From Elusimicrobiales bacterium (GTDB taxonomy: Bacteria > Elusimicrobiota > Elusimicrobia > Elusimicrobiales > UBA9959): a DNA stretch of 52,991 nucleotides. The stretch covers positions 1-52,991 of the forward strand of contig JAILAB010000069.1 of assembly GCA_024681855.1 (NCBI GenBank), written 5' to 3'. Positions 1-52,991 of this stretch are shown piece after piece. Below the pieces are notes generated by a model that worked only from the letters and a program-made list of their open reading frames with translations, was not told the origin of the DNA and did no database searches. A program made the translations under genes and the position numbers. Each line of letters starts with the position of its first letter. The stretch's first letter is position 1.

Positions 1-221
1 AGTTCAACGGAACAGCCCGGCGTCACTTTTTCAAGTTCAGCATTTATTTCCGCATTGTCATTCGGGAACACTGCCTGCAGATTGGCACGGCAGGAACCGT
101 CGTTTATTTCTGCAAATGTGCATGCTTTTGAGTCGCGGCGTGTCTTTACCCAGCCGCGCACTTTCAGGCCCGGCATGGCTTCGGTTCTGTTCAGTATTTC
201 TTTAATTACAGGTGTAAGCAT
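1..221 (-). CDS. asnS: Asparaginyl-tRNA synthetase, N-terminal fragment
   Basis: The gene runs off the left edge, leaving about 73 N-terminal residues. They form the start of the OB-fold anticodon-binding domain of class IIb synthetases: a GWVKTRRDSK stretch followed by an EINDGSC motif, which is typical of AsnRS. The enzyme charges tRNA-Asn in the cytoplasm. The ATG at 221 lies 13 bases after the stop of the upstream gene, behind a weak purine-rich stretch, so the two are probably co-transcribed. AspRS shares this fold, but the RRDSK/EINDGSC wording favours AsnRS. The catalytic core is outside the window and cannot be checked. Confidence 0.88.
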   Translation of the reverse strand, partial: MLTPVIKEILNRTEAMPGLKVRGWVKTRRDSKACTFAEINDGSCRANLQAVFPNDNAEINAELEKVTPGCSVE

Positions 222-234
222 TTTATTTTCTTCT

Positions 235-753
235 TTATTTTTTCTCTTCGGTTGTTTCAAGCGGTCCGTATCCAACGAGTTCCAATTCGCATTGTTTGTC
301 CTCGGCATGATAATCTTCGTATACAAGACCTGTTTCCGGCGCGTACCAGCGCATTGCGGCGCCACCATCTCCGTCCGCTATCAATGTTACAATTTTCATG
401 CAGTTCTCAAATTTACCTGCTGCGGTTTCCTTTGTGTCGGAAAGAGTCTGTATACGGCAGGAATCTGGGGCTTCAACCCATTTGCCGCCCTCAACAGGAG
501 GAACGGGGAATTCCTTGCGTCCGCCTGTTACTATTCCATTCGTAGAATAAACCCATTTGCCGTCGTTTACTATCTCAAAATCAGTAGTATGCGTATCACG
601 GAGAATGAAAGTCATTCTGGCTGAAGCCTTTAAGGTTTCATCAATTTTTTCTGTTTTAAGTATATCTATGTAAACTGTAGCCTCTCCCTCAAAATCACTG
701 CTTGTGAATTTATATGTGTAACGGAAATTTTCTTTTAACGGAAAGTATGTCAT
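235..753 (-). CDS. Conserved hypothetical protein, 172 aa, upstream of asnS
   Basis: I do not recognise the family. The protein has no signal peptide or membrane segment. It looks like an all-beta protein: alternating hydrophobic strands, many Thr, Tyr and Glu, and a YKFTSSDFEGEATVYID stretch near residue 15 that resembles small secreted or cytoplasmic beta-barrel proteins. The start at 753 is supported by a strong ribosome-binding site (GAGGAGA) a few bases upstream. It ends 13 bases before asnS, so the pair is likely one transcript. The antisense frames here are shadows. The coding call is firm; the function is unknown. Confidence 0.8.
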   Translation of the reverse strand: MTYFPLKENFRYTYKFTSSDFEGEATVYIDILKTEKIDETLKASARMTFILRDTHTTDFEIVNDGKWVYSTNGIVTGGRKEFPVPPVEGGKWVEAPDSCRIQTLSDTKETAAGKFENCMKIVTLIADGDGGAAMRWYAPETGLVYEDYHAEDKQCELELVGYGPLETTEEKK

Positions 754-867
754 ATCTGTCTCCTCATGCCGGATTAAATATATTTTACAATTTTTTTATA
801 AATATAAATCTATATCTGCCGCAGATGGCATTCAGTATGTTTTATAAACCTGGTATTTTGCCAGATA

Positions 868-895
868 AAAAGGCCTGCCGTACAGGCAGGCCTTT
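868..895 (-). terminator. Rho-independent terminator after the DUF4139 gene
   Basis: A perfect stem, AGGCCTGCC against GGCAGGCCT, extended by A-T pairs, closes a 5-base loop (GTACA on the plus strand). Read on the minus strand it follows the stop of the DUF4139 gene by about 28 bases and ends in a T run (TTTTTATC). Read on the plus strand the tail is broken (TTTCCTTTTT), so it mainly serves the minus strand. Confidence 0.85.
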
Positions 896-922
896 CCTTT
901 TTCAGCACTTTATGAAACAATA

Positions 923-2329
923 TCAGTCGCGTCCTTTGATTTTTACTTTATATGTGAGCACGGTTTTTCCCTTGGCCGGGATTTTTACTGTCCATTTGTT
1001 CTGCGTGGAAGTTTCTTTTTTTCCGATATCGGAACCGCTTATTGTCCACTGATTGGGGAATGTCTGATAATAATCAACGCTTACAGGATTTTCAGTAGCA
1101 TTCTTGAAAACAAGCTCATAAGAGGCATCCCATGAATTCTTTCCCGTTTTGGTATTAGCGGTCTCTTTGCCTTCTGCAGTTACATCAAAAGCCTCGCCGA
1201 GGGTGAGATTTATTTTTTCATTTTCCGGAGTATGTCTTACACTATCCTCTCCTACAAAGAAAACACGTCCTTTGGAGTCGTTTTTATATACCCGTATCGT
1301 TCCGGCCGGCACAGGCATTCCCATATTGCTTTTCTTTGAATTTTCAAATGAAAGCTTTACCGAGGCGCTGCGGCTTTTGTAAATTTTGGGGCCATAACCG
1401 TAGGAATTTACGATATTGTCAAACCTGTATTCTTTTTTTGCAGGGACGGAAAATGCCGAAAGAAGAGCAAGCTGTTTTGTCTGATTTGACATTATGCTGC
1501 TTTTTCTGCCGAGGGAGTAAAGATGATAATCCATAAGCGATTCTTCTTCCATGGCCTGCTCTGCTGCCATATCATTCATTGCGGATTTGGCCGCCATCAT
1601 TCTGACACCGTATGCGCGTGGCTTAACGCGGTTTACCTCGCCTGCGACAAACTGAATATCAGCGTTTTCATAATCAGCGCCGGAAGTATTGGTAAGCGTT
1701 ACCCAGCCGCTTAAATCAACAGCTGTCTCGGTATTATTCAGCTTGGCCACATAATCTGCTTTCCAGCTTAATCCTCTTGTGAGATATGTAAGCTGCAAGT
1801 CTTGGTTTCCTCCGGACGAGGATACAAGATCCAATGTTAGCGTCGGTTTCTCCCGCAGATTTGCAGGAATATCAGGAAAAACAAGCCTGCCTTGAAAATC
1901 TGTTTCTATCCTGTCTCCGATTTTTAATATAAGGCCATTATCAGCGGAGAGCACTTTTGCCGTTTCCGTCTTTTCAGCTCCTGTGGCAGGGTTAGTGCTT
2001 ATTACTTTTATATTTTTGCCGATATATTTTTGAAGAAGAGAATTGCGAGAGAGCAAGTCAAAATTAAAATTCTGTTCGCGCAGCTTAAGGCCTTTGCCGC
2101 TGACTAAAGCTGTTTCCGGCTGGATATTTGCGGAAATTCCAGAAAATGATATGGTATTGTTTCCTGCCGTCATTTTTACGCTTCTGGTATCTTTCACAAG
2201 GCCTGTGCCATGATTGTAAATTGTCACACTTAAGGATTTTGTATCTTTCTGTGTTACCACTGTCTCGTCAGCTGCATATGACGCAGATGACAGAACAAGC
2301 AGAACCACGGCTAAAATATTAAATTTCAT
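923..2329 (-). CDS. Secreted DUF4139-domain protein
   Basis: This 468-residue protein starts with a Sec signal peptide (MKFNILAVVLLVLSSASYA). An N-terminal beta-rich half contains a YNHGTGLVKD segment. It is followed by the hallmark of DUF4139 proteins: YLTRGLSWKADYVAKL, then a GWVTLTNTSG segment. The C-terminal part (from about residue 310) continues the beta-sandwich. Family members are surface or periplasmic proteins of unknown function, sometimes annotated as mucoidy-inhibitor-like. I chose the ATG at 2329, not the in-frame ATG at 2341, because GGAGG lies just upstream of 2329 and inside the longer version. A strong terminator follows, so the gene is probably monocistronic. Confidence 0.88.
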   Translation of the reverse strand: MKFNILAVVLLVLSSASYAADETVVTQKDTKSLSVTIYNHGTGLVKDTRSVKMTAGNNTISFSGISANIQPETALVSGKGLKLREQNFNFDLLSRNSLLQKYIGKNIKVISTNPATGAEKTETAKVLSADNGLILKIGDRIETDFQGRLVFPDIPANLREKPTLTLDLVSSSGGNQDLQLTYLTRGLSWKADYVAKLNNTETAVDLSGWVTLTNTSGADYENADIQFVAGEVNRVKPRAYGVRMMAAKSAMNDMAAEQAMEEESLMDYHLYSLGRKSSIMSNQTKQLALLSAFSVPAKKEYRFDNIVNSYGYGPKIYKSRSASVKLSFENSKKSNMGMPVPAGTIRVYKNDSKGRVFFVGEDSVRHTPENEKINLTLGEAFDVTAEGKETANTKTGKNSWDASYELVFKNATENPVSVDYYQTFPNQWTISGSDIGKKETSTQNKWTVKIPAKGKTVLTYKVKIKGRD

Positions 2330-2420
2330 AACATCCTCCATTATGTATAAAACTTTTAAATAATTATATAACCTTTTCCTTTAAAAATGAAAGCCATACT
2401 TATTTTGATATATTTATAAT

Positions 2421-4439
2421 ATGAAAACCAATAAGACTGTTTTACACCGCCTTTACGCAGTGTCTGTGTTATGCTTCAGTATGATTTTTCCATGTTGCGC
2501 CACAGAAAATTCCGGAGAAGCCGGCAGATGTTACGAATATAATGAGCTTCCTTATACATTTGTTTTCAGCCTTGACGGGCTTAAGGGCATAATACCTGAC
2601 AATGACCTCGACGCTCTTGTGGATAGTTTTGTTATTGACCATGGTGTTCTTTACTGTGCTGACAAAACAATTCTCCAAAAATACTCTTCAGACACAAAAA
2701 TAAACAATATCCTGAAACTGATAACAACGAAGGAAAAAGAACAGGACTGCTCTCCCACAGGGGAAATTCCGCAGAGAATGAAGAATAATCTTGAGCCGTT
2801 CACTATTAATGAAAGGCGTACTCTGATAAAAAATATTGTTTTCGACATATCAGGACAGGCTGTTTCATGGACAGAGCCTTCCCCAAGAACACGGAAATTA
2901 TACACACTTACGGACAGAATGTATAATATCGTACAGCGCAAAAGCGAAGCCCCTTTCAGTTCCGGCCAGCATATATGTGAAGAGTCTGTAACCAGTTCTG
3001 ACTATAATTTTCCCGCAGACGACCTGCTTGACCGTTGTCCTTTCAGCACAAAAGAATACGGCATATATAATAAAAATAATCGGGATTTTTCTTCAGAAAA
3101 AAACTTCGCTGAATACGCTGCAAATCTTAAAAAAAAGGATTTCACAAAGCGAAGACTTCATAAATACCCGGAAAAGGACATAGACTATATGCTGGATATG
3201 CTTTCCTATGCAAAAAAAGCAGAACATCTTGCCTTATTCGAAAAAACACTTGAAGAAAAGACGGCGCGTCTATCGGATAAAGCATCAATAAGCTGGTATC
3301 TCCGTATTCTTCAGAAAAGATACATGAACGCGGGAATGCCACAGAAGGCTTATGAATTACGGGAAAAATATAAAGATGTATATTCAATTCCCCTGCCGGA
3401 AAAATATGAAGACCAGTCTGGTGGCAAAAAGGGCTGGCGCGCATACGCGTTAAAAAACAGGGGAAAAATCCTCGCCATAACAGATACAGGACTTGAAAGA
3501 GGAGAGCATATTGTCGTAACAGGATACTGGGGCAGTGCATTGGATTCTCTGTGGGAAATATCCCAATCCGTATGGCTAAGGCGTGTTTTTTGGGAACTGG
3601 GAACAGTGGTTGCAGATGGTTTCAGTATGCAGTGGCAGCAGGCCTGGCTTGATTCATTTCCCATAGACAGAATTTATTCAGTATTTTCCTATGAGGATAT
3701 GACAGCGTTGGATAAAGCAGAATCTCCGGCGTTTTATTTCCTTAAGGATGGGAAAACAGTATATTCTTTCACAGGAATAAAAAAAGGAATGGAAACTTCT
3801 TACATGGGACTGCATTTCAGGGAGGGACTGAAAGCCCTTTACGGAAAAGATGGGGCGGAACGTTTTTCCGGAATTGAAAAAAAGCCTGTTCCACAACTGC
3901 GAATGCCGGAAGAAAGGGATATTCCGCAAAAAGAATTTGAGCTGCTGTCTTACCCAAAGGCCCCTTATTACCTGGATTATGGAAAAATCATGGAAAAGGC
4001 ACAGCCGCGGCAGATACTGAAATTTATCAACCGGGCGGAAATTTACAATGGCTGTCTCGCAGCAGGAAATTTTTCCGGCATGGCACAGCATTATGCCCCG
4101 TATGAATACCGTAAAATAATCCGCGGTATGGATTTCTGTATGCCACGCCGCGGATATGAAGCCGGCACTGATGGAAATTTTACAATGGCAGAGCTGCTTG
4201 AAGGCATATCTCCGGAACGAAAAACGGAATTTGCCAGAAGCATAATAACAAAAAACGGACATATAATATCAGCTTATATTGGTGGTCTGGAACAGGAAGC
4301 AGGAACTGAAAAAACAAAACAGATTGTGTTCAGCCTTACAGGCAGGAAACCACTTTATGACACTGTCTGCCGTATTTCTGATAATGCGGACAAAACAGTT
4401 CCAATAGCGGAAAAAGGATATTTCTGTGTTCCCGACTGA
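2421..4439 (+). CDS. Unknown exported protein, 672 aa
   Basis: I do not recognise the whole protein. The N-terminus looks like a signal peptide (basic MKTNKTVLHR, then a hydrophobic stretch ending near a PCC motif around residue 25), but it is not a canonical lipobox. Residues 215-330 are helical and charged, like a TPR-type spacer. Residues 350-460 have the rhythm of a thioredoxin fold (IVVTGYWGS, then SPAFYFLKDGKTVYSFTG) without a CxxC, so a redox-dead Trx-like domain is possible; this is inference. No clear Shine-Dalgarno precedes the ATG, and a TATAAT-like string lies immediately before it, so translation may be leaderless or weak. It is divergent from the DUF4139 gene, and SNF follows after 99 bases. 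Confidence 0.75.
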   Translation: MKTNKTVLHRLYAVSVLCFSMIFPCCATENSGEAGRCYEYNELPYTFVFSLDGLKGIIPDNDLDALVDSFVIDHGVLYCADKTILQKYSSDTKINNILKLITTKEKEQDCSPTGEIPQRMKNNLEPFTINERRTLIKNIVFDISGQAVSWTEPSPRTRKLYTLTDRMYNIVQRKSEAPFSSGQHICEESVTSSDYNFPADDLLDRCPFSTKEYGIYNKNNRDFSSEKNFAEYAANLKKKDFTKRRLHKYPEKDIDYMLDMLSYAKKAEHLALFEKTLEEKTARLSDKASISWYLRILQKRYMNAGMPQKAYELREKYKDVYSIPLPEKYEDQSGGKKGWRAYALKNRGKILAITDTGLERGEHIVVTGYWGSALDSLWEISQSVWLRRVFWELGTVVADGFSMQWQQAWLDSFPIDRIYSVFSYEDMTALDKAESPAFYFLKDGKTVYSFTGIKKGMETSYMGLHFREGLKALYGKDGAERFSGIEKKPVPQLRMPEERDIPQKEFELLSYPKAPYYLDYGKIMEKAQPRQILKFINRAEIYNGCLAAGNFSGMAQHYAPYEYRKIIRGMDFCMPRRGYEAGTDGNFTMAELLEGISPERKTEFARSIITKNGHIISAYIGGLEQEAGTEKTKQIVFSLTGRKPLYDTVCRISDNADKTVPIAEKGYFCVPD

Positions 4440-4538
4440 AGATATTCAAATGTTGTCCCGCTGTCATAAATAAAAACAGGAATTCCGTTAATTTCATATT
4501 TGATAGAATATGTTTCATAAATTTTTTAAGGATTTGAT

Positions 4539-5843
4539 ATGTCTAAACAGCGTGCAGTATGGCAATCGGGATTAGGATTTTTTCTCGCTTCATCCGGATC
4601 AGCGGTAGGACTGGGAAATATCTGGCGTTTTCCATATATGGCGGGGGAAAACGGCGGAGCACTTTTTATTCTTGTTTATCTGCTGATTATTATTTTCATA
4701 ACCTCATTCGCCCTGATATGCGAAATAGCTCTCGGAAAATACACAAAAAAGAATTGTGTTGAAGCCTCCATGCAGATACACCACCGCTTTAAATGGCTGG
4801 GATTTTCAATGATTGTTTCAACACTGCTTATTCCTGCCTTTTATTTTGTTGTAGGTGGCTGGATCATCTATTATCTTTTTTATTCTTTTTCCCTGCCAGC
4901 CGGAAATTATGGTGATGTTTTCATGGCAATGACGGCAAAACCTGTTCTTACATGTACTCTTGCGATTGTTTTTCTTGCCACGTGTTCTTATTTCAATTAC
5001 AAAGGTGTAAATGAGGGAGTTGAGAAATGCAATAAAATTCTTATGCCGCTGCTCTGTATTATCATGATAATACTTGCGGTGTTCTCCCTTTCACTCCCTG
5101 GAGCTGCAGAAGGGCTTGCGTTTATGTTCCGTCCGGATTTCTCAAAACTGAACGGGAAAGTGTTTATAGATGCTCTCGGCCAGTCATTCTTTACACTTAG
5201 CACAGGTACAGGGGCAATGCTTATATACGGCAGCTATATGACTGCGGAGCACAGAATTATCAAAAACTCCTATTCAATTGTTGCTTTTGACACTCTGGTT
5301 GCAATATGCGCCGGACTTATAATATTCCCTGCTGTTTTCACATACGGAGTTGAGCCACAGGGAGGGCCGGGTCTTGTTTTTGTAACACTTCCGGAAATAT
5401 TCCGGCAGATGCCTGGCGGCTCTCTGTTTTCTGCGGCGTTTTTCCTTCTTCTGCTTTTCGCTTCCGTAACATCAGGAATAAGTCTTATTGAAAATCCGGT
5501 CGCTGTCCTGCATGAAATGTGCGGAATGTCAAGAAAAAAAGCCGTTCTTCTGACAAGTATTGCAATAGCACTGCTCTCGCTTCCATGTGCGCTTTCGTTC
5601 GGTATTCTAAGTAATGTAAAACTGTTTGGAAAAACAGTTTTTGATCTTTTTGATTTCTTCTCTTCAAATCTGCTTCTGCCTTTGAATTCCATGTTTATAT
5701 GCCTCGGTGTATCAATATTTTTCCGGGCGAAAAGCGATTTTCATTTCAAAAACAGGACTTATGACAGAATATTCTGGATTATGACTAGATATATCATACC
5801 TGTTGTTATGGTAATTATAATCACATCGGCATTTATAAACTGA
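4539..5843 (+). CDS. Sodium:neurotransmitter symporter family (SNF) transporter
   Basis: This 434-residue integral membrane protein belongs to the LeuT/MhsT/TnaT family, which imports amino acids or related amines driven by sodium. The family signature is at the N-terminus (residues 18-45): SGSAVGLGNIWRFPY followed by ENGGALF. These are the unwound part of TM1 and the start of TM2, which line the sodium and substrate sites. About 11 hydrophobic segments are visible, the usual number for shorter bacterial members. An AAGGAT site precedes the ATG. The substrate cannot be read from the sequence; tryptophan, tyrosine or other hydrophobic amino acids are typical of bacterial members. Confidence 0.93.
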   Translation: MSKQRAVWQSGLGFFLASSGSAVGLGNIWRFPYMAGENGGALFILVYLLIIIFITSFALICEIALGKYTKKNCVEASMQIHHRFKWLGFSMIVSTLLIPAFYFVVGGWIIYYLFYSFSLPAGNYGDVFMAMTAKPVLTCTLAIVFLATCSYFNYKGVNEGVEKCNKILMPLLCIIMIILAVFSLSLPGAAEGLAFMFRPDFSKLNGKVFIDALGQSFFTLSTGTGAMLIYGSYMTAEHRIIKNSYSIVAFDTLVAICAGLIIFPAVFTYGVEPQGGPGLVFVTLPEIFRQMPGGSLFSAAFFLLLLFASVTSGISLIENPVAVLHEMCGMSRKKAVLLTSIAIALLSLPCALSFGILSNVKLFGKTVFDLFDFFSSNLLLPLNSMFICLGVSIFFRAKSDFHFKNRTYDRIFWIMTRYIIPVVMVIIITSAFIN

Positions 5844-5844
5844 A

Positions 5845-5890
5845 GGCTCTGTTAAAGTAAAGTACTGACACAAAATACTTATAAACTCAT
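5845..5890 (+). repeat. Dispersed repeat, copy A (IS-end-like GGCTCTGTTAAA)
   Basis: The sequence begins GGCTCTGTTAAAGTAAAG, two bases after the SNF gene. It matches, with a few changes and a 2-base gap, the inverse complement of 51478-51516, through the TACTGACACAA / TATTGATACAA part and on to TTATAAA. The leading GGCTCTGTT resembles terminal inverted repeats of some insertion sequences. No transposase remains. A TGAAACAGGTTCAGCATGAC palindrome-like motif follows at about 5907-5926 and has a relative at copy B. Confidence 0.55.
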
Positions 5891-5939
5891 TAGGCCATAG
5901 AAATACTGAAACAGGTTCAGCATGACAAGAGAATACTAA

Positions 5940-6070
5940 AATCAATACTCTTTTTATAGCCAGACTGAATTATCTGCTGAAATTGTTTCAGTCTATGCTT
6001 ATATATATTACGCCGATCCGGGGAAAAACAATTCCGGTGAAATGTTCAGCCTGATAATAAAGAAGACTTT
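5940..6070 (+). pseudogene. Possible coding remnant without a start codon
   Basis: A frame open from 5940 runs past the pagP stop to 6137 and reads like real protein (for example ELSAEIVSVYAYIYYADPGK). It has no start codon or ribosome-binding site and lies next to the repeat copy. It may be the tail of a decayed gene. I do not recognise the family, and chance cannot be excluded. Confidence 0.2.
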
Positions 6071-6823
6071 TCAGAATCTTACTGAAGCCCATGAAAACCA
6101 CACATTGCCATTTTCTTTGCCAAGGCCAGGCACATAAGTATTTGAAAAAGAAACAGGACCTGCTTCAAGGCCTATTATTGGCAAAGCCATGGGAATTGGG
6201 CACCAGTGCCATTCTTTGCGTGTGGTAAAACCGGCCATATATCCTGCGGAAAAACGGAAAAAATCTTTTTTATCACGCCATATTTTTTGCCAAGTATATA
6301 AAAGCAAAGGCTCAAAGTGCCAATTGGAATCGCTAAAGCCTATGGCTAACAGGCCATCTTTATTATTGCGGTAATCCATTTTGTATTTGCCTATTCCAAA
6401 TCCCCATGGCTCTTCATTATATCCGTCAATTTTATATTTCGGATATGACTCCCGGTTATGCCAGGCATGGAGGGGAATGAAAAATTCCCATGATCCGTCA
6501 TTCCACACATCGCTAAAAAGCGCTAATGTTTCTTTAAAGAAACCCTCTTTGTTATCAGAATATTCCGCTTTTTTTTCATCTGAACCAGCTGTTTCATTCT
6601 CAATCATATTCTCCGCTGAAGATTCCTCTGCCTTCGGATTTGGCAGCTCTGTTTCAGCATAGCTCGCTGTATCTTTATCCATTATGTTTTCAGTTATTGC
6701 TGATTCAGCAAAATACTGCGCGTAAGAATTCCCGGCAAAAAAGAAAATAAAAGATATGAGTAAAAAAAATAAGCTTTTCATTTTAAAAAATATTAAGTTT
6801 AAAATACTTAAATATTTTATCAT
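6071..6823 (-). CDS. pagP: PagP-like lipid A palmitoyltransferase
   Basis: PagP is an outer-membrane beta-barrel enzyme that moves a palmitoyl chain from a phospholipid onto lipid A. The C-terminal 145 residues follow the PagP pattern closely: AWHNRESY, GYNEEPWGFGIGKY, AIGFSDSNWHFEP, then the Trp/Pro-rich strands and a C-terminal Phe. The catalytic residues match Escherichia coli His33, Asp76 and Ser77 with identical spacing: here His122, Asp165 and Ser166, counting from the ATG at 6823. Ahead of the barrel are a long hydrophobic signal region (to about residue 35) and an unusual acidic, Glu/Ala-rich extension of about 70 residues. I prefer the ATG at 6823, behind AAGGCGGG, over the ATG at 6838. 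The gene stands alone between plus-strand genes. Confidence 0.88.
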   Translation of the reverse strand: MIKYLSILNLIFFKMKSLFFLLISFIFFFAGNSYAQYFAESAITENIMDKDTASYAETELPNPKAEESSAENMIENETAGSDEKKAEYSDNKEGFFKETLALFSDVWNDGSWEFFIPLHAWHNRESYPKYKIDGYNEEPWGFGIGKYKMDYRNNKDGLLAIGFSDSNWHFEPLLLYTWQKIWRDKKDFFRFSAGYMAGFTTRKEWHWCPIPMALPIIGLEAGPVSFSNTYVPGLGKENGNVWFSWASVRF

Positions 6824-7102
6824 TTTCCCGCCTTGCATGAAGCATAACTGTTAAATGCGACAATTGAACATTAAAAGATAAAAAAAGCAATTATACATAA
6901 GCATCATTATGCGCCATAACATTCATAAATCTGATTGCTTTACTGCCGTTTGCAAGCATATAGAAAAACTAGGAGAATTAGTATATTCTTTAACAAAGCC
7001 AAAAAAAATTATCCATAACCGTGATTTTTAAAGTAAAATAATATATGAAAGAAAAACATGATTAATGCTTATGCTTAATCATAAGGGTTATGAGAGGTTA
7101 AT

Positions 7103-7864
7103 ATGGCAAATGAGCTTGATGAAAAGACAGGACCTGTAAATGAAAAAGGGCATGACATAAATGTCATAGATAAACAGCTGCCAGTTAAGGTTGGCTTCGG
7201 TTCTTTACTGTTTGAAATTTGCGTATGGGGGATTTGTCCTGTTTTGGTTTTAATTTCTGCTCCCATGATAAAATCGCTTATAGCAGAATCACAGCCTGGC
7301 ACAGAAATTCTGTATCTTGTGCTGGCATTCATTCTTTCTTTTCTGCCGGGGCTAATTTATCTTTTCAAGAAAATAAATGCAAGAAACTATTTCAGGCAGC
7401 TTCAGCAAAAATTGCAGGCAGATGCTTCTAACATAGACAATTATCTTGAACAGCGCGTTCGCATACTTCAGAATGTCGCTGCGCTTGTATCAAAAGCAAC
7501 GGAGCTTGACAAAGAGGTTATGACAACCGTTGCCGCTCTTCGCGGAGGTGGTAAAAACATTGAAAGGAATGCTGTGGCGAGCCAGATTGACGGAGCCTTT
7601 AACCGCCTTTTCCCGCAAGTGGAAGCCTATCCGGAACTGAAAGCCCACGCGGCCATTGCCGATGCTATGCAGCAAAATGCCTATCTGCAGAAAGAGATAA
7701 CAGCAGCCAGAACCGTATATAATGACACGGTAATGCAGTGGAACACTGACATATACGAATGGCCAGTCAAAATGATTGTTGCAGCCCGTGCCGGATATAC
7801 TTCCAGAATACCTTTTACCGCATCTGCGGAAGTTAAACAGTCAGCTAATCAGGTGTTCTTTTGA
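7103..7864 (+). CDS. LemA family membrane protein
   Basis: The 253-residue protein has two hydrophobic segments (about residues 35-58 and 70-90). A long helical domain follows, with LemA hallmarks: repeated helix heptads (residues 100-200) and the C-terminal YNDTVMQWNTDIYEWPVKMI motif followed by a bulky PF segment. LemA proteins are membrane-anchored helical bundles of unclear role. The N-terminus is longer than in typical LemA and carries an extra membrane segment. A GAGAGG site precedes the ATG. The stop overlaps the start of the next gene (TTGA), so the two products are translationally coupled and probably act together. Confidence 0.85.
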   Translation: MANELDEKTGPVNEKGHDINVIDKQLPVKVGFGSLLFEICVWGICPVLVLISAPMIKSLIAESQPGTEILYLVLAFILSFLPGLIYLFKKINARNYFRQLQQKLQADASNIDNYLEQRVRILQNVAALVSKATELDKEVMTTVAALRGGGKNIERNAVASQIDGAFNRLFPQVEAYPELKAHAAIADAMQQNAYLQKEITAARTVYNDTVMQWNTDIYEWPVKMIVAARAGYTSRIPFTASAEVKQSANQVFF

Positions 7865-9576
7865 ACGGCTATATTTATGATCCTCTTTTGCGTTTCAGGG
7901 ATGAATATAAAGAAAAATTTGCGGAACTGACACGCAGAAAATTTCAAGAGCTTACAGAAAAATCCGGAATTGACATTAAAGCAAACCGCAGGCTAGCAAA
8001 TATAATAGAGCAGCTTGAAGCTTCTGCAGGCTCTGCTAAAATGCTTGGAAATATTTTCGGCTTTTTCAAGTGGGCAGGGGGGATAATCTTTCTTTTTGCT
8101 TTCTGCATTTCCTGCATTGGAGCTTCTGAGCCGGAAATTGACGAATACTGGCCTCTTGCAGGATTCTCATTTTTCACATGGCTTATCTGTTTCATCATAA
8201 GCAACAATTTAAGAGAAAAAATTGAAAATCTTAAAGGAAGCATAGATGAAAAGAAAAAACTGGCATGGAAACAGATGAAATGCCTGAACAGTCTTTATTC
8301 ATGGGATATTACTCAGAAACTTATAGAAACAGCTGTTCCTCAAATTTCATTTGACAAATATTTTACTGCCAGACGATTGGCTGAATTAGAACGTCTTTAT
8401 GGATTTGACCGTGCAATGGCTGACGAAAAATCTCTTCTCTTTGCGCATTCAGGCACCTTTGCCGGCAATCCTTTTGTTTTTGGAGAGATATTAGAACAGG
8501 ATTGGGAAACAGAGACTTATACCGGAAGCAAGACAATATATTGGACAGAACATTACCGGGATTCAGAAGGACATTTGCGCTCCGAACAGCATTCGGAAAC
8601 TCTTTATGCTTCAATAGAAGCCGAAAAACCGTCATATGACATAGTGAGATTTCTAGCATACGGGAATGATGCCGCGCCAAATCTTATTTTTACCCGCATG
8701 CCATCTAAAATTTCAGAAATGAAGGATGGATTTTGGAAAACAAGAAAGCTGAAAAAAGAAATAAAAAAACTTGAAAATTTTTCAAGAGTATTGAATGATG
8801 ACAGCCAGTATACCATTATGAGAAACAGGGAATTTGAGGCTTTATTCAAGACTACTGACCGGAACAATGAAGTTGAATACCGTCTTCTTTTCACTGATGT
8901 GGCACAAAAACAGATGCTGGACCTTATAAAAGACAATTCCATAGGTTATGGCGATGATTTTACTTTCCTAAAGCAAAATATGATGAATATGATTTTTCCG
9001 AAGCATCTTTCCGAAGGCTCGCTTAACACAGATCCTAAGATTTTTCATTTTTGGAATTATGATACGGCAAAAGATTTTTTCTTATCCTTCAATGAAGATT
9101 ATTTCAAAAAAATTTACTTTGCCTTAGCCCCTATAATGGCTATTCCTCTTTATCAGATGACTAAGAATCACGAGGAAATATGGAAAGATGTCATCAAGCC
9201 CGGAGAGCAGGCTTCTGACTGGGAATATGAAACACTGGCTAACTATCACGGCGAGGAATATTTTGAACATAAAAACTGCATAACGCATAGCATTCTTAAA
9301 GCAGAAAATATTGAAAGGAATAATGGCATAAGCCATGTGGCTGTTACTGCATACGGTTTCCGTGGAATAAAACACACAGATTATATTTCAAAATTTGGCG
9401 GAGACGGGCATTTCCATAATGTGCCTGTGGAATGGATAGAATATAAGCCTGTAGAACGCACAAGCGAAATGATTGTGAGCGAAAAGGGCAACACAAGCCC
9501 TGCATTTCAGAAAAGATTCCAAGCTTCAAGACATAAAGCTTTCCGCAGAACTTTGTTTTCATTTTTGGACCGATAA
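7861..9576 (+). CDS. LemA-partner membrane protein (DUF3137-like), TTG start
   Basis: This 571-residue protein is coupled to the LemA gene by a TTGA overlap, which makes TTG the start codon; no ATG fits better near the N-terminus. Visible parts are a charged amphipathic N-terminal helix (to about residue 60), two adjacent membrane segments (about 70-120), a soluble beta-rich middle with LLFAHSGTFAGNPFVFGE near residue 195, and a C-terminal soluble region. Proteins with this layout accompany LemA in many bacteria (DUF3137 type). The assignment rests on context and layout, not on a decisive motif. The gene converges on the glycosyltransferase with only 11 bases between stops and no clear terminator hairpin. 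Confidence 0.75.
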   Translation: MNGYIYDPLLRFRDEYKEKFAELTRRKFQELTEKSGIDIKANRRLANIIEQLEASAGSAKMLGNIFGFFKWAGGIIFLFAFCISCIGASEPEIDEYWPLAGFSFFTWLICFIISNNLREKIENLKGSIDEKKKLAWKQMKCLNSLYSWDITQKLIETAVPQISFDKYFTARRLAELERLYGFDRAMADEKSLLFAHSGTFAGNPFVFGEILEQDWETETYTGSKTIYWTEHYRDSEGHLRSEQHSETLYASIEAEKPSYDIVRFLAYGNDAAPNLIFTRMPSKISEMKDGFWKTRKLKKEIKKLENFSRVLNDDSQYTIMRNREFEALFKTTDRNNEVEYRLLFTDVAQKQMLDLIKDNSIGYGDDFTFLKQNMMNMIFPKHLSEGSLNTDPKIFHFWNYDTAKDFFLSFNEDYFKKIYFALAPIMAIPLYQMTKNHEEIWKDVIKPGEQASDWEYETLANYHGEEYFEHKNCITHSILKAENIERNNGISHVAVTAYGFRGIKHTDYISKFGGDGHFHNVPVEWIEYKPVERTSEMIVSEKGNTSPAFQKRFQASRHKAFRRTLFSFLDR

Positions 9577-9587
9577 AAAACAATCAG

Positions 9588-11144
9588 TTATTCTTCTGTC
9601 TCAGGTTTTTGATTCATATAATAAGATAGGCAAAATGTCTCTCCGCGTTTTATAGCCTGCCTAGTTTTATAAAAACATGGATTTTTGCCAATTTTTTTTG
9701 TTCCTGGCAAAATGCTTGTTTCGCCAGCGGATTCAGCAATGCTTATAAGATAAAAGCCTTTTTCTGTTAACTGGCTATTTCCGAGATCTTTTAATATCGG
9801 ATCATTTAACTTAGAAAAACGCAGGGGACCTCCTCCGTTAAAAAGAATCTCTCTTCCGTCAAGTTCCAACACCAGAGATTCTGCCACATCATATTGAGAA
9901 AAGACAGGAATGTCATTATCTAAATTATTTTTAATAAAATTAGCAATTTCAGCAGCCGATGAAAATGGTTCTTTAAGATCTTTAACAGCAAACCATATTC
10001 CAGATGGAATAAGCAAAAAGAAAAAGATTGCAAGCGCAATTCTGGAGTTTCCCAAATATTTTTGCATCTCGGGGCTAATCTTCTGGCAAGATGAGGCATT
10101 TTTTGAATATGCGCGCCAGAAGAAAAAAATCATTGAGATTGTAAAGCAATGTATTCTCATTGGAAAGATTACTGGATATATAAAAAGATAAACAAAAAAC
10201 TGCGTTGCAAGAGTTGCCGCGCAAAGCCTGAAATCATTAACGGAAATTTTTTTTAGCAGGCGCATTAGAATTATTATCGCAGCTAACCCCGCGGCAGCAC
10301 AGAATAAATTGGAGGCATTTACCGCATAAAGAGAATCTGTGCCGTTAGGAAACATGAATGTGTCAGCAATGAAGCCAGGCGTCAGGGGGGAAAACATGCC
10401 TGAAAAGAAGAAAATTTCCGGATGGAATATTAAAGAGTAAAAAGGGGAAAAATTAAAGGAATCATTTAGGAACATGCCGAAAACAGCTTGGGCAGCAGGC
10501 AATATAAACCCAAGCGGCACTAGTAAATATATTATTCTATATGACCTTTCCATCCTTAATTGTCTTACAAATAAAAATTCCATAAGCAAAAGGCATGAAA
10601 ATCCAGACATTATGAAATGAGTTTGTCCTATAAGCAGCAAGATAAGTATATAAAGAATTTCTAGTTTAGCCGTATATTTTTGATTATGATTATCATTATT
10701 CTGAATTAAACAATTACTGACAGAGGCAGCGGAAAATACAAGAAAAGGCAAAAGAGAATAACTGCGGGATATGACTGGAAAAAAATACAGCAACGGGCCG
10801 CTCAAAGCGATTAAGGAGTTTAGAAATAAAGAAAAAGGAGAGAGAAAAAAGAGCAAAAAAACAGCTGCGGCAGGAAACAGCCAGCAGATAATTTTCATAG
10901 AAATTATGCCAGCCCCGGTTTTAGCAAGAGGATATATCAGAAGGTAAAATAAATATGGATGTCCTTTAGCGGATGCTTCTTTCAGAAGCCCGAAAAAGGA
11001 CAGATCTTGCGCCATAAGCCATGGCTGAGCTTCGTCCGCCCATGTTTCATGATTAAGCACAAGACATAGAGTTATAGCAGCATAGATAAGCGATGCCGCA
11101 AATGCCGCCTTGCCTTTTTTTTGGGTATCAACAGAAAAACACAT
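9588..11144 (-). CDS. GT-C family membrane glycosyltransferase
   Basis: The 518-residue polytopic protein resembles family-39-type mannosyl or arabinosyl transferases, which use polyprenyl-phosphate sugars. After the first membrane segment comes the acidic GT-C signature NHETWADEAQPWLMAQDL, with the Asp-Glu pair. About ten further hydrophobic segments follow, then a soluble C-terminal domain (from about residue 400). The start is set at 11144 because the longer open frame upstream runs through a tRNA gene and its terminator, and its peptide RIAQMGERLVRNEEVRGS is a tRNA read as protein. The ATG has no Shine-Dalgarno and sits 8 bases past the tRNA terminator T run. The sugar and acceptor are unknown; cell-envelope glycans are likely. 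Confidence 0.82.
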   Translation of the reverse strand: MCFSVDTQKKGKAAFAASLIYAAITLCLVLNHETWADEAQPWLMAQDLSFFGLLKEASAKGHPYLFYLLIYPLAKTGAGIISMKIICWLFPAAAVFLLFFLSPFSLFLNSLIALSGPLLYFFPVISRSYSLLPFLVFSAASVSNCLIQNNDNHNQKYTAKLEILYILILLLIGQTHFIMSGFSCLLLMEFLFVRQLRMERSYRIIYLLVPLGFILPAAQAVFGMFLNDSFNFSPFYSLIFHPEIFFFSGMFSPLTPGFIADTFMFPNGTDSLYAVNASNLFCAAAGLAAIIILMRLLKKISVNDFRLCAATLATQFFVYLFIYPVIFPMRIHCFTISMIFFFWRAYSKNASSCQKISPEMQKYLGNSRIALAIFFFLLIPSGIWFAVKDLKEPFSSAAEIANFIKNNLDNDIPVFSQYDVAESLVLELDGREILFNGGGPLRFSKLNDPILKDLGNSQLTEKGFYLISIAESAGETSILPGTKKIGKNPCFYKTRQAIKRGETFCLSYYMNQKPETEE

Positions 11145-11152
11145 TATAAAAT

Positions 11153-11175
11153 AAAAAAACCGCATCAGCTGCGGC
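11153..11175 (-). terminator. Terminator of tRNA-Ala
   Basis: On the minus strand, GCCGCA-GCTGA-TGCGG forms a 5-pair GC-rich hairpin (plus-strand stem arms 11160-11164 and 11170-11174). A run of seven T follows directly. It lies 8 bases after the tRNA 3' end and 8 bases before the glycosyltransferase ATG, so it separates the two, or could attenuate read-through into the transferase. Confidence 0.85.
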
Positions 11176-11182
11176 TTATTTA

Positions 11183-11255
11183 TGGACGTAAGGGGGATCG
11201 AACCCCTGACCTCCTCGTTGCGAACGAGGCGCTCTCCCATCTGAGCTATACGCCC
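11183..11255 (-). tRNA. tRNA-Ala, anticodon CGC
   Basis: All 73 bases fold as a cloverleaf: a 7-pair acceptor (GGGCGTA with TACGTCC), a 4-pair D stem, a 5-pair anticodon stem (CCTCG/CGAGG) with loop TTCGCAA, a 5-base variable loop and a 5-pair T stem with TTCGATC. The anticodon is CGC, reading GCG alanine codons. The third acceptor pair is G3-U70, the alanine identity element. The discriminator is A. CCA is not encoded, so it must be added by a nucleotidyltransferase. Confidence 0.97.
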
Positions 11256-11271
11256 TTCGGTCATTAATATT

Positions 11272-11301
11272 ATTATATAACTTGACGATATTAACTGTCA
11301 A
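11272..11301 (-). promoter_or_regulatory. Consensus sigma-70 promoter of tRNA-Ala
   Basis: On the minus strand a perfect TTGACA (11301-11296) is followed after 18 bases by a perfect TATAAT (11277-11272). The tRNA 5' end lies 16 bases beyond the -10 box, leaving room for a short leader cut by RNase P. The -35 region also holds a TTGAC/GTCAA inverted repeat. Confidence 0.9.
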
Positions 11302-11307
11302 ATTGCA

Positions 11308-12315
11308 TTATCTGTTTTTCTCATTTCTAAGATTGGTCTTATATACTTTTTTAGCCCCTAAATGTTCTTTAAAGTTTGTATTGAATGTATGCCTTCCGGT
11401 GCCGTCCGCAGTGGCTACGAAATATAAGGCATCAAAGTTTTCCAGAGGATTAAGCGCAGCTTCAATGGAGCTTTTGCCTGGGCTGCATATAGGTCCTGGG
11501 GGGAGATGTCTTGAATAATAAGTATTGTAAGGAGATGCAGTCTTCAAGTCTTTTATTGTTATGCCTTTCTTCCACCATCCTTCTCTTTTTTCTCCGTTTT
11601 CATACCAGGTCTGGTATCCTAAGGCATATTGAGTAGTAGGATCGGCTTCCAGCTTCATTCTTTTTTTGCATCTGTTAAGATAAACAGCCGCAATCATCGG
11701 GCGTTCAGAATCAACTACAGCTTCCCTTTCAACTATGGAAGCAATAATCATTACTTTTTTCTCATCCATGCCTTCTTTAAAACCTTGAGCAAATAGGGGA
11801 CGGATCTGCTTTTCAAATTCATTGGCAAATACCTTTAATGCTTCAGAAGCAGATATATTCTTCTTAAACTGATAGGTTGATGGAAAAAGATACCCTTCTT
11901 TATCCTGCGCCTTAGCAAGATCTATAAATTCTTGCGCGCTGGAAATAACGCCATTTGATTGAAGTCTTTCCGCAATTTGTTCCATGCGCCACCCTTCCGG
12001 TATGGTTATATCCGCTGTTTCTGCCATTGGGATAGTAGTTATAAGCTTATGCAATGCCTCTTCGGAGGACATATGAGTGCGCATCATATAGCTGCCCGGC
12101 ATTATTCTTTTGCCTGTTCCAGTTATTTTCACAGCAATTCTAAACCATGTTGTGCTGCTTATTATTTTCTTTTCTTTAAGGGCTTCCGCAGCCTGCCTTG
12201 CTGTTGCGCCTTTAGGTATTATCACCTTAGTCATTTTGCCAGGACAGAAAAAATGCGCGGCAAAAAAAACTATGGCAAAAGAAATTATGCTTAATAAAAT
12301 GCTGCCTTTTTTCAT
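11308..12315 (-). CDS. mltG: Endolytic murein transglycosylase MltG
   Basis: MltG cleaves nascent peptidoglycan strands at the inner membrane and helps set glycan length. The 335-residue protein has one N-terminal membrane anchor (residues 5-25), a LysM-like segment (about 30-95) and the YceG catalytic domain. The catalytic glutamate is Glu196 in ASIVEREAV. The LEADPTTQYALG, ASPYNTY, LPPGPICSPG and FVATADGTGRHTF motifs are all present. Its ATG overlaps the stop of the fecR-like gene (ATGA), so the two are translationally coupled. It is the last protein gene of the ppdK-to-mltG run. Confidence 0.95.
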   Translation of the reverse strand: MKKGSILLSIISFAIVFFAAHFFCPGKMTKVIIPKGATARQAAEALKEKKIISSTTWFRIAVKITGTGKRIMPGSYMMRTHMSSEEALHKLITTIPMAETADITIPEGWRMEQIAERLQSNGVISSAQEFIDLAKAQDKEGYLFPSTYQFKKNISASEALKVFANEFEKQIRPLFAQGFKEGMDEKKVMIIASIVEREAVVDSERPMIAAVYLNRCKKRMKLEADPTTQYALGYQTWYENGEKREGWWKKGITIKDLKTASPYNTYYSRHLPPGPICSPGKSSIEAALNPLENFDALYFVATADGTGRHTFNTNFKEHLGAKKVYKTNLRNEKNR

Positions 12316-13331
12316 TTTTTTATTACACTGAAATCAGAATTTGTCATAACATCATTAAAATCAGCTCTTGAATCAGGATCATTGGATTCATTTACTGTGT
12401 TACGCTGTATCACTACTGAGGTAATCATCAGCTCGCCTCCATCAATGATCTCCTTCCTTATTTCTTCTCTTTCTCCCTCAACATATTTGTCCCATTCTTT
12501 TTTCAATTTAGCCGCAAGAGGGCGTATTTTCTTCTGTTCTTCCTGCAACTCTTTAAGCTGATCTATTTTTACAGCCTTAACATCTATGTCTTTCATCTTA
12601 TAATCAGGATCATCCTTAGGCTTTCCATTCTCGTCAAAATCAGGCAAAGCGGCTGAGTAGACAATTTCCTGATTGTTTTTAAGCTCATACAAACCTAATG
12701 AAAGGCCATGCTCATTTAAAGTTGAGACAGACATTGAGCCAGAATCAAAAACTGCAATTCCAGTTGTTTTTGTCTTAGGCACATAAGCAGCGGCGAAGTC
12801 AGCAGCTGTTATAAGAGAATTGGTATATCTGGTTTTAAGCTTTAAAGTATGTGTCTTATCAAGAAAGCGCTTAACTTTACCGACAAGAGAACCATATCTA
12901 AGTGAAAAATAAGTATCGGTTTTTTCAAGGGATATTATCTGAAACTCCGTCTTTTGAAAAAGATGAAGGAAAACCTTGTCATAAAGTCTTATTTCGGCTT
13001 CAGAATTTGGATAAAGGCGCACAACATCTCCTTTTGCAAGAGGAAGGACTGTTCCTTTTTTCAGTTTCTTTACCTGGTCAGATTTTGCCTGTTTAAGCAG
13101 CATGCTTCCTTTTGTGATGGTAAGCCTTGCATCCCATTCCACGCCGCGCGAATGTATGTATTTTGTTTCCGAAAGCGCAGCTTTAAGCAGCTTGTCGTCT
13201 GCAACGGTTATTTTATCCTTAAAAGGCTCATCAGGGGTAGGAAGCACTATATCCTTAGCCTGCAAAGCAGCAGAAAGCATAATAAGCTGTACAATAGCAA
13301 AAGCAGAGAAAAACTTTTTAATATTTTTCAT
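12312..13331 (-). CDS. FecR-domain periplasmic protein
   Basis: This 339-residue protein has a Sec signal peptide (to about residue 25). A FecR-like beta domain follows at about 75-200: LPLAKGDVVRLYPNSEAEIRLYD, then a FSLRYGSLVGKVKRF stretch where family members read YGS/G-x-V. Residues 240-310 form a charged helical region, likely coiled coil (QLKELQEEQKKIRPLAAKLK). FecR domains often act in envelope signalling or as structural modules. There is no sigma factor or TonB receptor nearby, so a classical FecIR role is unlikely. It is coupled to mltG by a 4-base overlap. No strong ribosome-binding site is visible. Confidence 0.8.
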   Translation of the reverse strand: MKNIKKFFSAFAIVQLIMLSAALQAKDIVLPTPDEPFKDKITVADDKLLKAALSETKYIHSRGVEWDARLTITKGSMLLKQAKSDQVKKLKKGTVLPLAKGDVVRLYPNSEAEIRLYDKVFLHLFQKTEFQIISLEKTDTYFSLRYGSLVGKVKRFLDKTHTLKLKTRYTNSLITAADFAAAYVPKTKTTGIAVFDSGSMSVSTLNEHGLSLGLYELKNNQEIVYSAALPDFDENGKPKDDPDYKMKDIDVKAVKIDQLKELQEEQKKIRPLAAKLKKEWDKYVEGEREEIRKEIIDGGELMITSVVIQRNTVNESNDPDSRADFNDVMTNSDFSVIKK

Positions 13332-13373
13332 AAATAAATTATATTAAATTAGGATAAGAAGGAAAGAATCAGT

Positions 13374-15461
13374 TCATGGAAAATGATATGGATCAGGGAC
13401 TATGAAAAACTTTACTCCATCTGGCAGAGGCAAAGAGTTTGCAATCTCAAGAGAATCAGATGCCGCTTTGTCTGTAAAAGATTTTAATATCCAGTATTCG
13501 CTGAAAAATTTTCTGTTTTCCTGGCCCTTTGGAATCACCGGGCCCTGCAGCTCTGCTTTTTTTTCATCGCATACTGCTCTCATTGCCGCATTAAGCCTTT
13601 TCCCGCAAGTTTTTACCGCAGCTTCATTCACTGAAGCAAAACGCACAAGCAAAAGCTGCGAATACGGAGGATATTTGAAAAACTGCCTAGCTTTCAGTTC
13701 CTCATCACAGAAATCATAATAAGAACCATGCGCAAGAGAGGTAAAAATATAACTGTCCGGCTCTCTAGTCTGCAATAATATTTCGCCATTTGGCGAAAGA
13801 AGCTCTTTAGCATATAAAACCATGCGCATAAATTTTTCCGAAGCTCTGAAATCTGGGCTGGAAAAATCAGCTCCTGCGTCCAGAAAGAGAATACAGTCAA
13901 GGCTTTGCGGAATCAAACTTCTCAAAGCTAATCTTGTGGCAATAAGAATGTCTGATTTTCCTAATAAAAAAGAATGCAGTGTCTCCTCAATTTTTTTTGA
14001 TGAAGCCTTAAGGATGTCTCCGTCATATCTGACTATTTTCTTTTCGGGAACAAGTTTTTTTAAATATGTTTCAGCTTTTTGAGTTCCAATGCCAAATTCA
14101 CGGAAGACATTACCGCCGCAGCAATGGCATTTGTCCGGCATGGGCAGCTTTCTGCCGCAATGCCTGCAAAGAAGAATTTTTTCTCCTGAAGGATTTTTTA
14201 TTAAAGCTAAGCCCGGCCCGCATTTAGGGCAGCGCAGCATTTTCCCGCAGCTTGCGCAGAAAATTCGCGAAACATACCCTTTTCTGGATGCGATTACAGC
14301 TATTTTCTTCCCGGCTAAAGCGATGCTGCGTATCTTGCCGCTTATGCTTGATGACAGCAGAGCCCCTTGAAAAGATTCTGTTCCCATATCTACAATTTTT
14401 ATTTTAGAATTTGTATTTTCTGTTTCCTTTTTTTTCTCCAAAGCAGGGGAAATTCTGTTTTCATTATCTGAAGCATCGGAAGCAATATTTATGAAATGGC
14501 ATTTTCCAGACTTGGCAAGCCCATAAGACTCAACCGAAGGAAATTGAGAAACCATAGCATTTATTCCGCCTAAGGCATCAATCCTGCGCATGAGCACTTC
14601 TGAGGCATCATATAAGGGTTCCCTTTCCTCATTTCTGTATGCCGCTTCATGGAAAGAGTCTATAATGGCTATGCGCAGCCTGGCAAACGGAAGAAAGACC
14701 GCAGTCCTAGTTCCTATCAAAAGACGGATTTGCCCCGAAATAATTTTTTTGATAATTTCATTTTTCTTTTTTTGCGTAAGCATAGAATGCCACACGCCTA
14801 AAGCACTTCCAAAGAAAGGCAAAAGTTCCTTATATGCCCTGTTTGCGCATTCCGCATCAGGCACAAGAAAAAGAATTTGAATATTTTTAGCCTTTTTCGC
14901 AACAAGGCCCGCAAGGACAATTGTTTTTTCTGATGGCAGCGCTAAAAGAAAATTCTTTTTCTTTTTTGAAGAAATATCATTTATAGAATCAAAGAAAGGG
15001 GAGAGAGCATACAACTCTGTTTCTAAAAAAGCTTTTTCTTTTTCAGGGAAAAAACAGTCATCAGGCAAAGAGAGAATTGTGTCAGGCTGCGGAAGATTAT
15101 GTTCAGAAAAACGCAATAAGGAATTATTTTCCTGGCATTCCGGAATATTCAAAAAAAATTCGCCAGCGCACATTCCCAGAGAAGATCCCCATTTCTTCTC
15201 CATAAATTTTGCTATTTCTAACACAGATTCTTCAAAAAGAGGCTCAGAATCTATAAGTTTTTTAATTGATTTAAGTCTTTTAATTCCTGAAAGATCTGCA
15301 TCTTTTTCAGCAAGAACACTAAGAATTATGCCAACAGAATTTTTTGTTCCCAACGATACGGAAACTCTAAGGCCAGGCGCAGCCACAAGCTCCATATCTT
15401 CCGGCAATGCATAGTGAAAGCTCCTTTTTAAAGGGATAGGAAAAATTACCTCTGCCAGCAT
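13374..15461 (-). CDS. priA: PriA-like primosomal protein with degenerate helicase motifs
   Basis: PriA restarts stalled replication forks by binding branched DNA and loading the replicative helicase. The 695-residue protein keeps the overall layout: an N-terminal 3'-DNA-binding domain (FPIPLKRSFHYALP, GLRVSV), the zinc-binding region starting at Cys402 (CASCGKMLRCPKCG, then CRHCG and CHCCGG), GIGTQKAE, SPDFRASE, and the C-terminal YPPYSQL domain. The ATPase motifs are damaged: the P-loop around residue 173 reads LALPSEKT instead of GxTGSGKT, the DEEH box is DSFH (268-271), and the motif VI segment near 545-556 lacks the QVAGRAGR arginines. The frame is intact, so this looks like an evolved pseudohelicase, not a broken gene. 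No clear Shine-Dalgarno precedes the ATG. Confidence 0.9.
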   Translation of the reverse strand: MLAEVIFPIPLKRSFHYALPEDMELVAAPGLRVSVSLGTKNSVGIILSVLAEKDADLSGIKRLKSIKKLIDSEPLFEESVLEIAKFMEKKWGSSLGMCAGEFFLNIPECQENNSLLRFSEHNLPQPDTILSLPDDCFFPEKEKAFLETELYALSPFFDSINDISSKKKKNFLLALPSEKTIVLAGLVAKKAKNIQILFLVPDAECANRAYKELLPFFGSALGVWHSMLTQKKKNEIIKKIISGQIRLLIGTRTAVFLPFARLRIAIIDSFHEAAYRNEEREPLYDASEVLMRRIDALGGINAMVSQFPSVESYGLAKSGKCHFINIASDASDNENRISPALEKKKETENTNSKIKIVDMGTESFQGALLSSSISGKIRSIALAGKKIAVIASRKGYVSRIFCASCGKMLRCPKCGPGLALIKNPSGEKILLCRHCGRKLPMPDKCHCCGGNVFREFGIGTQKAETYLKKLVPEKKIVRYDGDILKASSKKIEETLHSFLLGKSDILIATRLALRSLIPQSLDCILFLDAGADFSSPDFRASEKFMRMVLYAKELLSPNGEILLQTREPDSYIFTSLAHGSYYDFCDEELKARQFFKYPPYSQLLLVRFASVNEAAVKTCGKRLNAAMRAVCDEKKAELQGPVIPKGQENRKFFSEYWILKSFTDKAASDSLEIANSLPLPDGVKFFIVPDPYHFP

Positions 15462-15474
15462 CTGGAAGGAAAAA

Positions 15475-16320
15475 CTATTGGCTTGCAGAATCTAGCAAGT
15501 CTTTTACGAGAAGAATGTCATGCCAAGTGTCACGCTTCAGATTTTGATTTCGCAGCAAGGCAGCCGGATGATATGTTGGAATAACCTTAATTGTATGCCG
15601 AAGGCCTGGAATGTCTGATTCATAATCATAAACATGCCCCCTTAAAAAGGAAATTCCTTTATTTGTCTTAAGAAGAAATTTTGCCGCTACGGATCCCAAT
15701 GGCACAATACAGACAGGCTGTATTATTCTTATCTGCTCTTCAAGATAATGCCTGCACTTTTCAATTTCATCAGGAGCAGGAGGCCTGTCATTTGAATGCG
15801 CTTCCGGGGTTTCAGGATTTTTCATCGGATGGCACTTGACGATATTTGCGATATACACATCCGAGCGGCGCAAGGACAAGACTTTTTCCATTATTTTGTC
15901 TAATAGCTGGCCCGAACGGCCTACAAAAGGCTCGCCCTGATGATCTTCCTGAAAACCAGGGCCTTCGCCCACAAACATTAGTTTTGCCTTAGAGCTGCCT
16001 ATGCCAAAAACAGGATTCAGACGGCTTATTCCAAGCGGACAGTCCCTGCACGCAATCACTTGTTCTCTTAGACTCTCAAGAGATATTTTTTTTTGAGGTT
16101 CAAATTTTTTTTCTGCTGCTGCCTGAAAGAACAGATGTTCCGCTGCCGCCATTGCTTCGTTTTTTTCTGTTTCCGCCATAAGATCTTCCACCGAATCTAT
16201 ATTTGCAGGAGCATTATCTGAGGGCACAGCGCTAGTATAAATCAGATTTTCGTCCTGATCTTTCAGCCATGCCCTCAAGTCGCGGGACAGTTTTTTTAAT
16301 TCGTCTTTCAGATGGCTCAC
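15475..16320 (-). CDS. Family 4 uracil-DNA glycosylase, Fe-S cluster type
   Basis: The enzyme removes uracil from DNA. The 281-residue protein has a variable helical N-terminus (to about 80), then the family-4 domain. It carries cysteines for a 4Fe-4S cluster at 91, 94, 163 and 189, the active-site motif GEGPGFQED (118-126), PFVGRSGQLLD, and the DNA-binding HPAALLRN motif near residue 250. The start is GTG at 16320, overlapping the stop of the upstream gene (GTGA). The adjacent rpoZ-like gene and priA place it in a genome-maintenance cluster. Confidence 0.93.
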   Translation of the reverse strand: MSHLKDELKKLSRDLRAWLKDQDENLIYTSAVPSDNAPANIDSVEDLMAETEKNEAMAAAEHLFFQAAAEKKFEPQKKISLESLREQVIACRDCPLGISRLNPVFGIGSSKAKLMFVGEGPGFQEDHQGEPFVGRSGQLLDKIMEKVLSLRRSDVYIANIVKCHPMKNPETPEAHSNDRPPAPDEIEKCRHYLEEQIRIIQPVCIVPLGSVAAKFLLKTNKGISFLRGHVYDYESDIPGLRHTIKVIPTYHPAALLRNQNLKRDTWHDILLVKDLLDSASQ

Positions 16321-16661
16321 TTTTCATCTTCAGAGGAGAATTTCTTGATATCCTCTTCGGAAACAGGAGATTCCTGCTGACGGGCTTTCTCAAAACGTCT
16401 CTGAGCCATTCTTCTGTCTAAAACAGCATCTGATTCTACAGCCTTTGCTATTTCTTCATCGCTTACCTTGTTTTCGGCAATAGCTATCATTGCTTTTTCT
16501 ATAAGCTCTGACAGTGCATGGCCACGGTATTCTTCCAAATGGCGGAGATGCCTGGCCCACTGCATGGCATGAACCAAATCATTGTATTTATGCGGGCCAT
16601 AGTCAGAAATCAGCCTATCCAAAAGTTCTCCGTCTGTTTCAGCTTTATTTATATATTCCAT
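16317..16661 (-). CDS. rpoZ: RNA polymerase omega subunit-like protein
   Basis: The first 75 of 114 residues match the omega fold: KYNDLVHAMQWARHLRH corresponds to the family segment (R/K)-F/Y-x-LV-x-x-A-x-x-RAR-x-L, and LSELIEKAMIAIAENKVSDEEI to the LREIAEG-K/I helix. Omega stabilises the beta' subunit of RNA polymerase. A charged C-terminal tail (residues 76-114) is extra. The position right after gmk is the classic place for rpoZ. A GAGG site precedes the ATG. The match is to short conserved positions, so the call is probable, not certain. Confidence 0.7.
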   Translation of the reverse strand: MEYINKAETDGELLDRLISDYGPHKYNDLVHAMQWARHLRHLEEYRGHALSELIEKAMIAIAENKVSDEEIAKAVESDAVLDRRMAQRRFEKARQQESPVSEEDIKKFSSEDEK

Positions 16662-16727
16662 AATTTACCTCATTGCCTTAAATCATTTTAAATTAAATTT
16701 ATCAGTTTTCTCATGCTGTTAACAAAC

Positions 16728-16733
16728 ATTATA
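16728..16733 (-). promoter_or_regulatory. Possible -10 box upstream of the rpoZ-like gene
   Basis: A perfect TATAAT on the minus strand lies in the 87-base AT-rich gap between gmk and the rpoZ-like gene, about 67 bases before the start. No good -35 hexamer is visible at the right distance. It may be a weak internal promoter. Confidence 0.3.
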
Positions 16734-16748
16734 TTTAATAATTTAAAA

Positions 16749-17360
16749 TTAAAGATCTTTTGAAAAAAGATCTGACAAATATTTATTGCGGCACATGCGC
16801 AGCATTTCGGTTTCAGTTATTTTAATCACATCTGAAATGGCTGCGTCAAGGCTGTCATTAATAACTAGGTAATCAAAAAGATGAGCCTGCTTCATTTCTT
16901 CGCGAGCCGTGTTCATTCTAACTTTCATGCCTTCTGCGGATTCTCCTCGCAACTCAAGGCGTTTTTTTAATATTTTGGGGCTGGGGGGAATGATGAAAAT
17001 AGTAACGGCATCATCAAAAATCTTTCTTATGGAGGCAGCTCCTTTCACATCAATAGTCATTACAGGTATTTTGCCAGAATCCATAACATCTTTTACGGAT
17101 TTTACTGGCGTGCCATAGTAATTGCCATGAACTTCCGCCCATTCCAAAAGCTTCCCGTCTTTGCGAAGACTTAGAAACTCATCTTTAGATACGAAATAAT
17201 AGTCTTTCCCATTAATTTCACCCGGCCTTGGAGCCCTTGTTGTACAGGTAATGCTAAAGCCAAATCTGGAATCTTTGAGAAGACCGTCGCGCACGGCCGT
17301 TTTCCCTCCGCCGGACGGCGCGGACAAAACCAATGGGAAAACAGCCATGCGCTTTGTCAT
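16749..17360 (-). CDS. gmk: Guanylate kinase
   Basis: Guanylate kinase phosphorylates GMP to GDP with ATP. The 203-residue protein has the normal family length. Visible parts are the P-loop SAPSGGGKT (residues 13-21), the GMP-binding TCTTRAPRPGEINGKDYYF region, the EWAEVHGNYYGTP motif, IDVKGAASIR (usually DIDVQGA), and the lid segment RLELRGES. The start is an ATG behind AGGA, 12 bases after the ppdK stop. It is followed by the rpoZ-like gene, a common arrangement across bacteria. Confidence 0.97.
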   Translation of the reverse strand: MTKRMAVFPLVLSAPSGGGKTAVRDGLLKDSRFGFSITCTTRAPRPGEINGKDYYFVSKDEFLSLRKDGKLLEWAEVHGNYYGTPVKSVKDVMDSGKIPVMTIDVKGAASIRKIFDDAVTIFIIPPSPKILKKRLELRGESAEGMKVRMNTAREEMKQAHLFDYLVINDSLDAAISDVIKITETEMLRMCRNKYLSDLFSKDL

Positions 17361-17372
17361 TTTGTTTTTCCT

Positions 17373-20105
17373 TTAAGCCTGCTTGCGCGGATTTCTTATC
17401 TGCGCCTGTGCTGCGGCCAGTATTGCTATTGGCACACGGAACGGTGAGCAGGAAACATAGGTCAGGCCTGCGCGGTGGCAGAAATCCACTGAATCCGGGT
17501 CTCCGCCATGCTCGCCGCAGATGCCGATCTTCATTCCGGGGCGTGTCTTCCTGCCTCTTTCCACGGCAATCTTTATAAGTTCGCCGACGGCAGTCTGATC
17601 CAGGCTCTGGAACGGATCGCATGGCAGTATTCCGTTTTCAACATAATGCTTGATGAATGCGCCGGAATCGTCGCGGGAATAGCCGTAGGTCATCTGCGTA
17701 AGGTCATTTGTTCCGAAGGAGAAGAATTCCATTGTCTCGGCAAGCTTGTCAGCCGTGAGCGCAGCGCGGGGAATTTCAATCATCGTGCCTACGCTGTAAG
17801 GAACTTCTATTCCTGTTTCCTTCTTCACTTCCGCATATACGCGGTCAATGACAGCTTTCTGGTCCTTGGTCTCATTGCTGTCAGAAACAACAGGAATCAT
17901 AATGTCAGGATAAACTTCTTCGCCTTCCTTTATGAGTTCGGCTGCGGCCTCAAATATGGCTTTGGCCTGTGTCTCAGTTATTTCCGGATAGGTAACGCCG
18001 AGTCTTGCGCCGCGGTGTCCCATCATCGGGTTGGCTTCGTGAAGCTCTTCCGCACGGGCATTGAGCTGCTCGTAGGTTATGCCGAGGGCTTTTGCAAGTT
18101 CCTTGCGTTTTTCCTCGCCGTTGGGAACGAATTCATGCAGAGGAGGATCCATAAGACGTATGGTCACATGGAAACCCTTGAATATGCGGAGAGTGTTCTT
18201 GAAGGCGTTTTTCATGTCCGGGAACAGCTCTTTCAGGGCTGCCTTGCGTGCTTCTGTGCCTTCGGAGACAATCATCTTGCGCAGCTTGAACAGCGGTTCT
18301 TCCGCACCTTTGCCGTAGAACATGTGTTCGCAGCGGAACAGGCCAACGCCTTCAGCTCCGAATTTGCGGGCATTTTCCGCATCTTCGTGGGTATCGGCAT
18401 TTGTCCACACTTTAAGCGCGCGGACGCTGTTGCACAGTGCGAGGAATTCCGTGAGTGTCTCGCTGGCTTCGCGGGCAACTGGAAGTTTGCCTTCGTATAT
18501 AAGGCCTTTTGAGCCGTTCAGTGAAATCCAGTCAAATTCCTTGAATGTCTTTCCGGCAAGCGTCATTGTCTTTTTGGCAAGGTCAATTTCTATTCCTGCA
18601 CAGCCAACGACGCAGCATTTGCCCCAGCCACGGGCAACGAGTGCTGCGTGAGAGGTCATTCCGCCTCTTGCAGTGAGTACGGCCTCGGATGCCCTCATTC
18701 CCTCAATATCTTCGGGGTTTGTTTCCTCGCGGCAGAGTATGACGGTCTTGCCTGCTTTCTTCGCAGCTATCGCATCCGCAGAAGTGAAAACGATCATTCC
18801 TGTCGCTCCGCCAGGGCCTGCGGGAAGTCCTTTTCCAAGAACCTTGCTGTTCTTTTCGGCCTTAGTATCAAGCACGGGGTGCAGCAGTTCATCAAGCTGT
18901 GCAGGTGTCACGCGCATAAGTACTTCTTCCTTAGCAGCAAGGCCTTCCTTGTACATATCAAGAGCCATCTTTACTGCCGCCGGGCCATTTCTCTTGCCTA
19001 CGCGGCACTGAAGCATATAGAGTTTGCCGTCTTCAATGGTAAATTCAATGTCAAGCATGTCCCTGTAATGCTTTTCCAGCTTCTGCCTTATTTCGGCAAG
19101 CTGCGTATAGCACTGGGGCATAAGTTCCTGGAGGGTTTTCATTCCTTTGGAATGTTCGCTCTTGCTCTCCTCGTTTATCGGATTGGGAGTGCGTATGCCG
19201 GCAACCACGTCTTCGCCCTGCGCATTGACAAGGAATTCTCCGTAGAATCGGTTCTCGCCTGTGCCCGGGTCACGGGTGAATGCCACGCCGGTGGCACAGT
19301 TATCGCCCATGTTTCCGAATGCCATGCTCTGCACGTTTACGGCTGTGCCCCATTCTTCGGGGATGCCTTCAATCTTGCGGTATGCCACTGCGCGTTTTCC
19401 ATTCCAGGAAGCGAACACCGCTCCGATTGAACCCCAGAGCTGGTCCATGTGATTGTCCGGGAATTCTTTTCCAAGAACTTCCTTCACTTTTGCCTTGAAC
19501 TGTACTGTAAGTTCTTTAAGATCTTCTGCGGTAAGTTCCGTGTCGGATTTTACCTTGCGGGCCTCTTTCATTGCGTCCATCAGCCTTTCAAGCTGGCGGC
19601 GTATGCCCATGTCATCTTTCGGCTCTATGCCTGCGGCTTTTTCCATAACCACGTCAGCATACATCATTATGAGACGGCGATATGCGTCATATACGAAACG
19701 CGGATTGTTTGTTTTCTCTATAAGGCCGGGAATTGTGTCGCTTGTGAGGCCGACATTCAGAATTGTTTCCATCATGCCTGGCATGGATTTGCGCGCACCT
19801 GAGCGCACGGAAACCAGAAGAGGATTCTTTTTGTCGCCGAATTTCTTGCCGGTAAGTTCTTCCATTTTGGCAAGATTTTTGTTCACGCCTTCGGCAAGAT
19901 CCGCGGGATATGTGCGGTTGTTTGCCCAGTAATATGTGCAGATTTCAGTTGTTATGGTGAATCCGGGGGGGATTGGCAGCTGCAGATCCGGGTGTCCGGC
20001 CATTTCCGCCAGGTTTGCGCCTTTGCCGCCGAGCAGATTCTTCATTGATTCTTTTCCGTCGGCTTTTCCGCCGCCGAAGAAATAAATTGTCTTGTTTTCA
20101 GCCAT
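17373..20105 (-). CDS. ppdK: Pyruvate, phosphate dikinase
   Basis: This 910-residue enzyme interconverts pyruvate, ATP and phosphate with PEP, AMP and diphosphate. In anaerobes it often runs in the glycolytic direction or supplies PEP. Domains in order: ATP-grasp (residues 1-about 340), the swivelling phosphohistidine domain with catalytic His486 in GGMTSHAALVARG, and the C-terminal PEP/pyruvate barrel with the acid cysteine Cys863 in GICGEHGGD. FGTNDLTQMTYG is present. AAGGAG precedes the ATG. The gene favours C/G-ending codons more than its downstream neighbours, as expected for a highly expressed gene. PEP made here could feed the PTS encoded further along. Confidence 0.98.
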   Translation of the reverse strand: MAENKTIYFFGGGKADGKESMKNLLGGKGANLAEMAGHPDLQLPIPPGFTITTEICTYYWANNRTYPADLAEGVNKNLAKMEELTGKKFGDKKNPLLVSVRSGARKSMPGMMETILNVGLTSDTIPGLIEKTNNPRFVYDAYRRLIMMYADVVMEKAAGIEPKDDMGIRRQLERLMDAMKEARKVKSDTELTAEDLKELTVQFKAKVKEVLGKEFPDNHMDQLWGSIGAVFASWNGKRAVAYRKIEGIPEEWGTAVNVQSMAFGNMGDNCATGVAFTRDPGTGENRFYGEFLVNAQGEDVVAGIRTPNPINEESKSEHSKGMKTLQELMPQCYTQLAEIRQKLEKHYRDMLDIEFTIEDGKLYMLQCRVGKRNGPAAVKMALDMYKEGLAAKEEVLMRVTPAQLDELLHPVLDTKAEKNSKVLGKGLPAGPGGATGMIVFTSADAIAAKKAGKTVILCREETNPEDIEGMRASEAVLTARGGMTSHAALVARGWGKCCVVGCAGIEIDLAKKTMTLAGKTFKEFDWISLNGSKGLIYEGKLPVAREASETLTEFLALCNSVRALKVWTNADTHEDAENARKFGAEGVGLFRCEHMFYGKGAEEPLFKLRKMIVSEGTEARKAALKELFPDMKNAFKNTLRIFKGFHVTIRLMDPPLHEFVPNGEEKRKELAKALGITYEQLNARAEELHEANPMMGHRGARLGVTYPEITETQAKAIFEAAAELIKEGEEVYPDIMIPVVSDSNETKDQKAVIDRVYAEVKKETGIEVPYSVGTMIEIPRAALTADKLAETMEFFSFGTNDLTQMTYGYSRDDSGAFIKHYVENGILPCDPFQSLDQTAVGELIKIAVERGRKTRPGMKIGICGEHGGDPDSVDFCHRAGLTYVSCSPFRVPIAILAAAQAQIRNPRKQA

Positions 20106-20497
20106 GTCAGGCTCCTTTTTAGGATTTTGTCTTCCTGCCTTTTTTCAGGCGGCACAAAGCATAAAGCCAGTGCTTTTCAGGAAGGCATAAAATAATATTA
20201 CAAAATAAAAAATACATACCGCAAACAGGACACACGGCAAAAGGAAATATCTTCCGGCAGCACAGGCAGAACCATGTACTGCATGGTTTTATGAACAGTG
20301 CGGAATAACCGCATTTTCCCGGGTTGCGGTACCATTACAATACCAGCCTGTATTCCGCAGCCAGCCATTGCAATATTGTGTATATTGGTATTCCGTAATT
20401 CCGGGCGCTTTTTTTTTCTTAAATAATAAAGTATACTGTTTTAAATACTTAAATTAGTTTCAAAAAAATTTAACGAAACTGAATATTGAGAGGATTT
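20106..20497. other. Divergent intergenic region with clustered hairpins
   Basis: This 392-base gap separates ppdK and the ankyrin gene, which diverge. No gene is visible. It holds two strong short palindromes: AACCATG-TACTG-CATGGTT (20270-20288) and TGCGG-AATAA-CCGCA (20299-20313). Weaker inverted segments follow (GGTA/TACC, AATACCA/TGGTATT) up to about 20400. A TATACT near 20432 may be a -10 box for the ankyrin gene, and the AT-rich block near 20187-20218 may hold the ppdK promoter. Confidence 0.45.
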
Positions 20498-22774
20498 ATG
20501 ACAGACCAGAACCCAATTGAAAACAACCCCCAGGAAAATCAGCCGGATAATACCGCACAGGGAATAAATCTTACACCAGAATCTGTTCAGATGCCGGAAG
20601 ATAACACCGTTCCTCTGAATCCTGCGTTAAGTATTGAACCTCTGTCTGCTTCAGCTGCTCCGTCTGAAGAAAATGTGCAGAACACTGCGGGGGGAATTGT
20701 TCTGGAATCTGCTTTTGAAGCCTCTGAACAGCCTTCCGTGACACAGGATTTTACTCCTCAGAATGATATTTCATCAGACGGAATTTCTGTAAGTGCAGTA
20801 CCTCATACAGACATACCTGTTTTAAATCCATTTGATGGAATGACCGGGGAGGATAGCCAGAATACTGAAATGACAGGTATTACGCAGCCGGAAGAATCTG
20901 CGCTGGCAACAGATAATTCTGCCACGGCAGCATCGTCCGCGCCCGATGCTTTCGCTGACCTTTATAATGTTTCCGCCACACAGCCATCTGATACACAGGC
21001 ACCTTCTATCAGTCCGGAATCAGAAGAAAATATATCAAATGCCAGACAGGCCCAGGCACAGCCGGAAACTTCCGCAGCATCTGCTGATGCTTTCGCTGAT
21101 CTTTATTCAGATGCCGGTGTTTCCGGTTCTGCAACAGCCACGGACAATGAACAGGCTGCTCCGGCGCCTGAATTTCAGCCTGCTTTTGAAATGCCTGCCA
21201 ATACAGAAACAGACAATACAGCGATTGCTGAAGGAACATCATTCCCGGAAACATTCACACCTGATCACGGATTTTCTTTTGATGGACAGGAATCGTCTAT
21301 AAATGAAACATCCGCTGAAACCACACAGGCAGAAGAAAACAGTATGGAATTCTTATCTGCCGGACTCCAGGAAACACAGCCTGAAAACACAAATCAGGAA
21401 CCGGTTCTTAACGAACCGCAGCCGGAGGAACCTGTAAATTCAACAGAAAACGCTGTATTCTCCGCAGAACCTGTAAATGAAGACAATAACACAAATGCTG
21501 ATACCGTAGAGGCTGGCATTTCCATAAGCACACCTGAAATTTCTTCTGAAAATACTGAAAATATCACTTTTGATCCTGTACCTGAAAACAATAATATGGC
21601 AGGTGAAACAACCGGAACAGAACCTGCTGCAGATGTTTCCGTAAATCCGGTTAAAAATCCGGAAGAACAGAATATTGCAGCAGAAACTATTCCGGCACAG
21701 GAAAACGCTGAACCGGAACCAAAACCGGAAGTTCCTGCACAGGAAACACATGAATCAGTCCCAATGCCGGAACAGCAGGAAAAAGAAGAAAAACCTGAGG
21801 AACCGGTTGCTGAAGTACAGCCTAAAACGGAAACAAAAGTGTCTGAAGCTGTGGTTTCTGCCGCCGCTGCCGCAGGAATTATTGCCTCAGCCAGCTCTTC
21901 AAAACAGGAAGAAAAAGAAGCAGGCAATGCCGATACTCCAAAAGAGGAATCTGCCTCAACAAAAGAAGAAAAATCTTCTGCTTCCAGCTATATAGTGCCG
22001 GTTATTGCAATACTGATAACTGCTGTTTTCTTCTTTTTCCTTGGCAAAAAATCTGCGAATCTTGAACATCAGCTAAAATCTGCTCAGCCTGTTTCCATTC
22101 CGGCTGAAGAGAACATATCTTCTGAAGAAAAGCCTATTGATGAAACATCTGTTGAAAACAATGAACAGCAATCAGAGATTTCAGCAGAGAATACAGAGGA
22201 AAATTCCAGTCTTGATGAACAGGCAGCCAATCAAGATATGGAGGGAGAACAAATCAAGACTGAACAAATATCTTCTTCTGACAATAAATTATGGAATAAA
22301 AGGAAATATGATCCAGAAGAGCTTAAGTTATTAAAAACAATGTATCAAGATATGTTCTCTTCCGAACAAAATATAACTCCTCTTCATTTTTATATTCAAG
22401 AAAATAATATAGAAATAGTAGAAGATATTTTAGCTTCAAAAGCAGTTGATCCTAATGCAGCTATTCAAAATGGATTAACTCCTCTTTTGCTTGCAGTAGA
22501 AATGCAAACAATAGACATATGTTCATTATTAATCGCTTACGGAGCTAATATCAACTATATCACAGAAAAATACACTTCTCCATTGATAATAGCAATAGCT
22601 GTAAACAACAAAGATATAGTTAATCTGCTTTTAGAAAATGGAGCTGATCCGCTTCTAAAATTTGAACTGAATGGAAGGGTATTAACTCCATTGGAAGCAG
22701 CAAAGAGCAAAAACAATCCTGAGATCATTAAAATGATTGAGGATAAAATAAAAGAGAAAAATAATAAAAAATAA
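20498..22774 (+). CDS. Acidic membrane protein with C-terminal ankyrin repeats
   Basis: The 758-residue protein has three parts. Residues 1-495 are a disordered, Pro/Glu/Ala/Thr-rich acidic stretch with two DAFADLY motifs and many QPE/PEE-type repeats. One membrane helix follows (about 498-520, YIVPVIAILITAVFFFFLG). After another acidic linker come three to four ankyrin repeats (about 620-755: TPLHFYIQENNIEIVEDIL, TPLLLAVEM, SPLIIAIAVNNKDIVNLLLENGADP). Ankyrin repeats bind proteins. I use the ATG at 20498 behind GAGAGGA, not the upstream TTG. Glutamine codons are all CAG up to about nt 22165 and almost all CAA after about 22230, as if the ankyrin end has a different origin. A bidirectional terminator follows. 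Confidence 0.85.
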   Translation: MTDQNPIENNPQENQPDNTAQGINLTPESVQMPEDNTVPLNPALSIEPLSASAAPSEENVQNTAGGIVLESAFEASEQPSVTQDFTPQNDISSDGISVSAVPHTDIPVLNPFDGMTGEDSQNTEMTGITQPEESALATDNSATAASSAPDAFADLYNVSATQPSDTQAPSISPESEENISNARQAQAQPETSAASADAFADLYSDAGVSGSATATDNEQAAPAPEFQPAFEMPANTETDNTAIAEGTSFPETFTPDHGFSFDGQESSINETSAETTQAEENSMEFLSAGLQETQPENTNQEPVLNEPQPEEPVNSTENAVFSAEPVNEDNNTNADTVEAGISISTPEISSENTENITFDPVPENNNMAGETTGTEPAADVSVNPVKNPEEQNIAAETIPAQENAEPEPKPEVPAQETHESVPMPEQQEKEEKPEEPVAEVQPKTETKVSEAVVSAAAAAGIIASASSSKQEEKEAGNADTPKEESASTKEEKSSASSYIVPVIAILITAVFFFFLGKKSANLEHQLKSAQPVSIPAEENISSEEKPIDETSVENNEQQSEISAENTEENSSLDEQAANQDMEGEQIKTEQISSSDNKLWNKRKYDPEELKLLKTMYQDMFSSEQNITPLHFYIQENNIEIVEDILASKAVDPNAAIQNGLTPLLLAVEMQTIDICSLLIAYGANINYITEKYTSPLIIAIAVNNKDIVNLLLENGADPLLKFELNGRVLTPLEAAKSKNNPEIIKMIEDKIKEKNNKK

Positions 22775-22798
22775 TATTAATGTTGTTTGTTATTTAAT

Positions 22799-22829
22799 AA
22801 AAAAGCCCGTTAAAAAAACGGGCTTTTTT
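22799..22829. terminator. Bidirectional rho-independent terminator
   Basis: GCCCGT and ACGGGC form the core stem with a TAAAAAA loop, and six flanking A-T pairs extend it. The plus-strand copy ends in TTTTTT, and the minus-strand copy also ends in a T run. It lies between the converging ankyrin and oligopeptidase genes and can serve both. Confidence 0.92.
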
Positions 22830-22846
22830 ATAATTAACCAGGCAAT

Positions 22847-24952
22847 TTACTTATCTATTCCTTCTAAATTAAGAACAAAAGCAAATTGCGAAGCACGCTG
22901 CTCAAGAGAGTCAAATCTTCCTGACTTTCCTCCATGCCCTGATGACATTTCTGTTTCAAAGATTATAATATTCTTATCTGTCTTCATATCCCTAAGTTTT
23001 GCAGTCCACTTAGCAGGTTCCCAATATTGCACTTGGGAATCATTCAATCCAGTAGTAATATACATATTAGGATAAAGCTGCGCCTTAACATTATCATATG
23101 GAGAGTATGAAAGAATATAATCAAAATATTTCTTTTGCGCAGGATTGCCCCATTCATCATATTCAGCAGTAGTCAGCGGCAGCTTATCATCAAGCATGGT
23201 TGTAACAACGTCAACAAATGGGACATCTGCAATTATGCCATTATAAAGATGAGGAGCTTCATTAGCTATAGCTCCCATAAGCAGCCCTCCGGCAGAGCCT
23301 CCTTCCGCATACACATGTTTTGCAGAAGTATAGCCATTGTCTATAAACCATTTTGTGATATCAATGAAATCATTGAATGTGTTCTTTTTTTTCAGCAGTT
23401 TGCCATTGTCATACCATGGCCGGCCCATTTCAGACCCGCCGCGAACATGAGCTATGGCATATATGAAACCTCTATCCAGCAAGGTAAGCCGGGAAGAAGA
23501 AAAATAAGGCTCGGAGCTATAACCATATGAGCCATAAGCATACTGGTATAATGGATTTTTGCCAGACTTAAGGTTTATGCCTTTTTTATAAACAATTGTT
23601 ACTGGCAGTTTTTGTCCATCTCTTGAAGGTATCCATAGCCTTTCTGAAATATAATTCTCTGGCTTGAATCCGCCTAGGACTTCCTGCTGTTTGCGCAGGA
23701 ATATTTCCTTAGTGTCCATATTCATGTCATATATGGACTCCGGCCTTGTCATGGATTCATATTCCATGCGAAGGAAAACAGTATTATACTCATAGTTATC
23801 GCCAATTCCAGCTATGTATGCCTTGTCAGGAAAATCCACATAATAGCTTTTTTTGCTTTTGCGGTTTACTATCTTTATGCGGCTTTGGGCATCTTTTTTC
23901 TCCTCCAAGACAATATGATCCTCAAAAGCTTCCGCATTTTCCAGCAGGGAATCCTTATCTGCCGGAATATAATCTTTCCAATTTTCCAGCAAGGTGGATT
24001 TAAGCGAACATTCAGAAAGCTTGAAGTTAACAGCTCCTTTGTTATGCAAAATGAAGAATCTGTCTCCTCCATCTATAACATCATATTCAAGCCCTGTCTT
24101 TCTCGGCTGAAATATCTTTATTTCTCCAAGAGGATTTTTTGATTCTATAAGCCTATACTCCGTTGTGAGAGTTGAGCCTGAGCGTATAAAAATATATTTG
24201 CCAGAATCAGACCTGGATACCGATATGTCAAATGTTTCATCAGGCTCAAAATAAAGCTCTTTATCCTGTTCATTTCCTAAAACATGGGCAATTGCTCTTT
24301 CCCAACGCAATGTATCAGGATTCTGCTTCACATAAACAAGGGTTTTATTGTCAAGAGCCCAAGCCATGTCTCCTGTAGAATTGCTTATTTTTTCTTTTAA
24401 TATTTCTCCGTTTGAAAGATCTTTAAAATAAATATCATAAAAACGCCTTCCGCCAGAATCTACGGCAAAAGCTATCATCTTATGGTCTGGCCTTATTTCC
24501 GGGAACGGTACATGACAAAACTTTTTTCCTTTTGCTATGTCGTTTACATCAAGCAGAGTCTCCAGCTTTCCGCCGCCATCTTTATATCTTTTAAAAACAG
24601 GATATTCCCTGCCTTTTTCATAAGCAGCGAAATAATAATATTCGCCATACTTAAAAGGCACAGAGGAAATGTCTTTTTTCATTCTGCCTTTGATTTCTTT
24701 AAAAATTTTTTTTGAAAGCGGAGCATAAATTTTCAAGGCTTTTTTAGCATAAGCATTTTCTGCTTTCAGATAAGACATAACTTCATCGCTTTCCCTGTTT
24801 CTCATCCAATAATAATCGTCAGTCCTGGTTATGCCATGCTCTACAAGCGTTTTAGGATGTTTTGGAGCAGATGGCGGAACAGGGGCTGCCGCAATGATAG
24901 AAGGACAGAGAAAAAACAATGATGATGCAAATAAAATTGAATCAGCATTCAT
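22847..24952 (-). CDS. Oligopeptidase B-like S9 serine peptidase, exported
   Basis: This 701-residue member of the prolyl oligopeptidase family cuts short peptides, usually after Arg or Lys in the oligopeptidase B branch. An N-terminal signal-like segment (residues 5-22) suggests export to the periplasm. A seven-bladed propeller follows (about 70-420), then the alpha/beta-hydrolase domain. The catalytic triad is visible: Ser553 in GGSAGG, Asp638 in LNDSQV and His673 in SSGHGG. RGGSEMGRPWY and YDEWGNP are typical of oligopeptidase B. GGAGGA precedes the ATG. It points to peptide use as nutrient. The next gene upstream on the same strand is 31 bases away. Confidence 0.93.
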   Translation of the reverse strand: MNADSILFASSLFFLCPSIIAAAPVPPSAPKHPKTLVEHGITRTDDYYWMRNRESDEVMSYLKAENAYAKKALKIYAPLSKKIFKEIKGRMKKDISSVPFKYGEYYYFAAYEKGREYPVFKRYKDGGGKLETLLDVNDIAKGKKFCHVPFPEIRPDHKMIAFAVDSGGRRFYDIYFKDLSNGEILKEKISNSTGDMAWALDNKTLVYVKQNPDTLRWERAIAHVLGNEQDKELYFEPDETFDISVSRSDSGKYIFIRSGSTLTTEYRLIESKNPLGEIKIFQPRKTGLEYDVIDGGDRFFILHNKGAVNFKLSECSLKSTLLENWKDYIPADKDSLLENAEAFEDHIVLEEKKDAQSRIKIVNRKSKKSYYVDFPDKAYIAGIGDNYEYNTVFLRMEYESMTRPESIYDMNMDTKEIFLRKQQEVLGGFKPENYISERLWIPSRDGQKLPVTIVYKKGINLKSGKNPLYQYAYGSYGYSSEPYFSSSRLTLLDRGFIYAIAHVRGGSEMGRPWYDNGKLLKKKNTFNDFIDITKWFIDNGYTSAKHVYAEGGSAGGLLMGAIANEAPHLYNGIIADVPFVDVVTTMLDDKLPLTTAEYDEWGNPAQKKYFDYILSYSPYDNVKAQLYPNMYITTGLNDSQVQYWEPAKWTAKLRDMKTDKNIIIFETEMSSGHGGKSGRFDSLEQRASQFAFVLNLEGIDK

Positions 24953-24983
24953 AAAAAATATTCCTCCAAATTAAAAATTAAAA

Positions 24984-26006
24984 TTATTTATGAAGAGTTT
25001 TTTTCAAAAATTCCAATCGGCCTTTTATTTTGCCTTTATCAAGTTCATCACAGTCATTTACAATATCTTCAAGCATGGAAATAGTAAGCATGCGTTCTTC
25101 TTCAGACATTGAAACATTGCCTGCTGTATTTTTTCTTTTCTTCTGAGTTGTCTTTACAGCCTTAGCGGTTTTTGTTTTTTTCTCCAAGAATTTTTTTCTA
25201 AGGATGCTCATCCTGTCATTTTCTGTTTTTTCTTCAATAACAGAGCCAGAAACAGACTTTTTCTCTATTTTTTCTTTATCGCAGCTTACAGTTTCATTTT
25301 CTTTAGCTTTCTCATTTACTCCTGGGATTGAAAAAAGATATGTAAGGTCATTTTCGGGCATATTTTTATCGCTTTTTCCGGCCTCATTTTCAGGTTCAGG
25401 CAGGGAATCTTTAATGCCTTTATTTGGAACTGGTTCACTTTCCACGCCTTGCAAGGCATCGCCATCCGTCATTTCAGAATCATCTTCCTTGATATCGTTT
25501 TTATTAACTGCTCCGTTCTTTTCTTCATTCTGAACAAATGACTCGGAAGATTCCCCATCGGTCAAATTGTCTTCTGGCAATTCATCATCTTCCGTGGCAA
25601 TGTCAGATTTCTTCCCAAATGAAGAATCCGCATTCGGCATTACATAATAATCAGAGCTTTCCTCCCTGCGTATTTCCTCTAACATTTTATGCTCTGCCTC
25701 ATTATCATACCTGCTGTCATAATCGTGCCCGTTAAAATCTTTATTTGGCATGAAAAGCCTTGAAAACAGTCTGCGAATATCTTTCCATATTTTGCCAGGA
25801 ATTTCTTTTAATGCGGATGCTGTGCCTGAACTTTCTTCTTCACCATGCTTGCCAAGATGAAATGTAACAACAAAGGGATTGTCTTTATTGGCATAACTTG
25901 AAGAACGCTTGCCCAAAAAAGCTCTCAGAGCTAATATAAATGCCAGTATAATCGCGCATGCAAAGATTATCAGAATAATTGTAGAGAAAACCGATAATGA
26001 AAACAT
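24984..26006 (-). CDS. Membrane-anchored acidic hypothetical protein, 340 aa
   Basis: I do not recognise the family. One N-terminal membrane helix (residues 5-30) is followed by a short basic patch and a long acidic, low-complexity stretch (about 100-260). A Lys-rich segment (about 270-295) comes next, then a compact helical C-terminus (about 300-340, with MSEEERMLTISMLEDIVNDC). It may tether or space other proteins at the membrane; this is inference. GAGAGG precedes the ATG. The MBL-fold gene ends 9 bases before it, so the two form one unit. Confidence 0.75.
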   Translation of the reverse strand: MFSLSVFSTIILIIFACAIILAFILALRAFLGKRSSSYANKDNPFVVTFHLGKHGEEESSGTASALKEIPGKIWKDIRRLFSRLFMPNKDFNGHDYDSRYDNEAEHKMLEEIRREESSDYYVMPNADSSFGKKSDIATEDDELPEDNLTDGESSESFVQNEEKNGAVNKNDIKEDDSEMTDGDALQGVESEPVPNKGIKDSLPEPENEAGKSDKNMPENDLTYLFSIPGVNEKAKENETVSCDKEKIEKKSVSGSVIEEKTENDRMSILRKKFLEKKTKTAKAVKTTQKKRKNTAGNVSMSEEERMLTISMLEDIVNDCDELDKGKIKGRLEFLKKTLHK

Positions 26007-26015
26007 TTTAACCTC

Positions 26016-41877: not shown

Positions 41878-43584
41878 ATGCAAAACCTATACTCCTCATC
41901 TGCTAGCTCCGATGCTTTTTATAAAGCCATGGATTATTTTTATGCTGACAAAACTATGCTTATAAAAGCTCTTTTAGATTCTGGAGCAAAAAACTTTCTT
42001 TTCGCTGCTCCGCCTGCTTTCGGAAAAACTTTGGCAATTTCAATGATAAGGTCTTTTTTTGAAAAGAAAGAGCAAAACAATACTGATGTTTTCAGAAAAA
42101 TGGATATAGGCAGATATGGGGGAGAAAAATATCTTGCGGAATCCAATAAATATCCTGTGATACATTTAGATCTTCTTCCTGTAAAAAACTGCATTTCTCC
42201 TGAAGAAACAGCCGCATGCCTTAAAAAAATGATATATGATGAAATAAAAAAATGCATGCCGGAATCAGATCTTAAAGACATAACGCTTAAAAATGCCATA
42301 CCATCTCTTGCGGAAACTTTATATAAAAAATATTCAGTTAAGCCACTGTTCCTGGCAGATAATTATGATGCTCCGCTAATAAACAAAGGCACGCTGCTTC
42401 ACTCAGCTCTTGCTGATGAATCGGAAAAACAGTCTTCTTCAGCCGGAGAGGTAATATCATTTCTTTCCGCTGCCCTCAACGATGAGAACATTAAATTTTC
42501 CATTTTTGCCGGCAGGCTTATTCTTACAGGTTATTTTCCAGCGGGAAGCCTAGACCCCGAAACCTTCCGTTTTCTGACATTAAGCGAGCCTGGCTTCGGT
42601 CCGGCATTCGGTTTTGGCAAAAGAGAACTCAAGAAACTGTCAGAAACTTTTTCAGTTCCAGTAAGCGGTAAAGAGACGAATGCCATGCCCGAACTCACTG
42701 AGCTTTACAGGCACAGCGAGGAAGCCTATGGCATTGACAAAAACCATGAAAACGGATATGTAAACCCGGGAGAGCTTCTGTCATGGATGGACTCAGGATT
42801 TGAGTCCATCCCCAGGGAGTGGAGCATGTCTGAAAGCGAGGCCATGGCTAAATTCATATTTAAATATCCGCTAAAGGAAAGGGCAAAGCTATATGCGCTT
42901 ATAATGGGGAAAAAAATAGCTCTTCCAGATTCAAAAACATTCGGCAATGCGGAGCAGGCAAACAGAGAAAAATTAATTCCTATTCTTCTTGCGACAGGAT
43001 ATTTGCGCTCTAACAATATAAATAGCCTGGATTCAAATCAGATTGAACTTGCAATGCCGCGCCGTCATACTCATTTTTTCACAATGCTGCTTTATCACAA
43101 GCAGATTGCAAAATCAAATCCTGAAAGGCTTCTTTTTAATGAATTATATAAGGCCATAATTGCCGGAGATGCTTTAAAAACAGAGCTAATTCTTACATCA
43201 ATTTATACCTCTAATAACGGCAAGGGCTTAGCTCCTGACAGGAGGGGGGAATTTGCGGAAATTCTATTCCTTGGCATGGCAGTGCAGGCTGGCAAAAAAT
43301 ATATGCTTAGGGAACCATTGCCTGAAGAAGGAGGAAGAAGCGGAGCATCTGTGTCCGACAGCTGGCCTGAAGCAGTCCTTGAACCTGAAAATTGCACAGA
43401 AGATACGCCATTGATAGCCTTAAGCATTTCAGAAATAAAAGGGGACTCAGCCAATATAGCAGCAAAAAACCTGGAAAGATTAAAAGAGATGTCTTTTAAC
43501 CAAAAATACGCTTTCAAGCTATTTGCCGGAATAACTGTAGGAGAAACAGGCTGCAAAGCAAGCATTTTTAAAGGCGCTTATTAA
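41878..43584 (+). CDS. AAA-ATPase-like / DUF1703-type protein with altered motifs
   Basis: This 568-residue protein follows the pattern of the common gut-bacterial family PF09820 plus PF08011. YFYADKTMLIKALLDSG leads into a P-loop-like APPAFGKT (Lys50), and LADNYDAP (161-166) replaces the usual LIDEYDxP, so the Walker B glutamate is Asn162. The C-terminal PD-(D/E)XK-like domain (about 455-568) lacks the standard GRxD and ExK residues, reading VLEPENCTED then LSISEIKG. The family's role is unclear; links to mobile elements or nucleic-acid processing have been suggested. Here both ATPase and nuclease activity are doubtful. AGGGA precedes the ATG. Confidence 0.8.
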   Translation: MQNLYSSSASSDAFYKAMDYFYADKTMLIKALLDSGAKNFLFAAPPAFGKTLAISMIRSFFEKKEQNNTDVFRKMDIGRYGGEKYLAESNKYPVIHLDLLPVKNCISPEETAACLKKMIYDEIKKCMPESDLKDITLKNAIPSLAETLYKKYSVKPLFLADNYDAPLINKGTLLHSALADESEKQSSSAGEVISFLSAALNDENIKFSIFAGRLILTGYFPAGSLDPETFRFLTLSEPGFGPAFGFGKRELKKLSETFSVPVSGKETNAMPELTELYRHSEEAYGIDKNHENGYVNPGELLSWMDSGFESIPREWSMSESEAMAKFIFKYPLKERAKLYALIMGKKIALPDSKTFGNAEQANREKLIPILLATGYLRSNNINSLDSNQIELAMPRRHTHFFTMLLYHKQIAKSNPERLLFNELYKAIIAGDALKTELILTSIYTSNNGKGLAPDRRGEFAEILFLGMAVQAGKKYMLREPLPEEGGRSGASVSDSWPEAVLEPENCTEDTPLIALSISEIKGDSANIAAKNLERLKEMSFNQKYAFKLFAGITVGETGCKASIFKGAY

Positions 43585-43702
43585 GCGCAAAAATACTTTA
43601 GCAAAATTTTAATACAATTATTATGTAAGGAAAGGCAAAACGGATAAACTTATAGATATAAAATTGTTACCCTTTTTTACTAAAACAGCGAAGGCAAATT
43701 AA

Positions 43703-44626
43703 ATGAAACAACAGTCAAAAGAAAAAACCTTTAAAACACTTAGAAAAATGAAACAGCAGGCAGCCTCACTAATGGATGACAATACTAAGCCTGGGAAAAT
43801 ATCTTCATTAGGCGGTTTCATAGGTGAATCAGTAGTATCTTTTTTTTATATATTGAAAGAAAAAGAAAACATAACTTTTGCCATACTGCAATGGCTGTCA
43901 ATTATAGGGGCATACTATCTGTGGGTTCAGTTCTTAGGCTGGATTCCTGAAGAATTGTGGGAAGCTGCGGCAAATTCCAAAAACACATCTTCCGCAGACC
44001 TTCTGCTCTTTTTATGGTCTTTTTTATGTGTCGGACTGGCCTCTATGCCTATAGGCATACTTACCGCATGCATGGGAGCATCCCAGCTATTAAGCATTGA
44101 AGGGAGAGATTCCACAATAATTGACTGCCTCAAATGCGTGCTTCCCAAAATCTGGCAGATATGGCTTTTCAGCTGGTTTGACGGCTGGGTGACAGTAGAA
44201 AGGATACTGGACAGGCTGCCGAAGAAAAATGACAGGAGGACTCTTGCGGAAAAACTTATAATGGAAGCAGCATACCAAGGGTGGAAATTAGCTTCTCTCG
44301 GATTTATACCGGCGCTTGTCAGCGGACGCACGGTAAAGGAGGCATGCGCAGACTCCCTTAACCTAGCCGCAAAACGTTTTTTACCGCTTGCTAAATTGAG
44401 GCTGGGATATTCAATGATATGCTGGATAATAGGAATTTCCTGTTATCTCTCTCTATATAAATTATTTCCATTGGTAACCAGTTTCGCAAAAAGCCATGGG
44501 GCAACAGAGGTTTATTCTTTCTATGTGATAGCCGGACTGCCAATGATTGCAGCGTTAATGTCAGGCCTTTATATATTATTTCTGCCGCGCACATATATGC
44601 TGACTATACTGATAGCATGCAGATAA
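43703..44626 (+). CDS. Hypothetical polytopic membrane protein, 307 aa
   Basis: I do not recognise the family. A basic N-terminal region is followed by four to five membrane segments (about residues 60-80, 95-122, 235-255 and 270-300). A middle amphipathic region contains WFDGWVTVERILDRLPKK (about 158-175). The GAAGG-containing leader lies before the ATG. A 118-base AT-rich gap separates it from the AAA gene, so a new promoter may start here. It overlaps the next small gene by 10 bases, which links it to the Mrp-like module downstream. Confidence 0.75.
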   Translation: MKQQSKEKTFKTLRKMKQQAASLMDDNTKPGKISSLGGFIGESVVSFFYILKEKENITFAILQWLSIIGAYYLWVQFLGWIPEELWEAAANSKNTSSADLLLFLWSFLCVGLASMPIGILTACMGASQLLSIEGRDSTIIDCLKCVLPKIWQIWLFSWFDGWVTVERILDRLPKKNDRRTLAEKLIMEAAYQGWKLASLGFIPALVSGRTVKEACADSLNLAAKRFLPLAKLRLGYSMICWIIGISCYLSLYKLFPLVTSFAKSHGATEVYSFYVIAGLPMIAALMSGLYILFLPRTYMLTILIACR

Positions 44627-44883
44627 AAAGAAATCTTCCGGCCTCCGCCTCTAAAATTGCCGCTGACTGGCTTATACTGATAGCGCTGATAGGCATTGTA
44701 TGGGGCCTTGTTTGCATAAAAGACACATCAACAAAAGTGCTGAATGATCCAAACACCATAATAGAAATGCTAGATGGAAGACAATCTGTCCGCAACAGAA
44801 AAAAAATTACAAGCTCCCATATTGAAGATATTGACAAGGCTGCGAAGAAAAACATGGATACAGCTATTGGACAAACAGAATAA
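44617..44883 (+). CDS. Small single-span membrane protein, 88 aa
   Basis: One membrane segment (about residues 13-33, DWLILIALIGIVWGLVCI) is followed by a charged soluble tail rich in Lys, Asp and Ile. It overlaps the upstream membrane gene by 10 bases and lies 44 bases before the first antiporter-like gene. It may be an accessory subunit of the module. No family match is evident, and there is no strong ribosome-binding site, so translation is likely coupled to the upstream gene. Confidence 0.65.
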   Translation: MQIKRNLPASASKIAADWLILIALIGIVWGLVCIKDTSTKVLNDPNTIIEMLDGRQSVRNRKKITSSHIEDIDKAAKKNMDTAIGQTE

Positions 44884-44927
44884 TGCAAAAAAAGGCACTT
44901 TATATATAATATGTTTAAGAGGTTCCT

Positions 44928-46331
44928 ATGCCTTATTTTTTATTAATATTCGCTCTGCTGCTTCCTTTATTCGGGGCATTGACATTGCCTTTGGTCTTCC
45001 GCCTCGCCCCGGAAGGGCTAAGGAAGCATTATCCCGCTTTTCTACTTTTTTGCAGTTTCTCCTGTTGCGCAAGCCTTACAGCTTTAGCATTTAGCGCCGC
45101 AAGGCCTTATGACATCTCTCTTTCATTTCCTCCCAGCTTTGACATAGCATTTACTGCCGGGCCTCTCACCTCATTGCTAGCGCTATCATTATCTTTTGGA
45201 TGTCTTGCATCTCTGATTAAAATAAACAATGCCCTGCATTCCATAGCTGAAAAAAACACAAAAGAATACCTGCGTTTCAACATGGCATTTATTCTTTTTT
45301 CATCTTTTCTTTCCGCAATGGCTCTAAGCGGAAGCCTGCTCTGGATATTCATTTTCTGGCAACTGGCCATGCTAAGCCTTTGGGCCATGTCTGGACATTC
45401 TTCCAGTCAGGAAGACAATATGAAATCAGATGCTATGCTAGTCCGGCTTATTGCCGGATCTCTTTTCATGTTAGCCGGAATAACTCTCATTTACATGAAC
45501 CACGGAACTTTTCTTCTTGAAAACCTTATTGGGGAATCTGTTTCCGCAAGCCAGGCCATGTTTTTCATCCCGCCGCTTCTTATGCCTGTAATATTATATC
45601 CAGGAACATTCCGCGTCACAATAGCAGGCGAGACTTCTCCGTCTTCAGATTATCTTTTGCCAGCTTTCATGGCATTGTGCGCAAGCCTTTGCGTTTTTTC
45701 AAAACTTTTCTGCTCATGTCTGGCAACTCCAGAAATATTTTATAAAGCAATGGATTATGTTTCAGCAGCTGGAATAATATTAATGTCTTGGGATTTTTTT
45801 GCTGAAAATGACAGGAGAAAACAAGCAGCGCTTTTGGCAGCAATCCTGTTTTTTTTCATAATTCTAGGTATGACCTCTCGCACAAACATGGGATTTGCAG
45901 GAAGCCTGCTTATGACATGCTCTTTCATTCCTGCCGCAACAGGACTTATGATAATGTGCGGAATGCCAGATAACTATATAATTTCAAAGAAAGGCAAGGC
46001 GGCTTTTTTATTATGCGCCTTGTCATTGGCAGGAATGCCTCCCACTGCAGGATTCTTTAGCCGTCTTATGTTTTTTGGAGGAATAGCTCAAAACGGAAAT
46101 GCTTTCCTTTTAACATTGTCAGTAACAGTTTCAGGTCTGCTGATTTTTGCGCTTGTTAAGCTATATGGTTCCTTTCCTTCACAAAAAATTGTGTCAAAAG
46201 AAAAAGAATCTTTTCCCATTCATGCAGCGATGTTTCTCGGCATAATAGGAATTATTCTTGGACTATTCATATATTATCCGTCATCTTATGCTGTGCTTAC
46301 AGCCGCAATACAGGGGGTAAATTTACAATGA
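44928..46331 (+). CDS. Divergent Mrp/NuoM-like antiporter subunit (first of three)
   Basis: The 467-residue polytopic protein follows the proton-conducting quinone oxidoreductase / antiporter fold (MrpA/D, NuoL/M/N, HyfB family). The TM5 region is recognisable (GSLLWIFIFWQLAMLSLWAMSG), as is the segment before TM12 (CALSLAGMPPTAGFFSRLMFF). The conserved TM5 glutamate is replaced by Gln145, and the TM7 and TM8 lysines are not evident. This makes ion translocation by this subunit uncertain. It starts with an ATG behind GAGG and is coupled to the next gene by an ATGA overlap. Confidence 0.8.
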   Translation: MPYFLLIFALLLPLFGALTLPLVFRLAPEGLRKHYPAFLLFCSFSCCASLTALAFSAARPYDISLSFPPSFDIAFTAGPLTSLLALSLSFGCLASLIKINNALHSIAEKNTKEYLRFNMAFILFSSFLSAMALSGSLLWIFIFWQLAMLSLWAMSGHSSSQEDNMKSDAMLVRLIAGSLFMLAGITLIYMNHGTFLLENLIGESVSASQAMFFIPPLLMPVILYPGTFRVTIAGETSPSSDYLLPAFMALCASLCVFSKLFCSCLATPEIFYKAMDYVSAAGIILMSWDFFAENDRRKQAALLAAILFFFIILGMTSRTNMGFAGSLLMTCSFIPAATGLMIMCGMPDNYIISKKGKAAFLLCALSLAGMPPTAGFFSRLMFFGGIAQNGNAFLLTLSVTVSGLLIFALVKLYGSFPSQKIVSKEKESFPIHAAMFLGIIGIILGLFIYYPSSYAVLTAAIQGVNLQ

Positions 46332-48208
46332 TTTTTCTTCTTGCCCTTTTGCTTTTGTTTATTTCAGGAGCTTCAGTCTTATTTTTAGAAAAAAAACCTG
46401 TTTTATGCCGTTATCTGACGCTTATTGTTTCGGTTTCCGTAATGATAATGACAGTATTCGCATTTTTAAACAAACCGAATATTATCTTTCCATGGCTGGG
46501 GGGAGTGTTAGATTTTTCCTTAAATATAGACATATCATCAGGAATAATCCTTATTCTTATATCAGCATTCTCCATGCTTGAGGCAATATATGCCTTTATG
46601 TCTAAAATGCCAGCGAAGAATTATGCGGCTATTTTATTCCTTCAGGCAGCCGCTTCTGGCGCTGCAGCGGCAGACAGTCTGGCTGCAATGATATTTTTTT
46701 TAGGCATGCTGCCCTTTTCTCTTTATTACAGCCCATGCCTGCCAGAACATGATGAAAACGGAAAAGCCAGCTGGACATTGACTGAAAAGAAAAAACTCTC
46801 TTTTTTGTCATTTGGATTGATTCTGATTATTTTGTTCATGGCAGGAACAGCCATAACAGGATATATTTCAGGTACAATGAGTTTTTCGGAAATATCGTCT
46901 GCAAAGCTGACATTAGACTATGCCTGGTCTGTTGCCGCAATAATCATGCTGCTGGCTGCAGCTTTTAGCCTGCTGGGAATCTTTCCTTTCATGGCAATGC
47001 AGGCTAAAGAACATTATTCACATCCATTATGGTTTAGGTCATTTTCTATTATTATCTGCATATTAATAGGATCATTGATTATCATAAGAATTGAAAATAG
47101 CATTTTCTCATTAGGCAAAACCGCCAGCATTGTGTTATTTTCCATAGGAGCTTTAACAGGCTTAGCTGGCACTGTTTCCGCCTTCACGGCCATATCCATT
47201 AGGAAGCTGTCATGCGGTCTTATACAGGCAAATGCCGGGATCATAGCCGCTGGCATGGCAATTCCGGAAGCGATTTCAGGTAGCATTATGCATATATTAT
47301 TTCTAGCTCCGGCAGGATATGCAGCATTGCTTATTACAGGGCTTATTGAAAAAGAGGCAGGAACTGAGGATATGAGCTTATTGGCAAAAACGCCAGGCTT
47401 GAAAAAAAACATGAAACCTGTTCTAATTCTTTTAGCGATCTATGCTGCCGCTTTCGCGGCATTGCCTCCGTTTGGAGATTCATTTAGATTAATTCTGGCT
47501 GGCCTTGCGCCGCATCCTGCTTTTTTTGCGGCCGTTTCAATAATACAGGTATTGACTATTGCCTCGCTGATAAAAGGCATAGCAGTTTTTATTGCCGCCC
47601 GTGAAGAAGAAGACAATATAGAAACTTCTGGCAAGACTGAAAAAAACACTTCTGTTATGAAATTAAACACTAATTCTTTACAGCTATGGCAGATTGCCAT
47701 AGCAGGCATGCCATTGCTTATGCTTCTATTTTTAGGATTCGGAGGATGTCTGCCAGAACAGATATTCATAATTCCAATCTCTAAGGATCTTGGAATAAAA
47801 ACAGCATTGCCTGCAAGCGGAACAATGAATATATATATTGCAGAAATTCTTATTATAATGTTGGGAGGGCTTATTTTCCAGACAGGGAACGCTTTTGCCT
47901 CAGCAGATCCTGTAAAAAGCGGCAATTTCATCAAAGAAAATTTTTTTGTAAAAATGCTTACCTGCATTGCCGAAGGCATGCCAGCTGTTTCTGTTTTTTT
48001 GGACAAAGCTGCCAAATTCTTAAGCCAGCCTGAAAAAACAAAAATTATTATAAGAAAGACGATATGGGAGTATCCTTCCTCATTAATGCGAAAAGCAGCA
48101 GGCTTAATGACAAAACCTGCTGAAAGCAGCATTAATTTTTCATTAACATTATCTTTCATAATAGCCGCAGCTCTGATAATTTTCGCTGCATCATGGGGAG
48201 GCAACTAA
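46328..48208 (+). CDS. Divergent MrpA/NuoL-like membrane subunit (second of three)
   Basis: The 626-residue protein has about 14-16 membrane segments and the layout of NuoL/MrpA-type subunits, but is strongly diverged. The TM5 counterpart (LAAMIFFLGMLPFSLYYSP) lacks the glutamate. The later helices (ISIRKLSCGLIQANAGIIAAGM; LPPFGDSFRLILAGL) keep only the outline of the family, without the usual lysines. Residues after about 430 include a soluble loop and a further helix pair. It overlaps the upstream gene (ATGA) and ends one base before the next ATG. Confidence 0.7.
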   Translation: MIFLLALLLLFISGASVLFLEKKPVLCRYLTLIVSVSVMIMTVFAFLNKPNIIFPWLGGVLDFSLNIDISSGIILILISAFSMLEAIYAFMSKMPAKNYAAILFLQAAASGAAAADSLAAMIFFLGMLPFSLYYSPCLPEHDENGKASWTLTEKKKLSFLSFGLILIILFMAGTAITGYISGTMSFSEISSAKLTLDYAWSVAAIIMLLAAAFSLLGIFPFMAMQAKEHYSHPLWFRSFSIIICILIGSLIIIRIENSIFSLGKTASIVLFSIGALTGLAGTVSAFTAISIRKLSCGLIQANAGIIAAGMAIPEAISGSIMHILFLAPAGYAALLITGLIEKEAGTEDMSLLAKTPGLKKNMKPVLILLAIYAAAFAALPPFGDSFRLILAGLAPHPAFFAAVSIIQVLTIASLIKGIAVFIAAREEEDNIETSGKTEKNTSVMKLNTNSLQLWQIAIAGMPLLMLLFLGFGGCLPEQIFIIPISKDLGIKTALPASGTMNIYIAEILIIMLGGLIFQTGNAFASADPVKSGNFIKENFFVKMLTCIAEGMPAVSVFLDKAAKFLSQPEKTKIIIRKTIWEYPSSLMRKAAGLMTKPAESSINFSLTLSFIIAAALIIFAASWGGN

Positions 48209-48209
48209 G

Positions 48210-49715
48210 ATGGAAAACGCTATGCTCTCCTTTATTCTTATTCCTGCGGCAGCTTCAATAATACTCCCTTTCGCTGCAAGGCTTAAGCCAAGGCTTGCCG
48301 AAACTATCGCGGGAATAACTTTTTTAGCCGGCCTTATTAACATAGCCTTTCCGATTTTTTCTTTTTCCGCATCAGAATTTAACTCAATACCTTCTGACTG
48401 CATGGCATTATTTATTTCAGGAATCATATATTTTGTCTCGCTATGCCTTACATCTTTTGCAGCTTCTGAAATAGAGCCGGAAAAAACGGGAAGGGAATTT
48501 TTCTTCTCCCTTCTGCTTCTTATGGCAGCCCTGCTTTGCGGCACAGCCATATCACAAAATTTCTTCACATCATATATCTATATAGAGATTATTATCCTAA
48601 CAGCTGCTGCAATGCTCGCCATTTCACGTAAAGGCACTGCCGGGCTCACCGCCTCCTCAGACTGGTTTTTTCTAACACTGCCTCCAGCCGCGCTGTGCAT
48701 AGCAGGCACAGCATTGCTTTTTTTGACATTGGGGAATTTGTCCTTTGATTCTCTTAAACAAATCGCTCTAAGCGGAGACCCTTTCGGCCCAGTATTATTT
48801 GCAACAGCTCTGCTGATAATTGGACTGATTATTAAAGCAAGCATATTACTAATGCCTCAGGAAAGAAGCAAAGATTTCCGTTCTGATTTGCCGGCATCCG
48901 GGCATATAGTCATTCAGCTCGCTCGTTTTGGAATCATGTTTACTGCATTCCGAATAGCAGCCTTGCTCCGTTTCAGCTATGGAAATGCCCATGGCATGGC
49001 AGAATCATTTATTATTGCAGGAGCAATTCTGCTTTTAGCCGGAGCATTGGCTGCTTTACAGGCAAAAGATCTTAAGCGCATGGCATGTTTTGCAGATTTC
49101 AGCAATGCCGGCGCATTCCTCATAGCCATAGGAATTAATACTCCGCTAGCCATTCTTGCCGCCCTATTTCTTATTTTAAGCAATACAATGGGCACAATGC
49201 TGCTTCTTATATGCGGAGGAATAACAGAAAGAAAAAAAACGCGCGCGCTTAAACTTTTTCAGTCGCAAGGCCCTCTCCTTATCCTAATAGGAGGCATGTC
49301 CCAAGCCGGATTGCCGCCTTTTGCCGGTTTTTGGAGCAGATTATTAATGGTAATAGCTTTTTTTGATGCGGAAAGGCCATTTGCCGCCTCGTTAACAATA
49401 ATAGCAGGTCTTATGTTATTGAGCGCCGCGCTAAGGCAGAGAAGAAAGCTTTTCGCTGAAAGCCAAAAAGGCGTATCCAGCCCGGAATTTTCAAAGGAAG
49501 AAATGACAGAAACAGCAGATGAGCTTATGACAGAAGAAGAGATTGAACTGGAAAGAAAAAAGCAATTTCTGCTTGACCCGTTAGGCGGAAATGGGGAAAA
49601 ATGGCTAAAGTTATTGCCTGCATGGCTGGCAGTATCAATACTGATGATGACTGGAATTCTCTTTCCGCTGGCATATATGTATCTGCACATGACGGCAAGG
49701 AGTTTTTTCTTATGA
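48210..49715 (+). CDS. MrpD/NuoN-like antiporter subunit (third of three)
   Basis: This is the best-preserved of the three antiporter-like genes. In 501 residues it keeps the TM5 glutamate (Glu126 in FFTSYIYIEIIIL), the TM7 lysine (Lys209 in GLIIKASILLMP) and the TM8 histidine (His232 in SGHIVIQLARFG). The TM8 lysine becomes Arg239, and the TM12 segment (AGLPPFAGFWSRLLMV) also carries Arg where Lys is usual. DLKRMACFADFSNAGAFLIAIGI matches the TM9-10 segment. GGGGAG precedes the ATG. The stop overlaps the next start (ATGA). It may be the only functional ion-path subunit here. Confidence 0.85.
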   Translation: MENAMLSFILIPAAASIILPFAARLKPRLAETIAGITFLAGLINIAFPIFSFSASEFNSIPSDCMALFISGIIYFVSLCLTSFAASEIEPEKTGREFFFSLLLLMAALLCGTAISQNFFTSYIYIEIIILTAAAMLAISRKGTAGLTASSDWFFLTLPPAALCIAGTALLFLTLGNLSFDSLKQIALSGDPFGPVLFATALLIIGLIIKASILLMPQERSKDFRSDLPASGHIVIQLARFGIMFTAFRIAALLRFSYGNAHGMAESFIIAGAILLLAGALAALQAKDLKRMACFADFSNAGAFLIAIGINTPLAILAALFLILSNTMGTMLLLICGGITERKKTRALKLFQSQGPLLILIGGMSQAGLPPFAGFWSRLLMVIAFFDAERPFAASLTIIAGLMLLSAALRQRRKLFAESQKGVSSPEFSKEEMTETADELMTEEEIELERKKQFLLDPLGGNGEKWLKLLPAWLAVSILMMTGILFPLAYMYLHMTARSFFL

Positions 49716-50527
49716 TAGCCAATGCTTTTATATTCATTGCCATTCTCATTTTCGCTGCAGGAGTGCTGGCAACGGGGAAATTGTCGCAAACAGTGCTGTT
49801 TCTTAGCCTTTCTGGTTTTGCGATGTCTGTTCTGTTCGGATCTTTGGGAGCATGGCAGGCAGCAATAGCAGAACTTATACTAGGCGCAATTATCATACCT
49901 TATCTTTTCCACAGAATTATGATAAGATTGCCCAAGGAAGCATTGGAAGAAAAAAGAGACTGGGTATTTCCATTTCAGAAAAAAAAGGACAATCCTCAGC
50001 TGCCAGTGGCCTTAAAGATACTGCCTCTGGCTTTCCTATCTTTTGCGACACTGGCATGGATGTTTATTCCAGTTTTTTTCAAAAATCTAAGTTCATTTTT
50101 GGTAAAACTGCAAGCTCCGGATCCTTTTATCTCGTTAGTGTGGGAAACAAAAAAACTAGATTTTATCGCCGTATTTATAGCAGCATTATCATGTATTTTT
50201 TTGATCATGGCAGAAAAAAATAAAATAAAAAATGATTTAAATGAACAGCAGAAGACTGATGAACCAAAAGAAGAAGAGCTTGAACAATCAAAAAAGAAAG
50301 AGAAAGAAGAATTAGATTCCGCAAACAGCCAGCAGGAAGAAACAGATATAAGCCCAAAAATACATATTGAAACTGAACAGACTGCAAAACAGTTATGCGT
50401 TAAAGATAAAATTGAAGAAATTTCTGCGACTGGGCAAGAGGCCTCAGAAAAAAATAAAACAATAAATTCATATAAAAACAAAAGAAAACGCCAGACATGG
50501 CAAAAGAAAAAAAGGGGGAGAAAATGA
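49712..50527 (+). CDS. MbhD-MbhE-like fused subunit with Lys/Glu-rich tail
   Basis: The 271-residue protein starts with a DUF4040/MbhD-like domain (residues 1-75, three helices, with GSLGAWQAAIAELILG in place of GAPDLAxTQLLVE). A second part (about 100-165) resembles MbhE: a helix, then LVWETKKLDFIAVFIAALS where the family reads VxxDYRxxDTxGE. The conserved charged residues of both domains are mostly missing. The last 100 residues are a soluble, charged low-complexity tail. I set the start at 49712, where ATG overlaps the previous stop; an upstream in-frame ATG at 49601 would lie inside the previous gene. Confidence 0.7.
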   Translation: MIANAFIFIAILIFAAGVLATGKLSQTVLFLSLSGFAMSVLFGSLGAWQAAIAELILGAIIIPYLFHRIMIRLPKEALEEKRDWVFPFQKKKDNPQLPVALKILPLAFLSFATLAWMFIPVFFKNLSSFLVKLQAPDPFISLVWETKKLDFIAVFIAALSCIFLIMAEKNKIKNDLNEQQKTDEPKEEELEQSKKKEKEELDSANSQQEETDISPKIHIETEQTAKQLCVKDKIEEISATGQEASEKNKTINSYKNKRKRQTWQKKKRGRK

Positions 50528-50871
50528 TAAAAGCGCTTGCTTATTATGGGGCGTTCGCCATTGAATGGTATTTCTGCGCGCTTTTGGCGTTTCTAGGTAT
50601 TTACGGTATTATTGCCTTAAAAAGCAGTTTTAGAAAACTTGCTTCGCTAATGCTGCTTTTTAATTCCGCCTTGCCAGCCCTTCTGATATGCGGCATGCTA
50701 ACTGAGGATTTAAAAACCATTCAGGCAATGGCTATAACCTTAATGCTTATTCAGACGGCAATAGCAATAACAGGCCTTACGGTAATAAAAAAAACCATAC
50801 CTATGAAACTGTATAGAAATGCAGACAAAAAGGAAAAATCTTATGACAGAAGAAGCTTGCAGGATAAATGA
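50524..50871 (+). CDS. MrpC/NuoK-like small membrane subunit
   Basis: The 115-residue protein with three membrane segments has the length and layout of MrpC/NuoK. SLMLLFNSALPALL stands where the family has G-L-E-L-L-x-N, so the conserved TM2 glutamate is Met43. The third helix (TIQAMAITLMLIQTAIAITGL) matches the DPLPQALVLTAIVI-type helix without the Asp and Pro. The ATG overlaps the previous stop (ATGA). The downstream pncC start lies inside this gene's last 29 bases. Confidence 0.7.
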   Translation: MIKALAYYGAFAIEWYFCALLAFLGIYGIIALKSSFRKLASLMLLFNSALPALLICGMLTEDLKTIQAMAITLMLIQTAIAITGLTVIKKTIPMKLYRNADKKEKSYDRRSLQDK

Positions 50872-51349
50872 AAAAGCCAGACAGCTTTCAGCAGAGCTGA
50901 AAAAACTGCTGCACGATAACAAGAAAAGCATTTCTGCTGCCGAATCATGCACAGGAGGGCTGGTAGCTAAACTTTTTACAGACATTCCCGGCTCCTCAGA
51001 ATATTTCATGGGCGGAGTAGTGAGCTATACAAATCAGGTAAAAATGGATTTTCTCGGAGTAAAAAAGGAAACTCTGGCACAATATACAGAAGTTTCCCGG
51101 CAAACAGCGGCTGAAATGGCAGAAGGCATAAGAGCAGGAATGAAAACATCTTTCGGCGTTTCAACAACTGGCATAGCTGGTCCCGGCGGAGCTATGCCAG
51201 GCAAGCCTGTAGGAACAGTTTACTTCGGGATATCAGAAGAAGGAAAACAAACAAAAACATTTCACATGCTTTTTCAAGGAGACAGAGACACAGTGCGGGC
51301 TCAGGCAGCGCTATTTGTTTTAGAAAAAGTCAAAGAAGCTCTTAGCTGA
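50843..51349 (+). CDS. pncC: Nicotinamide-nucleotide amidase (CinA C-terminal domain, PncC)
   Basis: The 168-residue protein is the stand-alone CinA-C/PncC domain, which deamidates NMN to NaMN in pyridine nucleotide salvage. Visible signatures are ISAAESCTGGLVAKLFTDIPGSS (residues 32-54), YFMGGVVSYTNQVKMDFLGV and STTGIAGPGGAMPGKPVGTVYFGI. I chose the ATG at 50843, behind AGGAAAA, over the ATG at 50819. It overlaps the MrpC-like gene by 29 bases and ends the long plus-strand run. The COG1058 domain of full-length CinA is absent. Confidence 0.95.
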   Translation: MTEEACRINEKARQLSAELKKLLHDNKKSISAAESCTGGLVAKLFTDIPGSSEYFMGGVVSYTNQVKMDFLGVKKETLAQYTEVSRQTAAEMAEGIRAGMKTSFGVSTTGIAGPGGAMPGKPVGTVYFGISEEGKQTKTFHMLFQGDRDTVRAQAALFVLEKVKEALS

Positions 51350-51393
51350 TATTTATTTCGCTCTTTAAGAATATTATTGCTTTTACAGTTTTT

Positions 51394-51516
51394 CCGTCAT
51401 GCTGAATTTATCTCAGCATCTCTGCGGCTTAAAGAGGTTCTGAAACAAGTTCAGGACGACACGGTAATATTTCGTCCTTTATAATTACATTGTATCAATA
51501 CTTTTTTAACAGAGCC
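51394..51516 (-). repeat. Dispersed repeat, copy B, with hairpin-like core
   Basis: Read on the minus strand it begins GGCTCTGTTAAAAAAGTATT (51516 down), closely matching copy A at 5845. Further in are GTCATGCTGAA / TTCAG motifs (51396-51406 and 51449-51453), which form imperfect inverted arms around GCATCTCTGCGGCTTAAAG. The GTCATGCTGAA core is similar to a short palindromic repeat I have seen in several bacterial genomes. No open frame is inside. It may be a MITE or an IS-end remnant. Confidence 0.5.
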
Positions 51517-51580
51517 ATTTATTTTTTTTACTTTATATATTATAATATAATTAGTATTTTTCCGCTCTAGAGGAGTTTTT

Positions 51581-52210
51581 ATGGAACAAAAATCAGTATT
51601 AATTTTTCTAGTTGGATGCATCATAGGATTCGCATGCGCTTTTCCTGTGGGATATTCAGCAGGACATAAAACATCTGAAATGATATATCAGCAAAAAATA
51701 AAAGATGCTGAAAATAGAAATTCATCCAAAATGATAACAGCCGCCGTTGAGGCTCAAGCTCCCGGGAGCGCAAAAACAGTAATGGAAGACTATCAGCGGA
51801 AAAACACCTGGTTTCAGCTGCCGAACGCGTCGGGAGGAGAAATAAAATTGGACGACTACAAAGGTAAACCGGTAATGATAATGTTTTATACGGAAAATTG
51901 CCCTTATTGCCGTAAAGCCGCGCCTCTTCTTGAATCTCTGCATAAAAAATATTCAGGCAAGGGACTTGCCGTAATAGGATTGTGTTCAGAAAGCGACAAG
52001 GAAGCAGCCATAAGGTTTTCCCAAAGCCTGGGCACGACATTTCCAATGGCTTATGAAGCGCAAAGAACAGCCCGAAAATATGGCGTTCAGGGAGTTCCTT
52101 ATATTTTCCTTTTAGATAAAAACCATGAGGTAGCTGAAGTATGGCCTGGGTTCTCTTCTGAATATGCTAATGAAATGGAAAATGCAATAAATAAGGCTTT
52201 GGCCAGCTGA
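51581..52210 (+). CDS. TlpA/ResA-like membrane-anchored thioredoxin
   Basis: The 209-residue protein has an N-terminal signal anchor (residues 5-28), a short linker and a TlpA-type thioredoxin fold with the redox pair Cys107-Cys110 in FYTENCPYCRK. The cis-Pro loop VQGVPYIFLLD is also present. It likely reduces disulfides in the periplasm, for example in cytochrome or lipoprotein maturation. The ATG follows GAGG (tagaggag) and a 231-base gap holding the repeat. The next gene starts 80 bases later behind AAAGGAGG. Confidence 0.93.
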   Translation: MEQKSVLIFLVGCIIGFACAFPVGYSAGHKTSEMIYQQKIKDAENRNSSKMITAAVEAQAPGSAKTVMEDYQRKNTWFQLPNASGGEIKLDDYKGKPVMIMFYTENCPYCRKAAPLLESLHKKYSGKGLAVIGLCSESDKEAAIRFSQSLGTTFPMAYEAQRTARKYGVQGVPYIFLLDKNHEVAEVWPGFSSEYANEMENAINKALAS

Positions 52211-52290
52211 GCAGAATTCAATAAACAGAACAGGCAAATACAACACAAACTATTTTCCGCTAAGAAAGATATTTATCCAAAGGAGGAACA

Positions 52291-52991
52291 ATGTCAGTAA
52301 AAATAAATAAAGGCGTAATACAAATCTATAGGGTTTTCTATATAGCTGAAGAAGCAGACCTGCTCAAAGCGGAAAAACTTCTTGATAAAGCTACGGAAGG
52401 CCCGCGCCTAAGGCTTCCGGCGGACACCAGAAAGGCAATAATAATGAAAGATGCCCCGCTTTCAATAAAGCTGGGCCAGACGACTCTTTCCCTGCCTTCT
52501 GGAGAATATCCAATAAATCTGTTTGCAAGGCTTTGGAATTATGGCGTAATTTCAATAAGGATGGAAATGCCTATTCCAAAAGGAACAGACTGGGAAGGGC
52601 TTATACTTCTAGCCGCCCAGCTGGAAACAGTGCCAGAAATAGATAAGCTGGCTTGCTCGCATAGGGATGCTTTGATGAAAAAGCTTGCCCCAGCAATCAT
52701 GGAGCCGGCCAATTTTGCCACATCAGAAGATTACATCACATATATAATTGAAGATGCCGACGGCTTAAAAAAACCAAAAGAATTTATCCGTAATGAAGAC
52801 GTTGCAGGCTTAATTCTTGCTGAAAGCCGGGAAGAATTAAGCGAAGATTCAAAAGAGGTTATTTTTGAGGCTGTAACGCAATATGCAACTACAGATTTGG
52901 CTCTGATAGACTGGAATTCCGCTTTATTAGTTGAGCCGGAAGGGGAAAGAGACGTAGCCGATGTAATAGAATTCTCTCTAACGCAGCTGCT
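52291..52991 (+). CDS. Conserved hypothetical protein, 5' part
   Basis: The gene runs off the right edge; 233 full codons are visible. A strong ribosome-binding site, AAAGGAGG, precedes the ATG. The protein is soluble, with a beta-rich start (KGVIQIYRVFYIAEEADLL), LPSGEYPINLFARLWNYGVIS (about 70-90), and a helical end with VADVIEFSLTQL at the edge. It resembles large families of conserved hypothetical proteins with an N-terminal sensor-like domain and a C-terminal helical domain. A DUF155/RMD1-like relation is possible but weak. I cannot name a function. Confidence 0.8.
   Translation, partial: MSVKINKGVIQIYRVFYIAEEADLLKAEKLLDKATEGPRLRLPADTRKAIIMKDAPLSIKLGQTTLSLPSGEYPINLFARLWNYGVISIRMEMPIPKGTDWEGLILLAAQLETVPEIDKLACSHRDALMKKLAPAIMEPANFATSEDYITYIIEDADGLKKPKEFIRNEDVAGLILAESREELSEDSKEVIFEAVTQYATTDLALIDWNSALLVEPEGERDVADVIEFSLTQL

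What the first reader, a model, noticed from the sequence alone, without database searches (positions are those of the whole stretch)
13374..15461. PriA with degenerate ATPase motifs: a probable pseudohelicase
Motif I (LALPSEKT), motif II (DSFH at 268-271) and motif VI (no QVAGRAGR, residues 545-556) have all lost key residues. The zinc-binding cysteines, DNA-binding N-terminus and C-terminal domain remain. The frame is intact and sits in a conserved cluster. A Deinococcus radiodurans PriA has been described as a pseudohelicase, so loss of ATPase with retention of loading is plausible. This case affects three motifs.
Basis: partly seen in the sequence, partly recalled or inferred. Interest (0 to 1): 0.65.

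Follow-up and report, generated by a model that had tools for sequence, protein, structure and literature searches.

The report
Replication-restart PriA with dead motor
This gene encodes PriA, the protein that restarts stalled DNA replication, but its ATP-burning motor has decayed while the parts that should grip DNA are kept, and the same motor loss occurred at least four times in one bacterial phylum (Elusimicrobiota), which makes the unexplained purpose of the PriA motor testable.

Summary
Window 13374-15461(-) encodes a 695-aa PriA, the only one found in this genome. Motif I is LALPSE-KT (intact relatives GxxxSGKT), motif II DSFH (DEE[H/Q/D]), motif III VSQFP (GSATP), and motif VI is gone (QxxGRxGR). 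All eight zinc cysteines, the 3'-DNA-binding domain and the invariant C-terminal residues remain. The AlphaFold model matches E. coli PriA on a fork. RecG and Mfd of the same genome have intact motifs, so this is not poor sequence. The most basal sampled branches still have motifs I and II, so the motif VI arginine probably went first. Other lineages of the phylum keep all motifs. An RpoB tree plus one nested symbiont-like genome give at least four independent losses in Elusimicrobiota. dN/dS of 0.07-0.22 shows the degenerate gene is maintained. DnaB and DciA are present. Best reading: an ATPase-dead replication-restart platform, like the Deinococcus radiodurans pseudohelicase but arisen independently. 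Biochemistry is untested. New member of a known kind.

The parts
13374..15461 (-). priA gene, 695 aa, degenerate helicase core (predicted pseudohelicase)
   Evidence: TIGR00595 259 bits over cut-off 230; only PriA found in the genome; AF2 model pLDDT 89, best PDB match E. coli PriA 8fak TM 0.77
15168..15461 (-). 3'-DNA-binding domain, residues 1-98, retained
   Evidence: PF17764 E 8.5e-19
14922..14945 (-). motif I (Walker A) remnant LALPSEKT, residues 173-180, one residue shorter than GxxxSGKT
14649..14660 (-). motif II (Walker B) remnant DSFH, residues 268-271
14535..14552 (-). motif III remnant VSQFPS, residues 304-309 (GSATPS in intact copies)
14118..14258 (-). cysteine-rich region with all eight zinc-binding cysteines (402, 405, 411, 414, 432, 435, 445, 448)
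13797..13823 (-). place of motif VI, now MVLYAKELL (QxxGRxGR in intact copies)
13377..13664 (-). C-terminal domain, residues 600-695
   Evidence: fold match to PriA; invariant G640, P641, K660, P691 kept
15475..16320 (-). uracil-DNA glycosylase, conserved upstream neighbour of priA
   Evidence: PF03167 2.5e-35; synteny
11308..13331 (-). downstream neighbours: FecR-like protein (12312-13331) and MltG/YceG (11308-12315)

Best explanation
The gene encodes a PriA that has lost ATP hydrolysis (and probably ATP binding), and therefore unwinding, but still works as the structure-specific platform of replication restart. It would recognise an abandoned fork or D-loop with its 3'-binding domain, helicase-fold body and C-terminal domain, and would use the zinc-bound cysteine-rich region and body to help bring in DnaB, loaded with DciA since these genomes carry DciA. 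If the lagging strand must be cleared first, another helicase (RecG, a UvrD-type or RecQ enzyme is encoded) would do it. Shown here: motif loss, retained domains and fold, single copy, purifying selection, at least four independent losses, DnaB and DciA presence. Inferred: absence of ATPase activity, fork binding, DnaB recruitment and the substitute helicase.
For: Four helicase motifs degraded in the window while 8/8 Zn cysteines and 43/60 non-ATP invariant columns stay. All 61 full-length PriAs examined from the two families of the order lack a complete motif VI; 57 copies elsewhere in the phylum keep the motifs. dN/dS 0.07-0.22 for close pairs of degenerate copies. AF2 model pLDDT 89, pTM 0.89; top PDB match is E. 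coli PriA on a fork with PriB, 8fak. RecG and Mfd of the same genome have intact motifs. DnaB in 28/29 and DciA in 26/29 genomes sampled. In E. [quoted passage not shown] D. radiodurans PriA lacks ATPase but binds DNA and DnaB (PMC4504706).
Against: No biochemistry. A Lys and a Thr remain at the end of motif I (E-KT), so weak nucleotide binding cannot be excluded. Some helicase-core columns outside the ATP motifs are changed too, so DNA handling may differ. How PriA reaches DnaB in DciA organisms is not known to me in general.
Confidence: 0.82

Rival explanations
1. The gene is on its way out: PriA function as a whole is relaxed in this lineage and the protein is decaying.
For: Erosion is graded; some lineages also lost one zinc site (G137, G242, G243); degenerate clades have long branches in the PriA tree; G272 is a 0.4-Mb genome.
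Against: Open frames in all copies sampled in the order, dN/dS 0.07-0.22 overall and low in all domains except the linker, eight cysteines and E588, R592, P598, P599 invariant or nearly so in all groups, conserved gene neighbourhood.
Confidence: 0.07
2. The protein keeps a residual or remodelled ATPase, or uses nucleotide binding as a switch without hydrolysis.
For: K179-T180 remain in the window; family f2 genus g15 keeps GxxxxGKT with altered motifs II and VI, which would fit nucleotide binding without hydrolysis in part of the order.
Against: Within the window's family the P-loop glycines, the Lys and the motif II acids change freely from genus to genus, and the congener has LLPAE-KQ and DASA.
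Confidence: 0.08
3. The protein was recruited to a new, non-restart role (for example as a partner of the neighbouring uracil-DNA glycosylase).
For: priA and the UDG gene are neighbours in nearly all genomes of the family.
Against: The same adjacency is found in lineages with intact PriA, so it is not linked to motif loss; no other PriA was found to do restart.
Confidence: 0.03

Closest known systems
Deinococcus radiodurans PriA pseudohelicase (Deinococcus-Thermus PriA; PMC4504706)
   Same: PriA with degraded Walker A and B; DNA-binding domains and cysteine-rich region kept; ATPase and helicase activity shown absent there, predicted absent here
   Different: There the published hallmark is Lys to Arg in GKT plus motif II change; here the P-loop is shortened and motifs II, III and VI are gone too. 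Independent origin in another phylum, with at least four separate losses and intermediates
Actinobacterial PriA (NCBIfam PRK14873; 'smaller and very divergent', Rocha et al. 2005, PMC1193525)
   Same: Divergent PriA
   Different: Window scores far better with ordinary PriA models (293 bits) than with PRK14873 models (at most 114 bits)
E. coli / Klebsiella PriA (8fak, 6dgd, 4nl4)
   Same: Same overall fold and eight zinc cysteines
   Different: ATP-site motifs lost; the stretch between the 3'-binding domain and the helicase core, where E. coli has a winged helix, is short and poorly modelled (pLDDT 51-69 around residues 110-150)
E. coli PriA K230R/K230A ATPase-dead mutants
   Same: Functional parallel: restart platform without a motor
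   Different: Laboratory point mutants of an otherwise intact enzyme

Membership tests
PriA (TIGR00595) | Score above curated cut-off for replication restart helicase PriA | tested here: met
   259 vs 230.35 bits
PriA (TIGR00595) | 3'-DNA-binding domain | tested here: met
   PF17764 67.6 bits
PriA (TIGR00595) | Cysteine-rich region with eight zinc-binding cysteines inside helicase lobe 2 | tested here: met
PriA (TIGR00595) | PriA fold including C-terminal domain | tested here: met
   Foldseek 8fak TMq 0.77, E 2.5e-47; Pfam PriA_C itself only E 0.14
PriA (TIGR00595) | Active SF2 helicase motifs I, II, III, VI | tested here: not met
PriA pseudohelicase (D. radiodurans type) | Walker A and B residues lost in a single-copy PriA | tested here: met
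PriA pseudohelicase (D. radiodurans type) | Lys to Arg in GKT typical of Deinococcus-Thermus | tested here: not met
   window has E-KT; GR occurs in genera g3 and g8 of the same family
PriA pseudohelicase (D. radiodurans type) | No ATPase or unwinding activity | not testable with these tools
   needs protein
PriA pseudohelicase (D. radiodurans type) | Retained fork binding and DnaB interaction | not testable with these tools
   needs protein; DnaB is encoded in the genome
Actinobacterial PriA PRK14873 | Best match to PRK14873 models | tested here: not met
   113.6 bits vs 293.5 bits for PRK05580

The most novel reading that the evidence does not exclude
PriA's motor is dispensable in a repeatable way: in Elusimicrobiota it was lost at least four times, in the largest clade beginning with the motif VI arginine, and restart runs on a motor-free PriA with DnaB and DciA. 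Whether the motor is kept would then depend on a second, still unknown clearing activity or fork type.
Probability: 0.5. Interest if true: 0.65.

Novelty: new member of a known kind. Interest (0 to 1): 0.5.

Why it matters
PriA's helicase activity is dispensable in E. coli yet its motifs are conserved in nearly all bacteria (PMC4504706), so what the motor is for is open. A phylum with intact, intermediate and motor-dead copies side by side, several independent losses, and (if the identification of one genome from its length is right) a cultured member with a dead copy, Elusimicrobium minutum, is a natural experiment on that question. It also warns that the annotation 'replication restart helicase PriA' is misleading for this order.

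Tried and rejected
A single-sequence scan of GTDB contigs found nothing; an alignment query worked. Sequencing error or mis-assembly was rejected, because the congener and the other full-length PriAs of the order share the state and RecG and Mfd are intact. Shifted intact motifs were rejected by a six-frame motif scan of the locus. A second PriA was not found in the 90% complete assembly, and relatives show one each. Acquisition from Deinococcus or Actinobacteria was judged unlikely because the PriA tree follows taxonomy apart from long-branch rows and NCBIfam scores favour ordinary PriA. A compensating helicase was sought: UvrD-type is in all genomes sampled and RecQ presence does not track PriA state, so no candidate emerged. 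The literature search found no paper on PriA in Elusimicrobiota in the held library.

Full report
What is there. The ORF at 13374-15461 on the minus strand encodes 695 residues and is PriA by curated model (259 bits against a cut-off of 230), with a clear 3'-DNA-binding domain. It is the only PriA found in the genome (2.02 Mb, 90% complete); the other hits of the same search are the Mfd and RecG genes, and these keep GxVGxGKT, DE[E/Q]H and QLRGRxGR. The same assembly therefore yields normal SF2 motifs in its other helicases.

Motifs. I aligned PriA from 61 same-order genomes with full-length copies (33 from the window's family f1, 28 from the second family f2) with 57 motif-intact copies from the same phylum. 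In the window motif I is LALPSE-KT, motif II DSFH, motif III VSQFP and motif VI is absent. Of 75 columns at least 95% conserved among intact copies, the window keeps 4 of 15 in motifs I, II, III and VI, 8 of 8 zinc cysteines and 35 of 52 others. The same bias holds in each degenerate lineage tested separately (P from about 3e-5 to 5e-3; columns and rows are not independent, so these are guides). Residues E588, R592, P598 and P599 at the start of the C-terminal part are kept in all groups.

Lineage. Named hits place the genome in Elusimicrobiota, with several records labelled Elusimicrobiales. All 61 full-length PriAs examined from the order lack a complete motif VI; family f2 genus g15 and a few f1 genera keep a GKT loop, others have lost it. 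The branches near the base, G124 in f2 and G006/G016 in f1 (positions from the RpoB tree), still have GxxxxGK[S/T] and DEEQ but only the first half of motif VI (AGRL, SGRL). The last arginine of motif VI, the arginine-finger position by general SF2 knowledge, was therefore probably lost before motifs I and II; this ordering is parsimony on few basal rows.

Independent losses. Elsewhere in the phylum f3-f15, f20-f25 and f27-f29 are intact, while f16-f19, f26 and one f21 genome (G272, 0.4 Mb, among intact relatives) are degenerate. On an RpoB tree of 27 genomes the state needs three changes; the order groups with intact f15, and f26 groups with intact f20/f21/f25, both with strong support. G272 gave no RpoB hit and adds a fourth: the PriA tree nests it inside intact f21. 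On the PriA tree, built without motif columns, f19 and f26 sit on very long branches and their places are unsure, so I rely on RpoB for these.

Selection and structure. Close pairs of degenerate copies from f1 and f2 give dN/dS 0.07-0.22 over the gene; values are low in all domains and highest in the linker after the 3'-binding domain. The window-congener pair (55% identity) is saturated at synonymous sites. The AlphaFold model (pLDDT 89, pTM 0.89) matches E. coli PriA on a fork with PriB (8fak, TM 0.77) and all other solved PriA chains before any other helicase.

Surroundings. MltG - FecR-like - priA - UDG - 114-aa ORF - Gmk - PPDK is conserved in nearly all genomes of the family where the contig reaches. 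priA-UDG adjacency is also found in lineages with intact PriA, so the cluster does not explain the loss. DnaB is found in 28 of 29 and DciA in 26 of 29 genomes sampled, irrespective of PriA state. UvrD-type helicases are present in all 29 and RecQ is patchy without relation to PriA state.

Mechanism. [quoted passage not shown] coli, and uses ATPase-inactive K230A PriA to load DnaB in vitro (PMC10175261). D. radiodurans PriA lacks ATPase and helicase activity but binds DNA and DnaB (PMC4504706). The simplest account of the present protein is the same: a fork-recognising, DnaB-recruiting platform without a motor. That it binds forks and DnaB is inferred from retained domains, not shown.

Membership. 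It is a PriA by model, fold and zinc cysteines, but fails the active helicase motifs, so it should not be called a helicase. It is expected to work like the D. radiodurans pseudohelicase without sharing its origin or its exact substitutions.

Cultured member. G045 is a single 1,643,562-bp contig, which is the length I recall for Elusimicrobium minutum Pei191. This identification is from memory and not tested; its motifs read APPKTGKK, VNEE, LSQTP and no motif VI.

Novelty. PriA pseudohelicases are known from Deinococcus-Thermus, and a divergent PriA from Actinobacteria (PMC1193525). I found no report for Elusimicrobiota (only open-licence papers are held). The repeated and graded loss inside one phylum is what adds to the known picture.

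Noticed in passing
L066 ORF residue 367 (LKERIGS); window about residues 326-350: An arginine present in 57 of 57 intact PriAs is missing in every degenerate lineage; it may couple ATP use to DNA. The region is gappy, so the alignment is unsure.
   Followed up: partly
L108 (G137), L110 (G243), L111 (G242): Some degenerate PriAs have also lost the inner zinc cysteines (CC----CC).
   Followed up: no
L094 / L161 (G272): A 0.4-Mb genome in otherwise intact family f21 has a PriA without motifs I and VI but with DEEH, and no DciA or RpoB hit; probably a strongly reduced symbiont or an incomplete bin.
   Followed up: partly
L053 (G045): Genome of the length recalled for Elusimicrobium minutum; no DciA match at threshold although DnaB is present.
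   Followed up: no
window 9588-11264 (-) and 11183-11255 (-): The 558-aa ORF begins inside a tRNA-Ala gene (its first residues RIAQMGERLVRNEEVRGSIPLTS are translated tRNA); the true start is downstream.
   Followed up: yes
window 15475-16320 (-): Uracil-DNA glycosylase gene next to priA in most genomes of the phylum, with intact or degenerate PriA alike.
   Followed up: partly
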